Shown here: one piece after another, positions 1 through 63,240 of the stretch
Layout of the letters: each line of letters begins with the position of its first letter
Numbering within the stretch: the stretch's first letter is position 1
Source of the DNA: a virus
Strand: one strand, 5' to 3'
IMG/VR virus record: IMGVR_UViG_3300025144_000001
Location: 1 to 63,240 of that record
DNA: 63,240 nt
Made by a program: the position numbers and the translations under genes
The notes under the pieces: model-generated
Databases searched by the model: none
What the model saw: the letters and a program-made list of their open reading frames with translations, nothing else
Told to the model about the DNA's origin: nothing

Positions 1-121
1 ACCCCACACACCCCATACACCCCATCCACCGTTAGCTTGTCGTGGTGTGTTGTGGTTGGTGTTATGGCATCGTAATGTTTATTTATGACTATGATTATTA
101 TGATAGTGGTGGTTTTTAGGG
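1..121. other. Left-end noncoding region with C-rich short repeats
   Basis: No ORF is visible. The first 30 bases hold about three imperfect copies of a 9-nt unit ACACCCCAT. The segment 75-115 is AT-rich and precedes the rightward genes, so it probably carries their promoter, although no clean TATA box stands out. If the genome is circular this stretch would be continuous with the noncoding right end. Confidence 0.5.
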
Positions 122-223
122 TTGGAGCGGTTGCGTTGCGTGAAGTGCGGGTATGAGTGGTTGCCACGTGTTGTGGAGCCTCGGGAATGTCCGAACTGTA
201 AGAGTCGGCGGTGGAAGGGATGA
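122..223 (+). CDS. 33-aa zinc ribbon microprotein (TTG start)
   Basis: The ORF starts with TTG and reads MERLRCVKCG..., with two CxxC knuckles (CVKC and CPNC) about 18 residues apart, the layout of a minimal rubredoxin-like zinc ribbon. It ends in WKG with a TGA that overlaps the ATG of the following gene (ATGA at 220-223), a coupling pattern seen all over this genome. The TTG sits in the context TTTAGGGTTGGAGCG, nearly the same as the context around the TTG of the integrase at 55024. Function is unknown; a DNA- or protein-binding adaptor is the usual role of such proteins in archaeal viruses. Confidence 0.7.
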   Translation: MERLRCVKCGYEWLPRVVEPRECPNCKSRRWKG

Positions 224-525
224 GTGTTTGCGCGAAGTGTGGCATTACCAATGAAAATTTGGTTAAGCATCATTTGGATTACACGAATAATGTTACGGAG
301 TTGTTGTGTCGATCATGTCATAGGAAACTCCATGTTAAGTTGAGGAAGAATGGAACGCGAATTTCGGGAGCAAAGGTCGTGATTGGAAGTATGAGGACGA
401 CTGTGGTTTTGCCGGATGAGTTGTGGGCGTGGTTGAAGAAACGTGCGATTGACGAGAAACGGGATTTGAATGACGTGATTGTGGAGGGTTTGGAGATTTT
501 TCGGTCGGGGGCTTCACCAGCATAG
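220..525 (+). CDS. HNH-like zinc domain fused to ribbon-helix-helix DNA-binding domain
   Basis: The start is the ATG at 220 that overlaps the previous stop, giving 101 aa; a GTG at 211 is less likely. Residues 3-40 carry CAKC, then HHLD, an Asn-rich stretch and LCRSCHRKLH. This is the order of metal ligands and His/Asn of HNH nucleases. Residues from about 58 on (MRTTVVLPDELW...DLNDVIVEGLEIF) look like a ribbon-helix-helix fold. The combination suggests a site-specific DNA-binding protein or a nuclease with its own DNA-targeting domain. Whether the HNH part is catalytic cannot be told, since only a minimal set of residues is present. Confidence 0.65.
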   Translation: MSVCAKCGITNENLVKHHLDYTNNVTELLCRSCHRKLHVKLRKNGTRISGAKVVIGSMRTTVVLPDELWAWLKKRAIDEKRDLNDVIVEGLEIFRSGASPA

Positions 526-567
526 GTGATTGCGGTTGGTGAAGAAGATGAAGGGGGCGGATGCGAA

Positions 568-705
568 ATGATGGGGATTTGTTCGGAATGTTGGTATATG
601 ACAACGAGAGGGAAACTGAAGCCAAAGGTTTTTAACTTTGAGATTGTGAACAAAGATGAATGTGAATGTTGCAAGACACATGGAATAATTGTAGTAGAGG
701 TTTAG
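568..705 (+). CDS. 45-aa small zinc-binding protein
   Basis: It begins MMGICSECWY and carries a second Cys cluster (ECECCKTHG) near the C-terminus, consistent with one zinc site (CxxC plus CxCC). It is third in the rightward cluster, with a 42-nt gap after the HNH/RHH gene. The second ATG (571) is an equally good start. Function is unknown. Confidence 0.55.
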   Translation: MMGICSECWYMTTRGKLKPKVFNFEIVNKDECECCKTHGIIVVEV

Positions 706-729
706 GGCTTCCGCTGTGGAAGGTGGTGC

Positions 730-855
730 TTGAATGCGGAAAAGACGATGGGAGAACTTGAACCCGAGTCTCAGTTCAAGCGTTATCATTCACTAAACGC
801 AAATGACTTTGAAGTAACGGTTACGCAACTATTTAAATCGCACTCTGAAATTTAG
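730..855 (+). CDS. Possible 41-aa hypothetical protein
   Basis: Open reading frame with a TTG start (alternative ATG at 748). It is acidic and polar, without Cys or membrane segments, and ends at 855, where it overlaps by 4 bases the end of the convergent leftward gene at 852. Its support is only position and frame openness; it may be spurious. Confidence 0.3.
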   Translation: MNAEKTMGELEPESQFKRYHSLNANDFEVTVTQLFKSHSEI

Positions 856-1142
856 TATCGTCCGCCACCTGGAACGCGAACCCAATCACCCGCTCCGCCA
901 CGAGTACCTCCGGTTCCTGTGAGTCCACGTTCAATTTTACTCGGAGCTAAACCCTCTGCAAATTGCTTTTCAGCAGTTTTGACGGGTCCACCTGATGCCA
1001 TTCTACTTTGAGCTGCCGCTTTGATTTGTGTGGTTATGTTGTCGCGGGAGACGGGTGTTTTTACGCCGAAGTATGTGGTCGTGGCTTTTTTCTGGGTGCG
1101 GTTTAGTACATCGGTTAGTTTCCACGGGTTTGCCACAATCAT
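852..1142 (-). CDS. Small basic, Gly-rich protein at the end of the tail operon
   Basis: 96 aa, last gene of the leftward structural operon. It is Lys/Arg/Thr-rich, with a Gly-rich C-terminal tail (GTGGTRGGAGDW). Its ATG overlaps the stop of the upstream gene (ATGA at 1139-1142). No family is recognised. Position after the hub protein suggests a minor virion or tail-tip component. Confidence 0.6.
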   Translation of the reverse strand: MIVANPWKLTDVLNRTQKKATTTYFGVKTPVSRDNITTQIKAAAQSRMASGGPVKTAEKQFAEGLAPSKIERGLTGTGGTRGGAGDWVRVPGGGRY

Positions 1143-1345
1143 TGTATGATCGCCTTGTGACGCGGCAGGAAATCGTTTAGTTTCGCTATTTCTTCAACCG
1201 TTAATGTTTCATTGAATTCGAGTTCGAAGCGGTAGTCAATGTCTTCCTCAACTATGTTGACGGCTATGGGGGTTTTGTTGATTGCGCGTTGACAAAACTT
1301 CGTAACCATTTCCGCGGTTATCCGCTTCACAAAAACTATTTTCAT
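1139..1345 (-). CDS. Small hypothetical protein
   Basis: 68 aa, a mixed alpha/beta composition with a mildly acidic middle (EEDIDYRFELEF). Start and stop overlap those of both neighbours by ATGA, so it is translationally coupled on each side. No domain is recognised. Confidence 0.6.
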   Translation of the reverse strand: MKIVFVKRITAEMVTKFCQRAINKTPIAVNIVEEDIDYRFELEFNETLTVEEIAKLNDFLPRHKAIIQ

Positions 1346-1467
1346 GTTTTTTTCACCACTTCAATATGTTTGTAGTCGATTATGAGTTGGGGGATTATGT
1401 GGGCGAGGCAGATGGGGTTTTCGCATTTGTCGCCGTTGAGTGGATACCAGCAGAATGGGCATTGCAT
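1342..1467 (-). CDS. 41-aa Cys-rich microprotein
   Basis: The ORF begins MQCPFCWYPL and carries four Cys in its first half (CPFC, then C-x4-C) and one His (CLAH), fit for one zinc ion. An AAAGGTGA Shine-Dalgarno lies just upstream of the ATG. Its TGA overlaps the ATG of the gene at 1345. It lies directly after the large tail hub gene. Function is unknown. Confidence 0.65.
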   Translation of the reverse strand: MQCPFCWYPLNGDKCENPICLAHIIPQLIIDYKHIEVVKKT

Positions 1468-1481
1468 TTGTTTTTTCACCT

Positions 1482-3989
1482 TTAGATGTTCGATAAGAAT
1501 AGGATTGTGTATGCGCCGCTTGAGCTGAAATCGTGGACGACTTGGAGTATTTTAAGGTTTTTGAAGCCGAATGTTTCGTCGAGTAGCGGGATTTGTTGGC
1601 CGGGGTGTGCGGCTAACTGTAGCGGTATGATGATGCGGGTTGGGTATGTGAGGTTTGCTTCTTCACGTAATGCTGTGTCGCCGATGTCGGTGGCTTCCGT
1701 GCTTGAGCTAGTCCAATCGGTGTAGTCGCGGGTGTCGGGGCAGATTCCCCATGTTTCGGCTTGCGAGGTTGTGTCGTTGCGGGTGACGTTGCCGCCGCTG
1801 TAAAGTATGGTGATTTTATTCATTATGTCGCGGGCTGATTCGCTTAGTTGGAATTCGAGGCTTCGGTTCACGGTTACGGTTAAGTCGCTTGGATCGTTTT
1901 CCTCCTGATAAATGCGTAAGTTCGGTCTTCCCTCACCTGCGTCGATGCCTTCGTCCACCCGCCAACGCCAAGTCGCCGTAGCCGTGGATGCAATCCGCAT
2001 CAAACGCGTCCATGCAACCACAATCTTAATCCAATAGTTGCCGCTGTAAAGCGGTGTGCTTTTGCCAGTGTTTTGAATGTAGCGGGTTTGCGTTTCAATT
2101 TCGCTAACATAGGTGTCGCATAAACTATCTGCCGTGGTACTGCATTCTTGACTTGAGAAGTTTAACTGTGCACCGCGAAGAAGCGCGTAACCGCCGTAAT
2201 TGATGCCGACCACTTGAAGCTGACGGCTACCCGCGCGGTCTTTCGTGAAGTTGCGTTCAAGCACGATTCCGCGAATCCCCAACTCGAAGCGCCCGTCATT
2301 TTCAACCCAAACACGTATCTGGTCGAGTATGTTGAGGCGGTTATACTGTAAGCCATAGGGGTCAGGGAGGGTGAATGTGAATGTGGGGATGCCTAAGCCG
2401 CGGGTTTCGCTGATTTGAAGGCTTGTTGGATGCCAGTGAAAAAGCTGTGGCGGTTCATTGTCACGGAATGCTGATGTGAAATTGTAGGTTGCCCATGATG
2501 CACCGCTTATGGTTCCTGTGAAAGCGTTTGTGCTTTTGTCGGCGGTTGAGGTGCCTGTGCCTTCGCTGAACGGAAGCCAAAGTTGAAGGTTAGCGTTACT
2601 ACCGAATGTTTTAGCGTAATGCTGCGCGACTTCGGTTGTGGATAAGATGCGGCTGTAAATGCGAGGTTCATCCATTAAACCGTCGAACTGTTGGGTGGGT
2701 GAGTCGGTGTGAATTAAACCAATCAGCAACGCGTAATTGTTTTGGATTGGAGCGTCATTACCTGTACCAGTTGTCCATGACCCTGTAAGTGGTGTAGTGT
2801 TTCCGTTTAGGTAAATCGCGATACTTGCGCCTGTGCCGAAAGTATATGTGACAATGACATGATACGGCGTGTTAGCGGTCATGTTTGCGGTTGAGGTTGT
2901 GTAAATATGCCAAGCCGTGTCTGCGCTGTTACGGTAGCCAAACTCAAACTCATCATTTACCACACCAAGATAATAGTTGCAGCTATTTGTGTTGGCTACG
3001 TTAGGACGACCTTTAGCGAGCATACATTTTGAAGTATTCACGCTATACGGGTAAATCCATGCTTCAATGCTTATGTTTGATGCGTTTGCGAAGTCGAGTG
3101 CCGCGTTGTCGGGTACACTTACATAGTCGTTGGTGCCGTCGAAGTCCAAGCACCGGTTCAGCCTTATGCGGCTGTTCGTCATTTGTTCGACGCATATTTG
3201 CGGGCGGGTGTAGACGCTTTGGGTGCGTTTGCGGGGAGTCGGTACGTGTACGGTTACGCTTACCGTTGTGGGGGCTGTTGAATACTGCGTGTAAACAGAT
3301 GACGCGTGATTGTGCGTACGAACACGATACTGATAAGTGTTCCCCGGCGATACGCTGGTGTCCAAGTAACTTGTAACGTTTGCGTTTCGCGTAGTAATTT
3401 CAGTCCATGCGCCACCATTCGTGCTACGCTCAACGTGAAAGTCATCTTCATTGTCGGCTTCATCCGTCCACGAAACATTAATCGCGTTACCGCCTGACGC
3501 TTGATTCTGACAGTTCGACGGCGCATACAAAACAGTCGCATAAATACTGCAATCATACGCCATCCAATCGTCAACAGTTCCAAAAGGATCGCTTAAAGGA
3601 AGCGGGTCAGGACTAGTTCGGGCACGTCCCGTTTGATTGGTTGCGCCCGAATCATATTTTATTTGACCGTATCCACCTGTGATATGGATGATTAGCCATA
3701 AGGTTTGTGCTGAAACTTGTAAACCGCCACTATAACTATATGTGTACCAAGCCCATGTTGTTGTTACTGTTTGACCTGAACCTTGCCCAAGCAATGTGGC
3801 TGGTGAACCTGATGAATCAGCGTAGTAACCTGATGTATGCGTATCGTTTATACTAGCGTTTTCATATGCAGAGAGAGAGATGATTGCGCCACTTTTTGGC
3901 ATGGTGACTTTGCAGGCTAACTTACTGTTCGCCCAGCCAGCCCAATTGTAAGTTGAAGCACCGATCGTTGTTTTTCCAATCGTCGCCAT
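1482..3989 (-). CDS. Tail hub/receptor-binding protein with FnIII and LamG domains
   Basis: 835 aa. Residues 1-150 form a Ser/Thr/Gly/Tyr-rich beta segment. Residues 156-245 read as a fibronectin type III domain (NVSWTDEADNEDDFHVERS). Residues about 281-460 read as a LamG/concanavalin domain (DFDGTNDYVSVPD...ISIEAWIYP). The last 330 residues, with repeated NILDQIRVWVENDGRFELGIRG-like strands, resemble a tail hub or 'late control D' type domain; that part is inference. It follows the Dit-like gene, so it is probably the tail-tip protein, with inserted carbohydrate-binding domains for host surface glycans. Confidence 0.7.
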   Translation of the reverse strand: MATIGKTTIGASTYNWAGWANSKLACKVTMPKSGAIISLSAYENASINDTHTSGYYADSSGSPATLLGQGSGQTVTTTWAWYTYSYSGGLQVSAQTLWLIIHITGGYGQIKYDSGATNQTGRARTSPDPLPLSDPFGTVDDWMAYDCSIYATVLYAPSNCQNQASGGNAINVSWTDEADNEDDFHVERSTNGGAWTEITTRNANVTSYLDTSVSPGNTYQYRVRTHNHASSVYTQYSTAPTTVSVTVHVPTPRKRTQSVYTRPQICVEQMTNSRIRLNRCLDFDGTNDYVSVPDNAALDFANASNISIEAWIYPYSVNTSKCMLAKGRPNVANTNSCNYYLGVVNDEFEFGYRNSADTAWHIYTTSTANMTANTPYHVIVTYTFGTGASIAIYLNGNTTPLTGSWTTGTGNDAPIQNNYALLIGLIHTDSPTQQFDGLMDEPRIYSRILSTTEVAQHYAKTFGSNANLQLWLPFSEGTGTSTADKSTNAFTGTISGASWATYNFTSAFRDNEPPQLFHWHPTSLQISETRGLGIPTFTFTLPDPYGLQYNRLNILDQIRVWVENDGRFELGIRGIVLERNFTKDRAGSRQLQVVGINYGGYALLRGAQLNFSSQECSTTADSLCDTYVSEIETQTRYIQNTGKSTPLYSGNYWIKIVVAWTRLMRIASTATATWRWRVDEGIDAGEGRPNLRIYQEENDPSDLTVTVNRSLEFQLSESARDIMNKITILYSGGNVTRNDTTSQAETWGICPDTRDYTDWTSSSTEATDIGDTALREEANLTYPTRIIIPLQLAAHPGQQIPLLDETFGFKNLKILQVVHDFSSSGAYTILFLSNI

Positions 3990-3993
3990 ATGT

Positions 3994-5400
3994 TTACCAG
4001 CTTGTGCGTCTCAATGTTTCGCTGAAACTGCGGATTTGCTTCACAGCTTCCGCGCCGATTTGCGCGGGTGTTCGGCTGCCGCCGCCTTGCGCGTAACGGT
4101 ATGCGAAAAGCCAAACGCCGTTTGTCATGTTGCTCGGGGTCCACGTTAAAGTGTCGAATTTGCAGCCACCCCAATCCCAGAAGTTTCCCGCGTCGTCTCC
4201 ATAGTGGTCGCAGTTCGTCTTAACGGTTCGCGCGAAACCCATAATGTCGGTTGATGCGGCAATCGGTGAAGCCGTGTTGAAATACGCCACATTATCGAGG
4301 TCCGTGTCCCCCGCTTGCGCCTCCACACCATATGTACCCGCTTGCGCATCACGTTCCGTACCGTTGCGATTCCAGTAGCGCGGCGCAAAATTACTTGTGT
4401 TAAAAATGAATAAGTATTCCACCTGCGAAAGCTGCACGCCGTAATTATATGCTTGAAGCCAAATCCACGGTTTCCCACGCCACAACTCGTAATACAACGC
4501 AACACAATAACTGTTCGTTGTGCTTGACGGATACACAAGCCGCCCGAAAACATGATCTGACGCGCGGTACGGTGGACCCATCGGAATCTCTGGTCCCTCA
4601 CCGTAACTCGGCACAAGATCGTCAAGCGTTTCCTCGCTTCCGCCGCTGCTTTTAACGCGGAGTTGAAGTCTTCCCCAATTTACCCATGCGCTACCGTTGT
4701 AACCATCAATGTCAACGTGACCCTTGTATGTTGCCTCGTCATGGCGTGTCCGCAACTTAATTGTTTGGTTGTGAACCACAAGTTCCTTCGTATGCGTGGA
4801 ATCATATGCAACATTGATTTTCCCTAATCCCATATTCGATTCATCGCAGTCAAACCAAATCTCCGTGCGTTCAGGCGCAAGCACACATGGAATTGTACCG
4901 TCCGCGCCTACGCGGTTGAAATCCACCGTCTCACTCACATTTGATCCGCCAACACTCGTCGGCACAACAATGTCCCCCGTAATATTCCAATCGTTTTCAA
5001 GCCACTTCCAATCATACGCAATCTCACGCTTCCACTCATCCCGCTCCCCAATAATCAACGCCGTAAAACGGTACGGGTAGTATTGAGTGTAACCGCCGCG
5101 TTCACTAAACGTAAGCGGATTCATCAAAACGCCGTAACTGTTCTCGCGGATACCTGAAGGCGGATCAATCTCAATAATCCTGTTTCGACGCCATTCGCTT
5201 CGAAGCGAACCCGCATCCGTAGCCGCATTCGCACCCGTCAACGCCCCGCTGAAAACCCAAACCTCCGGTCCCTCATCCAAATCCTCCACAACGAAACCCG
5301 CACCCGCAAACTTTTCAACGCTTATATCTTTCGATGACTCAATCCGAAAATCACTCGGATTAATAGTGAAGGTGTACTGCCCAACTCGGACACTGCTCAA
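3994..5400 (-). CDS. Distal tail (Dit-like) protein
   Basis: 468 aa. The N-terminal ~130 residues (VGQYTFTINPSDF, then VWVFSGALTG) have the look of the N-terminal domain of distal tail or baseplate proteins, with a hydrophobic beta-rich core. The middle and C-terminal parts are Trp/Tyr-rich beta domains that may bind glycans. Gene order tape measure - this gene - hub protein supports a Dit role. It starts from an ATG 60 nt downstream of the tape measure stop. Confidence 0.6.
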   Translation of the reverse strand: MSSVRVGQYTFTINPSDFRIESSKDISVEKFAGAGFVVEDLDEGPEVWVFSGALTGANAATDAGSLRSEWRRNRIIEIDPPSGIRENSYGVLMNPLTFSERGGYTQYYPYRFTALIIGERDEWKREIAYDWKWLENDWNITGDIVVPTSVGGSNVSETVDFNRVGADGTIPCVLAPERTEIWFDCDESNMGLGKINVAYDSTHTKELVVHNQTIKLRTRHDEATYKGHVDIDGYNGSAWVNWGRLQLRVKSSGGSEETLDDLVPSYGEGPEIPMGPPYRASDHVFGRLVYPSSTTNSYCVALYYELWRGKPWIWLQAYNYGVQLSQVEYLFIFNTSNFAPRYWNRNGTERDAQAGTYGVEAQAGDTDLDNVAYFNTASPIAASTDIMGFARTVKTNCDHYGDDAGNFWDWGGCKFDTLTWTPSNMTNGVWLFAYRYAQGGGSRTPAQIGAEAVKQIRSFSETLRRTSW

Positions 5401-5460
5401 TACTCAATCACCTTTAACGAAAAATATCAAAAACCGTAACTAACCGCACAAAAACTATAA

Positions 5461-8415
5461 TTAGCTGCCAAGCGATTCAGTGTAAATCCAACGGGAAATC
5501 TCCACGCCGATAATCTTCACCAACTGCGCTAACTGTTCGCTCGGCATATTTCGCATAAACTCAAGGAAAGACGAATATGAGAAAGCCCATTTCTCCAATC
5601 CTTCGCGTCCTTCAGGGAAAATGTCTGGAATCACTGATTCTAATGCTTCGGCTCTGCTTGGGAGGTATGCGTAGCCCGGATAGCCTGATAATACTTGCCA
5701 AAGCCGATAGCGTGGAACCCATGTTTCCTTCACTTGTGTCCATGTGCCGCGTGGCCGCCGATATCCTGTTCTCACATTGCCCCCCACACCTGCTCCTCCT
5801 CCTCTTCCTTCTCCTCTACTTCCTCTTCCACCGAATACGCGGCTTTCATATTCTTCACGCGTTTCAGTTTGCGGTGGACCCTCCGTCCATGTCTTCGTAA
5901 CTGGATTCCAATACTCCGTAATCAAGTAACCCTCCTCCGTCCGCGTCCTCACTGGTTCAGGCGGTAAGTCCACATATTCACCGATTGCAGTCGCACTTTC
6001 CTCCGGCGTCAACGAGTACGGTAGCCATGCGGGAACGTTGCCGCGGAAGCCCGATGGCACAATTCCCTGCCACGGGTCATAGCCTAAACCTAAAGCTTCA
6101 CGCATCTGTCCGTAGGTGCCGTAAGCATAATATTGTTCCGTATACCATTCCTCGAAACGTCTCGGTGGCAATTGCGCTTGCGTGTACGCCCGCATTTCCT
6201 CGTATGTTGGTCGCGGGATCCATCCGCCTTCACGGAACCTCGGCATCATTCGCCACGCACGCCAAGCCGCTGACACATCTACGCCGAACTGCTCCCATGC
6301 CTGTCCGTACAAGCCTCTTGCACGCCTTCGCTCCGCATAAAACTCCTCACGCCACTGCCTCCCCGCTTGCCGACGCATCATCCATTGATTATACCGTTTC
6401 CAAAATTCGTATTGCTGCACTAGTTCTGGCGGCTGATATCCGTAACCCGCGTAACCGAATTGCCGTTCCATATATGTTAGTTGCGGTAAGCCACCGTAAA
6501 TTGCGCCAGTCGTAACCGCCCATCGTTGCGCGTACTGTTGTAATGCCGCCCACTCCGCACCCGTCGGTATCGCACCGTAAACTGGACCGCGTAAATATTG
6601 CTGCCGCTCCCACTGCTGTTGTTGCCACCGCTCCAAATATGACAACTGCGTTAAACCCCGACCATACATCAACGGCGCAAGCGGATCTACCGCACCCGCT
6701 CTTTCGGCTTGCCGTTGTAAAGTCCAAGCTCTTTCTTGGGGGCTAACTAGAGGACCCAATCCTCCGTAAGCTTGTGGCCATGGGAAACCCGCGGGGCCAA
6801 TTATGCCTCCGGCTGCAACATATGCTTGCGTACTAGTTGTCGGTGCCCCAGCGAATTGTCGAAGATACTCGGCGTAAAAAGGTTGGGCAACTTGCAGTCC
6901 CGCTCCTAACATCTCTAAGCCGAGGAATGTGTAAGCTATTGGGCCTGCCACTGCAGCTATGGGAGCTAATTGCGCGGCTGCACCAGCCCCCCTTCCAACT
7001 AAACTTGGAGCTAGGCGTTCAATACCCCACTCTAATCCACGTGCAGCCCAAGGTGCCGCCGCTACGCCAACATACGCACCAACCGCACCGTAGGCGGGAC
7101 CCATAAAACCAGTAACTTGTTCAGGTTGCGCACCCGCCGCTACTGCAATTTGCTGTTCAAGCCAAGTGCCACCGCGAAAACCAACCTCCCAACCAACAAA
7201 CGCACCCGCAAACCGCGCCGCACGCGCATACCATGGACGGGCTGTAGGTGCAAAAGCGGTTGGAACTTGTCGAGGTGGAATAAGTTGCTCATACGATATA
7301 TAACGTCCACCAGTTAATTCGGTTAAATATCGTCCACCAAAATTATAACTGGGAAACGCACTTGAAACTCCTAAAGGTATTACATCCGCTGTAAGCCCTA
7401 CACCTGCGAAACGTCCTCCTAACCTAGACATTACCCATGATGTTATTCGAGGCATCTGCCATTGAGCTAAAACACCTGCCCCAATCATTCCTCCACCTAA
7501 AGCCATTTGTTGGTATGCCTGCGTATACTCCGCAGCGGAAATCGGAATGCCAACGGTTTCCCGCGCAGCCAATGTTGCTAAATTCGACATAACCATTTCT
7601 AAGCCGGGTTGCATAAGCGAGATTGGACCCATCCACTGCATTGTCCGTCCAAGTCCACGCATTCCACCCCGCATTAAAGCTTGAATACCCCAGAAACCCA
7701 TCTGTCCGAAAGTCCACTCACCCAGCGAACTGACACCTATCTCCCCCCAAGTTGGAAATTGGTAAGGCCAAAACGCGGTGCTTGTCAATATGCGTTGTTG
7801 CGCCATCGGTCCCGTTTCCCAAGCTGCTTGAACATAAGGAGCCATAGCCGCAGCCGCGCCTAAACGCTGCTCCGCACCGTAAAACGGAAATCCCAATGCC
7901 CGTATAATTGCTGCTTGTGGAAAAGCGTAGGAAGCTAATTTTACGCCTCCCCAAGTTAACGCGGGACCCGTCCACTGTTGCTGAAACTGCCAGTACGCTG
8001 TTCTCGCACGTTCCGCTTCAATCTGCCCCATCCTATACGGGCTAATGTAACCGTACAAGCCCATGGTTCTTTCCGCGGCAGCAAGATCGTAAGTTAAGCC
8101 ATACCGCCCATAAGTCACATCTTGAAGTCGACCCGCATAAGTGAACTGCTCCCAACCCGCTGGTGTTGGAAGTAAGCCAGCTCGAGATGCCCGTTCATAC
8201 ATGCCGTAACCGTAAAACGGCGCTAAACCAATCGGTGTAAGCGGCATCCAAGCCATACTGCCCGCTAAACGCCTCATCTCCACTTCTTCGGGTATGTATG
8301 GAAACCGCGTTCTCCATTCTTCTCGGGCTTGCCCAGTTCGCACTAATAGTTCTTGTAGCCATTGCGGTAGGTCGCGGAAGTATTCGGGGGGTTCTTCGCG
8401 AACGGGTTCGCTCAA
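5461..8415 (-). CDS. Tape measure protein
   Basis: 984 aa, the longest structural gene. It is rich in Trp, Tyr, Gly, Ala and Gln, with several long hydrophobic segments between about residues 225 and 530 and an Arg/Trp/Tyr-rich second half. That composition, its length and its place right after the frameshifted tail chaperones identify it as tape measure. By the usual rule of about 1.5 angstrom per residue it would specify a tail of roughly 150 nm. The start is TTG at 8415, overlapping the stop of the frameshifted chaperone product (TTGA). Confidence 0.85.
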   Translation of the reverse strand: MSEPVREEPPEYFRDLPQWLQELLVRTGQAREEWRTRFPYIPEEVEMRRLAGSMAWMPLTPIGLAPFYGYGMYERASRAGLLPTPAGWEQFTYAGRLQDVTYGRYGLTYDLAAAERTMGLYGYISPYRMGQIEAERARTAYWQFQQQWTGPALTWGGVKLASYAFPQAAIIRALGFPFYGAEQRLGAAAAMAPYVQAAWETGPMAQQRILTSTAFWPYQFPTWGEIGVSSLGEWTFGQMGFWGIQALMRGGMRGLGRTMQWMGPISLMQPGLEMVMSNLATLAARETVGIPISAAEYTQAYQQMALGGGMIGAGVLAQWQMPRITSWVMSRLGGRFAGVGLTADVIPLGVSSAFPSYNFGGRYLTELTGGRYISYEQLIPPRQVPTAFAPTARPWYARAARFAGAFVGWEVGFRGGTWLEQQIAVAAGAQPEQVTGFMGPAYGAVGAYVGVAAAPWAARGLEWGIERLAPSLVGRGAGAAAQLAPIAAVAGPIAYTFLGLEMLGAGLQVAQPFYAEYLRQFAGAPTTSTQAYVAAGGIIGPAGFPWPQAYGGLGPLVSPQERAWTLQRQAERAGAVDPLAPLMYGRGLTQLSYLERWQQQQWERQQYLRGPVYGAIPTGAEWAALQQYAQRWAVTTGAIYGGLPQLTYMERQFGYAGYGYQPPELVQQYEFWKRYNQWMMRRQAGRQWREEFYAERRRARGLYGQAWEQFGVDVSAAWRAWRMMPRFREGGWIPRPTYEEMRAYTQAQLPPRRFEEWYTEQYYAYGTYGQMREALGLGYDPWQGIVPSGFRGNVPAWLPYSLTPEESATAIGEYVDLPPEPVRTRTEEGYLITEYWNPVTKTWTEGPPQTETREEYESRVFGGRGSRGEGRGGGAGVGGNVRTGYRRPRGTWTQVKETWVPRYRLWQVLSGYPGYAYLPSRAEALESVIPDIFPEGREGLEKWAFSYSSFLEFMRNMPSEQLAQLVKIIGVEISRWIYTESLGS

Positions 8416-8884
8416 GTTGTTTCTCCTTTAGGTCGAATCATTTGTTTCTCAAGCTTCAACTGATTCAAAACGGTTTTCCATTCTTTGATCTCCGATTCCG
8501 TCATCTCCAAGACTTCGGGAACCGTAATGGGAATACCAATCCTGAAGGCCGTCGCCGCAATCTCTATGGCTTCGTCTCTGTCTCGGTCTTCCCTAACTTT
8601 TGTAAAAAATCGACATGTTCCTTCCGAATACGCGTCTTCGCATGAAGCGCCGCAATAACCGCGTAAAGCGACTCACCCATCTCACGAACATCCTTCTCGG
8701 ATAAATCGTGGAAATCCTTGTCGTCTCCACCTTTCACGCGGACGGTCTTCACTATCATGCGCAACTCCTCTTCGGCGGGGTCAACCCAACCGAAGGATTC
8801 ATAAAGCGCACGTCGCACTTCAATACGCTCGCCTCTTCGTGGTTCTCTGAACATGTATGTCTTTCCATCTAGCTCATGTTCCAA
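8412..8884 (-). CDS. Tail assembly chaperone, -1 frameshift fusion product (GT-like)
   Basis: The zero-frame chaperone (next entry) shifts to the -1 frame at the heptamer 8603-8609 and then continues for 63 codons (TKVREDRDRD...IRPKGETT) to a TGA at 8412. This open -1 frame has no start of its own near its beginning, fills the otherwise unexplained gap before the tape measure gene, and ends in an overlap with the tape measure TTG. Predicted fusion length is 157 aa from the TTG start. In tailed phages such G/GT pairs chaperone the tape measure during tail assembly. Confidence 0.8.
8564..8884 (-). CDS. Tail assembly chaperone, zero-frame product (G-like)
   Basis: 106 aa from the TTG at 8884 (MEHELDGKTYMF), preceded by GAGGAGGTG at proper spacing. 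A GTG at 8896 lies inside that Shine-Dalgarno and is less likely. The protein is charged and helical (EPRRGERIEVRRAL, DLSEKDVREMGESL), like tail chaperones that recruit tape measure. It ends TETETKP at a TAG at 8564, 13 codons beyond the slippery site. It lies between the major tail protein and tape measure genes, as in lambda-like gene orders. Confidence 0.8.
   Translation of the reverse strand: MEHELDGKTYMFREPRRGERIEVRRALYESFGWVDPAEEELRMIVKTVRVKGGDDKDFHDLSEKDVREMGESLYAVIAALHAKTRIRKEHVDFLQKLGKTETETKP
8603..8609 (-). promoter_or_regulatory. Programmed -1 ribosomal frameshift heptamer T TTT TTA
   Basis: On the coding strand the codons GAT TTT TTA CAA contain T TTT TTA exactly in the X XXY YYZ phase. 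This is the canonical slippery heptamer type, the same as U UUU UUA of HIV-1 gag-pol. The -1 frame is open from here to 8412. No obvious strong stimulatory stem was found downstream by eye. Confidence 0.8.
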
Positions 8885-8914
8885 ATTAAAGCACACCTCC
8901 TCGGTTTGCTCATG

Positions 8915-8927
8915 CCTATAAAATAGG
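8915..8927. repeat. Small inverted repeat between major tail protein and chaperones
   Basis: CCTAT-AAA-ATAGG, perfect 5-bp arms, lies in the 46-nt gap between the chaperone start and the major tail protein stop. A stem here could limit read-through or protect the abundant tail protein mRNA. Confidence 0.35.
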
Positions 8928-8930
8928 TTT

Positions 8931-9800
8931 TTATGCTAGGGTTACGTTTTTGGCGATGATGTCGTATATTTCAGCTATGTCGCCGCCGCCAACTGCATAT
9001 TCAATTACTTGGTTTTCCAAGTAGGCATCATCCCACGTGACGGTTTCACCAGTCGTTATGGTCCAAACAATGTCTTTCAACGTTGAATTCCTGAAGTAGC
9101 CGTCGTATGTCGTGCCTGTTTGCTGAATCGCTATGCGTCCACCCGCTTGATGTGGTCCCAACTTAAGCGCACCCATTGTTGCTTGTCCGCCGATCCAAAC
9201 TGGAAACGCGTTGTTGTTGACGCCTGCCATGATGAAGGCCCACTTCGGGGTGTCCGAGCCAATTGTCATGTTTGCACCTGTCATCGATGCGTGGTAACCC
9301 GTTGTTGCCGGGTCGGATGCTTCGGTTGCACCTGTTGGTGGGGATGTGTTGTATGTCGCCAGTCGTCCGATCACTTGCACGTCAGCGGTGACTAAGCCGT
9401 TTGCGCGGCAAACTATTGACGCTGTACCGATTCGGCAGCCAGTCATCGTCAAATAGTTTGTGGTTCCACCCAACGTTATCTTGCCGTACAGTGAAAACGT
9501 GGGTCCACGTGTTCCCGCAGCCGTTCCAACATTAAAGGCTTTCTTGAGGAAATTCAAGTCTTGCGGGAAATAGCTTATTCGCATTCCGCTGATTTGCTGT
9601 CCGTGCGGTACGGGGTTAGCTGCGTTGTCGCTTCCTAGAGCCCAAAACTGAGCTGGTCCAGCTCCGCTCGTCAGAGCGAAACGGGTTTCCAACCCAATCC
9701 ACAGTAACGTCGCATTCGCTGGAAAACTGTCTTCTGTGCTTTCTTCGACATACTGAAGCGCCGTAACGACATCTCGCTCACCTGTGTACGTTACACTCAT
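8931..9800 (-). CDS. Major tail (tube) protein
   Basis: 289 aa, beta-rich, with Gly/Thr/Ala abundance and few charges. It has central FSLYGKITLGG and TADVQVIGRL strands typical of tail tube folds. Position upstream of the chaperone pair and downstream of the tail terminator gives the standard order. It starts from an ATG (MSVTYTGERDV). Identification rests on synteny and composition more than on a recognised motif. Confidence 0.7.
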   Translation of the reverse strand: MSVTYTGERDVVTALQYVEESTEDSFPANATLLWIGLETRFALTSGAGPAQFWALGSDNAANPVPHGQQISGMRISYFPQDLNFLKKAFNVGTAAGTRGPTFSLYGKITLGGTTNYLTMTGCRIGTASIVCRANGLVTADVQVIGRLATYNTSPPTGATEASDPATTGYHASMTGANMTIGSDTPKWAFIMAGVNNNAFPVWIGGQATMGALKLGPHQAGGRIAIQQTGTTYDGYFRNSTLKDIVWTITTGETVTWDDAYLENQVIEYAVGGGDIAEIYDIIAKNVTLA

Positions 9801-9865
9801 TTTCTTTTCACTCCATTAATTTTGTCACATTGTGACTGCGAAAAATCGGGCATATACCTGAAAAA

Positions 9866-10396
9866 TTAGGTTACGCGGTGGTAAACCGCAACGATGAGAA
9901 CGTTGGATGCTAAAACATCGGGGCTTACTGAAGCATCTTCATTGAAGCCGCCGTCAATCTTGATATCGTCAACATCTATAGCGGAAGTGGGATATGTCCG
10001 TAAAATCCGACCAATCTCCTCTTCAACCAACCAACGTTCCTCCTTCCGCTGCCCCTTCGCCTGCTTTCCCGTCGCCAATGTTTTAAGCCGAATCTTAATG
10101 AGGTAGGTTTTCGTGTAGAGGCAGTGTTTCGGCGTGCCAAGGCTGAGAGTAATTGTGCGGTCTAGTCGGGAAGCATACATGTATAGGCGGTCGTCGGGTG
10201 TTGGGCGGACAACGGTTACTTGCGGGGAAGATATGGTTTCGTCGACGGGACTTGTTAGGAATTGAATTCCCGCTGTCGTTGCTCCGCTTTTTCTTTCGGC
10301 ATAACTGATTTCGCCACGAGTTGACGGTATCGCACCAGTGTCATTCCAATGATCTTTAAGTAGAAGCATTATCGCTAACTGCGGATCAAGGGGCAT
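9866..10396 (-). CDS. Tail terminator / tail completion protein
   Basis: 176 aa alpha/beta protein. It begins MPLDPQLAIMLLLKDHW, and in its second half it has a helix (ERWLVEEEIGRILRTYP) and strands (LIVAVYHRV) as in tail terminator proteins that size and cap the tail tube. Its start overlaps the stop of the head-closure gene by one base. The assignment is mainly by synteny. Confidence 0.55.
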   Translation of the reverse strand: MPLDPQLAIMLLLKDHWNDTGAIPSTRGEISYAERKSGATTAGIQFLTSPVDETISSPQVTVVRPTPDDRLYMYASRLDRTITLSLGTPKHCLYTKTYLIKIRLKTLATGKQAKGQRKEERWLVEEEIGRILRTYPTSAIDVDDIKIDGGFNEDASVSPDVLASNVLIVAVYHRVT

Positions 10397-11022
10397 TAGG
10401 TTTTCACTCTCCGAATCAAAACTCTTTTCAAAAACGTGGTTCCCTTATACTGTCGCGGAAACGGGTAACCCTCCAAAATCTCAAATTCAATGTCCGCATA
10501 CACAATGCGGTCGTTGGTCGTAATCGTTTGGTCACCCGCCACTGTGACGCGCTTGTAATCGTCAACCGTGAAGCCTTCGCTGACAACAATTTCCTCCGTA
10601 TCCACGTCGTATGGACCGAAAACCTTGATGCTGGATTCAGTCCAAGTTATGACATCGTGGCCATAGTCCGTAGCCGTTGGATTTCCCGCGGTCGTTGAAG
10701 CCGCCGTATCCGTGTACGAAGCATTCGCCGCAGATGCGATGAAACAGTTAGCGGAGTCGAATGCGGGGGTGGAATCGCGGTAAACCTTGAAACTATCCGC
10801 AACATCACTCCAACTCAACGCAACACTACTTGTATTACCTGTTGTCGTAACCTTCGTGCAACTTGACGGCGTAGCCTCAACACTATCCGCGTCAAGACAC
10901 GTAATCTTGTAGTAGTAGGTGCCTACTGCAATGTTGCCACCCGTATTCGAAGCCGTAGCAGTCGGCGCACCATCAAATGTCGAACGCGACTTCAACGTAA
11001 CCGTGTTGCCGTGTGTTGCCAA
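10396..11022 (-). CDS. Head closure / neck protein with FnIII-like domain
   Basis: 208 aa. The start is a TTG at 11022; a TAG lies in frame upstream. Residues about 15-120 look like an Fn3/Ig-like decoration domain (GTYYYKITCLDADSVEATPSS, SWSDVADSFKVYRD). The C-terminal 85 residues (IVYADIEFEILEGYPFPRQYKG) resemble a small beta-barrel neck protein. The gene lies between the connector and the tail terminator, but is separated from the connector by two homing endonuclease genes. The neck call is by synteny. Confidence 0.5.
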   Translation of the reverse strand: MATHGNTVTLKSRSTFDGAPTATASNTGGNIAVGTYYYKITCLDADSVEATPSSCTKVTTTGNTSSVALSWSDVADSFKVYRDSTPAFDSANCFIASAANASYTDTAASTTAGNPTATDYGHDVITWTESSIKVFGPYDVDTEEIVVSEGFTVDDYKRVTVAGDQTITTNDRIVYADIEFEILEGYPFPRQYKGTTFLKRVLIRRVKT

Positions 11023-11026
11023 AGCT

Positions 11027-11056
11027 CGCTTAAAAGCGGTTGAGCACTAAGCTCAA
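11027..11056 (-). other. Two tandem RNA hairpins in front of the head-closure gene
   Basis: On the minus strand a perfect 6-bp stem TTGAGC/GCTCAA with 5-nt loop (11040-11056) is followed by CGCT-TTTA-AGCG (11027-11038). Together they lie between the homing endonuclease stop and the TTG of the next gene. They could end the endonuclease mRNA or control translation of the downstream TTG start. Confidence 0.45.
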
Positions 11057-11682
11057 CTACACCACCTCCCCAAAGCATCTTTCTTATTCATCCTCCTTCG
11101 TCTAAAATCAGGGTTCTTCCAATTTTTCAACATTGTTTTACTATTGATATCGGAGTATTTCTTTCGGGTATTTGGGTCAGCCCACCTTCGTAACATTACC
11201 TCACGTGCTATTCTACGTCTTTTTTCTCTATATTGTGGAGTCCTATGAGCTACAAGCATTTTTTCTCGAAAGAGAGGATCGTCCCACATTTTTCGGGATC
11301 TAATACCTTGGGCTTCGCTTACAGTAAGCGGAACCGTCTTAAGCCAATCTAAGGCATCCAACGCATTCTGTTTTTTTGTAATAAGATAGGGTAAAATCTC
11401 CTCTAGAATTTGCTTCAATACAAGTCGCCTATCAACATTAAGTACGTATAACGGTTTACGTTCGTAGGAATCGTGAGAATGAAATTTGGAACTATTATTC
11501 TTACGAAGATAGATATGGGCACCGTCTCCAATAATTTGTCTTGCTTTCTCCAAAAGTTGAACATCTGTGTTTCCAATTACAAAATTCCAACGCAAGTTCG
11601 TTCTCTTTTGGGGACGTGCCTTACTAATGCAGCCTTCTGTATCAATTAGACAAGCAAGCCATGCTTTGTCAATTTCATTCAT
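11053..11682 (-). CDS. LAGLIDADG homing endonuclease
   Basis: 209 aa from the ATG at 11682 (MNEIDKAWL), which is preceded by GAGTGGT; a GTG at 11691 is an alternative. The motif LACLIDTEGCI near the start is the LAGLIDADG helix and acidic catalytic end. The NVDRRLVLKQILEEILPYL helix follows at about 95-120. The basic C-terminal half contains DNA-binding repeats of the NUMOD type (RKMWDDPLFREKM, RRWADPNTRKK, LKNWKNPDFRR). It stands free between structural genes and probably promotes its own spread together with flanking DNA. Confidence 0.85.
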   Translation of the reverse strand: MNEIDKAWLACLIDTEGCISKARPQKRTNLRWNFVIGNTDVQLLEKARQIIGDGAHIYLRKNNSSKFHSHDSYERKPLYVLNVDRRLVLKQILEEILPYLITKKQNALDALDWLKTVPLTVSEAQGIRSRKMWDDPLFREKMLVAHRTPQYREKRRRIAREVMLRRWADPNTRKKYSDINSKTMLKNWKNPDFRRRRMNKKDALGRWCS

Positions 11683-11789
11683 AGTTACCACTCATTATTT
11701 TGAGCATATGGTCAAAATTTTAGACGCTTCCTCAGCACACATTGGGAGGACGAAACCTCCTCGGTTAACATGGAAATCCTTCTCGGATG

Positions 11790-12077
11790 CTAAAAATCAA
11801 ACACGTGGGCAAACGGATTTCGTCTTGCTAACCAGTCCCAGTTTGTGCGTCCGCCTTCCGCTAAACTGTGGCATCGATCGCATAGTGACCGTCCGTTTTC
11901 AACGGTGTCGTCGCCACCCCATGAAGTGGGGATTATGTGGTCGGCGTCGACGGTTCCCCCGCTTGGATCGTATAAGCCGCATCGCTGGCACGTGTAATTG
12001 TCCCGCTTCAAAATCTGTTCGCGTATTTCAGCTGGAAAACCGGGTCGTCTACGTCTACGCGGCGGTCGCGCAGCCAT
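11790..12077 (-). CDS. HNH endonuclease (virion-type)
   Basis: 95 aa. CQRCG, then DADHIIPTSWGGDD, then N and LCDRCH give the full HNH metal finger. HNH proteins of this size commonly sit next to terminase and head genes of phages, where they help DNA packaging or act as homing nucleases. Its start overlaps the stop of the connector gene by one base (TAATG). The basic N-terminus (RPPRRRRRPGF) would bind DNA. Confidence 0.8.
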   Translation of the reverse strand: MAARPPRRRRRPGFPAEIREQILKRDNYTCQRCGLYDPSGGTVDADHIIPTSWGGDDTVENGRSLCDRCHSLAEGGRTNWDWLARRNPFAHVFDF

Positions 12078-12433
12078 TAGTAGTCAATCTCGCCGATCGG
12101 CTGGTCATACGTAGTAATCGGCTTCTCTTCATATAAAGCGAATATTTCTTGCGCTTCCTCGAACCAACGTCCCTGCGGCGAATGGATTTCACGGTAGTCG
12201 TCGCCAATTGCTAGTGATTGGGGTTCACGGTTTTTGATTTCAATCGCGGTTAAAAGCGCACTTAAACGCTTAAAGTTGTTCGTATCAGTAGTTCCACTTA
12301 CACTATCTAAACCCGTCCGCTTCTTAATGTAAGCATCCTGCATATCAATCAAGTTTCCAACTACGGTAGCATTCAACGCAGTCGAGTCATAATCAACTAT
12401 CGCCTGCACGTCCGAAACACTACAAAACGCCAT
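12077..12433 (-). CDS. Head-tail connector protein (gp6-like)
   Basis: 118 aa, mostly helical, beginning MAFCSVSDVQAIVDYDS. Small all-helical connector proteins with a 'vxdvqalv..' type N-terminus and length near 110 aa sit downstream of the capsid gene in HK97-like phages. Here the glycan cassette (12.6-19.3 kb) separates it from the capsid gene. AGGTGATTTGA precedes the ATG. Confidence 0.6.
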   Translation of the reverse strand: MAFCSVSDVQAIVDYDSTALNATVVGNLIDMQDAYIKKRTGLDSVSGTTDTNNFKRLSALLTAIEIKNREPQSLAIGDDYREIHSPQGRWFEEAQEIFALYEEKPITTYDQPIGEIDY

Positions 12434-12447
12434 TTCAAATCACCTTT

Positions 12448-12594
12448 TTATTCTTCACTTTCCCAACGATAACCACATGAGCAATGGTGGTATTTCCCAA
12501 CGTGATGCTTCTCGGTTTTATGGCAGATATGTGCTCCGCTTGTCACGGCGCAATGGTCGCCGGGAGCCGCGTTCGTTAAGGCACATTGACTCAT
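12448..12594 (-). CDS. 48-aa Cys/His-rich zinc microprotein
   Basis: It carries five Cys and eight His (CHK, KHHVGKYHHCSCGYRW), enough for one or two zinc sites. It lies between the split transketolase and the connector gene. It starts at the ATG at 12594 and ends at TAA 12448. No known family is recognised. Confidence 0.65.
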   Translation of the reverse strand: MSQCALTNAAPGDHCAVTSGAHICHKTEKHHVGKYHHCSCGYRWESEE

Positions 12595-12596
12595 TT

Positions 12597-13505
12597 TTAA
12601 ATCACTTTGAAGATTGTTTCAGCTATTTTTTCAGGGGTTAAACCGTAAAGACCGCGCAAATACTGTTGCGAGCCGACTTCATAGATGAATTTGTCGGGTA
12701 AGCCGATGCGCTTGAATTTTGCTTTTCGCCCCGATTCGCTAAGGTACTCGGCTACCGCTGAACCTAAACCGCCGATGACACTATGTTCCTCAACCGTGAA
12801 AATCACGCCAGTATCAAACACGGCTTTTCCGAGAATCGCATGGTCAAGCGGCTTAACCGTGTGCATCGAAATCAAACGCGGGTGAAAACTCCATTCCCGA
12901 AGTTTCTCCACGGCTTTCTTAGCGGTGTAAAGCATGTTACCCGTCGCAACGATTGTGAAGTCGCTTCCGTCGACGACGGTTATGCCTTTCCCAACTTCGA
13001 AATCGGGTCTTTCCACGTAAACCAAAGGCTCATTTGCGAGACGAATGTACATTGGCGTTTTCCATTCGACCGATGCTTCCGCCAACGCCGTAGCCTCAAA
13101 TATGTCACCGGGGCATACTACGGTCATGTTTGGAAGCGCACGCATAATCGCAATGTCTTCAGTGGGGTTATGCGTTATTCCCTGCGCACCGTAACATAAA
13201 CCTCCGCCTGACCCGACAAGCTTCACGGGTAAATTTTGTGCGCAAACATCAAGTTTAATTTGTTCGAAGCATCTTCCCGTTATGAACGGCGTAATCGCGT
13301 AGCAATACACGTTTTTGCCTGAAAGCGATAAGCCAGCCGCCACACCGACCATGTTTGCTTCTGCAACTCCGCAGTTGATGAAGCGGTCGGGTAAAGCTGA
13401 CTGAAACGGTTCGAAGAGGTTGAAGCCCATATCCGCTGATAGGAGGAAGATGTTAGGGTTATCTTTTGCCGATGAAAGTATGATGTTGAAGAATTCTTTT
13501 CTCAT
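12597..13505 (-). CDS. Transketolase, C-terminal subunit (pyrimidine-binding and C domains)
   Basis: 302 aa. It covers the second half of transketolase-type enzymes: SADMGFNLFEPF, the conserved INCGVAEANMVGVAAGL motif with the Glu that activates thiamine diphosphate, GGGLCYGAQGITHNPTEDIA, and a C-terminal SVIGGLGSAVAEYL domain. The N-terminal half is the next gene upstream, so the pair forms a two-subunit enzyme. In glycan clusters such split transketolases supply or modify unusual sugar precursors; the substrate here is unknown. Confidence 0.85.
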   Translation of the reverse strand: MRKEFFNIILSSAKDNPNIFLLSADMGFNLFEPFQSALPDRFINCGVAEANMVGVAAGLSLSGKNVYCYAITPFITGRCFEQIKLDVCAQNLPVKLVGSGGGLCYGAQGITHNPTEDIAIMRALPNMTVVCPGDIFEATALAEASVEWKTPMYIRLANEPLVYVERPDFEVGKGITVVDGSDFTIVATGNMLYTAKKAVEKLREWSFHPRLISMHTVKPLDHAILGKAVFDTGVIFTVEEHSVIGGLGSAVAEYLSESGRKAKFKRIGLPDKFIYEVGSQQYLRGLYGLTPEKIAETIFKVI

Positions 13506-13520
13506 TTATCTTCGGACCCG

Positions 13521-14312
13521 TCATTGCGACTCAGCGAAATCAAGTTCCTTCAACGCGGCTTCAAGTTGTTTTTCGTCGGGGCAAAGGTAATGCCATTCCA
13601 AACGGTCTTCCATAAACGATATGCCTTTCCCCTTCACCGTATGCGCGATAATAACGGTTGGTTTTTCGGGAACAAAGGGAACTCCGTCGAAAACATCGAT
13701 TAGCGCATCGAAGCTGTGTCCATCTACTTCCCGCACAATCCAACCGAAACTACGCCATTTCTCACCCAGTGGCTTCAAATTGTCAGTTCGACTGAATGCC
13801 CGCCACTTATTGTAATCCACAACTGCAATTAAGTTGTCAAGTTTACGTTGTGATGCAAATAACGCGGCTTCCCAAGTTGAACCCTCATCGCACTCTCCAT
13901 CACTGAGTAACACGAAGGTTCGGTTTCCCGCTAAAGCCATACCTGTGCCGATGCTTAAGCCATGTCCTAGTGAACCCGTTGTAACTTCAATTTCAGATGT
14001 GCAAACGGATGTTGGGTGTCCGGGTAAACGGCTTCCGTTACTGTGAAAGTTTTTCAGTTCGCTTCGATTAAGGATACCTTGATGTTCAAGAACCACATAT
14101 AACGCAAGTGCGGCATGACCTTTGCTTAAGATAAAGTGATCGTTTTCGCGAAGCACATGAAAGTACAACATGGTTAAAATTTCAACTGTTGAAAGCGAAG
14201 ACCCAATATGCGGCGTATGTGTTGCCGCTGATAACTGCACGATGTCACGTCGAATTTTAACCGCTAGTTCCTTCAGGTAACATGAACTGTGGATTTGACT
14301 TGAACCATTCAA
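13521..14312 (-). CDS. Transketolase, N-terminal subunit (thiamine diphosphate-binding)
   Basis: 263 aa. It shows the cofactor-binding features: PHIGSSLSTVEIL, KGHAALALY, GSLGHGLSIGTGMAL, LSDGECDEGSTWEAALFAS and VDYNKW; the GDGE-x(n)-N type Mg/ThDP motif is present as SDGECDEG...YNKW. Length matches split N-terminal subunits. The ORF start at 14312 overlaps the epimerase gene by 56 nt, so the true start may be further in. It pairs with the downstream gene, 15 nt away. Confidence 0.85.
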   Translation of the reverse strand: MNGSSQIHSSCYLKELAVKIRRDIVQLSAATHTPHIGSSLSTVEILTMLYFHVLRENDHFILSKGHAALALYVVLEHQGILNRSELKNFHSNGSRLPGHPTSVCTSEIEVTTGSLGHGLSIGTGMALAGNRTFVLLSDGECDEGSTWEAALFASQRKLDNLIAVVDYNKWRAFSRTDNLKPLGEKWRSFGWIVREVDGHSFDALIDVFDGVPFVPEKPTVIIAHTVKGKGISFMEDRLEWHYLCPDEKQLEAALKELDFAESQ

Positions 14313-15204
14313 CGGTTTTCTTCAATCCTGCTTCCAAACTGAATTTCGGCTGCCAATTGAGGAATTGTTTAAGCTTAGTGTTGTCGGAAACCCATGTTTT
14401 CGGTTCGCGCCGTTCATCAAGCTTGTCGAATTGAAATATGTAAGTATCCGTTAGATTCATGATGATTTTCAGGACTTCCGTGACTGAATGCTGTTCACCG
14501 AAGCCGACATTGAAGATTTCCCCCGTGGTTGGCTTCTCAATCATGTTTGCGAGAACATCAACCACATCTTCGATGAAGATGAAGTCGCGGACTGCGTAGG
14601 GTTCGAAGAATGAAACCATCTCGTTTTTTAGTTGTGCGCGGATTAATGTCGGTATTAACCGTGTCGGAGCTTCATAGTACCCGTAGACTGAGAATAATCG
14701 TAGGATAGTGATTGGCAGTTTGTCGTTTAACGCTAATGTTCGACATAACGTGGTTGCAGTGGCTTTCGAGATGCCGTAAGTGTCAATTGGTTCAATCTCA
14801 TCGTTTTCCTTCATTGGTTTATCTTTCACACCGTACTCCGATGAGCTGCCCGTATATATGAAGTGGTTGAATCCAAGTTTTGCGCAGGCGTTTAGTAAGT
14901 TGTGTGTTCCCGTTATATTCGTGTCCATTATTGTGTCGAAGTCTTTTTGGGTACGTGGATATGCGCCGTGGGTTGCAAGATGAAGGATTACGTCGGGTTC
15001 GATTTCTTTAACTGCACTTGTGACGGCGGTTTCATCGCGGATATCAACTTCATAGTTGATTAGTGAGTTGTAAATGTCTTTGATTCGCCAAATCTTCGAC
15101 TGTGGCCTCGACATAGTATATAGGTCATATGGCATATCGATGAGTCGGCGAATAAGGTTGGCTGCTACGAAGCCAGTTGCACCCGTCACCAAAACCGTTT
15201 TCAA
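14257..15204 (-). CDS. NAD-dependent nucleotide-sugar epimerase/dehydratase
   Basis: 315 aa extended SDR enzyme. The Rossmann motif GATGFVAANL at the start, the active-site Ser region TGSSSEYG, and the Tyr-x3-Lys pair YGISK are all present. Such enzymes act on NDP-sugars as 4-epimerases, dehydratases or reductases. Context with a UDP-sugar dehydrogenase, split transketolase and glycosyltransferases points to synthesis of a special sugar for glycan decoration. Its ATG overlaps the upstream gene's stop. Confidence 0.85.
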   Translation of the reverse strand: MKTVLVTGATGFVAANLIRRLIDMPYDLYTMSRPQSKIWRIKDIYNSLINYEVDIRDETAVTSAVKEIEPDVILHLATHGAYPRTQKDFDTIMDTNITGTHNLLNACAKLGFNHFIYTGSSSEYGVKDKPMKENDEIEPIDTYGISKATATTLCRTLALNDKLPITILRLFSVYGYYEAPTRLIPTLIRAQLKNEMVSFFEPYAVRDFIFIEDVVDVLANMIEKPTTGEIFNVGFGEQHSVTEVLKIIMNLTDTYIFQFDKLDERREPKTWVSDNTKLKQFLNWQPKFSLEAGLKKTVEWFKSNPQFMLPEGTSG

Positions 15205-15932
15205 CGGTTTCTCTCCAAAGGAGGAAGTTTACCCGTTTCAAGTAGAAAGTGCATTTTCTCGAGGGCTTGAGCGTAACCGCGAGTACCGGCAAAGTGAACC
15301 ACGTGAATTTCGTCAATGGAAAGGTTTTTGCAGGTTATTTCTTCGCCTACGACGGGGCGACCGTAGTTGAGTTCAGGGTGAAGTTCAATTGACCGCGCGT
15401 TTTCCTGCGAATAAAACATTTTATTGTAAATATATTGGTCGCTTCCCCAATGTTTCGGATCGTAACTATCCATTCCGAGGAATCCTGTGTTCCAGCACTT
15501 CATTGTATGGGGAAAATATTTGACTGCTGCGTTTAGAAGCGGTGGACCGTTTAGCCAGGGATTAAATTCCTTGTCTACGCAACCTGCAATGTTGAATAAG
15601 CGGAATTCGTTGAATCTGCCGAAGATTTCAGTGGGTCTTATGAAGCAAACATCGGGTTCAGTGTAAAGGATATTGCACGGCTGGCTTTCCCAAAGGCGAT
15701 GTATTTGATAGAATACGTCTTTCAATGCTATGTTCAGCGAAGTTACGGGAATTAACACATTTGCTTCCGTGAAAAGGATGTGTTCGTCTATGTCCTTTAG
15801 ATATTTGAAGGTGGATTGCGCGGATAAATCGTAAAGCTGCTTGCATATTTCGTATACACTTGCGCCTTCGGGAACATGGTAAAGTATCGAAACCCAAATA
15901 TTCCTAACTTTTCCCGCTGACAAATAATTCAC
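15201..15932 (-). CDS. Probable glycosyltransferase (GT-A-like)
   Basis: 243 aa. It has the general layout of a GT-A fold transferase: ILFTEANVLIPVTSLN, an acidic strand end NILYTEPDVCFI that could serve as the DxD metal site, NTGFLGMDSYD and HWGSDQYI. No signal peptide or membrane segment is visible. It lies between the methyltransferase and epimerase genes with tight spacing. The specific family is not recognised. Confidence 0.55.
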   Translation of the reverse strand: MNYLSAGKVRNIWVSILYHVPEGASVYEICKQLYDLSAQSTFKYLKDIDEHILFTEANVLIPVTSLNIALKDVFYQIHRLWESQPCNILYTEPDVCFIRPTEIFGRFNEFRLFNIAGCVDKEFNPWLNGPPLLNAAVKYFPHTMKCWNTGFLGMDSYDPKHWGSDQYIYNKMFYSQENARSIELHPELNYGRPVVGEEITCKNLSIDEIHVVHFAGTRGYAQALEKMHFLLETGKLPPLERNR

Positions 15933-16529
15933 TTATATGCCATTCGAATTGCAAACTATGATGTAGCAGTTCCAAGGCTTTGCTGTGACGTTTTGTTCAA
16001 TGACTTTGAAGCCGTTTTCGAGGAGAAATGGAACAGCGTAACCGCCTTTCCCTTCAAAAGCCCCATTCACCCCCCATGTATCGTCGAACATTACGAAGCA
16101 TTTGTCGGCAACGAAATCAAGGAGTAACCGTGCAATTTCAAGATGTGACTTCTTGGAGTTCTCATTGTTCAACTCCAAACCATATTGCTTATACGTGTCT
16201 ATTTGCCCGATTACCGCTTTCGTATCTTTAATTTCATCGAAAATATAGTCGAAGCCGTCAAGGTAAGCGAAACATATTCTCTCATCTTTCGGAAAGATGT
16301 TTTTCAGGAAGTCTTCCGCTTTCATTTGAACGGCTATTGTGTTCGGTATCAATTTCGCGCGTTGATGAGCAACTATTTCGAAATCCACGCTGTAAAACTT
16401 CAAGTTATTTCTATGGCAAAAGTCAGCGAGAAAACAAGTGGAACCTCCGAAACGTTCGGAACCAACCTCTATGACGCTTCCTTTCAAACGGTTTTGATAT
16501 TTCTCAATTTCCCTAAATGGTGTGCCCAT
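15933..16529 (-). CDS. SAM-dependent methyltransferase (class I-like)
   Basis: 198 aa. The start region GSVIEVGSERFGGSTCFLADFC matches motif I of class I methyltransferases, followed by FYSVDFE (acidic end of strand 2) and CFAYLDGFDYIFDE. It resembles methyltransferases found in glycan clusters that methylate sugars. Its start and the dehydrogenase stop overlap by one base. Confidence 0.6.
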   Translation of the reverse strand: MGTPFREIEKYQNRLKGSVIEVGSERFGGSTCFLADFCHRNNLKFYSVDFEIVAHQRAKLIPNTIAVQMKAEDFLKNIFPKDERICFAYLDGFDYIFDEIKDTKAVIGQIDTYKQYGLELNNENSKKSHLEIARLLLDFVADKCFVMFDDTWGVNGAFEGKGGYAVPFLLENGFKVIEQNVTAKPWNCYIIVCNSNGI

Positions 16530-17755
16530 TAATTTTCTCCGCCGACATAAATGACTTGCACACCCTCACGCCTTGGAATGTAACGCCATGGATCGATGAC
16601 GACACTACCTTGCGGAAACGGGAAATCAATCCATTCAGGATGCTTCGTGCCAATCAGGAAGACACTTGATTTAAAATTCGGTTTTTCCATGTCAACGTGA
16701 GGATCATACATAATGACGCTGTGGCCGCGTTCCTCGAGAATGTTTTTCAGTAGTATTGCGGGGCTTCCGACTATAATGTTTGTTTCAGGTTTGAAGGCTT
16801 TCCCCAAAATCACTTTGGGAAGCGGGTACTCATCCATTAAGTTAGCAAGCCATTCAGTTTGTTTCTCCCGCGCATTCATCACACTTTCAAACCAATCGTA
16901 ACTTAAACCAAGTTTACGGGCAAGCCATGACAACGCAATGTTGTCGCGGGGATGACAACCACCTCCATCACCTAGACCGCCGCTTAAATATTTCGGGGAT
17001 ATTACGCGGTCAGTTGCAAGCTTCAGCCCATCGGTTACAACGTCCACGTCGCAACCTGTTTTATGGCATATCTCCATCAATGTGTTTGCAAAAACGATTT
17101 TCATGCCGATAAACGTGTTATATGCAACTTTAATCAATTCCGCGTTTTCGACGGTTGTGCGGTAAAACGGCGCGTTGTTTATTGTGCGGTAAAACGCTTC
17201 CGCCTTTCTTGCGGCTTCCTCATCGTCTACGCCGAATAGGTTGAATTCAGGGTTTAGGAGGTCTCTGATGCAGGTTCCCATTGCGATGAAGAACGGGTTG
17301 TAGCAAAGCTTCACATGTTCATTTAGTAACGGTTTGATGTGTGTGCGGATCGTGGTGGGAAGCACGGTTGAAACAATTATTACTACGCGATCTACATGTT
17401 GCTCTGCAATTTCATCCGCTAAAGCTTCAATGCCTTTAATCAAGTAAGTGTAATCGAAGTCAACGCGCTCATCGGGTAAACGCGTTACACCCTCATATTT
17501 CTCGTGGTGAGGGGTTTGAATCGCAACGAAAATTAACTCGCATTCCCGAACAATATCTTTAAGCGATGTAAGGTGAATATGGCTTTTTTCGAGAAGTTCC
17601 TGCGCTCCTTCTTCTCGGTAAGGAATTTTGCGTTTCCGAACAATTTCAATTACGGTTGGGCTAACATCGTACCCTAGCACTTCGTAGCCTTTCGATTCAA
17701 TTGCTAGGGCGCAGGGTAACCCTAACTTACCTAATCCAACCCAACCGACTTTCAC
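16529..17755 (-). CDS. UDP-glucose/GDP-mannose dehydrogenase family enzyme
   Basis: 408 aa from the GTG at 17755, whose GTGA overlaps the stop of the upstream glycosyltransferase; an upstream GTG at 17773 is also open. The NAD-binding motif GLGKLGLP, STVLPTTIR, the helix VENAELIKVAYNTFIGMKI, and the catalytic Cys region GDGGGCHPRDNIA are all in place. It oxidises the C6 of an NDP-hexose to a uronic acid. It is a key enzyme for acidic surface glycans. Confidence 0.9.
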   Translation of the reverse strand: MKVGWVGLGKLGLPCALAIESKGYEVLGYDVSPTVIEIVRKRKIPYREEGAQELLEKSHIHLTSLKDIVRECELIFVAIQTPHHEKYEGVTRLPDERVDFDYTYLIKGIEALADEIAEQHVDRVVIIVSTVLPTTIRTHIKPLLNEHVKLCYNPFFIAMGTCIRDLLNPEFNLFGVDDEEAARKAEAFYRTINNAPFYRTTVENAELIKVAYNTFIGMKIVFANTLMEICHKTGCDVDVVTDGLKLATDRVISPKYLSGGLGDGGGCHPRDNIALSWLARKLGLSYDWFESVMNAREKQTEWLANLMDEYPLPKVILGKAFKPETNIIVGSPAILLKNILEERGHSVIMYDPHVDMEKPNFKSSVFLIGTKHPEWIDFPFPQGSVVIDPWRYIPRREGVQVIYVGGEN

Positions 17756-18489
17756 TTGGGAAGCCACATCCACGGAAGCCGAATTTGTTTCCAGCGATTG
17801 ATGAAATTCGCAACCTTAATGATGTCTTGAACAAGTTGTGGCTGCAATTTCACCCATAATTGATTCACATTGTCGCGGGCACCCGCGTTTAAGCGGTCGC
17901 GGTGGGTTTCATCGATTACGGCTTTGCCAGCGGTGGGGTGAAGATGTTCAATGTAGATTTCAGGGTGGTAGCGGGCGCGATTGAGAGTTTTATGAATTGC
18001 GAATAGCCAATTGTCGCAGTAATCGCAACTGAAGTATGGAGGTGTAAAATAGCCGAGTATTTCGGCGAGTTTACGTCCGTAGAAGCCGAATGTTGCTAAT
18101 CGCTCATTTTGAAATCCGTCGCGGCCGTAAACGCAGAGTATTTTATCGTAGCATTTGTCGAATTCGTCGCGAACAATTGTGTCCCATCCTTTCGTGCGGA
18201 AGATGATGTCGTCGTTGCAATGCATGATGATGTCGCCGGAAGCTAATGGCAAACATTCATTCCATGTCTGCGCCAAAATCACGCGTTTGCCAATTCTCGC
18301 CTTTATTTGATTGCCGTAGACTTTCCTCATATCCTCAAACTGTTTTTGCGCGGTTACATCATCATCATCAATGCAAAAAACGCATTCAACATCCGTAGGT
18401 TTGTCTGCGTTGTAGAGTGCTGAATGAAACATAGCAAGCATATTTTGCGGTCGCTTACGCGTAGGACAGAGAAGACTTATCCTAACCAA
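17752..18489 (-). CDS. Glycosyltransferase family 2-like
   Basis: 245 aa with a TTG start at 18489 (MVRISLLCPTRKRP), preceded by AGGTG at proper spacing. An ORF from 18588 would overlap the upstream gene; ATG at 18534 is another option. VECVFCIDDDD gives the strand ending in the DxD-type motif, and GDIIMHCNDDIIFRT gives a second acidic site. The C-terminal part binds the acceptor. It is likely cytoplasmic, adding sugars to a lipid- or protein-linked glycan. Confidence 0.75.
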   Translation of the reverse strand: MVRISLLCPTRKRPQNMLAMFHSALYNADKPTDVECVFCIDDDDVTAQKQFEDMRKVYGNQIKARIGKRVILAQTWNECLPLASGDIIMHCNDDIIFRTKGWDTIVRDEFDKCYDKILCVYGRDGFQNERLATFGFYGRKLAEILGYFTPPYFSCDYCDNWLFAIHKTLNRARYHPEIYIEHLHPTAGKAVIDETHRDRLNAGARDNVNQLWVKLQPQLVQDIIKVANFINRWKQIRLPWMWLPK

Positions 18490-18550
18490 AAAAATACACC
18501 TGCGAACGCGATGAAAAGTGAAAATATGATTCATCATTCTCCTTTCGGAG

Positions 18551-19321
18551 TCAGGGAACGTCAGGTGGAAAGTAGGGTGACGCGCCACATTGAGGACATT
18601 TCAAAACTTGTCCTTCAGAAAGTTTGTAGTGAAGATTGCATTTCGCGCAGATCCATTCGCCTTCGAACCCGCTGACTTTCTCCCACATGTCTTGGTAGTA
18701 TTGCCGTTGTTTGCGGGTTCTTTCGCGTGAACGGAGCATATGTAGGAAACGGATTTGCTTTTCACCTAAATCCGCTTTGCGATAATGATGGAAGAAATAT
18801 TTTTCTTCCGCGTCGTAAAGCGAATAATGATTATATTTGTAGTGTAAGCCAAGAACTTTACGGAATAGGCGCGGGGTTGCTTCAAATGTGATGTCGATTA
18901 AACCTACATGTTCCTGCCAATCTGTAAGCGTAACAGTAAACCAATCGCATTCGTCCCGCGCAATCATACCTTTAATTTTCTCGGCAACGCCAGGTAGAAG
19001 CGCAAACTGTTCATGTCCATCAATCCAAAGTACCCAATCGTTGTCAGGTACAATCTCCAAATATTTATTACGTTTCGAAACTTCGTCTTTCCAAAGTCCA
19101 CGAACATATAGGAGTGGCATACCGACTTTACGGCATTGCTCATCCATAATCTCAATGGTGCCGTCGTCACTCCACCAAGCCTCATTCGGCTCACGCGGAA
19201 AAGTTTCATATGCACCGTCGATTACAAGCACGATGTCGGCGAAGTCGAAGACGCTGCGAACGCTTAGAAGCGCGGTGGCGGCTTCCTTGTAAACATTAAA
19301 GCAAGCCCATACGCGTGGCAT
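18551..19321 (-). CDS. Glycosyltransferase with C-terminal zinc ribbon
   Basis: 256 aa from the ATG at 19321. The N-terminal domain is GT-A-like (WACFNVYKEAATALLSVRSV, IVLVIDGAYE, WVLWIDGHEQF). The last ~35 residues carry two CxxC pairs (ICAKCNLHY...LKCPQCGASP), a zinc ribbon, which is unusual on a glycosyltransferase. The ATG shares a base with the stop of the zinc microprotein upstream. The ribbon may serve protein-protein contact. Confidence 0.7.
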   Translation of the reverse strand: MPRVWACFNVYKEAATALLSVRSVFDFADIVLVIDGAYETFPREPNEAWWSDDGTIEIMDEQCRKVGMPLLYVRGLWKDEVSKRNKYLEIVPDNDWVLWIDGHEQFALLPGVAEKIKGMIARDECDWFTVTLTDWQEHVGLIDITFEATPRLFRKVLGLHYKYNHYSLYDAEEKYFFHHYRKADLGEKQIRFLHMLRSRERTRKQRQYYQDMWEKVSGFEGEWICAKCNLHYKLSEGQVLKCPQCGASPYFPPDVP

Positions 19322-19482
19322 CAACGGCGGTCGCCAAGTTTAACCGCAACAGTTTTCGAATGGTCAAGCCACGGAAACTTCTTATGCTTACCCTGATGAT
19401 AACAGAGCCAACAGATGCCTGAACCTTTAAAGAAATCATGTTCGTTTCTAACTTTTTTGCAAATGACACATCGCCTAAACAT
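19321..19482 (-). CDS. 53-aa zinc microprotein
   Basis: It begins MFRRCVICKKVRNEHDFF and has a second pair CWLC followed by YHQGKHKKF, the arrangement of a small treble-clef or HNH-less zinc finger. The stop TGA shares its last base with the ATG of the glycosyltransferase. It lies next to the HNH gene and may be a relic or partner of such a nuclease. Confidence 0.65.
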   Translation of the reverse strand: MFRRCVICKKVRNEHDFFKGSGICWLCYHQGKHKKFPWLDHSKTVAVKLGDRR

Positions 19483-19488
19483 AGAAGT

Positions 19489-19962
19489 TCACCGTTTGAG
19501 TTCTTCATTCTCAGAGCGTTTAATCATGTTACAGTTGGCGCATAAAATTTGAAAACCATCGGGGTAGTTATTCTTCTTCAACCAACTGTAAAGATTGTGT
19601 TCCCCGATACTCCGTGCATGTTTGCGTCCTCCGCCGTCTATATGATCTATTTGAAGTGCTCGCGTATCATTGAATCCACAGTATCTACAACATAGATTTG
19701 ATGAGTAATGTTGCATGACTTTAAGTCTTAATTTCGACATCCATCTTCGGGTACGTCGTAAACATTGTTCTCTATGTTGCACATGGTATTTCTTCATGCG
19801 TTTTAACGCTTCAGTTCTATGAGCATGATAATAATTGTTAGTTCTTTTTGCGTTACAAGCGTTACAAGTATTATTCCATTGTTTTCTTAATGATGGAGAC
19901 CAATTTGCTTCATTCAAAACTTTCCCGCATATATGGCAATGCGCGGGTCGTTTAGCAATCAC
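19489..19962 (-). CDS. HNH endonuclease with extra N-terminal zinc finger
   Basis: 157 aa. The N-terminal CHICG...CNACNAKR finger is followed by an Arg/His-rich linker with YHAHR, then a classical HNH module: CRYCG, LQIDHIDGGGRKH, and ILCANCN. The layout resembles homing endonucleases. It marks the boundary between the glycan cassette and the capsid operon, opposite the LAGLIDADG/HNH pair at 11-12 kb. Confidence 0.85.
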   Translation of the reverse strand: MIAKRPAHCHICGKVLNEANWSPSLRKQWNNTCNACNAKRTNNYYHAHRTEALKRMKKYHVQHREQCLRRTRRWMSKLRLKVMQHYSSNLCCRYCGFNDTRALQIDHIDGGGRKHARSIGEHNLYSWLKKNNYPDGFQILCANCNMIKRSENEELKR

Positions 19963-19980
19963 TCATCATCACTTTGAAAA

Positions 19981-20004
19981 CGGAAAGGAAAGAAAAAAGA
20001 GGGG
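19981..20004 (-). terminator. T-rich terminator after the capsid gene
   Basis: On the minus strand the 112-nt gap behind the capsid stop contains CCCCTCTTTTTTCTTTCC, a pyrimidine tract with six T in a row, as archaeal terminators have. It would separate the capsid transcript from the HNH and glycan genes. Confidence 0.55.
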
Positions 20005-20074
20005 TGTTTTTCAGTTGTTTCCCGACAGGAAAATTGTATCAGTTGTTAGTGAAGCACTGAAGGGAAACGCAGAC

Positions 20075-20920
20075 CTAAATGGCTGACAATTGGCATATAG
20101 CGTTTGTGTCCCAATGTCGCGGTAGTATGCGTTCCAAAACGTAGCCGTGGATTCCACCCATTTCGTCAGTCCACTCGATGTGCTTCAAGGGTAGGCTTAC
20201 TACGATGTCGCCCCATCCTGGTCCCGCCTCTACCATTAGACCCGTGCCATCGGTTAAGTCAGGTGTAGCCATAACTGTGTCGCTGATGAAGCCACATTTC
20301 TTCACCCAATCCATCGCTGGGATACCTGTGCTTGAGAACACAGTTCCTAATTGCGTGAATTGAGTCGGGTTGAGAGCCATATGGTATGGGGGTTCCCAGT
20401 TTTGAGCCATCATCAACGCAACTGCACCGTCTACAGCTGCAACCACGTTTGTGGCTGTGCCGAAGTCAGCGCTAGTTGAGTAGTTTTGACCCGCATCTCG
20501 GTATAAGCCGTTAATGTCGTAGTTTGTTCCGTTCGCCGAGTAGCCTTGGAACAATAGGTCGTCTTCAAGTTGACCAACCCTATAGGTGGCTGATGCGACA
20601 ACTTGCGTGTCAAGTGGTGTTTGAGTTGTTCGACTTGCTTCAGCCTTAATGTAGTCAATATCGAATTCCTTGTGTAGCGTAGGTATGGGTTTCGTGGTTG
20701 GAGCCAAGTTCGTGATGTCGAAGCTTGTTCCAGGTGTTGGCCATTTGAATTCGAGTTTAGCGGCGCTTACCTCAGTCATCGTGTAGTATGTAACTGCGTC
20801 TTTAATGCCTACGTCATATGTTGCGGGGTAAAGTTTTCTTCCCTTACCCACTACTTGTCGGGCTGCAACTTTAAAGGCATCGTCAATAGCCTTAAACTGT
20901 TCCGCTGTTAAAGCTGCCAT
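20075..20920 (-). CDS. Major capsid protein, encapsulin-like HK97 fold
   Basis: 281 aa. The block IPTLHKEFDIDYIKAEAS...PLDTQVV...LEDDLLFQG corresponds closely to the conserved E-loop/spine segment of encapsulins and encapsulin-like viral capsid proteins. No long N-terminal delta domain is present, in line with a separate scaffold gene upstream. GGTGAAACAAC precedes the ATG. It sits with decoration and scaffold genes in an operon bounded by T-rich tracts. Confidence 0.85.
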   Translation of the reverse strand: MAALTAEQFKAIDDAFKVAARQVVGKGRKLYPATYDVGIKDAVTYYTMTEVSAAKLEFKWPTPGTSFDITNLAPTTKPIPTLHKEFDIDYIKAEASRTTQTPLDTQVVASATYRVGQLEDDLLFQGYSANGTNYDINGLYRDAGQNYSTSADFGTATNVVAAVDGAVALMMAQNWEPPYHMALNPTQFTQLGTVFSSTGIPAMDWVKKCGFISDTVMATPDLTDGTGLMVEAGPGWGDIVVSLPLKHIEWTDEMGGIHGYVLERILPRHWDTNAICQLSAI

Positions 20921-20932
20921 GTTGTTTCACCT

Positions 20933-21475
20933 TTAAATGTAGGAAAGCACCATGACGAAATCTTCCGTAGTTCCGCCTAAAACGGTTTCCATTGCTACTC
21001 CGACTACTTGTCCGCCCGGAGGCTTTGAGCCAGATTCAGTACATGCCGCTGAACCTGCCGCTGAACCTAAGACTGTTGTGCTGCCCGCTGTTACAACCAC
21101 GTCAATCGCGACCGCTAGTGCTACAAGTCCGTTAGCCGCGCCGATCAATGTGTCACCGCATGTAAGGTTTGTTGCGGTTCGCGCTTTAATGACGAAGTGT
21201 CCACCGAACAAGATTGGAACCATGTCGTTGGCTGTGTAAGCCGTTGTTATTGCGTGTCCGTCAGTGTAGTAGTTGCCCGCTTGCTCGTATCCAACCCATC
21301 CGAGAGGGTTGTCCGTTGCTGCGGCGAGAACCACTATTCCCGAATCATCAGTCGCGTATTTTACAAGTCTTCCAGGAGCAACGTTTGTCGCAGTGACCAC
21401 TCGTTTCACTACTACTAATGGGTCGCCTGTAACTATGATTTGATTTGCTGGTTCAATTAATCCGCAATCCGCCAT
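20933..21475 (-). CDS. Capsid decoration protein (DUF2190-like)
   Basis: 180 aa, Gly/Ala/Val/Thr-rich and beta in character: VAPGRLVKYATDDSGIVVLAAATDNPLGWVGYEQ is the kind of pattern seen in DUF2190 capsid cement proteins. It lies between scaffold and capsid genes. A GGTGATATATC Shine-Dalgarno precedes the ATG. Two Cys are present. The call rests on pattern and context. Confidence 0.65.
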   Translation of the reverse strand: MADCGLIEPANQIIVTGDPLVVVKRVVTATNVAPGRLVKYATDDSGIVVLAAATDNPLGWVGYEQAGNYYTDGHAITTAYTANDMVPILFGGHFVIKARTATNLTCGDTLIGAANGLVALAVAIDVVVTAGSTTVLGSAAGSAACTESGSKPPGGQVVGVAMETVLGGTTEDFVMVLSYI

Positions 21476-21485
21476 GATATATCAC

Positions 21486-21896
21486 CTAATCAATCCATTC
21501 CTTCTTTTCTGCGTCCCAATGGAAGTTAGACGACGTAATCGACTGAGCGTCACCGCGTTGAACTGAAACTTTCGGTTTACCCGATGTCAACTTAACGATT
21601 TTAAGTTCGTCAAGCGACATTTTTTCCAATTCATCTTTAGTGAAGCCCGTTATCTCCAAGAGTTCGCTGACAATTGCATCTGTTTCAGCCTTAACCTTCG
21701 CTTTCGCGATAGCGTCGAGGCTGTCAGTTGCAACCTTCAACTTCTCTTCGAGAACCTTCTTTTCGCCTTCAAGCGTAGCAACCTTCTGCTCCAACTCCGT
21801 TTTCACGGCGGTTAGAGAGTCGATTTCCGCTTGAACGGTCGCCTTAGCTTCCTTTTTCAGAGCTTCGACATTAACCGATTTACATTCATCAGTCAT
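21486..21896 (-). CDS. Scaffold-like coiled-coil protein
   Basis: 136 aa. Residues ~10-75 form a long heptad-rich Lys/Glu coiled coil (LTAVKTELEQKVATLEGEKK...). The C-terminal part (FTKDELEKMSLDELKIVKL, then a Ser/Asp/Trp tail) is typical of scaffold C-termini that bind capsid protein. It lies directly upstream of decoration and capsid genes. The prohead protease further upstream would remove it. Confidence 0.7.
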   Translation of the reverse strand: MTDECKSVNVEALKKEAKATVQAEIDSLTAVKTELEQKVATLEGEKKVLEEKLKVATDSLDAIAKAKVKAETDAIVSELLEITGFTKDELEKMSLDELKIVKLTSGKPKVSVQRGDAQSITSSNFHWDAEKKEWID

Positions 21897-21984
21897 GTCG
21901 AATCACCTATGGGATTTATGAGACTCGTCCAAACTTTGTCGAACGAGGTCGTTGTGACTATGATGAAAGCGTCAACCCTACCGG

Positions 21985-22022
21985 GTTACCGTTAAGAGTA
22001 AGCGTGAAAAAAGTGGAGAATG
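21985..22022 (-). terminator. T-rich terminator before the capsid operon
   Basis: The 129-nt gap between the 22026 gene and the scaffold gene has CTTTTTTC on the minus strand right behind the upstream stop, then a GC-rich segment GGTAACCCGGTAGGGTT. The rest of the gap (21897-21984) probably holds the promoter for scaffold, decoration and capsid genes; no clear TATA box was picked out. Confidence 0.45.
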
Positions 22023-22025
22023 CGG

Positions 22026-22493
22026 TTAGATTTGAATCCGCTTCTCCAAGGTTTTTAGGACAGCTTGATGGTCGATGTCGCATATTTCATCCGGAAACTT
22101 TGCCTTATCAAAGACTTCGGGAAACTCCATGATTGCCGCATCTATTTCCATGTGGAGTTCCACGAGTTCGTCGGTTGGAAGGCTTTCGAAACGTTCGCAC
22201 CATGAGGCTTCTGCGTCTTTGCCTTTCCGCAATGGCGCGATAGCCCGCTTAACGATTCCCTCCATTGTTGCGGCTGGAATCCATTGGGCTTTCTTGTTGA
22301 TGGCGATTAAGTAGACGATACGCTTCACTTTCAACGCGTTACTTATGCCGTCGCGTTTAATCGCGTTGACTAAGCACCGTACTTTCGCCATGCCTTCCTT
22401 CTCCTTGCATTGAGGGTACACTAAGTCTCCGCCTAAGACTGCTTCGAACTCATCAATGTCTTTTTCATCCACGTCGATATCTAATATTTTCAT
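22026..22493 (-). CDS. Hypothetical protein of the head module
   Basis: 155 aa from the ATG at 22493 (MKILDIDVDEKDIDEFEA), preceded by GGTGATACACC; an ORF from 22538 is longer but lacks such a site. It is a helical, charged protein with a middle MAKVRCLVNAIKRDGISNALKVKRIVYLIA segment. It lies between prohead protease and scaffold. No family is recognised. Confidence 0.6.
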   Translation of the reverse strand: MKILDIDVDEKDIDEFEAVLGGDLVYPQCKEKEGMAKVRCLVNAIKRDGISNALKVKRIVYLIAINKKAQWIPAATMEGIVKRAIAPLRKGKDAEASWCERFESLPTDELVELHMEIDAAIMEFPEVFDKAKFPDEICDIDHQAVLKTLEKRIQI

Positions 22494-22542
22494 TGGTGTA
22501 TCACCATGATTACGTTTCCAAAACTTCAGCATTTCCACATCA

Positions 22543-22749
22543 CTACTGTTTCAGCGGTTTTGAATGCTCTTCTATCCAAGATGAAGATTTATCGGATTTC
22601 TCTTCAAAAAGCGTCTGCACCTTGTATCCTTTGCCTCCACAACTTCCACAAGGAATCTTAACCCAAACTTCAGGCGATATAGGATACAATCGTGCTTTCC
22701 AGTATCCAGTTCCACTACAACTTCCGCACAAAATTTTCGCTTCAGTCAA
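22543..22749 (-). CDS. DnaJ-type zinc finger microprotein
   Basis: 68 aa with two CxxCxGxG-like repeats (CGSCSGTGYW and CGSCGGKGYK) about 23 residues apart, the zinc-binding repeat of DnaJ-type chaperones. Only one pair of repeats is present (a full DnaJ has four). The start overlaps the stop of the prohead protease gene. It might help fold or guard capsid proteins. Confidence 0.75.
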   Translation of the reverse strand: MTEAKILCGSCSGTGYWKARLYPISPEVWVKIPCGSCGGKGYKVQTLFEEKSDKSSSWIEEHSKPLKQ

Positions 22750-23771
22750 TTCTCATTCACCTCGCATTTGCCAGTTTCACATTCATCACCTTTAGGTTTT
22801 AGTCGGGCTTGAAGCCAACCGCAAAGTTTTTCAGCGTTTTTCTTTGGAAGACCTTTATGTTTCATTTGCCATTGAACGCAATCGTTAAATCCTTTCCATC
22901 TTCCGAATGGATCGTTGCCGACTTCAGGTTGCGGTTGATCCACACCGATTCCGCATAACGGTAGTGAACATCTGCCTTTCTCAACGATGGCTACATGGTC
23001 GAGTTTAAGGTCGGTTTCAACGAGATCATATTTATGCTCGTTCCAGTTGCCTTCCTTCTCCTCGAAAACATGGTAGTAGCCGATGCTGACATCCCTTAAT
23101 TCACCGCGTTTAACCGCGTCGATAAGCGATTGAGGTGCAACCTTCTTGTTAATCGTTAAACGCGCCTTAATCTTCGCATCCTTAAACTCCTCAACATACG
23201 CGGTTCCCATAATATCCTTAGTAGTCATCACCACTCCTTCAGGTGGATGCGCTAAGTCGAGTCGAAGAATGAGGGGCATTTCGGTTTGCAGTAGTGCGGC
23301 GCGTTCAAGCACTTTTGCGGGGCGGTATATTTTGCCTTCGTGGAATGGGAAAACTCCTTCACGCGCAATAACTGCGTCAACGGCCAAGTAGTCGGCTGTT
23401 TCAGTCATGTTTAAAGCGTCAGCATCAACGTTTGCGGTTTCGCTGTCGAAGTTTTTAAGCAAGCATTTCTCGCAGTGCGTCTTCGATGTTTCATCTGTCT
23501 TCTCCGATGTCACTTGAAACGATTCGCGGTTTTCAAACGGCACTTCGTCAACGATGCCACGCCAAACAAACTCGTAGTCACCAGCATCCATGTCTACGTT
23601 GACGAGGAAACGGTAGCCTTCAGCCGTCTTCTTCGGAACGTAGGAGTGAATTTCCTTACCGTCTTTCTCAACGGTCAACTTCAACTCCGACGGCTCATAC
23701 TGCTTATTCTCCTCGGTTTCAAACACTTTCACTACACGGGAGAAAATCTCGCCTTTCTTACATTCAATCAC
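22746..23771 (-). CDS. Prohead maturation protease (DUF2213-like) with extra domains
   Basis: 341 aa. Residues ~125-280 show LAVDAVIAREGVFPFHEGKIYRP, a His in RLDLAHPPEG, the Ser in LRDVSIGYYHVF, and LDHVAIVEKGRCSLPLCGIGVD, matching the DUF2213 capsid maturation protease pattern. The N-terminal 110 residues form a beta domain followed by a CEKC pair. The C-terminal 60 residues (FNDCVQWQMKHKGLPKKNAEKLCGWL) resemble a small helical domain found in phage head proteins. It processes scaffold and capsid during assembly. Confidence 0.8.
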   Translation of the reverse strand: MIECKKGEIFSRVVKVFETEENKQYEPSELKLTVEKDGKEIHSYVPKKTAEGYRFLVNVDMDAGDYEFVWRGIVDEVPFENRESFQVTSEKTDETSKTHCEKCLLKNFDSETANVDADALNMTETADYLAVDAVIAREGVFPFHEGKIYRPAKVLERAALLQTEMPLILRLDLAHPPEGVVMTTKDIMGTAYVEEFKDAKIKARLTINKKVAPQSLIDAVKRGELRDVSIGYYHVFEEKEGNWNEHKYDLVETDLKLDHVAIVEKGRCSLPLCGIGVDQPQPEVGNDPFGRWKGFNDCVQWQMKHKGLPKKNAEKLCGWLQARLKPKGDECETGKCEVNEN

Positions 23772-25252
23772 TTTTCATCACGATTCTTTACTGTGAATTT
23801 CTTCTTTTCGGTTTTAACATCCAACTTAAAATCAAGTTCAATCGTTTCGTCAATCAACATGAATTTTTTATCTTGAACCGATTCAACATTAAATTCGACG
23901 GGTCTAATTTCAATCGGCAAGATCGCGGTTCGCGGTTCGCTTTCCTTAAACTCAATCGGTAAAACCGCTGTTTTCGCTTCAAGTATTGAGATTGGTAGAA
24001 CGCTTTGTTTTCGTGTGGGTGGAACGAATATGCGGCCAACGCCGCCCGTTGGTGGGGGTGTTGGTGGAGGTTGTGCTTCAGTGGTTAGGTATGCGTCGGT
24101 TGAGTGGCTTAATGTGTAGGTTGCTTTAAGTAAACTGTTCGTGGTATGGGATTTAGTTTGTGTCTTTAATAGTAACGCGTTTGTCGAATGAGTTTTTGTG
24201 GCAACTAACTTTAGGAATGAGTTGGTGGTATGCGCCTTCGAGAAAGTGGCTTTAAGTAACGCGTTTGTAGAATGGGTTTTGGTTTGAGTTTTCTTCAGTA
24301 ACGCGTTGGCTGTATGAGTTTTTACGCCTCTTAAGAGTAAATTCGTATTGGTTGTATGGGTTTTGGTGGCGGTTTTTAGGAGTAATGCGTTTACGGTGTG
24401 AGTTTTCGTTTGAGTCTTTAATAGAAGCGCATTCGTCGCGTGAGCTTTGGGTACTCTTGAAATTAAGTAGGCGTTCGTTGTATGTGTCTTGGTTGTTCTT
24501 TTTACCAGTAGTGCATTGGTTGTATGGGCTTTTGTTAGAGTTTTCTTCAGTAAAGCGTTTGTGGTGTGAGCTTTGGATGTGGTTTTCTTGAGAAGCGTGT
24601 TTGTTGTATGCGTTTTAGTGTATTGTGCTCCTGCTGCTTCGTTCAGTGTTTGCGGACAATAGAAGTAACTTTTGTTGTCGGTTGCAGCGGTGCCGTCAGC
24701 TGTGAAAGTTGTTGTGCCTTCATAATAATCGGTCGCCGTGTACTCAGTGGATTTCGCGTTGTTAATGAGCCACCATTCTTCGACGACAATGCGATCGTTC
24801 AGTTGGATGCTGAAGTTGCCAGAGGCACCCGTCGCAGTTATAACGCATTCCTTTTGGCTGGTCCCATGTTCGGTTCCGCATGAAGTTGCAACTATGATGG
24901 TTTTAACATTGCCGGAACCGTTGCGCCAAACATAAACAAATGTGTCGTGGTACAGGTTCATGCTGGTGCTGGATTCTTTGATGCCGATGCCGACTTGATA
25001 TCCCGCTTGTCCACCCGTCAATGTTTGCGCGGCAAGAGCGGGACCGACGAAGATTCGCGCAAGCGTGTACGCTGCTCCAGCACTATTATATGCACCTACC
25101 TGCGAAGTCTCCAATGTTCCCGCGGCAGTCGTCATGTCCTTCGCAGTGTTCTTATCCGATGGAACTGTTGGAAACCCGTCAGTACGTGTGCTTGCTTTAC
25201 CCGTTGGACCCGCTGACGCGTCGGAGCTGCGGAAGTAATATGTTGTTGCCAC
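23768..25252 (-). CDS. Virion surface protein with thirteen 14-residue repeats
   Basis: 494 aa. The N-terminal 210 residues are a Gly/Thr/Tyr-rich beta domain. Residues 213-394 are 13 tandem copies of a 14-residue unit with consensus K(T/A)HTTNALLLKTxT. A Pro-rich linker (PPPTPPP) and two QSVLPI/TAILPIEI type segments follow. Such repeats can form a fibre or beta-solenoid, so it is probably a head fibre or appendage, placed next to the prohead protease. The GT genes nearby may glycosylate its many Thr/Asn. Confidence 0.65.
   Translation of the reverse strand: MATTYYFRSSDASAGPTGKASTRTDGFPTVPSDKNTAKDMTTAAGTLETSQVGAYNSAGAAYTLARIFVGPALAAQTLTGGQAGYQVGIGIKESSTSMNLYHDTFVYVWRNGSGNVKTIIVATSCGTEHGTSQKECVITATGASGNFSIQLNDRIVVEEWWLINNAKSTEYTATDYYEGTTTFTADGTAATDNKSYFYCPQTLNEAAGAQYTKTHTTNTLLKKTTSKAHTTNALLKKTLTKAHTTNALLVKRTTKTHTTNAYLISRVPKAHATNALLLKTQTKTHTVNALLLKTATKTHTTNTNLLLRGVKTHTANALLKKTQTKTHSTNALLKATFSKAHTTNSFLKLVATKTHSTNALLLKTQTKSHTTNSLLKATYTLSHSTDAYLTTEAQPPPTPPPTGGVGRIFVPPTRKQSVLPISILEAKTAVLPIEFKESEPRTAILPIEIRPVEFNVESVQDKKFMLIDETIELDFKLDVKTEKKKFTVKNRDEK
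24071..24616 (-). repeat. 42-bp tandem repeat array inside the surface protein gene
   Basis: Thirteen diverged copies of a 42-nt coding unit. Codons differ between copies while His and Asn positions stay, so the repeat is kept at the protein level rather than being a recent expansion. Confidence 0.75.
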
Positions 25253-25255
25253 GGC

Positions 25256-25642
25256 TTACATCTTCCTCCAATTCCAGCCGTGATGGTTGCCCCATGCAAC
25301 ACCTTCCGCATCCATTCGCTCTTTGAACTCCCGATATTCGGGGTTCGCCAAGATGAGACTGCGGATTTCACCTATTGAATCTAACTTCTTATCTGTTGGG
25401 GATAATCTGCCGCAATGGAATAGGCGGCATTGACATGGACGAATTTCATATATCGTGCATTGATTGTTGTCATCCAAAAACGGGCATGTTTCGCCCAAAA
25501 GTTTGAAACGGTTTTCCCTAATCTTCTCGTATTGAAGTTTAATTCCCGTTGCTTCTTCGATTAGCCGAATCTCTTCACTTGTAACAACCATTCCGAAGAA
25601 CAGTTTTCTGCAGCATTCGGCGCATCGGAAGCATTGAATCAC
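25256..25642 (-). CDS. YkgJ-type zinc/iron-chelating protein
   Basis: 128 aa. CFRCAECCRKLFFGMVVT at the start and CPFLDDNNQCTIYEIRPCQCRLF in the middle match the conserved CxxxCC and CPFL...C.IY..RP..CR pattern of the YkgJ (CxxCxxCC) family. Members bind metal but their job is mostly unknown. Here it lies among virion genes, 4 nt from the surface repeat protein, which is an unusual setting. Confidence 0.8.
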   Translation of the reverse strand: MIQCFRCAECCRKLFFGMVVTSEEIRLIEEATGIKLQYEKIRENRFKLLGETCPFLDDNNQCTIYEIRPCQCRLFHCGRLSPTDKKLDSIGEIRSLILANPEYREFKERMDAEGVAWGNHHGWNWRKM

Positions 25643-25691
25643 TTGAAAACACCATTGTATTGACCCGATGACGATTGTATTCGCTTTTCGG

Positions 25692-26108
25692 CTACTTTAA
25701 CTCGAAATCATATCCTTCAAACGAAGGGGGACCATAAGGCTCCGGCAGTTTATCCCATGCCGAAGCAAACAGTACGCGGTCGTCTTCGTGAATATACATT
25801 ACCGCTTGAATGTTGCCTTCCTTAACGGTTTTCTGCCAACCCAATAAAACAATCCGCTGTAAACCTTCACCCGCCCGCATCACGGTTCTAATCCTGAAGA
25901 TCAACCGCTTCTTCGGATCATCGAAAAAAAGGCGGTACTTAACCACGTCATCTTCAACCAAATCGAAAAACATCAACTTGCTACGGTCAATATCAGCATA
26001 CTTAGCAGTCTTCCCATCCTTCTCCTGCCAAAGTTCACCGCCATCACTGTAAACGGCTCTCCACCGCATACTCTCAATATTCAACGGTGAAAAACCCCTA
26101 TGTTTCAT
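25692..26108 (-). CDS. Hypothetical virion-region protein
   Basis: 138 aa from the ATG at 26108 (MKHRGFSPLNIESM), which overlaps the end of the upstream gene by 11 nt; a start at 26162 is also open. It is a beta-rich protein with MRWRAVYSDGGELWQEKDG, YRLFFDDPKKRLIFRIRTVMRAGEG and VMYIHEDDRVLFA strands. It may be a small structural protein; no family is recognised. Confidence 0.6.
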   Translation of the reverse strand: MKHRGFSPLNIESMRWRAVYSDGGELWQEKDGKTAKYADIDRSKLMFFDLVEDDVVKYRLFFDDPKKRLIFRIRTVMRAGEGLQRIVLLGWQKTVKEGNIQAVMYIHEDDRVLFASAWDKLPEPYGPPSFEGYDFELK

Positions 26109-26646
26109 CGTATTGGAACGTGAAGGTTTCTTGCGCCGTGGCACCTGGGGAAGCCGTGTCACCGTTCACAACTATTTGATATACGAAGTAGTCGCCGAAG
26201 TCACCTGTGTCCGGGTTCGATATGGAACCAGCAAGGGATAATGTTGAACCGCTAGTCCATGCGAAGACGTTAGTTGGGTTGGCGGATAAATTTGCGTAGT
26301 TAGTTGTGTTAAGCACAGTACCCGTATCGCCAGCCGTGCCTGTAGCCTGCACATATGCAGAAGCGTTGTTTCCAACGCAAGTGACACCTGTACCTAAACT
26401 GTTCGTGCCGTCACTATACCATTTCAAGTTGTTTATCGTTCCCGTAGGCGTGGTGTCCGCGCTTAGTCGAGTAACTATCCAATAGGAGTATTTTGTATTT
26501 CCAGCGACGATGGGAATTGGGTTGGCTGTTGGGTTGCCTGTTGGAGTTACACCGTCATCCGTACATGCGCGAGTATTCAACGTGGTTATATCCGTCTTCG
26601 TAGGTGTTGCGCCGTGATGTCTTCTAATAGTTACTGTTGCTACCAT
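26098..26646 (-). CDS. Probable small virion protein, Thr/Asn/Gly-rich
   Basis: 182 aa beta-rich protein with very few charged residues, in composition like the major tail protein and the N-terminal part of the 23768 protein. Strands such as NTKYSYWIVTRL and DYFVYQIVVNG are visible. The position in the head module suggests a decoration or appendage protein. Confidence 0.55.
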   Translation of the reverse strand: MVATVTIRRHHGATPTKTDITTLNTRACTDDGVTPTGNPTANPIPIVAGNTKYSYWIVTRLSADTTPTGTINNLKWYSDGTNSLGTGVTCVGNNASAYVQATGTAGDTGTVLNTTNYANLSANPTNVFAWTSGSTLSLAGSISNPDTGDFGDYFVYQIVVNGDTASPGATAQETFTFQYDET

Positions 26647-26671
26647 TTTTTATTTCACCTCGTTTTAACTT

Positions 26672-26950
26672 TCATTCATCAAACCATGAAACAATAATCC
26701 TTCCAGCCATCTTACCTTTGACGCGAAATGTCATCCCGAAACCTTCATTTGGCTTCAAATGTGTTGGAAGCGTTTTATCAATATCAATATCAATATTAAT
26801 ATCAACATCAACATCAACATCATACGCCGTATGCTCCCCATCATTCCACGCGTAAACTTTAAATTCGCCTTGCTGACCCTTCCGAAAACGACGTTTAAAC
26901 TCCTTCAACTCGTTATCGTTTTCGTCGTAGAAGTTGATTTTTGCAGGCAT
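26672..26950 (-). CDS. CARDB/Ig-like small protein with Asp-repeat insert
   Basis: 92 aa from the ATG at 26950, preceded by AAGGTGAAACGA; the ORF from 26977 lacks this. The sequence (GEFKVYAWNDGEHTAYDVDV..., then LKPNEGFGMTFRVKGKMAGRIIVSWFDE) has the pattern of a CARDB or Ig-like adhesion domain. Between two strands is an alternating (V/I)D run of about 16 residues encoded by a hexanucleotide repeat. It may bind calcium or be a length-variable loop. Confidence 0.6.
   Translation of the reverse strand: MPAKINFYDENDNELKEFKRRFRKGQQGEFKVYAWNDGEHTAYDVDVDVDINIDIDIDKTLPTHLKPNEGFGMTFRVKGKMAGRIIVSWFDE
26777..26823. repeat. Hexanucleotide tandem repeat (coding)
   Basis: About eight copies of ATCAAT/ATCAAC/ATTAAT on the plus strand encode VDVDVDINIDIDID on the minus strand. 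The unit keeps the frame, so copy number changes would alter only loop length. Confidence 0.75.
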
Positions 26951-26960
26951 TCGTTTCACC

Positions 26961-27707
26961 TTAATATTTGAAGTCAATCAGTTGGTAACAGCCGTAAGCA
27001 TCCTTCTGATTCGATGCCGTGGTCCACGGCTTCTCCCGTTTCAAATCCAAAAAATGCATACATGAAGCCGTAGCATCCAACCAAATCTTGTAACCGAACT
27101 GCCGCGCGGTCAAACAATAGCCGTAATCTTCACTCGCCACATTATCGTAAAGCGGATAAAAGTTCACGCGATGATCTTGAATGATGCGTTGCGACAAACA
27201 TAAGCACCCCGCCGAAGTCATGTTAACTTCACCATACGGGCGCAACGCGGTTTTACGCCAAATTATTTTTCCAGTATCGGGGTGAACCCACTTCGACGCT
27301 AGAAACACGCCTTCAGGATACGCCCGTAAATACGCGCCACCAACAATATCCTCACCATGCAATGTTAAACGATCAATTATGTCATGGTCGTTGGGCCAAC
27401 AGTCGTGATCGAAGAATATCGCGTAGTCGGGGTTTAGGTGGCGAGCGCGGGTTAGTAGCAGTTGCCGGATGTGAGCGATTGGTTCGTATGGGGATTTTGC
27501 GTAGTCGCGAACTCGACTGCGGAACCATACGCGGATGATTTCGTGTGGACGCTTGAATTTCGTGAGGCGTTCAAGCGTGTTGTCGCGACTGTTGTTTTCG
27601 GCGAATATTACGCGTTCAGGCTGCGGGTCCAAGCGGTAAAGATGCCCGAAAAGTGTAGGTAATAGTGACGCGCAATTGTAAATTGGAATGAGGAGGATAG
27701 CGTTCAA
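26961..27707 (-). CDS. Glycosyltransferase family 2-like, copy A
   Basis: 248 aa. NAILLIPIYNCASLLPTLFGHLYRLDPQPERVIFAENNSRDNTLE is the nucleotide-sugar binding half. FFDHDCW supplies the DxD metal site, and VASEDYGYCLTARQFGYKIWLDA the ED(Y) catalytic base region. It shares its general plan with the next gene, so the two arose by duplication. It is encoded between portal and virion surface genes. Confidence 0.85.
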   Translation of the reverse strand: MNAILLIPIYNCASLLPTLFGHLYRLDPQPERVIFAENNSRDNTLERLTKFKRPHEIIRVWFRSRVRDYAKSPYEPIAHIRQLLLTRARHLNPDYAIFFDHDCWPNDHDIIDRLTLHGEDIVGGAYLRAYPEGVFLASKWVHPDTGKIIWRKTALRPYGEVNMTSAGCLCLSQRIIQDHRVNFYPLYDNVASEDYGYCLTARQFGYKIWLDATASCMHFLDLKREKPWTTASNQKDAYGCYQLIDFKY

Positions 27708-28501
27708 AATGTAAAATCCTCGTATTCGCGGACGGTTTCATTCCATCTACCAGGTTTAGCCGCCCACGGCTTCTTACGGTTACTATCCCAGTGATGGTGA
27801 ATATCCACGGACGCATCCAAGTAAACGCGGTAGCCAAAACGCCTCGCAGTTAAACAGTAGCCGTAATCCTCACTTGCCATCGGATCTAGTTCAGTTGGAA
27901 GCGGATAGAAGTTTACGCGGCGGTCTTGAATGATTTTTCGGCTTAAACACAAGCATCCGCCTGAAGTCATTGCGACTTCACCGTAATCTAGGAAAGATTT
28001 AGGTGGATGTGTGCGAAGTTCGTATTTACCGCCTTCCTTAGCATCGTCCCATTTCGACGCTATGAGTGGTGTTATGATGGTTTGATCGTTAACGATTTGA
28101 ATGGATTCAGGATAAATGCGGAGGTACATGCCGCCTACAATATCTTCGTTCCATTCGGTTAGCCGTGTGATTAAGTCGCGGGATTTGATGAACATGTCGT
28201 GGTCGAGGTAGATGGCGAAGTCAGGGTTTAAGTAGCGTGTTTTCGTCAGTAAGATTTGACGTGCAATCGCAATGGTTGCGTAGGGGTTTCCAAGGCGTTT
28301 AACCGCATCTTTGGCGAACCTTGCGCGGATAAGCTCGTATGGACGTTTAAACCGCTTGATTTTCTCAACTGTGTCGTCAGTTGAATTGTTTTCCAAAAAA
28401 ATGTATTTGCTTGGCTGAGGGTTAAGACGATAGTAGAAGCTAAAAGTGCTAGGTAACACTTTTCCGGCATTATAAACCGGAATCAAGAAAACAACATTCA
28501 T
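27704..28501 (-). CDS. Glycosyltransferase family 2-like, copy B
   Basis: 265 aa paralogue of the downstream gene: NVVFLIPVYNAGKVLPSTFSFYYRLNPQPSKYIFLENNSTDDTVE, the DxD site YLDHDMF, and MASEDYGYCLTARRFGYRVYLDA. It overlaps the start of copy A by 4 nt. Together they may add two successive sugars to virion proteins. Confidence 0.85.
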   Translation of the reverse strand: MNVVFLIPVYNAGKVLPSTFSFYYRLNPQPSKYIFLENNSTDDTVEKIKRFKRPYELIRARFAKDAVKRLGNPYATIAIARQILLTKTRYLNPDFAIYLDHDMFIKSRDLITRLTEWNEDIVGGMYLRIYPESIQIVNDQTIITPLIASKWDDAKEGGKYELRTHPPKSFLDYGEVAMTSGGCLCLSRKIIQDRRVNFYPLPTELDPMASEDYGYCLTARRFGYRVYLDASVDIHHHWDSNRKKPWAAKPGRWNETVREYEDFTF

Positions 28502-28516
28502 AAAAACGAGGAAAAG

Positions 28517-29866
28517 TTAGGTTGCGGGTTCTCCCTCTTCAGCCTTCTCTTTCGGTTGTTTTTGACCTTGCATTAATTGAAACTGCATTTGTTGGGCTTT
28601 GACACGTTCCACGCCGAGTACGATTTCGCCGTCAGTAATATGCGGTAAACCTAGTTCGTCACGTATTTCGTTAACCGTCTTGTAGCTTGTTTCACGTTCC
28701 CGTGCGCGACTTTCATTCCATCGCGCCACGGACTTCTGTATTTCAGCCATTTTCAACGGTGGATTCCACTCCAACGTGTAGTCCACTTTATCTACATCGG
28801 CTTGTCCGCTTGCAATAATGTCGTCGATGACGGAGCGGATGAACGGTTCATAGCGCATTTGGTTGTCGCTTATCGTTTTGAAGTATTTGCGTTCGTTGAT
28901 TTCGCTTCCACTAATGGAACCCGCTTCTGCACCGCGTAAAATCGGTTTGGGAATGTCACTACCCATCGCTATTGATTCGAGGAAGATTTCGTAGAATTGT
29001 TCGGGGGGTAACGCTATGCCTTCCGCGCCGATGAACTTCAAGTTGTTAGGTTCCGCTAAAGCAATTAATGTTCGACGGTGAAGGGGGCCAATTTGGTCTT
29101 TAATTATGGTTTTCAACTGGTCTTTCGTTGTGCCACGTTGAGCGGTTAGAAGAGCAATACAACCGTAACGCCAATATGTCATCGCAGTTGAATATCGAAC
29201 ACAACGAAGCATCACAATGTCATCAAAAACGGGATATAGCGCACTAATGCCTTTCCAAACACTATCGCTAAGTCTAACAACACAATGGATAATGTTGCTA
29301 TAATGAACATCAAGCTGATACTCTTTCTTGCCCAGGTAACGGTCGATGTGATATGTTTTTGGATGACCAAAATTCAAACTGTTTTGATCCGTATCAATAT
29401 CGGCGGGTTCCTTGACGGTTATCGCGGAAATCGGATAAGCTTCAATGTCAACAAGTTTCCCTCCGTCTTTCCTCTCCTCTCGCAAACCCGTTGTTGACGA
29501 CCCTTCGTAGCCTTTAACGATAACGCTCCAACCGTCTCGTCGTTCAAAAACGCAGGCTTGTGTAAAAATGTTTTTCGCGTTAATTTTCGCTAATTCCGCT
29601 TGAATCTTCTCGTCGAAATCCTTCGCTTTTGTCTTATCGCCATGCGGAACCACTTTGAACCAAGAATCAAAAACATCGTGCGCTACACCGACGACGATTC
29701 GTTCCGCAACTGGTTCCCGTTCAACCAAGTATTTGAGGTTCGAGAGGGAGGGTGAATCGCCGAACGAGGGTTCTTGAACTGTAGCGTCACGTAAGCCTAC
29801 GAAAATCGACGGCAAAGCACTGTCTAACGCGATGGCAGCCGCTTTACTTCCTCTCTTTTTAACCAA
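28517..29866 (-). CDS. Portal protein
   Basis: 449 aa. The sequence LKYLVEREPVAERIVVGVAHDVFDSWFKV, followed by the wing and stem segments (SDIPKPILRGAEAGSISGSEIN...YFKTISDNQMRYEPFIRSVIDD, then a helical region DKVDYTLEWNPPLKMAEIQKS), follows the anti-CBASS/DUF1073-type phage portal layout. It lies next to the terminase large gene. It forms the dodecameric DNA channel at the head vertex. Confidence 0.85.
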   Translation of the reverse strand: MVKKRGSKAAAIALDSALPSIFVGLRDATVQEPSFGDSPSLSNLKYLVEREPVAERIVVGVAHDVFDSWFKVVPHGDKTKAKDFDEKIQAELAKINAKNIFTQACVFERRDGWSVIVKGYEGSSTTGLREERKDGGKLVDIEAYPISAITVKEPADIDTDQNSLNFGHPKTYHIDRYLGKKEYQLDVHYSNIIHCVVRLSDSVWKGISALYPVFDDIVMLRCVRYSTAMTYWRYGCIALLTAQRGTTKDQLKTIIKDQIGPLHRRTLIALAEPNNLKFIGAEGIALPPEQFYEIFLESIAMGSDIPKPILRGAEAGSISGSEINERKYFKTISDNQMRYEPFIRSVIDDIIASGQADVDKVDYTLEWNPPLKMAEIQKSVARWNESRARERETSYKTVNEIRDELGLPHITDGEIVLGVERVKAQQMQFQLMQGQKQPKEKAEEGEPAT

Positions 29867-29877
29867 AATAAATCACT

Positions 29878-31122
29878 TTAAACTGCAACTATCGCATCCC
29901 ACGGCGTTGACTGTTGATTAAACCAAGCCGCCAACGCCAACGCAATAACACAATCATCGGTTAAACCGCTTGGAGCTTGGTAAGTTGTTGTTCCGCCTTC
30001 AGTTTGCTTGTAACTGAAGCTTTTTAGTTCTTCAATTAAAATGCGGGTTTCATCGCATTCGGGATAACTTATCTCGACTTGTTCCAAGCATAACATTAAC
30101 TTGTGAATAAGCTCGTTCTTCCGAGTATTACTTTTTGCATCATAACCGTCAACCGAAACGCCTTCGGAAATCAATTCATCAAAAACAGGTGATCCTGGTC
30201 CCCGAGAATCAATTCCAATAAGAGCGTTATTCCAATATTGACTTAACGCTTTTAGGTCGTCGATTTGAATGTTCCAATCAGCCTGCCAACGTTTGATTCC
30301 GCAAACATGCCCCGATGAATCCATTATTATGTCAACGGCGTAGTCATGAGTTTTCGCTAAGTCCACGCCAATCACATATCTTTCATGTGGTTGTGGTGTA
30401 CCCAATGAATTGCCTTTTTTACAGGCTTCAATTGACGCATTAGTGAAAGCTGTACCTATGTTTTCCTTGAATTGCGCTAAAACATCGCGCTCATAAATCC
30501 ACTGTGGCAAATCTTTTTTTAACTGTTCAAACTCTTCCTTTGAAAGGTGGGGATTAATGGTGGATGGAGCATGGAAGCTTTTATACGGGTTTTTAATAGG
30601 GTCATATGGATCTAAGCCTTGTCGCCAAACCTTGTAAAACCAATTATGACCTTTCGGCGTACTGATGAAAACCGCTTTCCCACCCGTTTTTATAAGTGTG
30701 CTTCGAAGCGCATACCATGATGCTGCTTTCACTTTCGCAGCTTCATCGACGACAATTAGGTGTATTCCGCGTCCAGTTAAGTGGTCGGGAGCATCAGCAG
30801 TCTTGAATGTTATTCTACTTTTGTTCTTGAGGTAAACGATGTAGTCAACATTGTTGATTTTCGCAATGAGTTCGCTAGGTAGGAAATCTGGAATGTATTC
30901 CCAACCGATTTTTGTTTGTTCGAAAACTGGTGCAACCCACCAAACGAGTGAGTTGGGGTTGAGAAGCGCGAACCTTATGGCTTCATTTACTGCAGCAACG
31001 GTTTTTCCCGCTTTCGTCCCCCAAGCTAAAACTTTGAAGCGTGCGGGGTGATCGTGAAATTCTCTCTGCGCATCGTGTGGTGAATAAGGAATAACGATTT
31101 CCTTAGTTTCAACTTGACTCAA
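29878..31122 (-). CDS. Terminase large subunit
   Basis: 414 aa. ATPase domain: Walker A WGTKAGKT (34-41), Walker B LIVVDE (122-127), and the coupling motif ISTPKG. Nuclease domain: VIGVDLAKTHD, IGIDSRG and a distal DDCVIALALA with RNase H-like Asp residues. It packages the genome through the portal. It overlaps the small subunit gene by 14 nt. Confidence 0.95.
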   Translation of the reverse strand: MSQVETKEIVIPYSPHDAQREFHDHPARFKVLAWGTKAGKTVAAVNEAIRFALLNPNSLVWWVAPVFEQTKIGWEYIPDFLPSELIAKINNVDYIVYLKNKSRITFKTADAPDHLTGRGIHLIVVDEAAKVKAASWYALRSTLIKTGGKAVFISTPKGHNWFYKVWRQGLDPYDPIKNPYKSFHAPSTINPHLSKEEFEQLKKDLPQWIYERDVLAQFKENIGTAFTNASIEACKKGNSLGTPQPHERYVIGVDLAKTHDYAVDIIMDSSGHVCGIKRWQADWNIQIDDLKALSQYWNNALIGIDSRGPGSPVFDELISEGVSVDGYDAKSNTRKNELIHKLMLCLEQVEISYPECDETRILIEELKSFSYKQTEGGTTTYQAPSGLTDDCVIALALAAWFNQQSTPWDAIVAV

Positions 31123-31567
31123 GCGCCTTCACGCATTCGCCTTGATGTTTCTGGCCGCATTTGGTGCAGAGGGGCAAATCTCCCGCGTATTTGATAACAT
31201 ACTCAACTTTATCGGCTGAACGAACTTCTTTGGGAACCACTTCAAGGCGAGTACGATCTAAGTTGCCGATTATTCCGAGTAGTTGCGGTAAAACAGCTCT
31301 CATTTTCACGTCGTCTTTATCTGTTGATTCGTAAAGTTTCCAAGCTTCTTTTTTCGTCATGTCTAAACTAGCGAGCGTTTCTTCAACGATGCTTTCATAG
31401 TCGATTTTCGCGTCTTTCCATTCATCCTTGATTTTCTTCCAATGATTAAGGACCGTGTTTTCGTGAACGCCGAGATGCGCCGCTATGTCTTTGTTCTTCC
31501 AGCCTTGAAGCCGAAGCTTCAAAATCGTTTGGTCAAACTCAATTTCATCCGGTGTCATAAAAATCAC
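31109..31567 (-). CDS. Terminase small subunit
   Basis: 152 aa. The N-terminal helix-turn-helix (LRLQGWKNKDIAAHLGVHENTVLNHWKKIKDEW) is followed by a helical oligomerisation part and a C-terminal zinc-like pair (CTKCGQKHQGEC). It recognises the packaging site and feeds DNA to the large subunit. The start overlaps the next upstream gene by ATGA. Confidence 0.85.
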   Translation of the reverse strand: MIFMTPDEIEFDQTILKLRLQGWKNKDIAAHLGVHENTVLNHWKKIKDEWKDAKIDYESIVEETLASLDMTKKEAWKLYESTDKDDVKMRAVLPQLLGIIGNLDRTRLEVVPKEVRSADKVEYVIKYAGDLPLCTKCGQKHQGECVKALESS

Positions 31568-31773
31568 GTCGTAAGCGGATTATCGTCGTTCTCTTCTTGT
31601 TCCGCCGTCTTGTTTTGAAGCGCGAGCAACGTGTTGTACTTCCTATTGAATTCAACGATGGTTTTCTGCGATTTTCCGTAAACCGAAATCAGATAGAAGT
31701 ATTCAATGGCTCTTGCGAGGAAGTATAAGCCGACGCAAAACGCAAGGAAGCTTAACGCGTAAAACAAAATCAT
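31564..31773 (-). CDS. Small membrane protein
   Basis: 69 aa with one long N-terminal hydrophobic segment (ILFYALSFLAFCVGLYFLARAI) and a charged cytosolic tail with EQEEND. It is coupled by ATGA overlaps on both sides to terminase and another membrane microprotein. It could have a holin- or egress-like role, but this is not shown. Confidence 0.6.
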   Translation of the reverse strand: MILFYALSFLAFCVGLYFLARAIEYFYLISVYGKSQKTIVEFNRKYNTLLALQNKTAEQEENDDNPLTT

Positions 31774-31886
31774 TTTCGAATGCGTCCTTCAATCCAATTC
31801 AATACTTCGCAGAAACCCATTGTGATGAATGTGACGGCTACGCCGATCAATATGCCGTAAAGGAATGATAGCAGTTCGATGGGCAT
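31770..31886 (-). CDS. 38-aa membrane microprotein
   Basis: MPIELLSFLYGILIGVAVTFITMGFCEVLN... is a single transmembrane helix with a short charged end. Its TGA overlaps the ATG of the next membrane protein. It begins 2 nt behind the stop of the L40e-like gene. Confidence 0.6.
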   Translation of the reverse strand: MPIELLSFLYGILIGVAVTFITMGFCEVLNWIEGRIRK

Positions 31887-31888
31887 TG

Positions 31889-32077
31889 TTAACTTCGCTT
31901 CCCAATTGTCAACTTGCGAACGCGGAAATTCTTTTTGTCAGCGTCAAAAGTGGTTCGGCAAGCGCGGCAACGATCCATGTGAAGCTTATTACCCGCGCCG
32001 CAGCGACGGCAAAACTTCTTCTTCAAACGCTCCTGCGCTAAAACCCGTAATGCTGGCTGCTCACGGAAACTCGGCAT
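31889..32077 (-). CDS. L40e-like zinc ribbon protein
   Basis: 62 aa. A basic helix-like segment (RVLAQERLKKK) leads into CRRCGAGNKLHMDRCRACRTTF and a basic tail (KKNFRVRKLTIGKR). The spacing CxxC-x10-CxxC and basic surroundings resemble archaeal ribosomal protein L40e, which is about 50 aa. It is the first gene of a transcription unit behind two tandem TATA-like boxes. It may be a ribosome-associated viral protein or merely a similar zinc ribbon; sequence alone does not decide. Confidence 0.55.
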   Translation of the reverse strand: MPSFREQPALRVLAQERLKKKFCRRCGAGNKLHMDRCRACRTTFDADKKNFRVRKLTIGKRS

Positions 32078-32087
32078 GTTCGCTGCA

Positions 32088-32098
32088 CTTTATATATG
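32088..32098 (-). promoter_or_regulatory. TATA box, proximal copy
   Basis: On the minus strand CATATATAAAG lies 11-21 nt ahead of the ATG at 32077. It belongs to a longer direct repeat with the distal copy (CACTTTATATA..GTTT.GCTAA on the plus strand). At this distance its transcript might start inside the annotated gene. Confidence 0.5.
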
Positions 32099-32138
32099 TT
32101 TGCTAACGTTGAACACGGTGCGGGTCACTTTCACTACA

Positions 32139-32148
32139 CTTTATATAG
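32139..32148 (-). promoter_or_regulatory. TATA box, distal copy
   Basis: CTATATAAAG on the minus strand. The usual ~25 nt distance would place the mRNA start near 32115 with a leader of about 40 nt to the ATG at 32077. It lies just behind the stop of the glycosyltransferase gene. Confidence 0.55.
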
Positions 32149-32153
32149 TTTCG

Positions 32154-32888
32154 CTAATGGTGAATGCGACGGTATTTTGCGGGTCGGAAGCCGAAAAGAA
32201 GCTTCAACGCGTTAAAAGTCCAGTACATGTAGGTAAAAGCGTAGGTATATAAACGATACCTGCATGGCGATTCATAAACATAATAGTTACTTGGCAAACA
32301 TCCAACCTTGAATCCCATTCGACTCAAGCGGTAGACGTATTCGTTATCTTCAACGCTTTCCAAATCTTCGCGAAAACCCTTCGAAGCAGCGAACACTTCA
32401 CGGCGGACTGCGAGAAAGTCACCGCAGCCGGAGCCGAGTAGGCGGTAGCGTAGGTTGAGCAGTTCATGCATGAAGCGGTCCATGAATAGCTCACGTTCGG
32501 GGTGTACCCGTAGGTTGCAGGTAACAGCGTCAAAGTTATCGGCCAATAGTATGATTGACATGAGGTAGGTGTCAAATGGCACCAATACATCGGGGTCCAC
32601 GAAGAAGATGAATTTGCCACTACTCGCTTCCGCACCTTTATTCCGCGCTTTCCCAAAACTTAACACGCCTCCATCATACGGCACAATAACATCCGCATAT
32701 TTCCGCGCAATTGCCATCGACTGATCGGTGCAACCTTCGTCCACAACTATTAGTTCGGGGTTGCAACCGTATTTGGTCAAACTTTTTAGTTGACGAAGCG
32801 TTCTTTCGAGACATCTCGCTTCATTATAAATGTGAATAACTACACTAACAACCGAAAAACTTGCGGAACCTATCTTGGTATTTTCCAT
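32154..32888 (-). CDS. Glycosyltransferase family 2-like with C-terminal membrane-associated segment
   Basis: 244 aa from the ATG at 32888 (MENTKIG); a start at 32939 would deepen the overlap with the upstream gene. VVSVVIHIYNEARCLERTLRQL, LIVVDEGCTDQSMAIA, GKARNKGAEASSGKFIFFVDPDV (DxD-type site) and VEDNEYVYRLSRMGF give a full GT2 domain. An aromatic C-terminal segment (YTYAFTYMYWTFNALKLLFGF) may sit on the membrane, as in dolichyl-phosphate sugar synthases. Confidence 0.8.
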   Translation of the reverse strand: MENTKIGSASFSVVSVVIHIYNEARCLERTLRQLKSLTKYGCNPELIVVDEGCTDQSMAIARKYADVIVPYDGGVLSFGKARNKGAEASSGKFIFFVDPDVLVPFDTYLMSIILLADNFDAVTCNLRVHPERELFMDRFMHELLNLRYRLLGSGCGDFLAVRREVFAASKGFREDLESVEDNEYVYRLSRMGFKVGCLPSNYYVYESPCRYRLYTYAFTYMYWTFNALKLLFGFRPAKYRRIHH

Positions 32889-33045
32889 AAACGCCGCCGA
32901 GTAAAGCGCATAGAAGTAAGCCCGTTGAGCCGACTGCAAGTATTTGCTGGAAGCTTAATCCCCAAACAATGTAAATCGTAGTCCAAATGCTTCCCCAAAA
33001 AGTGATGTTTGCAACGGTGTCGGCGAACCATCTGCGGAGGTTCAA
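32845..33045 (-). CDS. Small membrane protein
   Basis: 66 aa with two hydrophobic segments (NITFWGSIWTTIYIVWGL and ILAVGSTGLLLCALLGGVYG) and a basic C-terminus. It overlaps the GT2 gene and is coupled to the protease gene upstream (4-nt overlap). Function is unknown. Confidence 0.6.
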   Translation of the reverse strand: MNLRRWFADTVANITFWGSIWTTIYIVWGLSFQQILAVGSTGLLLCALLGGVYGKYQDRFRKFFGC

Positions 33046-33875
33046 CGTTTCTTAGTTTCCTCTTCTTCCTCGGGCAAAAGTGCTTTCAACCGTTCTTCTT
33101 CGGCTTTTTGGCGTTTCTCCCTTTCTTTCTCGCACTGCTTTTCCGTATGCGTCTTGTCATGTAGGAAGTGAAAGAGTTGTTCGTTGAAGAATTCGTAGAT
33201 GCGGTGGATTGGTGAGAAGTATCCGAGGTGTGTTATTGGGCTTCCCCAACCGGCCACGTCCATGCGGGAAGGTATTCCGAGGAATTCAAGTTCGTCTTTC
33301 GTGAAAACCGCGCCGCCTGAATTGCCGAAGATTATTTGCGCGTTGCTCATCCAGTAGTCTTTGTAGTCGATTTCGTCGCCTTGGTGCGTTATTATTCCTT
33401 TCGTTAGGATTGGGTCGTGGAGCATTGCGCATCCAACGGCAAAAACTTCGTCGCCAATCGTTAATTGTTTAGCCTTCTCGCTTGAACATAGTTTAGCAAC
33501 GTATTGTGCTTGCTTCTTTGTGCGAAGCTTCAATAAAGCCATGTCGTGATCCTTGTCATAGGCCACAATGTCGGCATCAACGCTGTAGTTTACAGGTCTA
33601 TGTCCCGGAAGCACATTCTCGTAATCGAAAAACTCGACAACCACAACTTTACGGTACTCACGTTTAACATCGCGACCAACCGCGGAGTCCCATTCCTTCT
33701 TGACGGATAACGCATCCTCGATGACGTGATGGCATGTTATCACGTAGGTGCTGTATTTACTCGGGGTATCTTCGTTTGGTTCACTGTAAATTATGGTTCC
33801 GCTTCCACCAGCCTTATCCGTCTTCACTCGCACTTGCGTGAAAAGCACTTTCCGATGTAGCTCTTCTAATTCCAT
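33042..33875 (-). CDS. Trypsin-like (S1-fold) serine protease, apparently intracellular
   Basis: 277 aa with the full triad: His50 in VITCHHVIED, Asp111 in DHDMALLKL, Ser186 in GNSGGAVF. No signal peptide is visible, since it starts MELEELHRKVLF and goes straight into the first barrel strands. The C-terminal ~45 residues are a charged helix (EKQCEKEREKRQKAEEERLKA) that may bind a partner. Target unknown; candidates are host defence proteins or viral precursors. Confidence 0.85.
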   Translation of the reverse strand: MELEELHRKVLFTQVRVKTDKAGGSGTIIYSEPNEDTPSKYSTYVITCHHVIEDALSVKKEWDSAVGRDVKREYRKVVVVEFFDYENVLPGHRPVNYSVDADIVAYDKDHDMALLKLRTKKQAQYVAKLCSSEKAKQLTIGDEVFAVGCAMLHDPILTKGIITHQGDEIDYKDYWMSNAQIIFGNSGGAVFTKDELEFLGIPSRMDVAGWGSPITHLGYFSPIHRIYEFFNEQLFHFLHDKTHTEKQCEKEREKRQKAEEERLKALLPEEEEETKKR

Positions 33876-33878
33876 GTT

Positions 33879-34025
33879 TCAACTCTCCCTAATTTTACAA
33901 TACTCACAAAACTTAGCCAAAATAGTGAAATAGTCAAACCATGAAAGCGATGCTTTATTCAATTCCAACCGTACATCGCATTCACCATCTTCAATCAAGT
34001 CGTAAATACATTTTGCGTTTGCCAT
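33879..34025 (-). CDS. 48-aa hypothetical microprotein
   Basis: MANAKCIYDLIEDGECDVRLELNKAS..., with CEYC near the end. It lies just ahead of the trypsin-like protease gene (3-nt gap) and directly behind a membrane protein gene. It could be a partner or inhibitor of the protease, by position only. Confidence 0.6.
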   Translation of the reverse strand: MANAKCIYDLIEDGECDVRLELNKASLSWFDYFTILAKFCEYCKIRES

Positions 34026-34250
34026 TTATTTCGCCAACATTAGGCTTATTGCGGTTAATAGCCATCCACCTATTACGCAGCTATACCATATGTCGCGGGC
34101 AACTTCGTAGCGCACGTTGAAGCAAAACGGCATTTCGAAAAGCGGCTCATTCCACGCCTTTTTAATCCACATTATCTCAATCTGGTAAAGCCCGACTATA
34201 GTTAATATTCCGCCTAAAGCCGCGCCTAAAACCCACCACAACGCAATCAC
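34026..34250 (-). CDS. Small membrane protein, two segments
   Basis: 74 aa: an N-terminal transmembrane helix (WWVLGAALGGILTIVGLY), a polar middle with basic residues, and a C-terminal helix (YSCVIGGWLLTAISLMLA). It is coupled to its neighbours by overlap or adjacency. Function is unknown. Confidence 0.6.
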   Translation of the reverse strand: MIALWWVLGAALGGILTIVGLYQIEIMWIKKAWNEPLFEMPFCFNVRYEVARDIWYSCVIGGWLLTAISLMLAK

Positions 34251-34471
34251 GCAATATACATGGTTTGGCTTTTCAACTGCCGCTTAATGTGGAAGAAGAC
34301 TTCCGCGTTTGCCCAACGCTTATCTTCAATGTAGTTTATGACATCTTCTTCTTGTCCAAACGGCTTGTAAAGCAAAACGAAGTCACGATAAACATCACGG
34401 CTCTCGCCGACAATTAAAATGAAATAGTAGTCGTCGGTTAAACGGCATAGCCACTCTTCTTTAGCTTGCAT
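34247..34471 (-). CDS. Small soluble hypothetical protein
   Basis: 74 aa, alpha/beta: LTDDYYFILIVGESRDVYRDFVLLYKPFG then a helix (EEDVINYIEDKRWANAEVFFHIKRQL). No motif is recognised. It is coupled by ATGA to the membrane protein downstream. Confidence 0.55.
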   Translation of the reverse strand: MQAKEEWLCRLTDDYYFILIVGESRDVYRDFVLLYKPFGQEEDVINYIEDKRWANAEVFFHIKRQLKSQTMYIA

Positions 34472-34539
34472 TTAGGGCACAACCTACGATTCCTTTTCGA
34501 AACGAAAACACAGTGGCACCAAGCACAACGAAGATTCAT
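34438..34539 (-). CDS. 33-aa zinc ribbon microprotein
   Basis: MNLRCAWCHC...RRLCPKCKLKK has CxxC and CxxC pairs 14 residues apart, a minimal zinc ribbon. It overlaps the start of the 34247 gene by 34 nt and the end of the membrane microprotein by ATGA. Very similar in size to the 122-223 protein. Confidence 0.6.
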   Translation of the reverse strand: MNLRCAWCHCVFVSKRNRRLCPKCKLKKSGYAV

Positions 34540-34700
34540 TGCTTTTTATGTCGTACGAACGATGCTCCACCGATTGCGCCGAGTGCGATGCAACCAGCGG
34601 CTAAAGCGTTTCCATCTATGCCCTGCATATTCGCGTTGGCGATAAGGTAGACTATCGCGAAGATTGCCGCTAAACCGAGAACGAATTTATATTTGTCCAA
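34536..34700 (-). CDS. 54-aa membrane microprotein (TTG start), holin-like in shape
   Basis: Starts TTG (MDKYKFVLGLAAIFAIVYLI), with one strong transmembrane helix and a second, weaker one (ALAAGCIALGAIGGASF), then a basic HKKQ end. Two short helices with a basic tail are the shape of many holins, but no lysis partner is identified nearby, so the role is open. Confidence 0.6.
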   Translation of the reverse strand: MDKYKFVLGLAAIFAIVYLIANANMQGIDGNALAAGCIALGAIGGASFVRHKKQ

Positions 34701-34712
34701 TGTTTACCATCC

Positions 34713-35006
34713 TTAAAGGAATGTAAAGAGTTTTCGGAATCTACGTGGCACGTCAGGCAGATCGTCGATGAACAAACCCATGCCGAAGTAGAATGCTTCA
34801 GGTATTGGAACGTAAAGCATCAGTAGCAATCCAACCCAGAAGTGGTGGGTTACATCGAGTATTCGCGCTAAAAGTCCTTGAATGATTGGATTCCGCTTCT
34901 TAAACCATTTACTAGCGGTTATGCCTTGGTCAAGCCTCTTACCGAAGCCACGTCCAAAAGTGAAGCCAATTACAATCCATGTGGCAGATAAAAGATTCAT
35001 GTCCAT
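34713..35006 (-). CDS. Membrane protein
   Basis: 97 aa with two to three hydrophobic segments (NLLSATWIVIGFTFGRGFG, FWVGLLLMLYVPIPEAFYFGMGLFI) and basic loops. It sits between the subtilase gene and the holin-like gene in the same transcriptional direction. Function is unknown. Confidence 0.6.
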   Translation of the reverse strand: MDMNLLSATWIVIGFTFGRGFGKRLDQGITASKWFKKRNPIIQGLLARILDVTHHFWVGLLLMLYVPIPEAFYFGMGLFIDDLPDVPRRFRKLFTFL

Positions 35007-35014
35007 CTGTCAAT

Positions 35015-36325
35015 TCACCTCCGAAGATTCACAGCATTCCAAATGTCAACACATCCAAAACCGCTATCGTTATTCGGTGCGTCACCAAGTATACGTGCAG
35101 TTTGCTTAATCCTACTCGTATAAATTGATGCTAACTCACCATTCGGGTAAGCTTCCATAAGCAAAGCGATTGCGCCAGCGGTGTGCGGTTGCGCGGGACT
35201 TGTGCCACGGCAAACGATATAACCGAAGCTTGTATCTGCAACCAAAATTCGCTCCGCATCCTCAACCAGCATATACCGGGGATAACGAAGCCGCCCACGG
35301 TCGAACAAGTATTCGTCGCCGAATTTGCGGTATTGTTGTCCGCCACCGGGTGACATAACGAAGTATGGCGGTGGTCCCCGTGAACTGAAGTTTGCGATTG
35401 CGTCGGGGTATGGATTGCGAATGGCTAATGCGCCTGTTGCGATTGCGCCTAGATTCGCCATGTCGGCGGGACAGCCAATCGACGGATAACGTTGCCCACC
35501 CCAACCGGGCTTAAACACACCTTGCTTCCAACCGCTATTACCCATACTGACGCTGAAAACCATACGTGGATTAACTGCAAAAGCTTTCTCGAGAACATGA
35601 TGAAGGTCTTCACTACACCGCGAACTACCCCAACTCGCAAGCATAATGTCGGGTTTATGCGCGATTGCGCGGTCAATCCCCCTGTAAATCACGTTTAACG
35701 TGGTGCTTCCTGAAGCGGGGAAGACTTTGACGCTCACTACTTTTGCGTCGGGTGCGACGGTGAGGAAAATGCTTTGCATTCCCGGCCCGTGAAAATGACG
35801 TGCGATAGGAGAGTTTTCGGGAGAATTATACGGATACTTGAATGCAATTTCTTCCGCCAAATACTTGCCTTTTAGCAACGGGTGTTTCGGGTTGCTTCCC
35901 GTATCCAAAACCGCGCCGACAATGTTTTTTCCAGTTAAACCAACTTGCCATGCTTTGTCCGCACCGATATACTTGGCGGTTTCACCCATCGTTACGGTAA
36001 TGCCTGTGCTTGGCGGAGGCTCAAGCTTAACCGTAATATTCTCGAAAACACCTTCTATTTCCTTAAAGTCTTTAAGAAGTGCTAGGAGATCAGCGCGAAT
36101 GTGAACGACGAAATGCGCCATTTCAAGCGATTCAAGTTTGTCGAAGCTAATGAACATGTAGTCGCCGAATAGACGCCCCCAGCGAGTGTCTAATACACTA
36201 TTCACTAGGTCAGCTACGGCTTCCGCCTCATCAAAATATTCAGGTGCAACACGAATAATGAATTCAGCTTTACGTCGATCTAAAATTGCCCGTTCAACCT
36301 GTGGCTCAAAAAACACGTCGTACAC
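35015..36325 (-). CDS. Subtilisin-like (S8) serine protease, atypical and without signal peptide
   Basis: 436 aa. Asp141 in VLDTG, His179 in HFHGPGM, Asn263 in MGNSG and Ser376 in RGTSPAQPHTAG make the S8 catalytic set. The His motif is HGPGM in place of the usual HGTHV, so one normally conserved His is missing. The first ~110 residues resemble an inhibitor-like propeptide with no secretion signal. GTG starts at 36325 or 36316 are both possible. It is preceded by a structured noncoding region. Confidence 0.85.
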   Translation of the reverse strand: MYDVFFEPQVERAILDRRKAEFIIRVAPEYFDEAEAVADLVNSVLDTRWGRLFGDYMFISFDKLESLEMAHFVVHIRADLLALLKDFKEIEGVFENITVKLEPPPSTGITVTMGETAKYIGADKAWQVGLTGKNIVGAVLDTGSNPKHPLLKGKYLAEEIAFKYPYNSPENSPIARHFHGPGMQSIFLTVAPDAKVVSVKVFPASGSTTLNVIYRGIDRAIAHKPDIMLASWGSSRCSEDLHHVLEKAFAVNPRMVFSVSMGNSGWKQGVFKPGWGGQRYPSIGCPADMANLGAIATGALAIRNPYPDAIANFSSRGPPPYFVMSPGGGQQYRKFGDEYLFDRGRLRYPRYMLVEDAERILVADTSFGYIVCRGTSPAQPHTAGAIALLMEAYPNGELASIYTSRIKQTARILGDAPNNDSGFGCVDIWNAVNLRR

Positions 36326-36537
36326 CTTTTAAGCGCGAAAACATGGGGAGAAATTAGCCGATACCCGCCGCAGTAATCAAGTCTCGAAACTCAACGCTCT
36401 CCCAAACGTTAAGAGGAACAAGACGCTACAGGGAACCCCATGTGGAGTTAAGGCGTGGGTGGCACTCCGTTTACTACGGCTACCACTCCAAAACGCCGTT
36501 ATACTCCATACTTAATTATGTCGAGAACTTCGATTGA
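36326..36537 (-). other. 212-nt intergenic region, long leader of the subtilase gene
   Basis: No ORF above 15 codons occurs on the minus strand. An AT-rich TATA-like stretch (CATAATTAAGTATGG) lies at about 36500-36515, then the large stem (separate entry), then a second folded part: AACG/CGTT (around 36390-36408), a hairpin around GTTTCGAGAC, and GGGAGA pairing with TCTCCC. The region may be a cis-acting leader or independent RNA. Confidence 0.55.
36444..36507 (-). ncRNA. Long four-part RNA stem-loop candidate
   Basis: On the minus strand the segments pair in nested order: GGAGT/ACTCC, GGCGT/ACGCC, GTGGTA/TGCCAC and CCGT/ACGG around a 5-nt loop AGTAA, with short internal loops between. One G-T wobble occurs that would be a mismatch in the plus-strand RNA, so the minus strand is the likely transcript. 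20 paired positions in 64 nt is far above what the gaps elsewhere in this window show. Confidence 0.6.
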
Positions 36538-36873
36538 TTAAGCTTGAATGTGACCGCATTTCTCGCATATTTTCTCGTTGGTAGCGGGGTCGAAAGCAAT
36601 CTTATCATGTTTGCAATGGGAACATATTTCAATGATTATCTTCCTTGTGGGGTAGCGGGTGAAGTAGGATTGGTAGGTGAGTAATAGTCGCCGCATTCGT
36701 CGGGCATATTTGTTCCAACTGTTGCGGCGGGCTTGTTCGCGGCAGTCGGGGCAATATTTAACATGTGTGGCTTTCGGCGGAACGGTTAAACGCCTGTTGC
36801 AAATTTGCTCCCGACCATTCCGAACTACGACACCACGGCAAAACACTACGCGTACACCCTGCTTCCGTTTCAC
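36538..36873 (-). CDS. Double zinc-ribbon protein (TFIIB-like C-terminal ribbon)
   Basis: 111 aa. The C-terminal CSHCKHDKIAFDPATNEKICEKCGH is very close in layout to the TFIIB N-terminal zinc ribbon (CxxC-x15-CxxCG). A second site may be formed by CNRR...CPDCR in the N-terminal half, similar to zinc fingers beside HNH domains. The middle is strongly basic. Could act on transcription, but it lacks cyclin folds. Confidence 0.65.
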   Translation of the reverse strand: MKRKQGVRVVFCRGVVVRNGREQICNRRLTVPPKATHVKYCPDCREQARRNSWNKYARRMRRLLLTYQSYFTRYPTRKIIIEICSHCKHDKIAFDPATNEKICEKCGHIQA

Positions 36874-37499
36874 GATGCTTCATCCATCCATTGTTTTAAC
36901 GCGTCTAACGTGACAGTTGACGACCAAACATCGTGACCGACATTGAGAATTACATGTAATGGTCCAGCATTTGGGTTAGGTTCGAGTAATTGAAAGATTT
37001 TGCAATGAGTTTCATGTGCGGGTTTATCAAGTACCCCATGGATGAGGAAGACATTGTATTTCATGAATTTTTTGCGTTTGATTGGTGGTAGGTGTGGTGT
37101 GGATAGTAGCGCGATGTTTGTGATTGATGGTTTTTGCGCGTTAAGTTGCGAAAGCGCGAGAATTGCGCCCGCTGAATGTCCGACCAAAAACGTTTTCGGT
37201 TTTCCGAAAATCCGCCTCACCCACGCGCAAACATTGTCAACCCAACGGTCGCCCCACCGAAAAATTTGACCGTAGCGAAGCACAAGCACGCGGAAACCTT
37301 CGTCAACGAAGAAGTCGACTGCGCGAAGCTCATCATCGTTGAAGTGGCTGAAACCTTTACTATTAACCTTATCCACGCTATAGCGAATCTTCAAGCCACC
37401 CATAAACAACACAATAGTTCCTGCACACGCATCCTTCTCCAACGCAAGCACTTCAACGGGACCATAAATCCCATTGCTTGTGGGTGTCCAAACTTGCAT
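36870..37499 (-). CDS. Alpha/beta hydrolase
   Basis: 209 aa. The nucleophile elbow GHSAG, an oxyanion region LFMGGLKIRY, an Asp in LIHGVLDKPA and a His in NVGHDVWSS give a plausible Ser-Asp-His triad. It has the size of small esterase/lipase-type enzymes. It has no signal peptide. It might act on lipids or acyl groups during infection or egress. Confidence 0.75.
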   Translation of the reverse strand: MQVWTPTSNGIYGPVEVLALEKDACAGTIVLFMGGLKIRYSVDKVNSKGFSHFNDDELRAVDFFVDEGFRVLVLRYGQIFRWGDRWVDNVCAWVRRIFGKPKTFLVGHSAGAILALSQLNAQKPSITNIALLSTPHLPPIKRKKFMKYNVFLIHGVLDKPAHETHCKIFQLLEPNPNAGPLHVILNVGHDVWSSTVTLDALKQWMDEAS

Positions 37500-37502
37500 G
37501 GC

Positions 37503-37679
37503 TTAAAAATCTCCAGTAAAAAACTTGATTAGTAATTTGATATAGAAGCAGAAACCAATTATGCCACCGCATATTGTAAAGAGGGGGAATGTGTTGAGGA
37601 GACAATCAAAAGCGTAACTACTGAGACCGAATACAAATGGGGTTAATACAACGCACCACAAAAATAAGAGGGGATTCAC
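37503..37679 (-). CDS. 58-aa membrane protein
   Basis: From the GTG at 37679, which overlaps the zincin stop (GTGA) and has GGAGGA at good spacing; the ATG at 37688 is an alternative. Almost entirely hydrophobic with two helices (PLLFLWCVVLTPFVFGLSSY and LFTICGGIIGFCFYIKLLI). A longer ORF reading to 37928 is a shadow over the zincin gene. Confidence 0.6.
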   Translation of the reverse strand: MNPLLFLWCVVLTPFVFGLSSYAFDCLLNTFPLFTICGGIIGFCFYIKLLIKFFTGDF

Positions 37680-38290
37680 GGCTCGCATTCCTCCACAATT
37701 TGTTTCCATTTGGCGACTTTTTCTTCCTCGGTTTTCATTTCGCTCCATCGAATGTTGTATTTCTTCATCATGTGTTGGAATAGTCGACGCAGAAAGTGGC
37801 TGTCCGCGAGTTGGTAACCTAATAATCGCGCGTATTCGCTGTCGCCTTTCAAACGCAAATGTCGATCCTCCTTCTCCATGATCTCGTAACGTCCGCTGTC
37901 CTTCAACGCCAACACAGTTAATACGCAAGCCAAACTTTCACATGGCACATCGGGCCACCCTTCACCACACGCAAAACCCTGCCAAACATGTGCAATCTCA
38001 TGGCCCAACACGGCGAAATACCATTCCGCATACATGTAACTAAGCTTCGGCTCATAGTAACCGCGTGTCGCAAGGCAATCCACATTCAACTGTATGCCAT
38101 TGTGGTTTGCATTGCCACCCACCGTTAAGTCGGGAAGCAATTTGATTTGTATGGTTTCGGGGTATTCCCAACCCAGTCGTCGGCGGTAGCAAGCGTGAAT
38201 CATCGGCGCATAGCGGATGTACGGGATTAACATATCATGGAGTTCCACAGGGTAAAACCATTCAAACATCTTATACTTCAACTCAGCCAA
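37676..38290 (-). CDS. Zincin-like metallopeptidase
   Basis: 204 aa with HEIAHVWQG, the HExxH zinc motif, and a downstream Glu-rich segment (PCESLACVLTVLALKD) which may provide the third ligand, as in gluzincins. Start is the TTG at 38290 with GAGGGG ahead of it. Without signal peptide it would act in the cytoplasm. It is one of several hydrolases encoded in tandem here. Confidence 0.75.
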   Translation of the reverse strand: MAELKYKMFEWFYPVELHDMLIPYIRYAPMIHACYRRRLGWEYPETIQIKLLPDLTVGGNANHNGIQLNVDCLATRGYYEPKLSYMYAEWYFAVLGHEIAHVWQGFACGEGWPDVPCESLACVLTVLALKDSGRYEIMEKEDRHLRLKGDSEYARLLGYQLADSHFLRRLFQHMMKKYNIRWSEMKTEEEKVAKWKQIVEECEP

Positions 38291-38292
38291 AG

Positions 38293-38547
38293 TTAATTTC
38301 CCCTCTTCATCTCGAAGCTAATTTTCTCGCCGTTAATTTCAACGGTTAATTCACCAGTATCCCAAATCTCGATGATTACAGTTGAAAAAGGCGAAAATAC
38401 TCGTAAACCCGTTTTCACACCGTCAACATAGTCGTATATTTGACTTGGACCGCTTCTCCAAGTACGATATCCTTCTTTAGTGACTGTGGAAGGTTTAGTT
38501 TCGGTTAGGAATTTTGCAATGAATCGTTTTCGCTTCAATTCAGTCAT
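38293..38547 (-). CDS. Small hypothetical protein
   Basis: 84 aa, basic, with beta strands (STVIIEIWDTGELTVEINGEKISFEM). It follows the 38558 gene by 10 nt and precedes the zincin gene by 2 nt. No family is recognised. Confidence 0.55.
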   Translation of the reverse strand: MTELKRKRFIAKFLTETKPSTVTKEGYRTWRSGPSQIYDYVDGVKTGLRVFSPFSTVIIEIWDTGELTVEINGEKISFEMKRGN

Positions 38548-38557
38548 TTTTTCACCT

Positions 38558-39100
38558 TTAAAAATATTCGACGTAGAATATTGTTACGAATGCGTCGTAG
38601 TGGCCGGCGTAGTCAGTTGCGTTGACCGCCGCTATCTTCGTGAAGATTGGTGTGTCGATGTCGATGTTGATTGCGTTGCCGGCGGGGAAGAATTGCGGCT
38701 TGTATAGGTCGCTTACACCGACGCATTGATGGTAGGAATCCCTTTGCACGTAAAATAGATAGTCGCGCTTCAAACTTTCAGCGAAACAGTATTGCGGTTC
38801 ATCATAGCGGATTAGTTGTTTTTTATAGATTTTGTCGGCATGCCATCCATCCGTGTAATCGAAGTATTCGTGGCCAGTATGCTTACCGTATTTCTTAATG
38901 TTCGGGTTTAAACTGACGGCGAGATATATTTCCGCGTTGCTTTCGATGTAGCCGTCGCAAAGCGTGTAGCCGTCGAAGCCGATTATCCCGATTTTCCTGT
39001 CGGTTTTCCAAACATCCTTAATGAAAACCTCACTCGTATGAGGCTTCAAGTAGCCGAAGTGGAAAACTGGGTATCGCTTAACATTATCATTCTGCGTCAT
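38558..39100 (-). CDS. Hypothetical protein, Tyr/Asp-rich
   Basis: 180 aa, rich in Tyr, Phe and Asp, beta-like, with stretches such as KIGIIGFDGYTLCDGYIES and AVNATDYAGHYDAFVTIFYVEYF. No membrane segment is present. It overlaps the upstream gene by 4 nt. Perhaps a surface or virion-associated protein; not recognised. Confidence 0.55.
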   Translation of the reverse strand: MTQNDNVKRYPVFHFGYLKPHTSEVFIKDVWKTDRKIGIIGFDGYTLCDGYIESNAEIYLAVSLNPNIKKYGKHTGHEYFDYTDGWHADKIYKKQLIRYDEPQYCFAESLKRDYLFYVQRDSYHQCVGVSDLYKPQFFPAGNAINIDIDTPIFTKIAAVNATDYAGHYDAFVTIFYVEYF

Positions 39101-39309
39101 TCTTCAATCCACTCGTACATTCGTCCTGTCCGTAAATCACATGACCCCTTTGCAAAGGAGATCAAGTTGCTCCATGTATGAAATTCGTCAATATCCTTCC
39201 ATTTGATCCACCAATAGGGAACGCGGATAAGGTAGAAGGGCAGTAGAAGCCAATAGTGTAGTGTTTCCTTCCAACCGAATTTCTTAACCCATCTGCCTTT
39301 AGTAATCAT
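39097..39309 (-). CDS. Small membrane-associated hypothetical protein
   Basis: 70 aa, aromatic and basic (ETLHYWLLLPFYLIRVPYWWIKWKD), likely peripheral or one-pass membrane protein. It lies 11 nt behind the Lon fusion gene. Function is unknown. Confidence 0.55.
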   Translation of the reverse strand: MITKGRWVKKFGWKETLHYWLLLPFYLIRVPYWWIKWKDIDEFHTWSNLISFAKGSCDLRTGRMYEWIEE

Positions 39310-39320
39310 TTCACTTCACG

Positions 39321-42068
39321 CTACTTTAATTCTTTAAGTCGCTTCACAATTTCATCGTGACTAACATCGGGAAACACGTGTTTCGAATAATCTTCCTCGT
39401 CGACTGCACCTACGATTTCGGTTCCAAGCTCCTTACTCATCTTCACGTAATCCTTGAAGTCCTTCCACAAGTTTTGATAGCCGATTTGGGGAATGATAAT
39501 TTTTTGAAATTTCTCTTCGCGTGCTGCGTCGAGTTTTCCCGCGCCTCGTTTGGGTTGAATGCCGCCGACAAGACCAGCTTTGCCGTTCATGGATACTTTA
39601 CCAGTCATGCAGATGTTGGGTGATGCGGGTGTTTTTGTTAAGGCACTTATCATCGCCATTAAAATTGCCATTCCTGCACTTGGCCCCGAAGCTTTTTGCG
39701 TGTCGATGTCCACGCCTTCGCTTGGGGAAAGCATGTGTACGTAAATGTCGAAGTCCATGATGTTCAGGCAGTGCTTGCGCAAATATGTGCGTCCAATCCG
39801 CGCTGACTCCTTAATGCTTTCATTAACGGTTCCGTAAACCTCGATTACGCCTTCATTCTTCTTTATTGCTGGGAAGATTTGGCATTCAATCGGCAGCACC
39901 ATTCCCGTTTGCCCTTCGCTATCAGTGGCTAAACCAAATGTTTTCCCGACTTCCGGCTGACCGCTACGATATATGGCCTGCATCTGTCGAAGCTCCCGCA
40001 TCTCATCTGTCTCCGCCTTCTTCTCAAATGCCTTCTCCAAATGAAACAGGCGAATCTTCCACTTCTCCGGCGTAATGTTCGCGTAAACCCCATGCAAATC
40101 CTTTTCATTATTGTTCACCGTTTTGTTTAACGCAAGTATCTGTTGAATCCGCGTAAACTCGTCCTTCCACGCTAACCGAATGTCCTTGATCTTCTCCGGA
40201 AACATTCCACTAACAGCGTCCACAAGCTTCATCGTAGCCTGAATCTCCTTCGCACGCAAACTATTCGCATCAAGCACAACATCCGCTATGATTCGCGGCG
40301 AAAACGTCTTTTGAAGGAAAATCTTCATCGCTGAATCCGTGGTAACTTCATCATGTAAATGCTCCTTCACATAGCCCAAGTGAACCGCTAAAACCTCACG
40401 TTTCTCCTCAACCGATTTCGGATATGGAAACTCGAATTGGCGACTGAGCCTATCTTTCACGCCGGGATCGATGATGTCGAGGCGGTTAGTTGCACCGATA
40501 ACGACAACATTTCCCAATGGGTTAAAACCGTCGAGTTCCGCGAGAAGCGCAGCAGTTACAGTTTGAGATACTCCTGCATCGCCGAAGCGGGATCCACGTA
40601 TAGGTGCAAGTGCATCAATTTCGTCGAGGAAAAGTATGCTCGGCGCATGTTTCTTAGCGTTTGCGAACACGTCCCGCACACCCTTCTCGCTTTCACCAAC
40701 CAAACCCGTCATAAGTGACGGTCCTTTAACAAGGAAGAAGTTCACTTGATTCTCATTCGCAATCGCTTTCGCGAGAAGTGTTTTTCCGGTTCCTGGTGGT
40801 CCGTGGAACAAAAAGCCCTTGGGCGGTCTGTATCCGACTTTGCGGGCTTGATCCGCGTCCATTGCAAGCATGATTTCCTTGATTACATTGGGTTTAACGT
40901 CGTGCAGTCCACCGATGTCTTTGTAGCGTTCCCACGACTTCACCATTTGATGCGCTTCTTTCGCGGAAGCAGTCATTTCGCGTTCCGTGTACGCGATTAC
41001 TTTAGGGATTATTTTCGCGAAGTCATTGTACTCGTATTTCGGCGGTTCAAGTTTTGCGGCTTCACCTGACTTGAACATGGATTCGTGGATTGGTTTCTCC
41101 TTCTCTTCGACGAGATATTGGAATGTTTTTATAATGTTGTCGGGTACAACTTGTGTGTGTCCACGTGTGCGAAACGCTTCCTCCATCTTCTGCAAAATCT
41201 TCTCATCTTCAAATCCTTCGATATGATACTTTGCGCATTGACGGTTTATCAGTTCAAGCAACATTGGCCGCGTGATGCCTAAATCCAAGTCGAGGATTGC
41301 ACTTCGCCGTCGAATTGTCTCGAGAAGCGACTCGTACTTATCCGTTGAAAAAATAATGATGCTACGAAAATCTTTCGCCTGAAGCAAATCAATCTTCTGC
41401 AAAATTGTGCCTTGAACCTTCTGATCTTCACCGCTTTCATCGCTCGCCTGCTCCCAACGCCCGCCTTTCTTCGCGAAATTCTGCGCTTCATCAATCAAGC
41501 AAACCGTCGGTGTCGCAATAACCTCGTTAAGCATTTGCGCCACCTTGCGTGAAGATTCGCCGTACCACATGGTGTATATTTCGCTTGCCATGATGACTTT
41601 CGGGTTGACGATGTAGCCGTCTTTCAATCCACGTTCAAAGGCTTCCCGCTGAATTGCCTTCACCAAAAACGTTTTACCTGTACCACTTGCGCCTTTAACA
41701 CAAAACACTTTCGGCGGCGGATTCTTCAACTGTTCCCGTAACTTCGGGTCGCGCAAAACCCAATAATGCACACTCGTAAGCAAAACGCTTTTCTCAGTAT
41801 CGCGACCGACAACTTCGTTAAGCGTAACATGGGGAAAATCAGGTTTAACGCGATATTGCATACTCCACTTCTGCACTTTCTTCATACGCTTCTTCTCCGA
41901 AAGAAGACTGAATCGATGAAACCTGTATTCTTTCGAAGTTAGGTGAATCAACGGGCGATACAATACGCGGAACCATTTATGGCGATACCAATAGAATTGG
42001 GCTAAAGGCGCTTCCACCACATCCATGTAGGCTTTATCCGCGTCTTTTGGTTGCCAAGGTTTCCTCAT
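39321..42068 (-). CDS. AAA-AAA-Lon protease fusion
   Basis: 915 aa. AAA domain 1: Walker A GASGTGKT (126-133) and Walker B LIDEA (191-195). AAA domain 2, Cdc48/FtsH-like: Walker A GPPGTGKT (423-430), Walker B LDEID and an ATNRLDIID/arginine-finger region. The C-terminal ~200 residues are a Lon-type protease: Ser797 in GPSAG and Lys840 in GGIQPKRGAG, 43 residues apart as in E. coli Lon (Ser679/Lys722). Archaeal LonB has one AAA domain and a membrane anchor; neither is the plan here. It likely unfolds and degrades selected proteins in the host cell. Confidence 0.9.
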   Translation of the reverse strand: MRKPWQPKDADKAYMDVVEAPLAQFYWYRHKWFRVLYRPLIHLTSKEYRFHRFSLLSEKKRMKKVQKWSMQYRVKPDFPHVTLNEVVGRDTEKSVLLTSVHYWVLRDPKLREQLKNPPPKVFCVKGASGTGKTFLVKAIQREAFERGLKDGYIVNPKVIMASEIYTMWYGESSRKVAQMLNEVIATPTVCLIDEAQNFAKKGGRWEQASDESGEDQKVQGTILQKIDLLQAKDFRSIIIFSTDKYESLLETIRRRSAILDLDLGITRPMLLELINRQCAKYHIEGFEDEKILQKMEEAFRTRGHTQVVPDNIIKTFQYLVEEKEKPIHESMFKSGEAAKLEPPKYEYNDFAKIIPKVIAYTEREMTASAKEAHQMVKSWERYKDIGGLHDVKPNVIKEIMLAMDADQARKVGYRPPKGFLFHGPPGTGKTLLAKAIANENQVNFFLVKGPSLMTGLVGESEKGVRDVFANAKKHAPSILFLDEIDALAPIRGSRFGDAGVSQTVTAALLAELDGFNPLGNVVVIGATNRLDIIDPGVKDRLSRQFEFPYPKSVEEKREVLAVHLGYVKEHLHDEVTTDSAMKIFLQKTFSPRIIADVVLDANSLRAKEIQATMKLVDAVSGMFPEKIKDIRLAWKDEFTRIQQILALNKTVNNNEKDLHGVYANITPEKWKIRLFHLEKAFEKKAETDEMRELRQMQAIYRSGQPEVGKTFGLATDSEGQTGMVLPIECQIFPAIKKNEGVIEVYGTVNESIKESARIGRTYLRKHCLNIMDFDIYVHMLSPSEGVDIDTQKASGPSAGMAILMAMISALTKTPASPNICMTGKVSMNGKAGLVGGIQPKRGAGKLDAAREEKFQKIIIPQIGYQNLWKDFKDYVKMSKELGTEIVGAVDEEDYSKHVFPDVSHDEIVKRLKELK

Positions 42069-42658
42069 TTAGACAACCACCTATTCAGAAGATTGATTTT
42101 TTGTTCCGTTGAAATTTGCTGTATCGTAAAAGCATGTAGTTTTCGGTGGCAGTCCTTGCAAAGAAGAATTAAGTTGTTCAAATTATTGTTATTTTTATCC
42201 ATGTCAATGTGATGGATATCTAAGCGTGAAGAACATCGACATTTTCTACAGGTCTTGTCTCGGTCAGATGCTCTTACAGCGTTTTCACCATGTCGATAAC
42301 GAAGAAAACTTTCATGTATCTGTTTTGGGTGTGTCAACCGATAGCGTGTAGCGTTTAACTTGACTTTTTCGGGATTTCTCCTCATCCAATCTATTGTATA
42401 TCGGATATTCTTTTCTCTATTTTTATAGTAGGTTTTTCGACGTAACGCCTTGATCTCATTGGGATTTGCTTTTGCGTACTTTTTCTGGCGTTCATTTATT
42501 TCTTTGCGATGGGTTTGCTTATATTGTCGCCGCTTGTCTTTATTCGCCAAGTAGTATCGGTGCATATACTCTTTGTAGTAATGAGGATGGTTCCTGACCC
42601 ATTGTTTCATATAGTCACGATGTCGCTTTCTTTTTTCTTCTAGCGAAGCCAAGTCCAT
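42065..42658 (-). CDS. HNH endonuclease with basic helical arm
   Basis: 197 aa from the ATG at 42658; the longer ORF to 42898 is a shadow over the membrane glycoprotein gene. Residues 1-120 are Lys/Arg/Tyr-rich, with several YYK-type helical repeats like those before intron-less homing HNH enzymes. The HNH module is CRKCRCSSRLDIHHIDMDKNNNNLNNLILLCKDCH. It overlaps the Lon fusion start by 4 nt. Confidence 0.8.
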   Translation of the reverse strand: MDLASLEEKRKRHRDYMKQWVRNHPHYYKEYMHRYYLANKDKRRQYKQTHRKEINERQKKYAKANPNEIKALRRKTYYKNREKNIRYTIDWMRRNPEKVKLNATRYRLTHPKQIHESFLRYRHGENAVRASDRDKTCRKCRCSSRLDIHHIDMDKNNNNLNNLILLCKDCHRKLHAFTIQQISTEQKINLLNRWLSK

Positions 42659-43728
42659 ATATCCACCAATCCGTAGATGATTGAGCCGATGAGTGCGGCG
42701 ACGATGAAGATGATTAGCAGTAGTATGGCCCAGCCTGCGTATTGTCCCATGCGCATTTGTCCGCGTTGCCGTCGGTCGCGTACTTCGATGATTGCGAATG
42801 CAATGAAGTAGCCGGCGAGTGATCCCCAAAAGATTTTGCTGCAGATGAACCATACGAGTGGGTCGAGGATGTATGCGATTGCGGGGTGGCTTTCCCAAAT
42901 GTTTGTGGCTGCGATTTTCACATTGCCCTCAAGTGTGCCGGTTGAGGTTGCGAATGCATATTGCATTTCAAGCAGTATGCCAGTCGCTTGGTCCCACCAC
43001 CAATCGATTTTAGCGCCGATGTCGACGTATTGGATGTGGATTGTGTTGCGGATTGCGCCGAAGTAAATGCGGTACTGCGTGTCGGTCACGTACATGCTTG
43101 AACCGCGGTTTAACGCTACGCCCTTCCTTAAGCTTATTGCGGTGAAGATTTGGTTGTAGACTGGGAAGCCGATGTCACTTTGGTAGACGGTGACGTATCC
43201 GTATTCAACATTTTGACTGAGGAGTGGAAAGATCGTTTGGTAAGTTACGTTGTAAACGGTTGTTGTGCGGTTGACAAGTTTAACGGTTGGCGGACCGTAG
43301 CCGTAGGGCGAGTAGCTGGTAACATTATAGGATTCCGTCACATTCTCAACCATTCGGTATGAAGTCCACTGCTGCCCGAAACCGCTGAAAGTGTTTTCAA
43401 GTGCGGTCGTAATGTTCGGCGAGTTGTCGGTTATTGTGATGTTCATGGTTTCGGTTACAAGTTTCGGCGCTATTACGGAGCCGTTTTCGAGGAAATATGT
43501 TGCGGTGAAGTAAACCTTCGTCTTCGCCGTCACGTTTAAAACATCAAGTTGAACACCCACAATTTCCGGCAACCAATCCGGCATATTAACTGCATACGCT
43601 ACGCCGTCGCCAACCTTCACACCTGCAAAATAGTTGGCGCCGAAACAAAGCGGAAAAACTGAGCAACTGAAAGCGAGGATGCTAAGGAAGAGCGAAAAAA
43701 CAATAATTTGCACTTGCTTACCTTTCAT
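42640..43728 (-). CDS. Membrane-anchored glycoprotein with signal peptide
   Basis: 362 aa. A clear signal peptide (VQIIVFSLFLSILAFSCSVFPLCFG) starts the protein. Eight N-x-S/T sequons follow (NVT, NGS, NIT, NIT, NVT, NVT, NRT, NVT). The C-terminus has one aromatic segment and one strong transmembrane helix (YAGWAILLLIIFIVAALIGSIIYG). It would be exposed outside the cell with a short inner tail. A cell-surface receptor mask, superinfection exclusion or egress role is plausible. Confidence 0.75.
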   Translation of the reverse strand: MKGKQVQIIVFSLFLSILAFSCSVFPLCFGANYFAGVKVGDGVAYAVNMPDWLPEIVGVQLDVLNVTAKTKVYFTATYFLENGSVIAPKLVTETMNITITDNSPNITTALENTFSGFGQQWTSYRMVENVTESYNVTSYSPYGYGPPTVKLVNRTTTVYNVTYQTIFPLLSQNVEYGYVTVYQSDIGFPVYNQIFTAISLRKGVALNRGSSMYVTDTQYRIYFGAIRNTIHIQYVDIGAKIDWWWDQATGILLEMQYAFATSTGTLEGNVKIAATNIWESHPAIAYILDPLVWFICSKIFWGSLAGYFIAFAIIEVRDRRQRGQMRMGQYAGWAILLLIIFIVAALIGSIIYGLVDIWTWLR

Positions 43729-43874
43729 AGGGTTAACCTCGTTTGAGATTGCGGATTTGCTAGTCGTTGTCGCGCGATTTCGCAGTATTCAAGGCTTTCG
43801 CTTGGAGATCCGCGTAAAAACGTGGAGGCATCCGCACAATGAATCTTATTAATGAGTTCCGCTAACTCTTTCAT
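43725..43874 (-). pseudogene. 49-aa relic of a DNA methylase (N- and C-terminal ends fused)
   Basis: The sequence LINKIHCADASTFLRGSPSES matches the N-terminus of the methylase encoded at 48123 (VNKIHCSDVMAFTKQLPDES), and the following EYCEIARQRLA matches that enzyme's C-terminus (DYCEMARNRLA). All catalytic motifs between are gone. The frame is open with GAAAGGAG upstream and the stop overlaps the next ATG, so it may still be translated. Confidence 0.6.
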
Positions 43875-43935
43875 TGGGTGGATTTGCTCCTTTCATGTCT
43901 TTCAAGCGAGGGAAGCGTGACGGGGGCAACTTCAC

Positions 43936-44085
43936 CTACTCAAGTTCGTACCCGCATTTAGGGCATTTAATGATGAGGGGTTTTTCTTTCAGACAAAAGA
44001 TACAATGATATTCGGGTTTTCGCCTCGACATAGTCATGCTGTAGTCATGTTTTCCAGTTGGACTAAACTGACATTCATCATCCAT
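43936..44085 (-). CDS. 49-aa zinc ribbon microprotein
   Basis: CIFC and CPKCG pairs 11 residues apart (HCIFCLKEKPLIIKCPKCGYELE) make a zinc ribbon with a 27-residue polar N-terminus. GGTGAAAAAAC stands before the ATG. Function is unknown. Confidence 0.65.
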   Translation of the reverse strand: MDDECQFSPTGKHDYSMTMSRRKPEYHCIFCLKEKPLIIKCPKCGYELE

Positions 44086-44091
44086 GTTTTT

Positions 44092-44280
44092 TCACCTTAA
44101 GTTTATTGTGATTAACGTTATGTACGCGATTTTGAAGAGGGTTTTCAAGTTTATCATCCGAGACTTAAACTTACGTAAACCAATCCAATCGGGCGTGTGA
44201 AAAATTATCCAATCCCAAATCGCATCCAACGTAACCAACATGAAGATTGCAACCTTCGACACAAACAACCAATCAAGCAT
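44092..44280 (-). CDS. Small membrane protein
   Basis: 62 aa: hydrophobic N-terminal half (LFVSKVAIFMLVTLDAIWDWIIF), basic middle (RKFKSRM) and hydrophobic end (IAYITLITINL). It overlaps the end of the deoxyribosyltransferase-like gene by 8 nt. Confidence 0.55.
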   Translation of the reverse strand: MLDWLFVSKVAIFMLVTLDAIWDWIIFHTPDWIGLRKFKSRMINLKTLFKIAYITLITINLR

Positions 44281-44734
44281 TTGGAAAATCCCTCTCGAAA
44301 CTGTTTTTGAATTCGGTTATGGTTCGGTAAATTTTAGTGGCGAATCTGAAAATCCAAACGCTCGGCTTCTCCCGCGTGAATATTACGAATGTAGGTATGT
44401 TCAAATCATGGTTCGCCCAAAAGATTTCCATAGCGGTTCCCTGCACAGGCTGAGGAATGTAGGCGACCACTGCATCTGACTTACGGATAGCCACCATGTC
44501 ATCGCTAACAACTTTCTCCCGAAACTCAGGAACTTCGCGCCAAGATAAGTCAATAACCCAGTCTCCATCTTTCTTCCAAGCATATCCTTTTCCTTCGAGA
44601 AACGGCACTTCGAAAAGCCAAGGATCATATACTTCGTATCCTTTCTCGATGAGCCAATTGCGCAAAACATCGCGGTATTCTTGCCGGTCCTCTCGTTTCT
44701 CAATCGGTCCCGCTAAATACACGCGTTTACTCAT
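44273..44734 (-). CDS. Nucleoside 2-deoxyribosyltransferase-like protein
   Basis: 153 aa from the ATG at 44734 (MSKRVYLAGPIEKRED). RVYLAGPI, DMVAIRKSDAVVAYIPQPVQGTAMEIFWANHDLNIPTFV is the hallmark pattern of this fold; GTAMEI supplies the catalytic Glu position. Such proteins act on nucleosides or nucleotides. With the MazG-like gene close by, a role in nucleotide pool control or base modification is plausible. Confidence 0.75.
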   Translation of the reverse strand: MSKRVYLAGPIEKREDRQEYRDVLRNWLIEKGYEVYDPWLFEVPFLEGKGYAWKKDGDWVIDLSWREVPEFREKVVSDDMVAIRKSDAVVAYIPQPVQGTAMEIFWANHDLNIPTFVIFTREKPSVWIFRFATKIYRTITEFKNSFERDFPNA

Positions 44735-44931
44735 TCTTCTTTCAGCCACTCCAAAACTTCCTCAGCGACTGCTTTCATGCCCGTCTTTATCGGTGCAAGT
44801 ACATTGAATGGATAGTCTTTTTCCAATTGAGAGAGCTTCATTATCTCTTCAAGTCGCTTCCGCATTGCTTCACACCACTTCTCAATTTCCTTCGCATCAA
44901 AAAACTCGTAACCGCTAATGGGATCTTCAAT
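44731..44931 (-). CDS. Small helical protein with probable ATT start, paralogue of the 59759 gene
   Basis: 66 aa if begun at the ATT at 44931, which overlaps the stop of the MazG-like gene (ATTGA) and follows GGGAG. No ATG, GTG or TTG occurs upstream of the ATG at 44865. The C-terminal half (AMRKRLEEIMKLS...AVAEEVLEWLKEE) matches the protein at 59759 (ALRKHLEEIIEKA...YVAQEVLEWLKDG). The match extends upstream of the internal ATG, so a start at 44865 would truncate the shared part. Confidence 0.55.
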   Translation of the reverse strand: MEDPISGYEFFDAKEIEKWCEAMRKRLEEIMKLSQLEKDYPFNVLAPIKTGMKAVAEEVLEWLKEE

Positions 44932-45331
44932 TCTTTTCTTTCTCCCTTTCCAACAAAATTACCGCAATCAAACTGTAAACACTCAAATCCTTCAAAGTGT
45001 CCGAAAGCGATTCCCCGACCGCATCCGGCTTACCCTTCGCCAACTCCACAATACGGGACCATTTATCGCTCATACGCACCAAACAGCCATGAAACGCTGG
45101 AATCCCAAATCGTTCACACTCTTTGAAATTGCTTAATGGATCGTCGTTCGCGTAATTCGAATTCTTCCGGCTATGCAAATCCGCAATCTCATCAAGCAAT
45201 GCGTAAAAGCGTGAATGTCCATGCATCGGTTTTTTCAATATTTTCATCATCCTTTCAAGTTCGGCATCACATGTTCTGTAACCGCAATCACGCCGACAGT
45301 TCGGGTACTCACTTTCATGTTCGCATTTCAT
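44927..45331 (-). CDS. MazG-like Nmad1/DUF1599 nucleotide-related protein
   Basis: 134 aa. LLDEIADLHSRKNSNYANDDPLSNFKECERFGIPAFHGCLVRMSDKWSRIVEL...ESLSDTLKDLSVYSLIAVILL is the typical DUF1599 pattern, an all-alpha MazG-like NTP-binding fold. An N-terminal CRRDCGYRTC cluster is extra. Family members occur in phages in modification or dNTP-pool contexts. It is coupled to both neighbours. Confidence 0.8.
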   Translation of the reverse strand: MKCEHESEYPNCRRDCGYRTCDAELERMMKILKKPMHGHSRFYALLDEIADLHSRKNSNYANDDPLSNFKECERFGIPAFHGCLVRMSDKWSRIVELAKGKPDAVGESLSDTLKDLSVYSLIAVILLEREKEKN

Positions 45332-45561
45332 TTTTTATCCCAACCACATCTCAAAACGCGGTAAGTCTTCTTCATGTCGGGGGTGTACTTACCGCCTTTC
45401 TCGCACTCCTTGCATACTGACCACGCCCAAGCCGCCCAACCGACCTCATATGGAATCCATTTCCCACATAGTCCGCAGTGGGTTCCAACCGTCAAATACT
45501 GCACGATCCAAAACGATATTTTCCATGCTAACCAACGCCAAAAACGATCGACTAACTTCAT
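45328..45561 (-). CDS. Small zinc-binding, aromatic protein
   Basis: 77 aa. CGLCG and CKECE pairs flank a Trp-rich segment (YEVGWAAWAWSV), after an amphipathic aromatic N-terminus (RFWRWLAWKISFWIVQYL). Probably a zinc ribbon linked to the membrane. Function is unknown. Confidence 0.6.
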   Translation of the reverse strand: MKLVDRFWRWLAWKISFWIVQYLTVGTHCGLCGKWIPYEVGWAAWAWSVCKECEKGGKYTPDMKKTYRVLRCGWDKK

Positions 45562-45562
45562 T

Positions 45563-45727
45563 TCAACCGCCTTTTCTCACATTAGCGTCTTGGTGAATTT
45601 TATAGTGGTGATATCTGCAAAGAGGCGCAAGATTTTCTCGCGAGTTGTTCTGTCGCTTTCCATCAATGTGATGAATATGTTCAGCATCGCAACCACAAAT
45701 CCTACAAACGTAAAATCGCGCCCACAA
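45563..45727 (-). CDS. 54-aa mini HNH endonuclease (TTG start)
   Basis: CRICG, EHIHHIDGKRQNNSRENLAPLCRYHHYKIHQD holds all HNH elements (CxxC, HHxD, N, LCxxHH) in only 54 residues. The TTG follows the helicase stop by one base. It may be a homing or packaging-related nicking enzyme; it is among the smallest HNH frames one would expect. Confidence 0.7.
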   Translation of the reverse strand: MWARFYVCRICGCDAEHIHHIDGKRQNNSRENLAPLCRYHHYKIHQDANVRKGG

Positions 45728-45728
45728 C

Positions 45729-47252
45729 CTACTCAGCCCCCGTCAACCTATATTTCGGGTGAACCAAATCTTCCGCGAACAATTGACCCTTCAAATACAT
45801 TTTCTGAAAAACCTTCTGAAACTCCTCCGTCGAGTAACCTGCTGCAACCGCTAATTCTTGAAGTTCTTCTCGACTTCGCGGCCCATTCTCCAATGCATCC
45901 TCTATAACTTCGTTAAGTTTGGGTTTGGTGGAAATAGTTGTAGTTGGTGTGGGGGGTTGTTTTCCATTCATTGTCGAAACTTTTTCCAGTATTTCGTTAG
46001 ACGGAGAGATTAGTGGAGTTTGTATTGACCCCCCACCTTGACTACTACTAATTTCACCGGGGATTATGAGGTAGCGGCGTCGGTCAGTTGGATCGGGTTC
46101 CAATAGTATTAAACCAGCGGCCTCTAGTGCGGGTTCAATTTGGTCGTGCCACTTCCATTTCGGCAGTGGCTTGTGGTACACTTCGCGGTAGGTCTTTTGC
46201 ACGGTCTTGACTTCAACGCCGGTTTCGTATTTTTGCAATAACGGTTGAATTACCCGTAGGTACACGTTATAGTTTCCTGGGCTGATTCCGAGTTGGTTTG
46301 GTTTGCTGATTTCTTGGTAAAGTTGCCAGGCTTGCTCTCCGTCTTCAGTGGTTGCGGTGATGGTGGGGATTTTTCCCTCGGTTTTTCGCCGTGGGCTTTT
46401 CAAGAGGGCGATTGCGTTTGTTAGGCTTATTAGACGTTTGAAGTCTCGCATTGATCTTGCACTTAGAGTGTTGTTGTCGGTGTATTTTAACGCCAAATCT
46501 CCTGCTGTTGGAAACGATACCACGCGTCCGCACTGGTTGTCCCGTATGTCTCGGATGTATTTCATCAAGTATTGGCGGTATTGGCTTCCGCTGATTGTTC
46601 CATCATATTTGTACGGATTTATTGCTCGGTGGCTTATGAGGGCGATTGACTTGAATATTTTTTCCTCCTCTTCACCGGGGGTTAGGATGAAGCTTCTGGT
46701 GGCTTGCTCCTCGCTTACGTTAAGTTTAGCTGTGCAGAAGATTACTGCGGGCCAGCCGCGTAGGATTACTGTTTTTGTGCGGAGTCTTCCTTTCCCCATT
46801 TTGTCGGTTATCTTATACTTTAGTTCGAAGTCGTCGTGGCTTAACAGCGGTTTTAGCCTCTCCAATAGTTGGTCGTTGGGTTGATCGAGGAAGATGAGAA
46901 TTTTACGCGTTAACTCCACTATGACTTCATGTGCTTCCTTGTCATATTTGCCGTATTCATGGAAGAATGCGGTCGCCGATGCACCGGCAAGTTTCAGTAA
47001 GTCTTCTTTCGGGAAAAGGTGCGCTATTTGGAGGACATCATGTGTTTTCCCGATGCTTGTGTCGCCTTTCATTAGAATGTTCAGTTGGTCCTCGGCGCTA
47101 TATGCGCTTAACATTGCTAGGAATGTGATGAGTTTTGTTGCGCGGTCATGCTTGATAGTTTGGGAAAGCACTTTTTCCGCAAGCTCCAACGGGTCCAACT
47201 GCTCCGCTGCAGCTAGATCGCCGTCGTTTTCCCCTAACTCAAATTCACTCAT
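45729..47252 (-). CDS. AAA+ replicative helicase, MCM-like
   Basis: 507 aa. The ATPase core has Walker A GDTSIGKTHD, Walker B ILIFLDQPND, a sensor-like Asn/Lys region VIFCTAKLN and an Arg in EQATRSFIL. The C-terminal part has winged-helix features (YHKPLPKWKWHDQIEPALEAAGLILLE, then SREELQELAVAAGYSTEEF). There is no canonical MCM N-terminal domain. It is the only evident replication protein, so it likely unwinds the origin and recruits host polymerase. Confidence 0.7.
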   Translation of the reverse strand: MSEFELGENDGDLAAAEQLDPLELAEKVLSQTIKHDRATKLITFLAMLSAYSAEDQLNILMKGDTSIGKTHDVLQIAHLFPKEDLLKLAGASATAFFHEYGKYDKEAHEVIVELTRKILIFLDQPNDQLLERLKPLLSHDDFELKYKITDKMGKGRLRTKTVILRGWPAVIFCTAKLNVSEEQATRSFILTPGEEEEKIFKSIALISHRAINPYKYDGTISGSQYRQYLMKYIRDIRDNQCGRVVSFPTAGDLALKYTDNNTLSARSMRDFKRLISLTNAIALLKSPRRKTEGKIPTITATTEDGEQAWQLYQEISKPNQLGISPGNYNVYLRVIQPLLQKYETGVEVKTVQKTYREVYHKPLPKWKWHDQIEPALEAAGLILLEPDPTDRRRYLIIPGEISSSQGGGSIQTPLISPSNEILEKVSTMNGKQPPTPTTTISTKPKLNEVIEDALENGPRSREELQELAVAAGYSTEEFQKVFQKMYLKGQLFAEDLVHPKYRLTGAE

Positions 47253-47311
47253 GCTTTCAAATCAACCCCATACCTGAAAACATGTTTTTGCGTCATTTCG
47301 TCATTTGTCAT
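47249..47311 (-). CDS. Possible 20-aa leader peptide of the helicase gene
   Basis: MTNDEMTQKHVFRYGVDLKA ends with a TGA overlapping the helicase ATG (ATGA), as true genes here do. It begins inside a cluster of AAATGACG repeats, so the reading frame could be a by-product of those repeats. Confidence 0.35.
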   Translation of the reverse strand: MTNDEMTQKHVFRYGVDLKA

Positions 47312-47319
47312 TCGTCATT
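47292..47319. repeat. Short direct repeats upstream of the helicase
   Basis: GTCATTT occurs in four close copies (plus strand GTCATTTCGTCATTTGTCAT and TCGTCATTTC). This iteron-like cluster precedes the helicase gene and could be a binding site for it or for a regulator. Confidence 0.5.
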
Positions 47320-47327
47320 TCACCGTT

Positions 47328-48014
47328 TTATATTGGGGATGGTGTGAGTGGGGTTGGTTTTTGCGGGATGGGGCATTGGTTGCGGTAGTGGCAGTTGGTG
47401 CATTTGTATGGTTTGGGTGGGATTGGTTGGGCGGTGCCGTTGTAGGTGTCGATTATGGTGTTGAGGTTACGTTCGACTACGGCTTCGTGGAATGGTACAT
47501 ATATGGGTTCGTCGATGGGGCGGCTATCTTTGCTGCTTAAGTAGTGGATTTCGTGTTGTGATGCAATTTGAAAAGGGCGGTAAATTATGATTTTTGGGAG
47601 AAGTGGCTTTAAGATCCATGCGTATATTTGAACTTGGAAGATGTAGGGGCTTGCGTAGAACCAATCCAACCCAGCGCCAGCGGTTGTTTTAACTTCAATT
47701 ATTATGAAGTTCCAGTAATGTAGGCGGAAGTCGTCGATGTCTCCGAAAATGTCAAAGTTCCTTAACTGTCGGTGAAAATATTTCTGTCCCTTCTTAAACT
47801 TTGATTCAACCTTAAAGTATTGTAGGGCGTTCCAAACACCTTGTTCCCGCGGGCTTTTCGGCCGTGAAGTCGCCCACTTATGTATCTCGGTTCCACGGTT
47901 ATGCGCTTTCGTTGACGGCGGGTAAACTCCGTGCAATTGAAACAAACATTGTTGGCTACAGTAAAACCATCTGCTCAATGTGGATGCATGTGCTTCAACT
48001 AGCATTTCACTCAT
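47328..48014 (-). CDS. Cas4/RecB-like PD-(D/E)XK nuclease with iron-sulfur cysteines
   Basis: 228 aa from the ATG at 48014 (MSEMLVEAH), which overlaps the upstream stop. FYCSQQC at the N-terminus and CTNCHYRNQCP at the C-terminus give four-plus Cys for a 4Fe-4S cluster. GDIDDFRL supplies Asp and IIIEVKTT the ExK of the nuclease core; RNRGTEIHKW-like His lies before. Such enzymes resect DNA ends for recombination. Confidence 0.8.
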   Translation of the reverse strand: MSEMLVEAHASTLSRWFYCSQQCLFQLHGVYPPSTKAHNRGTEIHKWATSRPKSPREQGVWNALQYFKVESKFKKGQKYFHRQLRNFDIFGDIDDFRLHYWNFIIIEVKTTAGAGLDWFYASPYIFQVQIYAWILKPLLPKIIIYRPFQIASQHEIHYLSSKDSRPIDEPIYVPFHEAVVERNLNTIIDTYNGTAQPIPPKPYKCTNCHYRNQCPIPQKPTPLTPSPI

Positions 48015-48136
48015 TCCAATGTTAGCCTCCGTATTAGCGGTGTGAACGTGCATATGATCGCGAGCAAGGCAACCCACGCTACGATAACCGCAACTTGCAC
48101 CGCCATGTCGTGGAACACCCAGTCAACCAAACTCAT
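48011..48136 (-). CDS. 41-aa membrane microprotein
   Basis: MSLVDWVFHDMAVQVAVIVAWVALLAIICTFTPLIRR... is one transmembrane helix with basic end. It overlaps the methylase stop by 14 nt and the nuclease start by ATGA. Confidence 0.55.
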   Translation of the reverse strand: MSLVDWVFHDMAVQVAVIVAWVALLAIICTFTPLIRRLTLE

Positions 48137-49220
48137 CTAACTTCACCATGAAATCGGCTAGTCGGTTACGCGCCATCTCACAGTAGTCGCGGTTAATGTC
48201 TACGCCTATCCATCGGCGATTCAGTTTCGCCGCAACCAGACAAGTCGTACCGCTACCGCAGAAAGGATCAAGCACAATGCCGTCGGGCGGACACGCGGCT
48301 TTAATCGGCATAACGCAGAGATCCTCGGGGAAAACTGCGAAGTGAGCATCCTTAAACGGCTTAGTGTTAATCGACCAAAAATCACCGGGATTAGCACCGT
48401 CAGGATGAAATCCGTCTTCATTGAAGTAGCCTGAATGTCGGCCTCCAATTGCATATTGCCCGCTTTCACTCTTGTAAACGTCGCCGGGGTTTTTGCCAAG
48501 CGGCTTTGGCCATCTTTCATGTGGTCCAATTGATTTATCATGGGGACCGCCGAGATATTTTGTTTGTTTTCTCCCGTCATATTGATGTGGTTGCCGTATC
48601 GCATCCAAATCAAAGTAGTATTTGCGGTTCTTCACGAAATGGTAGATGCGCTCCGTCTTCTCCGTCAACCGATCTCGAACGCTTTCAGGCATAGCATTAC
48701 TTTTATACCACGTTATTTCATTCCGCAAAATCCACCCGTCTTCCTGCAGGGCGATGGCGACACGGGCGGGAATCATCAACTTCTGCTTCGGAGTCAACCA
48801 ATTAGACAAAGGTTCGCGGTGAACTAATCCTTTCGCATCATCACAGGAGAAGAATCCTTTATTGGTTAGTTGTTCCGAGCTAGACCCTAAATCGCTTTTG
48901 CTTCTACCCGTTACACTTCCATAATATGTGTCGCCTAGCACGAGGTACATGGAACCGTCTTTCCGCAACACACGCCGCAATTCACGGCAAACTGCTACGA
49001 GATGCTGAATGTAAAGCGATGGGTGAGGCTCAAGACCCAACTGACCACGCCAAGCACCACACCAAATTGCTTCCGTACTTGAACCGTAATCCCTCAATCC
49101 CCAATACGGCGGACTTGTCATAATCACGTGAATGGATTCGTCTGGTAATTGCTTCGTAAAAGCCATTACGTCTGAGCAATGGATTTTATTCACAAGGTCA
49201 ACAAGGCTCGATGCCGTCAC
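48123..49220 (-). CDS. DNA methylase (N4-cytosine/N6-adenine, beta class)
   Basis: 365 aa. The catalytic motif TSPPYWGLRDYG comes first, and the SAM-binding motif DPFCGSGTT comes near the C-terminus, the order of beta-class amino-methyltransferases. The target domain lies between (GPHERWPKPLGKNPGDVY). No restriction enzyme lies beside it, so it may be an orphan that protects viral DNA from host restriction. Start GTG at 49220 is preceded by ACGGAG but spacing is poor. Confidence 0.9.
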   Translation of the reverse strand: MTASSLVDLVNKIHCSDVMAFTKQLPDESIHVIMTSPPYWGLRDYGSSTEAIWCGAWRGQLGLEPHPSLYIQHLVAVCRELRRVLRKDGSMYLVLGDTYYGSVTGRSKSDLGSSSEQLTNKGFFSCDDAKGLVHREPLSNWLTPKQKLMIPARVAIALQEDGWILRNEITWYKSNAMPESVRDRLTEKTERIYHFVKNRKYYFDLDAIRQPHQYDGRKQTKYLGGPHDKSIGPHERWPKPLGKNPGDVYKSESGQYAIGGRHSGYFNEDGFHPDGANPGDFWSINTKPFKDAHFAVFPEDLCVMPIKAACPPDGIVLDPFCGSGTTCLVAAKLNRRWIGVDINRDYCEMARNRLADFMVKLDEFG

Positions 49221-49236
49221 CTCCGTTTAGTTTCAC

Positions 49237-49404
49237 CTACTTGCTTGTTTTGCGTTTCGGCGTGTCGAGGCGGAAGATTACGTAGCATATGAGCAGCATG
49301 ATGAACCATACGAGTGGGATGAGTGTGATTGGGATTTCCGCGAAGCAAGCTACTGCGATTAGGAGTAGTAAATAAATTTCAAGGAACGATAGCAGTTGAC
49401 CCAT
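49237..49404 (-). CDS. 55-aa membrane microprotein
   Basis: Two hydrophobic helices (FLEIYLLLIAVACFAEIPITLIPLV and FIMLLICYVIF) and a basic tail (RLDTPKRKTSK). It sits between the methylase and metallophosphoesterase genes. Another holin-shaped candidate. Confidence 0.6.
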   Translation of the reverse strand: MGQLLSFLEIYLLLLIAVACFAEIPITLIPLVWFIMLLICYVIFRLDTPKRKTSK

Positions 49405-49411
49405 TCCCCAT

Positions 49412-50233
49412 TCATTCGCTTATGTGTATGTCGTATCGGTAGGGGTCGATTTCGATGACTGCTATGCCGATTTTGCTCGGTTCCAAGTTTTTCTTTTCAA
49501 TGTAGCTTGTGGTGCCGACTTGATGTCCGCGCAAGAAGCCGCCGGTTAAAACGTAGGCTTTCTTATATTCCCGTATTTTAGTGGATGTCGGGTTGTGCTG
49601 TAAGCCTAATTGTATTTTGCGCCAGCCTTGTAAGTGGTGGATGTGCCCCATTAGGTAGATGTCGGCGATGTAGTCGTCGGCTATGTCTTCGAGTCGGTTT
49701 GTTGCGCCGCCTAGTCGTCTTCCCGAATAGTATCCGTGTGTGCTGAATATTGTCAGTCCACGTTTGTCGTGGCCAGCCGTTCTTTGTTTCCATCGGGTGT
49801 TCATCATTTGTAGATGTGTGAAAGCTTCCCAACCGAGATATTTGACACCTAACGGCTTACATAGGTCTTCAATCACATAGTCGTGAAAGTGCCGTTTCCG
49901 AAGAACATCATCATGGTTGCCGACATGCAAACCGATGCAACGGTCTTTAATCTTCTCAAACTGCTCGTATATTTCCCCGTACTGTTGGTCGGGAATCATG
50001 CAGTTCACATCTACTTCCGCGTAGTCCCATCGTTTCTCGTCGTGGCTTGGAACAATGCTGTCACCGTAGTCGCCCATGCCAATCCAAAAGCACTTCGGGT
50101 CCCGCTTAATCCACTCGATGATTTCAATGAGCTTCGCCCAATCGCAGTTCTTATGTCCGCGATGGATGTCGCCTAATGGGACAAGTCGAACCAGTTCACC
50201 CTCACAATCAATTGTGAACCTATGAATTTCCAA
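49412..50233 (-). CDS. Metallophosphoesterase (Mre11/SbcD-like superfamily)
   Basis: 273 aa with the whole calcineurin-type metal set: GDIHRGH, GMGDYGDS, GNHDD, THGYYSG and GHIHH. It could be a nuclease or phosphatase. Its position between two PD-(D/E)XK nucleases supports a role in DNA end processing. Confidence 0.85.
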   Translation of the reverse strand: MEIHRFTIDCEGELVRLVPLGDIHRGHKNCDWAKLIEIIEWIKRDPKCFWIGMGDYGDSIVPSHDEKRWDYAEVDVNCMIPDQQYGEIYEQFEKIKDRCIGLHVGNHDDVLRKRHFHDYVIEDLCKPLGVKYLGWEAFTHLQMMNTRWKQRTAGHDKRGLTIFSTHGYYSGRRLGGATNRLEDIADDYIADIYLMGHIHHLQGWRKIQLGLQHNPTSTKIREYKKAYVLTGGFLRGHQVGTTSYIEKKNLEPSKIGIAVIEIDPYRYDIHISE

Positions 50234-50785
50234 TCACTCATCTTTCTCCTTTTGTTTTCTTTCTTCACGTCGAATCTGCTTCATTCTTTCAACGGTTAAA
50301 AAACTTGAACGGGGGTCGTTGAACGGTTGGTCGTTGAGGTTTCCACGCATGTATTCAATGAACGACCAAAGCCATTTGCGGAATCCGTAGCGGTTGTTTT
50401 CGATTTCAGCCCATTGTATCAGGTCTTCGGCGATGTGGATGACTGCGTAGCCCATTCGGTCGCGTAATATGTGGTCGGTTACGTTGTCGCGGTCAATCTG
50501 TTTGGCGTCCTCGTGGGGTTTTCCGTCAACGTAGATTGCGACTTTATCTTTTTCATACAGGAAATCGGGTTTCGTACCCTTTCGGCCAGTTTCAACTTGC
50601 ACGTCCTCGGTGAACTCTATGAAGTGTTGCGGTTGGTTGTTCGGGGGTGGGGTGGGTTCAAGTTTGAATGCGGTGTCGCTGTAAAGAAATTTCCGTACGC
50701 GCATCTCGAGGCTTGTGTCCTGCGGAATCTTGCGCGGATCTATTTTCTGGGCGACAATCGGGTATAATGCGTAGCTTCTACTCAT
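50234..50785 (-). CDS. PD-(D/E)XK endonuclease, Vsr/DUF559-like
   Basis: 183 aa. LEMRVRKFLY, then KPDFLYEKDKVAIYVDGKPHED and DRDNVTDHILRDRMGYAVIHI give the Vsr-like endonuclease core (Asp, and IYVDG-x-x-H). The charged C-terminal tail may bind DNA. It would nick or cut DNA during repair or degradation of host DNA. Confidence 0.7.
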   Translation of the reverse strand: MSRSYALYPIVAQKIDPRKIPQDTSLEMRVRKFLYSDTAFKLEPTPPPNNQPQHFIEFTEDVQVETGRKGTKPDFLYEKDKVAIYVDGKPHEDAKQIDRDNVTDHILRDRMGYAVIHIAEDLIQWAEIENNRYGFRKWLWSFIEYMRGNLNDQPFNDPRSSFLTVERMKQIRREERKQKEKDE

Positions 50786-51001
50786 TCACTTATCCTCATA
50801 TTTTTCGTAATAGCGCCTAATCTGACAGTCGTAGACTTCGAGGTTGCCCTTTTCAGCGAATGCGATTACAAGTGTGTCCCCAGTCATTGCGAGTCCAACA
50901 AGTCTTTTACGGGCTTCCGCAACGCAGCGCGCGGCCATTTGGTCGCGTTCGGCTTCACTTATTTCAACCGCAACATGCGGCTTCAACACAAACTCACTCA
51001 T
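50786..51001 (-). CDS. Small hypothetical protein
   Basis: 71 aa, helical first half (ISEAERDQMAARCVAEARKRL) and beta second half (GDTLVIAFAEKGNLEVYDC). It couples upstream by ATGA and lies flush against the nuclease gene. Function is unknown. Confidence 0.6.
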   Translation of the reverse strand: MSEFVLKPHVAVEISEAERDQMAARCVAEARKRLVGLAMTGDTLVIAFAEKGNLEVYDCQIRRYYEKYEDK

Positions 51002-51093
51002 CGCATTAGCCTCTCCTGCAACTTATCCAACAGTGGGCAATCGTAACGAAAATCGCAGTATGTGCAACTCCACCAATCGAGGTGGTCTCGCAT
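50998..51093 (-). CDS. 31-aa Cys-rich microprotein
   Basis: The ATG at 51093 has a perfect AGGAGGA at 8-nt spacing. An in-frame ATG at 51144 would give 48 aa with one more Cys. SCTYCDFRYDCP is close to the C-terminal Cys cluster of the Cas4-like nuclease at 47328 (KCTNCHYRNQCP), so it may be an iron-sulfur or zinc piece derived from such an enzyme. Confidence 0.55.
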   Translation of the reverse strand: MRDHLDWWSCTYCDFRYDCPLLDKLQERLMR

Positions 51094-51110
51094 ATAATTG
51101 CAGTCCTCCT

Positions 51111-51263
51111 TTAGTCCTTCGGGTGGTAGTCGCTTCTTCCGCATGGCCGTCGCTTCCACTCTTCCAGTTTGTTCGGGTTCATTTTCCGAATAAAATCAGC
51201 GTAACCGCATGGAAATATGGCGCAGGTGTTGCAATTGCGACTTTCATCAAATAGCTTACTCAT
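51111..51263 (-). CDS. 50-aa Cys-containing microprotein
   Basis: CNTCAIFPCG followed by a helix and RRPCGRSDYH gives four Cys for a metal site. A GGGG...ATTGAAA stretch precedes the ATG. It sits in a run of coupled microgenes. Function is unknown. Confidence 0.55.
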   Translation of the reverse strand: MSKLFDESRNCNTCAIFPCGYADFIRKMNPNKLEEWKRRPCGRSDYHPKD

Positions 51264-51265
51264 TT

Positions 51266-51373
51266 TCAATACCCCGCTTTCCTTAGTTTATCCAATGCTT
51301 GTTTCCGCGTTAAACCTTCCTTCCTCATCAGGTCGCGGATCATGTCTTTCAAATCGCATTTACGCGCTGGCAT
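51266..51373 (-). CDS. 35-aa basic helical microprotein
   Basis: MPARKCDLKDMIRDLMRKEGLTRKQALDKLRKAGY, a short amphipathic helical protein similar in feel to a helix-hairpin unit. It overlaps the upstream stop by 14 nt. Likely nucleic-acid binding by its charge. Confidence 0.5.
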   Translation of the reverse strand: MPARKCDLKDMIRDLMRKEGLTRKQALDKLRKAGY

Positions 51374-51575
51374 CCTGTTTCACTTTCACTACGAGTATTG
51401 CTTGTTCGGGATCCCATTCTTCGGGGTTCGGTGTGCTTCGGCACCGCTTCAACTTGAAGTAGTATCGGCCGTAATCGTCTTTACCGCAAACTTGAACGGT
51501 TGCGATTCCCAATGTTCCTACGCCAAGTCGATCACGAATGCGACGGCACATTCCATCCGCCACACAATCGCTCAT
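51360..51575 (-). CDS. Small hypothetical protein
   Basis: 71 aa. The N-terminal half is Arg/Cys-rich (DGMCRRIRDRLGVG); the second half has beta strands (IATVQVCGKDDYGRYYFKLKRCR). Coupled at both ends to other microgenes. Not recognised. Confidence 0.55.
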   Translation of the reverse strand: MSDCVADGMCRRIRDRLGVGTLGIATVQVCGKDDYGRYYFKLKRCRSTPNPEEWDPEQAILVVKVKQDASA

Positions 51576-51919
51576 GCTTGTGGACTCCCAATGGTTCGCT
51601 TCGGTCCCTGCTTCTTCAATTCGTCATCGATGGCTTGGCTTAGTTCGCCTTTCGTGAACGATTCGGGGTCTTTGATTCCAAGGCGTTTGGCGAATGCGAT
51701 CTGCTTCGGTGTGGGGAAATATTCAGTTCCTTCGGGTGGTAATGGTTTGTGTGGTTGTGCCGCCGTTTGAGGGGTCGATGGCATTATAACCCCGGGGGGA
51801 TGCTTTTCAGGCACATTCACCGATTGACCCTCTTGCGGTTTCGGCACGGACACCGTTATCATGTATGTGCGGTCGGCTGAAATCCATTGGTGAATAATCT
51901 TCCACTCGGTTTCGCTCAT
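51572..51919 (-). CDS. Hypothetical protein with TPKQIAFAKRLGI domain
   Basis: 115 aa. The first 40 residues are beta-like, a Pro-rich linker follows, then FPTPKQIAFAKRLGIKDPESFTKGELSQAIDDEL. This C-terminal unit, with a KQ..FAK.LGI core, is often found at the ends of phage recombination or DNA-binding proteins. By position it may belong to the recombination group. Confidence 0.5.
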   Translation of the reverse strand: MSETEWKIIHQWISADRTYMITVSVPKPQEGQSVNVPEKHPPGVIMPSTPQTAAQPHKPLPPEGTEYFPTPKQIAFAKRLGIKDPESFTKGELSQAIDDELKKQGPKRTIGSPQA

Positions 51920-51922
51920 TCG

Positions 51923-52099
51923 CTACCATCCTTCCAAGTAGTCACATACCTTCAACGCAACGGCAAGTGCGCATACGCTACCGCTGGCACCGCAGAGAAA
52001 TGGGCTGAGAAGGAGGGAAAGTGCGAAGAAGGCGGAGATAGTGGCGCATCCTGAAGCTATAGTTATTGCGTATCGCAGTAACCTATTTTTCACTCTCAT
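51923..52099 (-). CDS. 58-aa membrane microprotein
   Basis: A basic N-terminus (MRVKNRLLRYA) and a long hydrophobic region with Ala/Ser/Cys (ITIASGCATISAFFALSLLLSPFLCGASGSVCALAVAL). Two helices are likely. It stands between the 52118 gene and the 51572 gene. Confidence 0.55.
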   Translation of the reverse strand: MRVKNRLLRYAITIASGCATISAFFALSLLLSPFLCGASGSVCALAVALKVCDYLEGW

Positions 52100-52117
52100 G
52101 TTTTATCATCCCTCATT

Positions 52118-52309
52118 TTAACAGTCGAGCTTTTTTCGAGTTGAGGTGTACTTGGACACTTCTATGAGAGCTAGGGCAAGCGTTGGAAAATACCTGTGTT
52201 CACAATCGAAATCTGAGTAGAGGATGTAGCCGTTGCGTACTCGCTTCAAGTGAAAGACTAATTCGACGCCATTTTCATCGAATGTTTCTATAGTGAGGAA
52301 TTGAAACAT
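52118..52309 (-). CDS. Small hypothetical protein
   Basis: 63 aa, a compact beta-hairpin pattern (MFQFLTIETFDENGVELVFHLKRVRNGYILYSDFD) and a helix. No family is recognised. Confidence 0.5.
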   Translation of the reverse strand: MFQFLTIETFDENGVELVFHLKRVRNGYILYSDFDCEHRYFPTLALALIEVSKYTSTRKKLDC

Positions 52310-52356
52310 TTTTGGTCGGAGAAGGTGACGAGTGTGAGGGATGGTTTAAGTATGTG

Positions 52357-52593
52357 TCAGGTTTTGTTTGTCGGTGTATGCTTGGGAAAAATGAGAAATT
52401 TGCGGATGTCATCTTTATCCCGCGCCACATGAATTAGGTCATGTGCTTCAAGCCACTTCACGATGACGCTGGCTTCCTGTCGGCTGATGTCGAGGCGCGC
52501 GGAGATTCCTTCGTAATCTAGTTTTCCTTCGCGTAAAAGGTGGTAGTACAACTGTGCGCGGCTGTCTGGACACAACCTCAAGAATCGAAGCAA
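52357..52593 (-). CDS. Winged-helix DNA-binding protein
   Basis: 78 aa starting at TTG 52593. RAQLYYHLLREGKLDYEGISARLDISRQEASVIVKWLEAHDLIHVAR is a winged helix-turn-helix with recognition helix SRQEASVIVKWLEAH. It follows another winged-helix gene, 4 nt after its stop, so the two are probably co-expressed regulators. Confidence 0.75.
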   Translation of the reverse strand: MLRFLRLCPDSRAQLYYHLLREGKLDYEGISARLDISRQEASVIVKWLEAHDLIHVARDKDDIRKFLIFPKHTPTNKT

Positions 52594-52597
52594 ATCT

Positions 52598-52978
52598 TCA
52601 GCCGAAAAGTTTCAAGTCCTCCTTCAACTTGTCGTTTAGGGTGGGGTTGACTAGGTTTTTGCCGAGAAGGCCTTGGCGTTTCAATGTGTGTTCCAGCACA
52701 TTGGCGTCGTAGTCGAGTTTACGCTTCCACTTCTTGAGCCAAACCTGTCGGTGTTTGCGGTTTGGAAGCTTATTGGCGTTAATCAACGTGTAAATGTTCG
52801 CGTGCGCGCAGTCCTGATGCTTCACCAGCACATATTCGTTTCGCCAGCGACCAAGACGGGCACCGACAATATGCGGCTCCAAATGTACGAGGCGACCAAC
52901 CTCCCTGGCCGATGCTACTCCGCCAAGCCGACGTAACGCCAAAATCAAATCCAAATCCGGCGAATTCAAATAATTCAA
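52598..52978 (-). CDS. Winged-helix-like regulator with basic C-terminal half
   Basis: 126 aa. LDLILALRRLGGVASAREVGRLVHLEPHIVGARLGRW is the helix-turn-helix domain; DCAHANIYTLI is the wing. The rest is Lys/Arg/Leu-rich. It likely controls one of the operons of this region. Confidence 0.65.
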   Translation of the reverse strand: MNYLNSPDLDLILALRRLGGVASAREVGRLVHLEPHIVGARLGRWRNEYVLVKHQDCAHANIYTLINANKLPNRKHRQVWLKKWKRKLDYDANVLEHTLKRQGLLGKNLVNPTLNDKLKEDLKLFG

Positions 52979-52985
52979 AGCTCAA

Positions 52986-53099
52986 TCACTCTTGTTCAAG
53001 TCTTCTCCTACTTCTCTCTCTTTCTGCAATTATCTTAGTGACAATTTCAACAACATCTTTGTATGTTGCACCAGGTTCAAATTCTATAATTATTTTCAT
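52986..53099 (-). CDS. 37-aa small protein
   Basis: The ATG at 53099 (MKIIIEFEPGATYKDVVEIVTKII) has GAGGTGAG upstream; a longer ORF from 53177 has no such site. One strand and one long charged helix that ends in a run of Arg/Glu. Function is unknown. Confidence 0.55.
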   Translation of the reverse strand: MKIIIEFEPGATYKDVVEIVTKIIAERERSRRRLEQE

Positions 53100-53142
53100 G
53101 TGTTTCTTCTCACCTCTGCAAGATGCGTTCTTTCCATAGTTT

Positions 53143-53373
53143 CTACATCCCTGAGCGCGCGAATGGTTGATCTTCAAGGTACGTTCCGTAAAACAATATC
53201 ACGAAGCATATTGTAGTTAGCACACCAAGTATTGTAGTGAAAACTGGATCGTTCGGTATTTGGTCGGGATGGAATACACGCAAGCATAATGCTGCCAAAA
53301 GCGGAAAGCCAATTAAGCCGATTTTCTGTAGCATCGAACCCTCTTCTTCATCGCGTTGATCTCGCGAAATCAT
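53143..53373 (-). CDS. Small membrane protein
   Basis: 76 aa: acidic N-terminus (RDQRDEEEG), two hydrophobic segments (IGLIGFPLLAALCL and TTILGVLTTICFVILFYGTYL). Not recognised. Confidence 0.55.
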   Translation of the reverse strand: MISRDQRDEEEGSMLQKIGLIGFPLLAALCLRVFHPDQIPNDPVFTTILGVLTTICFVILFYGTYLEDQPFARSGM

Positions 53374-53406
53374 TTTCCATATTCCTCCAAAAATTCTTCT
53401 AATTGG

Positions 53407-53622
53407 TTAGTCTATTTTCCTCCAGTATCCGCAGTAGTTGCCGAATTGGCGTTTGAATTGGTTGAGGTCGCCTTCGAACTGCGCGCGTACAACCACTTGG
53501 TCACTTGTGCTGGCACAAGCGTCTATCACTAATACGCGGCCGCGACGGTGAAGCCAATCCTTAATCGTGTCTATGCGTTCACGGTTCCGATTCATGTAAA
53601 CAACGAACTGCCATAAACTCAT
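53407..53622 (-). CDS. Small hypothetical protein
   Basis: 71 aa, alpha/beta (MSLWQFVVYMNRNRERIDTIKDWL, then VLVIDACASTSDQVVVRAQFEGD). Coupled by ATGA with a membrane microprotein upstream. No family recognised. Confidence 0.55.
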   Translation of the reverse strand: MSLWQFVVYMNRNRERIDTIKDWLHRRGRVLVIDACASTSDQVVVRAQFEGDLNQFKRQFGNYCGYWRKID

Positions 53623-53729
53623 CCGATCCTCACCAAACCTTTCTCAATCAACCCTACAACCAGCATGACTATGCAAATCGCAATGCCTAACCCCGCAACA
53701 ACATAAGTCTCCAAAACCCACCTTCTCAA
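53619..53729 (-). CDS. 36-aa membrane microprotein (TTG start)
   Basis: MRRWVLETYVVAGLGIAICIVMLVVGLIEKG... is a single transmembrane helix. TTG overlaps the upstream TGA (TTGA) and its own TGA overlaps the next ATG. AGGTGAGGGAG lies ahead at good distance. Confidence 0.55.
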   Translation of the reverse strand: MRRWVLETYVVAGLGIAICIVMLVVGLIEKGLVRIG

Positions 53730-53905
53730 GGCTTCTCCCTCACCTTAAAATAACGACATTTACTTGCTTTCTCATTCCCGTTGAATAAGCAAGATTCATC
53801 GCTCAGTGGGATACGGTTACAAATATAGTAGTGTATTCGACGCTCATACCGAACAGTTTCCGCTTGTTCCCGTCTATATTTACAATTTCTAATTCTCTCG
53901 CTCAT
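53726..53905 (-). CDS. Small basic Cys-containing protein
   Basis: 59 aa from the ATG at 53905 (MSERIRNCKYRREQ), preceded by GGCGAGGGAG; a start at 53941 is less supported. Four Cys (C8, then CNR, CLF, CRY) and many Tyr/Arg. It may bind nucleic acid through zinc. Not recognised. Confidence 0.5.
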   Translation of the reverse strand: MSERIRNCKYRREQAETVRYERRIHYYICNRIPLSDESCLFNGNEKASKCRYFKVREKP

Positions 53906-53924
53906 CTTATTTCTCCCTCGCCTA

Positions 53925-54101
53925 TCAATCTTGACACTCATTTTCTTTGTGGCTTAGGTAAACGTCTAGGTATCCGAAACTTTGCCCACACCGACATTTG
54001 TATGGATAAGCATCATACCCGCATTCTGCACAGTAACCAGATTCCTCATCGTAATCAGGATTTCCACATGCAGGACATTTCGTTTCTTTAGTTTCGCTCA
54101 T
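53925..54101 (-). CDS. Zinc ribbon plus zinc-finger protein
   Basis: 58 aa from the ATG at 54101, with AAAGGAG at 10-nt spacing. CPACG...CAECG is a zinc ribbon and CRCG...H-x4-C resembles a C2HC finger (CRCGQSFGYLDVYLSHKENEC). As the first gene of the leftward unit, opposite a ribbon-helix-helix gene, it is likely a regulator. Confidence 0.65.
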   Translation of the reverse strand: MSETKETKCPACGNPDYDEESGYCAECGYDAYPYKCRCGQSFGYLDVYLSHKENECQD

Positions 54102-54319
54102 TCGCGTCCAGCTCCTTTCTATTCCTGTGGTAAGTTGTGCAACATTGCCTAACTCCACTTACGAGTCCTTCTTGATTTTGAAGTTGTATCCGATTGTAGT
54201 GATGGTAATTCAAGTAATTATCGTAGGCATCCTGCTTATTAAGGTTTCGTTCATCGTGAACATTCGTTGAACTTCCCGAACCGCAAGCATTATTAGATTT
54301 GACATCAATCTGTTTAAGC
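54102..54319. other. Divergent intergenic region
   Basis: Between the leftward zinc ribbon gene and the rightward ribbon-helix-helix gene. A minus-strand frame (to 54321) runs through it but has poor composition and no ribosome site. AT-rich stretches around 54230-54245 and 54288-54315 may hold the back-to-back promoters. No clear repeats were found. Confidence 0.4.
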
Positions 54320-54451
54320 ATGGAAGATCGGACAACCATTTCATGCGAGCGCAAGACTAAGGAGAGGTTGGAGGGTCTCTTTCCACGTCGTATGGAGTGG
54401 GATGAGTTTTTGAACTGGGTTGCGGATAAAATGGAGAGGGAGAGGAGGTGA
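54320..54451 (+). CDS. 43-aa ribbon-helix-helix-like regulator
   Basis: MEDRTTISCERKTKERLEGLFPRRMEWDEFLNWVADKMERERR shows the TTISCERKTKERL strand-helix start and DEFLNWVADKM second helix of an RHH protein. It is the first gene of the rightward unit leading to the integrase and a good candidate for the repressor that binds the palindrome at 54782. Confidence 0.65.
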   Translation: MEDRTTISCERKTKERLEGLFPRRMEWDEFLNWVADKMERERR

Positions 54452-54460
54452 GAGAGAAAG

Positions 54461-54772
54461 ATGGGAAGACTTCATAATGTTGCTTGCGTCGTTGCGGCCA
54501 GCTCTGGCGCATTAAACTTCACCCTTGCATTCTTCTACGGATTGATTTCGCAGCGAATCATCTCCAAACTTGACATTCCCTTCAGTGATGGTGAGGCGTA
54601 TCTCCGTGTTCTGGATCAAATTGACATGGCTATGGCTCCGCATATTTGGATGAGTGACCTTTCTATGCTTCTCGGCATCATCTGTCTAGTTGCTGTCGGG
54701 ACCGCCACGTTCACCATACGCCTTAAACCCCGCGCGTATTGCGTTGAATGTGGTGCGAAGATTGAGGCATGA
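54461..54772 (+). CDS. Membrane protein with C-terminal Cys pair
   Basis: 103 aa. Two hydrophobic segments (ALNFTLAFFYGLI and MLLGIICLVAVGTATFTI) and CVECG at the end. A GAGAGGAGGTGAGAG Shine-Dalgarno precedes the ATG. It lies between the RHH gene and the integrase. Function is unknown. Confidence 0.6.
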   Translation: MGRLHNVACVVAASSGALNFTLAFFYGLISQRIISKLDIPFSDGEAYLRVLDQIDMAMAPHIWMSDLSMLLGIICLVAVGTATFTIRLKPRAYCVECGAKIEA

Positions 54773-54781
54773 TATCACCAT

Positions 54782-54805
54782 TTATGGAACATATATGTTC
54801 CATAA
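54782..54805. promoter_or_regulatory. Perfect 24-bp palindrome, probable operator
   Basis: Arms TTATGGAACATA and TATGTTCCATAA are exact reverse complements without spacer. It lies 10 bp behind the membrane protein stop and about 20 bp ahead of the TATA-like box of the integrase. It fits a dimeric repressor site; a terminator is less likely because no T-run follows. Confidence 0.65.
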
Positions 54806-54824
54806 GCCTTCATGGCGCATCGAA

Positions 54825-54834
54825 AGATATAAGT
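54825..54834 (+). promoter_or_regulatory. TATA-like box ahead of the integrase
   Basis: AGATATAAGT at the proper distance for a start near 54855, giving a leader of about 170 nt before the integrase TTG. The leader holds tiny frames at 54852-54908 (18 codons) and 54909-54956 (15 codons), which could be regulatory or chance. Confidence 0.45.
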
Positions 54835-55023
54835 TCACTTCCAAATAATGAATGAAAGACGTTGCTAAATCTAAACGAACTATTTGCGTAAAAAAGGTTG
54901 AGAGGTGAATGATCGAAATACAATTTTTAAGCGATTATAAGGCAAAAAGGCGTTAATCACTGGATACGATGGGGGGAAAGGCTAATAATGGTGTTGCCTG
55001 ATAGTCTTTTGGGGTAATTTAGG

Positions 55024-56031
55024 TTGGAGCGTTGGTTGAGTCGGCTGTCGGCGGGTAGTGGTAGGGTTCGCCGTTACGCGTTTTTGGCGTTTTGTCGTGC
55101 TTTGAATGTTTCACCTGAAGTGCTTTTGGATGAGGCTAAGGCGGACGGCTACTTTGTTTTGGATTTGATTCAGGATTATGTGAAGGCTTATCCTGGGACT
55201 TTGCGTTACAAGAAGCGGATTTACGGGGACCTGTGCAGTTTCTTTCTTCATAACCGTTGTGCGCTTCCGCGGGATCGTTTTCAAGTTCGCGGTGATAAGC
55301 TTCCTGTGGTTCCGCGTTTGACGCCGGCCGATGTGCGGTCGATTGCTTTGATGGCGGGGTTGCGTGATCGCTCGATGGTTATGTGTGGGTTTATGGGTTT
55401 CATGGGGATAAGGGAGCTTTTGCACATGAATACACAATGGTCCAACATTAAGCCGCAACTCGAGGGAGATTTGGTTCGCGTTGATTTTCCACAGGGCCGT
55501 AAGTCGAATTCAGCGCCGTACTACACGTTGTTTGGCGGCGATGCGTTGCAGTGTTTGCGTGAGTATTTGGGTAAGGTTCGCGGGTTCGGTGATGGTCCCG
55601 TTTGGACGGTTAAGGGGGGTTCACCTATTTCAAGCAACGCGTATTGGGGGGCTTGGACGACGCTTACGCAGCGGCTGCTGCTTCGACCGAAACCGAATCG
55701 TGAGCGGCGGTGTTACGGCGTGAATATTCATGAGATGCGAGATTTGGCGCGGAGTGTTTGGCATAAGTCGGGTGCAGATAAGGATGTGGCTGAGTTTATG
55801 ATGGGTCATACGGTTGACCGAAACAAGTACGATAAGATCTACACCTTGGACCCGGAATGGGTTAAATCCGAGTATATGAAGGCTTTACCGTACCTGAATA
55901 TTTTTTCGCGCCAAGAAGCGTCGAAGGAAGCAAGCGAGGAATTAAAGCAGATGCGCGAAGAATTGTCGAAGATGCGGGAAGCCTTCAAACTCCTAAAAGA
56001 CCGCAACATCCTTGATTACGATCTACTTTAA
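55024..56031 (+). CDS. int: Tyrosine recombinase (integrase)
   Basis: 335 aa with a TTG start; the upstream frame is closed by TAA. The catalytic residues are visible: Arg130 (MGIRELL), Lys160, His236-x-x-Arg239 (IHEMRD), His262 (MMGHTVDR), and Tyr269 or Tyr273. An N-terminal helical core-binding domain covers residues 1-95, and a C-terminal coiled coil (ASEELKQMREELSKMREAFKLL) covers the last 35. It integrates or excises the genome at an att site, probably in host chromosome. Confidence 0.9.
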   Translation: MERWLSRLSAGSGRVRRYAFLAFCRALNVSPEVLLDEAKADGYFVLDLIQDYVKAYPGTLRYKKRIYGDLCSFFLHNRCALPRDRFQVRGDKLPVVPRLTPADVRSIALMAGLRDRSMVMCGFMGFMGIRELLHMNTQWSNIKPQLEGDLVRVDFPQGRKSNSAPYYTLFGGDALQCLREYLGKVRGFGDGPVWTVKGGSPISSNAYWGAWTTLTQRLLLRPKPNRERRCYGVNIHEMRDLARSVWHKSGADKDVAEFMMGHTVDRNKYDKIYTLDPEWVKSEYMKALPYLNIFSRQEASKEASEELKQMREELSKMREAFKLLKDRNILDYDLL

Positions 56032-56142
56032 GAAAGCTATCCCTCTAGTTTATCTAGTATCCCTAAAAGCGATAAATCACTTGCTTTATAAAGCGTTTGC
56101 TTTAGATAGAGTCCTCCCTACGTTCTCCCACTCCAAAACACT
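56032..56142. other. Post-integrase noncoding region, candidate attP
   Basis: Holds CTAG-TTTAT-CTAG, a perfect 12-bp palindrome GCTTTATAAAGC (56083-56094), and a direct repeat of TTGCTTTA on both sides of it. Core and arm sites of this sort are common next to integrase genes. No tRNA fragment was recognised, so the target is unknown. Confidence 0.35.
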
Positions 56143-56649
56143 TCAACTTAACTTCTCTGCAATAAACCTTTCAGTATTATATTTTATCGGTATCCAACCT
56201 AATTTTTCGCATAGTTGACGTTGTAACTTGTCAACTTCTTCTTTGGTTGGAGTGTAACTGTCTTTCGCCGCATATAATTCGACCATAATCTTACACATTG
56301 GCTTTGCGACACGTTTTAGCTCTCCAATAAGCTGATCGCGCTCGTCGTTATCCAGAAACATGAAGATGTAATTAGCCAAAATAATATCAACGCTGTTGTT
56401 AGGTAGTGGAATGGGGTCATGTCCCAAAGTAATCTTCATTCCAAAGTCGTCAACCATATCTAAAGGAAAGATTTGGCATCCATGATTCTCCATGAATTTT
56501 GAATTTCGACCGTTACCACAACCGATATCAATGACAAAGGGTTGCCTCCGTTCCCGAATAAGAAGCTTCCAATTCTTACGGAGATACGGGGTCTCCCTTT
56601 TCCTTCCACAGCGAACACAATATTTTCCATTTAGATACAAGCGTGTCAT
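56143..56649 (-). CDS. SAM-dependent methyltransferase with zinc knuckle
   Basis: 168 aa. VIDIGCGNGRNSKFMENHG is motif I, IFPLDMVD motif II, and DIILANYIFMFLDNDERDQL motif IV. CVRCG near the N-terminus looks like the zinc knuckle often found in small viral methyltransferases. The substrate is unknown. It lies opposite the integrase end. Confidence 0.8.
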   Translation of the reverse strand: MTRLYLNGKYCVRCGRKRETPYLRKNWKLLIRERRQPFVIDIGCGNGRNSKFMENHGCQIFPLDMVDDFGMKITLGHDPIPLPNNSVDIILANYIFMFLDNDERDQLIGELKRVAKPMCKIMVELYAAKDSYTPTKEEVDKLQRQLCEKLGWIPIKYNTERFIAEKLS

Positions 56650-56679
56650 TCCTCAATCCCTCTCTAGAGGTACTTACAT

Positions 56680-56838
56680 TTACCTCACTTGGTCCCGCTT
56701 CACCGCGGCCCAATGCCCACATAGCAGTTGAACCCCGACGAATCCCGTCCTAAACGCCCGCACTTTCGCTTTACCGTTCTCCTGCACCGCTTCCCGCTTC
56801 TCACTGTTACATTTACGGCAAAACCACAAATCACTCAA
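56680..56838 (-). CDS. 52-aa zinc microprotein (TTG start)
   Basis: FCRKCNSEKRE is a CxxC knuckle and LLCGHW supplies Cys and His, so one zinc is likely. TTG overlaps the previous stop (TTGA). Function is unknown. Confidence 0.55.
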   Translation of the reverse strand: MSDLWFCRKCNSEKREAVQENGKAKVRAFRTGFVGVQLLCGHWAAVKRDQVR

Positions 56839-56999
56839 CCGCGATACCTCCGAGACGTAACTTTAATCCCATGCGCTTCAAGCCATTTCGTAACCAACTC
56901 CTCCTCACCTGGCTCAATCTCAATCCGCACCACACGCTTACCGTTACCATCCAAAATCTCCGCAAAAGTTCCATGAAATAACGTTATTTTTGTTGTCAC
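56835..56999 (-). CDS. 54-aa small protein (GTG start)
   Basis: MTTKITLFHGTFAEILDGNGKRVVRIEIEPGEEELVTKWLEAHGIKV..., two strands then a helix. GTG overlaps the upstream TGA (GTGA). Not recognised. Confidence 0.6.
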   Translation of the reverse strand: MTTKITLFHGTFAEILDGNGKRVVRIEIEPGEEELVTKWLEAHGIKVTSRRYRG

Positions 57000-57175
57000 G
57001 CTTCAAACCCCAATTGCGTGTAGATGAGCTGAATCTTCGATGCGCGTAGCGATGAAATTGGCTCCAAGATGTAGTATTGTCCACAGTCAGAACATTGAAA
57101 CAGCCGAATATCTTCGATTCCCGTGACATAGCGTAGACGTGGATTGTTTTCGTCAATACATCTATTCTTCTTCAT
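56996..57175 (-). CDS. 59-aa zinc-knuckle protein
   Basis: MKKNRCIDENNPRLRYVTGIEDIRLFQCSDCGQYYILEPI..., one CSDC knuckle plus an isolated Cys. A longer ORF on the same strand in another frame (56944-57156) is its shadow. It overlaps the upstream gene end by 4 nt. Confidence 0.6.
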   Translation of the reverse strand: MKKNRCIDENNPRLRYVTGIEDIRLFQCSDCGQYYILEPISSLRASKIQLIYTQLGFEA

Positions 57176-57525
57176 GGTTCATGCCTCGCATAGTCTGGGA
57201 ACCTTAAAAGCAATTGTCGCGCAGTTAAGGTTTTGAGGTTTACATCCCATTCGAATCCCGCGTCATCCAACCAAAAGCCGTAATAGCTTTTCTGTTGTGG
57301 ATTGTTATTGTGGTACCAAAGTATCCTTCCGCTATCCAACTCTAACCTCACAATCTTTCCTTCCCATGGTTTCGGTTTTTTGGGGCATATGCCCGATTTT
57401 TTAGACTCAATCGGTGGGATATACTTCGATGCACAAACTCCGAAAGATGTCCCATGATTAAACTTTCCTTGATTTGCGTATCTTACCTTTGATCGTTCTT
57501 CCGCCGTCGATTTCAGTTTTCTCAT
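57172..57525 (-). CDS. Hypothetical basic protein
   Basis: 117 aa from the ATG at 57525, overlapping the upstream TGA. Lys-rich first half, then WEGKIVRLELDSGRILWYHNNNPQQKSYYGFWLDDAGFEWDVNLKTLTARQLLLRFP. Looks like a small nucleic-acid- or protein-binding domain; not recognised. Confidence 0.55.
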   Translation of the reverse strand: MRKLKSTAEERSKVRYANQGKFNHGTSFGVCASKYIPPIESKKSGICPKKPKPWEGKIVRLELDSGRILWYHNNNPQQKSYYGFWLDDAGFEWDVNLKTLTARQLLLRFPDYARHEP

Positions 57526-57797
57526 ATGCTTCTGCCTCTCCAATAATAATCTAACAGTTGTCTTAAAGCTATAAGATGCCTTTGTTTGAATGAAATGTAA
57601 TCATCCTTACCATCATTAAATTTTGCGCCATACTTTGCCAATCTCCACAATCGCGCAAACACTTGGTGAGAAGTCATTTTTACCGCATCCTCGACTCTTA
57701 TCGCTATTTTTGTTGGTTCATGAAAATTTTCGCCTAAAATTATTTCTCCTATCTCTCGAATAAATTCGTCTTCATTCACTCTCTCGCGCTTGCTCAT
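57522..57797 (-). CDS. Hypothetical helical protein
   Basis: 91 aa, mainly helical: EFIREIGEIILGE, VEDAVKMTSHQVFARLWRLAKYG, SFKQRHLIALRQLLDYYW. Resembles small regulators in shape, but no family is recognised. Confidence 0.55.
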   Translation of the reverse strand: MSKRERVNEDEFIREIGEIILGENFHEPTKIAIRVEDAVKMTSHQVFARLWRLAKYGAKFNDGKDDYISFKQRHLIALRQLLDYYWRGRSI

Positions 57798-57844
57798 ATT
57801 ATAACCTCACAAATTTGAGATATTCATGTTTTTTCCACCATGCC

Positions 57845-58165
57845 TTAAGGTACATTTTTATCCAAATCCCAACGCCTATATGTTCTTAACGATTTTCGAG
57901 GAGACAGTTCTTCTAGGAACTTTAAGAATCTCAGGTATGGGAAATCTAGTTTAACCCCTATTGCAATGCTTGTGTTTAAGATTGACTTGACTTCTCCCTC
58001 TACGGTTTCAACGGTTCTTTGAATTGCCCAATCTATGATTTCATCAACGTGACTGAATTCCCATAATTGCTTTTTGATTTCAGGGTACTCTTGAAGCGTC
58101 TTTTCATTGACTTTGTACCCGAGCATCTTCTCGAAAACCTCCTCTTTTATCCTATCGTAATTCAT
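57845..58165 (-). CDS. Hypothetical helical protein
   Basis: 106 aa, charged and helical (MNYDRIKEEVFEKMLGYKVNEKTLQEYPEIKKQLWEF). ATG overlaps the stop of a tiny upstream frame. Not recognised. Confidence 0.55.
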   Translation of the reverse strand: MNYDRIKEEVFEKMLGYKVNEKTLQEYPEIKKQLWEFSHVDEIIDWAIQRTVETVEGEVKSILNTSIAIGVKLDFPYLRFLKFLEELSPRKSLRTYRRWDLDKNVP

Positions 58166-58221
58166 ATTACCGTCACGTCGTTTATTGCATGGTTTAGTTC
58201 TTCGATGAATTTTCCCCTCAC
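58162..58221 (-). CDS. 19-aa coupled microgene (GTG start)
   Basis: MRGKFIEELNHAINDVTVI. Its GTG overlaps the upstream TGA and its own TGA overlaps the downstream ATG, so it is coupled on both sides. Either a real tiny protein or a translational bridge. Confidence 0.4.
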   Translation of the reverse strand: MRGKFIEELNHAINDVTVI

Positions 58222-58460
58222 TCTGGGTCAGGTAGTGTCTTTAGTGCTTGAACCGCTTCTCGGAACCACCAAGAAGTCTTAATGTATATTGGTCCGACTA
58301 ACGGAAACACGGGTTCACGTTTCAATAGTAGCACGTAGCAATGATCATCGTTTATGATTTGGGCTCTGCCACCCCATTCATCAGCTAATGTCAATACAGG
58401 TTTTGCTTTCTCCCCGTTCTCCAAGTGCACTTCCTCGTCGGTTTGCACGATTTTATACAT
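58218..58460 (-). CDS. Small hypothetical protein
   Basis: 80 aa. Beta-rich (KPVLTLADEWGGRAQIINDDHCYVLLLKREPVFPLVGPIYI) with an amphipathic C-terminal helix. Coupled to the 58460 gene. Not recognised. Confidence 0.55.
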   Translation of the reverse strand: MYKIVQTDEEVHLENGEKAKPVLTLADEWGGRAQIINDDHCYVLLLKREPVFPLVGPIYIKTSWWFREAVQALKTLPDPE

Positions 58461-59029
58461 TATTTCACCTCCTTGCTTCGTTCAAGTCTTCGTTTGTCAA
58501 TGCTCACCTGTTCTTGTACGAATATCGGGACTTTGACATTTGTTTCATGCACCGCATTCCAATATATATTTGCGTCGTGTCGAAACACATGGTCCCAAAA
58601 CCCTGTTTTCAACTCATCCCCGTAGCGTGTGCCTTCGCTTTCCTTAGCTTTCTTTTCAATCCACCAAGCCGCAAAAGCCTTTTTGCTAAGGTTCCGCGCT
58701 TTCTCGTACTTCTCAATGCTTTCCGCAAACTCCTGCTTACCTTGCTCAATCTGCTGCTGGTACGCTTGAATGTGCGACTCGTATCCTCTACGGATCTCCG
58801 GCGAAACAGGTTTACCGTCCAATACGGCCCTGACAACCGCGTTTTGATGCTCGTCTAAAATTGCTAAGTTTCGCTTCAACTCTTCATCGCGTCTACGGTC
58901 GTAATCGTTCTTGGCTCGCTGGCTCATACCTGCATACTGCGATGGCGAACAATCTTCAAAAATCGTAAACGGCTCGTAGCCTTTTGCGCGCTTCCAATCC
59001 TCTAAACTCATTTCCCACGGCTCAGTCAT
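58460..59029 (-). CDS. Coiled-coil hypothetical protein
   Basis: 189 aa from the ATG at 59029, which has GGAGG at 9-nt spacing; an ATG at 59038 overlapping the upstream stop is the alternative. EPWEMSLEDWKRAKGYEPF is followed by a long Glu/Lys/Arg coiled coil between about residues 45 and 140. The part after the coil may be a small fold. Not recognised. Confidence 0.6.
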   Translation of the reverse strand: MTEPWEMSLEDWKRAKGYEPFTIFEDCSPSQYAGMSQRAKNDYDRRRDEELKRNLAILDEHQNAVVRAVLDGKPVSPEIRRGYESHIQAYQQQIEQGKQEFAESIEKYEKARNLSKKAFAAWWIEKKAKESEGTRYGDELKTGFWDHVFRHDANIYWNAVHETNVKVPIFVQEQVSIDKRRLERSKEVK

Positions 59030-59034
59030 TACTA

Positions 59035-59457
59035 TCATCCTCCAATGTAGATTGTATGTCCTACTTCTGGCGGGATCTCGTAGATGTCGGTTTCTTGAAT
59101 CTTCCGAGCCACTAAAACCTTAAAGTTGTAGTCGGTTCGATCCCTGAAACTTCCTTCTACGAATCTATTCCATATTTCGTTTTCGATTTTCGACTGCACA
59201 TCTTCCGTTATTTTCCGGTGGACATGCACATATCGGTTTCCACCCGCTAAGATTTCACCGCTTACTGGGTCCCTGTCGATATCCTCGAATTGCGCAGCTA
59301 TCTCGTCGACCTTAACCGTGGCTGGTCCGTTCTCGTAACTTACGTTTATGCTTTCGCCCAAACTGTAGCGGTCGCATCTAACGCTAAATCTAACTCGCGG
59401 GAATTTCTTCTTTAGTATCTGCCTCATCTCTTTCGCTGCTTCTGTAACATCCTTCAT
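59035..59457 (-). CDS. LPD29-like domain protein
   Basis: 140 aa. AKEMRQILKKKFPRVRFSVRCDRYSLGESINVSYENGPATVKVDEIAAQFEDI closely follows the LPD29 (large polyvalent protein-associated domain 29) pattern. That domain is otherwise known mainly from bacterial phages and conjugative elements. Here it stands as a single small protein with a C-terminal beta domain. Function is unknown. Confidence 0.65.
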   Translation of the reverse strand: MKDVTEAAKEMRQILKKKFPRVRFSVRCDRYSLGESINVSYENGPATVKVDEIAAQFEDIDRDPVSGEILAGGNRYVHVHRKITEDVQSKIENEIWNRFVEGSFRDRTDYNFKVLVARKIQETDIYEIPPEVGHTIYIGG

Positions 59458-59461
59458 TCCG

Positions 59462-59623
59462 CTATTCCTCCCTAAATTTTGGCTGGCAATCTTCGCATAC
59501 AGCCCTAATCTTCGGTGGCGAAACGCGAAAGTCTATCATGCTCGATCTGTCGGTTCTCTCAATCGTTTTTCGGCAAATTGGACAACGCATAAACTGATGT
59601 CCTGGTCGATCTAACTTGCTCAT
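59462..59623 (-). CDS. 53-aa zinc ribbon microprotein
   Basis: CPICRK and CEDCQ pairs with an Arg-rich loop between (MRCPICRKTIERTDRSSMIDFRV...). ATG overlaps the stop of the RHH gene upstream. Function is unknown. Confidence 0.6.
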   Translation of the reverse strand: MSKLDRPGHQFMRCPICRKTIERTDRSSMIDFRVSPPKIRAVCEDCQPKFREE

Positions 59624-59769
59624 TCCGCTTTAACCTCCAAACCCAACGCTTCCCGCAGTAGCTTGTTCACGGCCGCGCTGAAGCTTGGTATGTGTTCGCA
59701 TGTTTTCCGGTACGCTTCCACCGCGTCATGCACCTGATCGCTGAAATAAACCGTCTGCCTATGCACCAT
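59620..59769 (-). CDS. 49-aa ribbon-helix-helix-like protein
   Basis: MVHRQTVYFSDQVHDAVEAYRKTCEHIPSFSAAVNKLLREALGL: a strand, a helix, and the SFSAAVNKLLREAL second helix of an RHH fold. It is a likely operator-binding regulator of the early region. It overlaps the upstream gene by 11 nt. Confidence 0.7.
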   Translation of the reverse strand: MVHRQTVYFSDQVHDAVEAYRKTCEHIPSFSAAVNKLLREALGLEVKAE

Positions 59770-59974
59770 CTTTCAGCCACTCCAAAACTTCCTGTGCTAC
59801 ATAACGGGTTTCCAGTCTGGCACCCATATTCGTATACCTTTCCGCTTTCTCAATAATTTCTTCAAGATGCTTCCGTAACGCTTCACGCCACTCATCAACC
59901 TCAAACTCATCGTAACAATGCTTGTGCTCAAGCCAGAAAGATTTCTTTGGAAACTTCATTTTTTCCACGCTCAC
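59759..59974 (-). CDS. Small helical protein, paralogue of the 44731 gene
   Basis: 71 aa, helical. The C-terminal part EALRKHLEEIIEKA...RYVAQEVLEWLKDG matches the protein at 44731-44931. First gene behind a GTTTATAAGC promoter, start GTG at 59974. Function is unknown; two copies in one genome suggest a useful role. Confidence 0.6.
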   Translation of the reverse strand: MSVEKMKFPKKSFWLEHKHCYDEFEVDEWREALRKHLEEIIEKAERYTNMGARLETRYVAQEVLEWLKDGA

Positions 59975-59996
59975 ACTTAACCCATATCATACGCTC

Positions 59997-60006
59997 GCTT
60001 ATAAAC
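59997..60006 (-). promoter_or_regulatory. TATA box GTTTATAAGC
   Basis: The box lies 23-32 nt ahead of the GTG at 59974, so the mRNA would be nearly leaderless. The same 9-mer GTTTATAAG occurs at 61867 and 62865, each ahead of an early-type gene group. Confidence 0.65.
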
Positions 60007-60058
60007 TTTCGTTAATCCTCCGACCCATAAAAAACGGGTTTCGCGTTACTCACGCTCA

Positions 60059-60493
60059 TCAAGGAGGATTCTCGAACGGGTTTTTAGGTTCCGGGTTCGC
60101 CGCATCCCAAACAGCCATTATTCGGTCTTCTTCCTCCCTGGCTTTCCTATTGAGGTCGCTTTGTACTTGCCACCGATAATTCTTTCTAGCTTTTTCGTAA
60201 GCGTCTTTTCGCGTCAAATATTCATGATATGCGTCCACTAGATCCCATCTTTGACCGTCGAAAACTTTGATATTTGCCTTTTCAAATGATCCTACCCAAT
60301 AGCAGTGTTCCAACTCGCCACCGTCATTTTTATAGCAAGGGATGCCGTACAAGTATTTGGTTCCCTCACTCGCGAAAGCTATTACAACGGGTCTATGTTC
60401 ACTATACCTATCGTTTTTCTCTAATATCGTCTTGAACGAAGCTGTTCTTACAATCTCTCTAGCTTCATCAATCGTTACATTTTTTCCCTTCAT
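60059..60493 (-). CDS. Hypothetical charged protein
   Basis: 144 aa from the ATG at 60493, preceded by GGAGGTG at 9-nt spacing. MKGKNVTIDEAREIVRTASFKTI, a beta middle (RPVVIAFASEGTKYLYGIPCYK) and a charged helix with an Asn/Pro-rich end. Not recognised. Confidence 0.6.
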   Translation of the reverse strand: MKGKNVTIDEAREIVRTASFKTILEKNDRYSEHRPVVIAFASEGTKYLYGIPCYKNDGGELEHCYWVGSFEKANIKVFDGQRWDLVDAYHEYLTRKDAYEKARKNYRWQVQSDLNRKAREEEDRIMAVWDAANPEPKNPFENPP

Positions 60494-60508
60494 TGTTCGA
60501 GTCACCTC

Positions 60509-60625
60509 CTACATATACACTCCTTTCGCCGCATAATCCTGCTGTAGGTCCCATGCGAGTACGCATTCAGCCGCCGCAATCGTCGCATCCGCATGCATCA
60601 AAAACCAACGCTCCACAAAAATCAT
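60509..60625 (-). CDS. 38-aa microprotein
   Basis: MIFVERWFLMHADATIAAAECVLAWDLQQDYAAKGVYM, mostly helical and mildly hydrophobic. ATG overlaps the stop of the gene upstream (ATGA). Confidence 0.5.
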   Translation of the reverse strand: MIFVERWFLMHADATIAAAECVLAWDLQQDYAAKGVYM

Positions 60626-60732
60626 AGTAGTCGCCTCACTTCCGCAATTATCTCCTCGTTCGACAGTTCGCGCTTCAGCATCCCAACTGCACGCCGCAAC
60701 AACGCACGGCCCGCCAAAGTCAAATTATCCAT
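60622..60732 (-). CDS. 36-aa microprotein
   Basis: MDNLTLAGRALLRRAVGMLKRELSNEEIIAEVRRLL, two amphipathic helices. It is coupled to the next microgene. Possibly nucleic-acid binding. Confidence 0.5.
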   Translation of the reverse strand: MDNLTLAGRALLRRAVGMLKRELSNEEIIAEVRRLL

Positions 60733-60733
60733 T

Positions 60734-61036
60734 TTACATTATCTCCGCATCGACATATTCCGCGAACATGCGCAAACGCGAATGTACTTGTGTTATATCG
60801 TAGTTTCCGCATAACGCGTTTATTGGAACGCGAAACAGGTTGTCGAACCTGACGCTCGCAACCGCATCATACGTCTTCGCCAAAACCGCGTGCATAACCT
60901 CGTGGTTGACGATCCTTTCAACGCTACCGAAAAGCTCCTCATCCATGTCGGTCAAGTGAATCACATCCGCGCAAATATTGTAATGGCTAACCGCTTTACC
61001 CGTCGCCGACGGCACATTAACCACGTAATCGGTCAT
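60734..61036 (-). CDS. Small HExxH (zincin-like) protein
   Basis: 100 aa. VERIVNHEVMHAVLAKTYD carries the HExxH zinc motif, in a protein too small for most known peptidase families. A third ligand is not obvious. Could be an active minimal metalloprotease or an inactive relative. Confidence 0.6.
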   Translation of the reverse strand: MTDYVVNVPSATGKAVSHYNICADVIHLTDMDEELFGSVERIVNHEVMHAVLAKTYDAVASVRFDNLFRVPINALCGNYDITQVHSRLRMFAEYVDAEIM

Positions 61037-61038
61037 AG

Positions 61039-61227
61039 TTACGAAACCTCCCGCTTTAACCCTAATTTCTCGAGGAGTTCAAGCTCTGTCAAATTAACGA
61101 TGAAATCTGGTATCTTATCTTCTGGTACTTGCCTTCCTTCAATCTCTTTGTAATACGCCGCAGCAATATGCCATTTTCCGTCTCTTTCCCGCGTTAAGCA
61201 GTATATCTTCCAACCCTGATCGGTCAT
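61039..61227 (-). CDS. Small hypothetical protein
   Basis: 62 aa, GWKIYCLTRERDGKWHIAAAYYKEIEGRQVPEDKIPDFIVNL, beta-hairpins and a C-terminal helix. It precedes the HExxH gene by 2 nt. Not recognised. Confidence 0.55.
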   Translation of the reverse strand: MTDQGWKIYCLTRERDGKWHIAAAYYKEIEGRQVPEDKIPDFIVNLTELELLEKLGLKREVS

Positions 61228-61234
61228 CGCGCAC

Positions 61235-61366
61235 TTACACTCCTAACGCTTTACCCAGCAGGTACACGAATGTTTCAATGTTCGCTAAAACTTGATGCGC
61301 AAGCTCCTGGTCCCGCACAAGCTCCAAAATCCAACCCATCGACCACAACCAAAACTCATAAATCAT
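61235..61366 (-). CDS. 43-aa microprotein
   Basis: MIYEFWLWSMGWILELVRDQELAHQVLANIETFVYLLGKAL, a hydrophobic N-terminus and helix. GGAGGT stands 10 nt ahead of the ATG. Perhaps membrane-associated. Confidence 0.55.
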   Translation of the reverse strand: MIYEFWLWSMGWILELVRDQELAHQVLANIETFVYLLGKALGV

Positions 61367-61400
61367 CCGCGCTTAAACCTCCATGTAAACCCGCATTCAT

Positions 61401-61691
61401 TCAACTCACCAACCATGATGCTTGGCTTTCGTCTGCTGGCACTCCTAACTCTTTAGCGGCCCTAATCAACCCATCAATCAATGCTTGGATTCGCTGCACT
61501 TGGTAAACTGTCGCAAACATCTTCTTCATAGTCGACGTAAACAGTAAAGTCTCGACAACCTTAGCCGCTTGATCCTTGGCTTCTGTCAACATTTGCTTGC
61601 CTTGCTCATACGCTTTTTGCTCAATTTCCGTTAACTCTTCCTGTGTCGATTCGTAAAACGGTCCCCTCTCAAAATTCGCTTTCACCTTCAT
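61401..61691 (-). CDS. Hypothetical helical protein
   Basis: 96 aa, Glu/Lys/Gln-rich helix (TQEELTEIEQKAYEQGKQMLTEAKDQAAKVVETLL) and a second helical part (QRIQALIDGLIRAAKELG). Coiled-coil dimer likely. ATG lies 3 nt behind the upstream stop. Confidence 0.6.
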   Translation of the reverse strand: MKVKANFERGPFYESTQEELTEIEQKAYEQGKQMLTEAKDQAAKVVETLLFTSTMKKMFATVYQVQRIQALIDGLIRAAKELGVPADESQASWLVS

Positions 61692-61694
61692 TTT

Positions 61695-61829
61695 TCATCT
61701 GTCTCCGTAAAGCTTAAACAAACATGCTTCTTTCTCGCTCCAATCCTCAACCTGGAAAAGCACGTCAATCAATTCGCGCTCTGGCTTCCATTCACCGTTT
61801 TTCCCAATTGCTTTCTCGAAATGCATCAT
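61695..61829 (-). CDS. 44-aa microprotein, first gene of its unit
   Basis: MMHFEKAIGKNGEWKPERELIDVLFQVEDWSEKEACLFKLYGDR. Two adjacent ATG are possible starts (61829, 61826). It lies behind a GTTTATAAGT box. Function is unknown. Confidence 0.6.
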   Translation of the reverse strand: MMHFEKAIGKNGEWKPERELIDVLFQVEDWSEKEACLFKLYGDR

Positions 61830-61866
61830 TCCCTCACACACTCACACCTAACACTATATCGCCCCC

Positions 61867-61876
61867 ACTTATAAAC
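61867..61876 (-). promoter_or_regulatory. TATA box GTTTATAAGT
   Basis: 38-47 nt ahead of the ATG at 61829, in the spacing expected for an archaeal promoter with a leader of about 15 nt. Shares GTTTATAAG with the boxes at 59997 and 62865. Confidence 0.65.
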
Positions 61877-62062
61877 ATTATCTTTAAAGCCTACAAAGTC
61901 CTTTGTTGGTGTTTAATGTGGCTACGGGGGGCGGGGGATACGAAATTGTATTCGTTTGTTTCGCTTCGTATTACTGTATTGGTCCCGCAAATACATAATA
62001 TTGTGCATTCAAGTACATAATTGCGCTCTCTCATGTCTGTGGCTTTAACGAATATGATAGCC
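61877..62062. other. AT-rich intergenic region with inverted and direct repeats
   Basis: Contains ATACGAA...TTCGTAT (7-bp arms, 20-nt spacer, about 61948-61980), two copies of TACATAAT around 61990-62020, and a G-run GGGGGGCGGGGG near 61926. No ORF. It could bind regulators upstream of the 61867 promoter. Confidence 0.45.
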
Positions 62063-62064
62063 CA

Positions 62065-62092
62065 CTATAACTTATAGAGAAAAAAGGAGAGA
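62065..62092 (-). terminator. Palindrome and T-run behind the 62096 gene
   Basis: On the minus strand CTCTCCTTTTTTCTCTATAAGTTATAG: a T6 tract right behind the stop, then CTATAA-C-TTATAG, a 13-nt palindrome. The T-tract fits an archaeal terminator; the palindrome could also be an operator. Confidence 0.5.
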
Positions 62093-62095
62093 AGT

Positions 62096-62455
62096 TTAAG
62101 CTTTCCCGTTTGCTTTGAGGCTTGCGATGGCCGCGTCTAGCTTGCTGCGGTGAGTCTCCAAGTCGTTGAGGATTAAGGATCGTGTTTCGTCAGGAGCGCG
62201 CAAATAGGCTTCCTCTATTATCTTTGCTAGTGTTTGGTCGCTTGTGGCGTATTCGCCAGCTAGGAGTTTGACGACTCCCATCTCGCTTAAGTTGATTAGA
62301 GAGCCCACTATTGCGTTGATGTTTGGGCGCGGCACGCGTTCACCCTTCGCCCTCGCAACCTTAACACTCTCGCCCTGCTCCCTCTCAACCTGATCGTGCA
62401 AAAGGTGGATGAGGTCTTTCCGCGCTTGCTTACTCACATACTCGACATACGACAA
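62096..62455 (-). CDS. Hypothetical helical protein
   Basis: 119 aa, start TTG at 62455 with GAGAGGG upstream. LHDQVEREQGESVKVARAKGERVPRPNINAIVGSLINLSEMGVVKLLAG... is all-helical with a C-terminal coiled segment (LETHRSKLDAAIASLKANG). Third gene of the rightmost unit. No family recognised. Confidence 0.6.
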   Translation of the reverse strand: MSYVEYVSKQARKDLIHLLHDQVEREQGESVKVARAKGERVPRPNINAIVGSLINLSEMGVVKLLAGEYATSDQTLAKIIEEAYLRAPDETRSLILNDLETHRSKLDAAIASLKANGKA

Positions 62456-62470
62456 TCTTACAGCCCTCTC

Positions 62471-62641
62471 TTACTCTTCATGTAAGAAAGCTAGTATTGG
62501 TTCTTTGTTGTAAACGTAGTCATTGATACCTTCAAAAGTTGTAGTGTAGCTATATCCGGCTGTAACTCTACCATCATATACGACGTGAATTTCGTATGCG
62601 AATCCTTTACCTAGCTCAAGTTCGAAGATTCGCTTCATCAT
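62471..62641 (-). CDS. 56-aa small beta protein
   Basis: MMKRIFELELGKGFAYEIHVVYDGRVTAGYSYTTTFEGINDYVYNKEPILAFLHEE, a four-strand-like pattern and helix. ATG overlaps the upstream TGA. Not recognised. Confidence 0.6.
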   Translation of the reverse strand: MMKRIFELELGKGFAYEIHVVYDGRVTAGYSYTTTFEGINDYVYNKEPILAFLHEE

Positions 62642-62829
62642 GTGTTTGCACCTGACACAAACCCTTTCTTATGAAGTCCTTGCCTACAACGAACACAGGT
62701 ATAACGATGTTTCTGACAGATTAAACGACAACCGCACCGACAGGTACATCTACGCTTTCTATAAGCTCTACTCATTCCCTCACGGATCTTCTTTGCTCTC
62801 CAAGCCCAGTATGCCTCACTATGGCTCAT
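62638..62829 (-). CDS. Cys-rich zinc-binding protein, first gene of the rightmost unit
   Basis: 63 aa. CTCRCGCRLICQKHRYTCVRCRQG contains seven Cys in 22 residues, in a basic context, enough for two zinc ions. It lies 36 nt behind a GTTTATAAGC box. Probably a DNA-binding early protein. Confidence 0.65.
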   Translation of the reverse strand: MSHSEAYWAWRAKKIREGMSRAYRKRRCTCRCGCRLICQKHRYTCVRCRQGLHKKGFVSGANT

Positions 62830-62864
62830 GCGCTTGCACCTGGCAAACAGTATAGGGCTCTCTT

Positions 62865-62874
62865 GCTTATAAAC
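62865..62874 (-). promoter_or_regulatory. TATA box GTTTATAAGC
   Basis: Identical over 10 bases to the box at 59997. Expected start of transcription lies about 25 nt downstream, giving a leader of about 15 nt to the ATG at 62829. Confidence 0.65.
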
Positions 62875-63240
62875 CTAGCGGCGAAAGTAATAGAGGGCTA
62901 TCCTACGATTTATTGGATGCGCAGGAATCGCTGGAGATAGAGGACTAATCCTTCGAAAGGGAAAGAGTGTTGAGAAAACCGTTTTCGGTAGGTTGTCTCG
63001 ACTTTCGGATGCTGTGAAACGATATGGGACGCTATGAAACGATATGATGATATGGCTATAACGCTGTTATAAAAAACAAAAAATCCTTCAGCCTTCAATC
63101 CCCGTACACCTGCTTCCTCCACCATACTCCGAAACCCTTGGCTCCAAACCTCTCGCCCTTCCAAGCGTCCTTCCCCGTTTGCGGCCGCGCCCTTCACCCT
63201 CCTTCACGCCAATGACCCGCTTCCACCACCACAGCTTCCA
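62875..63240. other. Right-end noncoding region with iteron-like repeats
   Basis: No convincing gene. GCTGTGAAACGATATG and GCTATGAAACGATATG occur exactly 20 bp apart (63011 and 63031), followed by further GATATG units, and TATAAC-GCT-GTTATA (63057-63071) with 6-bp arms. A pyrimidine-rich stretch fills 63090-63240. This may be an origin or an operator array; it could also join the noncoding left end. Confidence 0.5.

Follow-up and report, generated by a model that had tools for sequence, protein, structure and literature searches.

A candidate U UUU UUA frameshift site in a putative tail assembly chaperone gene of a probably archaeal virus

The window analyzed here, by which we mean the whole stretch of DNA, comprises the 63240 bases of a virus record, represented by a single metagenomic contig. 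On its minus strand, between genes for a tail tube and a putative tape measure, lies a small open reading frame that appears to be continued in the −1 frame after a slippery heptamer. The features of the locus are as follows:

8931..9800, minus strand: major tail (tube) protein, directly upstream of G (Phage_tube_2, phrog_290 and Nvie1 homology)
8564..8884, minus strand: G ORF, putative zero-frame tail assembly chaperone, 106 aa (ORF with Shine-Dalgarno sequence, between the tail tube and putative tape-measure genes)
8619..8625, minus strand: weak Shine-Dalgarno-like GGAAGGA, located 9 nt before the heptamer (duplex −5.7 kcal/mol)
8603..8609, minus strand: slippery heptamer T TTT TTA in X XXY YYZ phase
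8412..8603, minus strand: T region, an extension of 63 codons and TGA in the −1 frame (codon usage; homology to the −1 frame of the relative G013)
8528..8593, minus strand: possible 3′ stimulatory stem-loop, GGGAA G ACCGA ... UUGGU A UUCCC (folding z-scores)
5461..8415, minus strand: 984-aa ORF with a TTG start, putative tape measure (assigned solely from its position and length)

The G ORF starts with TTG at 8884, is preceded at a distance of 8 nt by a strong Shine-Dalgarno sequence (GGAGGTG, duplex −14.0 kcal/mol), and stops with TAG at 8566-8564. The zero-frame codons at the heptamer are GTC GAT TTT TTA CAA AAG; T TTT TTA is the sole in-phase X XXY YYZ motif within G, and 12 sense codons separate it from the TAG. 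The stop codon of T (TGA, 8414-8412) overlaps the TTG (8415-8413) of the 984-aa ORF in the letters TTGA, and the predicted G-T fusion, GT, would have 157 aa. The coordinates given by an earlier sequence-only reading of this DNA all hold on the minus strand. It had also described a −1 frame of 63 codons ending in overlap with the tape-measure start and a 157-aa product, and the sequence agrees; the 13 codons that it counted from the heptamer to the zero-frame stop are the 12 sense codons and the stop itself.

The G protein had no significant match in PHROG or Pfam, and the 984-aa ORF had no family match; neither the phage collection nor the records searched contained a relative of it. The identity of the neighborhood is given by the tail tube protein, which matched phrog_290 (tail) with an E-value of 3.5e-8 and the Pfam family Phage_tube_2 with an E-value of 1.8e-5, just below the curated cut-off. 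Its sole homologue among 50,697 phage records was the major tail protein gp17 of a provirus of Nitrososphaera, Nvie1 (25%, E-value 2e-4). With this archaeal provirus as the only relative of its tail tube, the virus is likely to have an archaeal host. The terminase, on the other hand, is about equally near to those of Thermus phiFa, Tunturi_4 and the haloarchaeal virus Hardycor1; it is situated further along the window, as are the portal, the protease and an HK97-type capsid candidate. The window also encodes a 915-aa protein (39321-42068, minus strand) with CDC48/PAN-like AAA domains and a C-terminal Lon protease domain, which is unusual for a virus; when examined for information on the host, it gave none.

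The −1 frame T is clearly coding, and its codon usage is ordinary for the genome. Its mean codon log-likelihood was 0.164, compared with 0.152 ± 0.081 in the window's real genes; of 970 stretches without a stop in alternative frames, not one scored as high. In-phase X XXY YYZ motifs occur at 0.43% of codons, so that any such heptamer would be expected by chance in the 36-codon overlap with a probability of about 0.14; the heptamer alone is therefore weak evidence. As a predicted shift site it becomes convincing once it is joined with the coding −1 frame and with relatives that share the layout. In-phase T TTT TTA is rare, with two cases in the gene set. The other case in the window, at 50303 in a Vsr/DUF559-like nuclease ORF (50234-50785, minus strand), lies 23 codons from the end and is probably due to chance.

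Direct homologue searches with the window's G, tail tube, terminase alone or T domain found little. Three relatives were nevertheless reached through the tail tube: L002 by a direct tail-tube scan, Nvie1 from the phage collection, and G013 by terminase alignment, after which the records were scanned with a tail-tube profile. Each of the three has an ORF of chaperone size that carries an in-phase heptamer and is continued by a −1 extension. In G013 the heptamer is A AAU UUU, at three codons from the stop; its T likewise lies in the −1 frame between the tail tube and the tape measure. L002 has A AAA AAA/AAC (A AAA AAC in phase), and Nvie1 has C CCU UUG directly before UGA.

Alignment of the −1 frame with that of relatives, which the sequence-only reading had proposed as a check, showed conservation at the protein level in G013: T of the window and T of G013 aligned with a score of 46, shuffled sequences scored 20.6 ± 3.8, and 0 of 2000 shuffles reached the observed value. 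The aligned homologous stretches of the two T regions are IEIAATAFRIGIPITVPEVL / IYLSMACAKLGIPISLPELL. Homology of the T domain was undetectable in the more distant L002 and Nvie1, and the G domain had no significant similarity to the G of the relatives, with a weak similarity to that of Nvie1 (shuffle fraction 0.04). Tail chaperone ORFs are known for their low sequence similarity (PMC5009743). Because every tail-tube relative has a different heptamer, it is the position and phase of the site that are conserved and not its sequence. The expected conservation of the heptamer was thus borne out in part, with an in-phase heptamer in three of three tail-tube relatives and a differing sequence. The outcomes named beforehand as counting against the reading, namely relatives with one unbroken frame or lacking an in-phase site, or an unconserved −1 frame, were not seen here. 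U-run, A-run and mixed heptamers are freely exchanged within this group, whereas the predicted shift site keeps its place and phase.

The two Nvie1 genes at 12237-12826 (L003, FR725450.1) were deposited separately as gp18 and gp19, the latter with a GTG start. The in-phase C CCU UUG immediately ahead of the gp18 stop, with GAGGAGG 14 nt upstream, suggests that they make up one recoded tail chaperone gene.

Other chaperone genes were surveyed as well. The ORF19 of the methanogen virus psiM2 (L097:13209-13948), which precedes the tape measure, carries an in-phase A AAA AAG and a −1 extension of 55 aa, BJ1 has a gene before the tape measure with G GGA AAC and a −1 extension, and in Hardycor1 the published G GGA AAT was seen. 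By sequence, these three fit the pattern of the window, but not every archaeal case does: in psiM100 and HGTV-1 the −1 frame is open without a canonical heptamer, and in Drs3 the extension is in the +1 frame.

The heptamer T TTT TTA itself was met again in G019 (L158:13338-13912, contig IMGVR_UViG_3300035698_011486), where it lies within an overlap of 8 codons. This locus came from a survey of terminase relatives that required a heptamer, and it is therefore not an unbiased sample. The chaperone of G019 is Hardycor1-like: its T shows homology to the Hardycor1 T (score 52, z 8.8), and its G aligns end to end at low identity. The tail tube of G019 resembles those of Bacillus phages and Haloarcula viruses alike, which makes its host uncertain. 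A profile comparison between the chaperone family of the window and the Hardycor1/G019 family revealed no link, and the same heptamer is accordingly present in two putative chaperone families without a detectable relation. A further in-phase T TTT TTA, in a chaperone-like ORF at L015:9827-10488, was not counted as firm, as it is placed 24 codons before the stop and T there has an ATGA start overlap.

Gene order, phase, the coding T and the layout in relatives agree with a G/GT tail chaperone pair with a −1 site, as had been proposed from the letters of the window. We consider it highly probable that the gene is a tail-chaperone −1 frameshift gene of the lambda G/GT type with the slip at U UUU UUA. 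The shift could also occur one step later, at the A_AAG of CAA AAG on the 3′ side of the heptamer, or at both places, given the sequence GATTTTTTACAAAAGTTAGG at the site and the tendency of A_AAG to shift in E. coli (PMC5009743). The product of such a shift would read DFLQKVRED, and that of a shift at the heptamer DFLTKVRED. However, A_AAG would allow only a single-tRNA slip with poor re-pairing of the P-site CAA, while a canonical tandem site is located directly upstream and the relatives have tandem heptamers, so we regard a shift at A_AAG as unlikely.

Two explanations dispense with a ribosomal shift and make use of the run of T at the site. Transcriptional slippage on T6 would add one U to some of the mRNAs, join the frames and yield the same fusion. 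A run of six bases is short for polymerase slippage, though, and no long run exists in the relatives with A AAU UUU, C CCU UUG and G GGA AAC, which leaves this explanation very improbable. The contig, a single metagenomic one with a homopolymer at this point, might instead be missing one T, either because of an error in assembly or sequencing or through a genuine frameshift mutation, with G and T forming one continuous gene, since a single added T would bring them into one frame. Yet the split layout recurs in known archaeal viruses as well as in all three relatives reached through the tail tube, and the codon usage of T is intact, so that an artifact or mutation of this kind is hardly credible. 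Finally, T could be a gene in its own right, translated from an independent start, in line with the deposited gp19 of Nvie1 and the ATGA overlap in L015. The first ATG, GTG or TTG of the −1 frame is the TTG at 8510, the other starts coming later still; T therefore lacks a start codon early enough to retain its conserved part, and initiation at 8510 would lose the conserved upstream stretch. We assign a negligible probability to independent initiation of T.

Sequences flanking the heptamer were considered as possible stimulators of a shift at U UUU UUA. The predicted stem-loop begins 9 nt 3′ of the heptamer; its z-score was −3.1 to −3.45 in windows of 75-81 nt, and none of 85 in-gene windows was as stable, but at other window lengths the z-score was only −1.0 to −2.4. 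As a stimulator this modeled structure is suggestive only. The upstream GGAAGGA was dropped as an internal Shine-Dalgarno stimulator, as 23% of in-gene windows were equally strong and it was indistinguishable from chance.

The arrangement closely resembles that of gpG/gpGT of phage lambda, with which the window shares the placement of G and then T between the tail tube and the tape measure, the predicted −1 shift near the end of G, the −1 frame of T and the T stop adjoining the tape-measure start. Counterparts of lambda G/GT occur in most long-tailed phages. The heptamer of lambda is G GGA AAG, whereas that of the window is U UUU UUA; unlike lambda, the window has a chaperone without a match to a known family and a possible 3′ stem-loop. 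The sequence-only reading had set the site apart from the other heptamers at which phage tail chaperones often frameshift. This contrast was overstated, as TTTTTTG, which differs by one base, serves P2 and its relatives for a −1 shift that extends E (91 aa) to E+E′ (142 aa) (PMC3091744). In P2 and the P2-like KS5, KS14 and KL3 the heptamer is all-U as in the window, with G and not A as the Z base. P2 has a bacterial host and was reported without a 3′ structure, in contrast to the possible stem-loop of the window.

In archaeal viruses, −1 frameshifting in tail chaperones has been reported for HVTV-1, HCTV-1/2/5 and Hardycor1 (PMC8211752; PMC7911831). The heptamers are GGGAAAC, AAAAAAC and GGGAAAG in HCTV-1, 2 and 5, respectively (PMC5009743), and GGGAAAT in Hardycor1 (PMC7911831). 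All of these viruses have the same gene pair with a predicted −1 shift at X XXY YYZ, and there is no all-U site among these reported heptamers. A heptamer identical to that of the window operates in HIV-1 gag-pol, where gene and function are unrelated; the downstream stem is much less certain in the window, and the spacer there is 9 nt. The U_UUU_UUA sequence has been tested in synthetic constructs in E. coli, in which it was less shift-prone than A_AAA_AAG (PMC5009743). No report of it in a tail chaperone was found in the literature searched, the coverage of which was incomplete. The choice of heptamer thus looks new for archaeal-type viruses, as a variant of a known scheme. The suggestion that the locus extends the known sites stands for the heptamer in archaeal-type viruses; chaperone frameshifting in such viruses had already been reported.

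By resemblance to this family of genes (PMC5009743), slippage, its rate, a contribution of the stem and the roles of the chaperones may be pictured as follows. Most ribosomes would translate G (106 aa) and terminate at the TAG. A minority would slip back by one base as the Phe- and Leu-tRNA leave UUU UUA and pair with UUU UUU, and would read on into T to produce the 157-aa GT. If the roles correspond to those of lambda gpG/gpGT, G would coat the tape measure protein and the T domain would recruit the tail tube protein, and the slip rate would set the ratio of G to GT for tail assembly.

That archaeal ribosomes shift to the −1 frame at U UUU UUA, aided by the 3′ stem-loop, and in this way make a viral tail chaperone is an idea that we put forward tentatively. 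The original wording, that the site shows archaeal ribosomes to recode at it, goes beyond the evidence, all of which is sequence. Should the idea be true, this would be the first all-U recoding site in archaea, occurring in at least two unrelated archaeal-type chaperone families (those of the window and G019). Direct experimental evidence of archaeal −1 frameshifting comes from a single cellular gene, Sulfolobus fucA1, in which it has been established (PMC8211752); its heptamer differs from that of the window, and it codes for a cellular enzyme. The window would offer a concrete cassette for −1 frameshifting in archaea outside the haloarchaea.

Some further observations concern other parts of the window. 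Between the tail and head modules, a transketolase is split into C and N parts encoded by two genes (12597-14312, minus strand), which are inserted together with an epimerase and other sugar-related genes. The putative major capsid protein (20075-20926, minus strand) matches the encapsulin family Linocin_M18 with an E-value of 6e-22.
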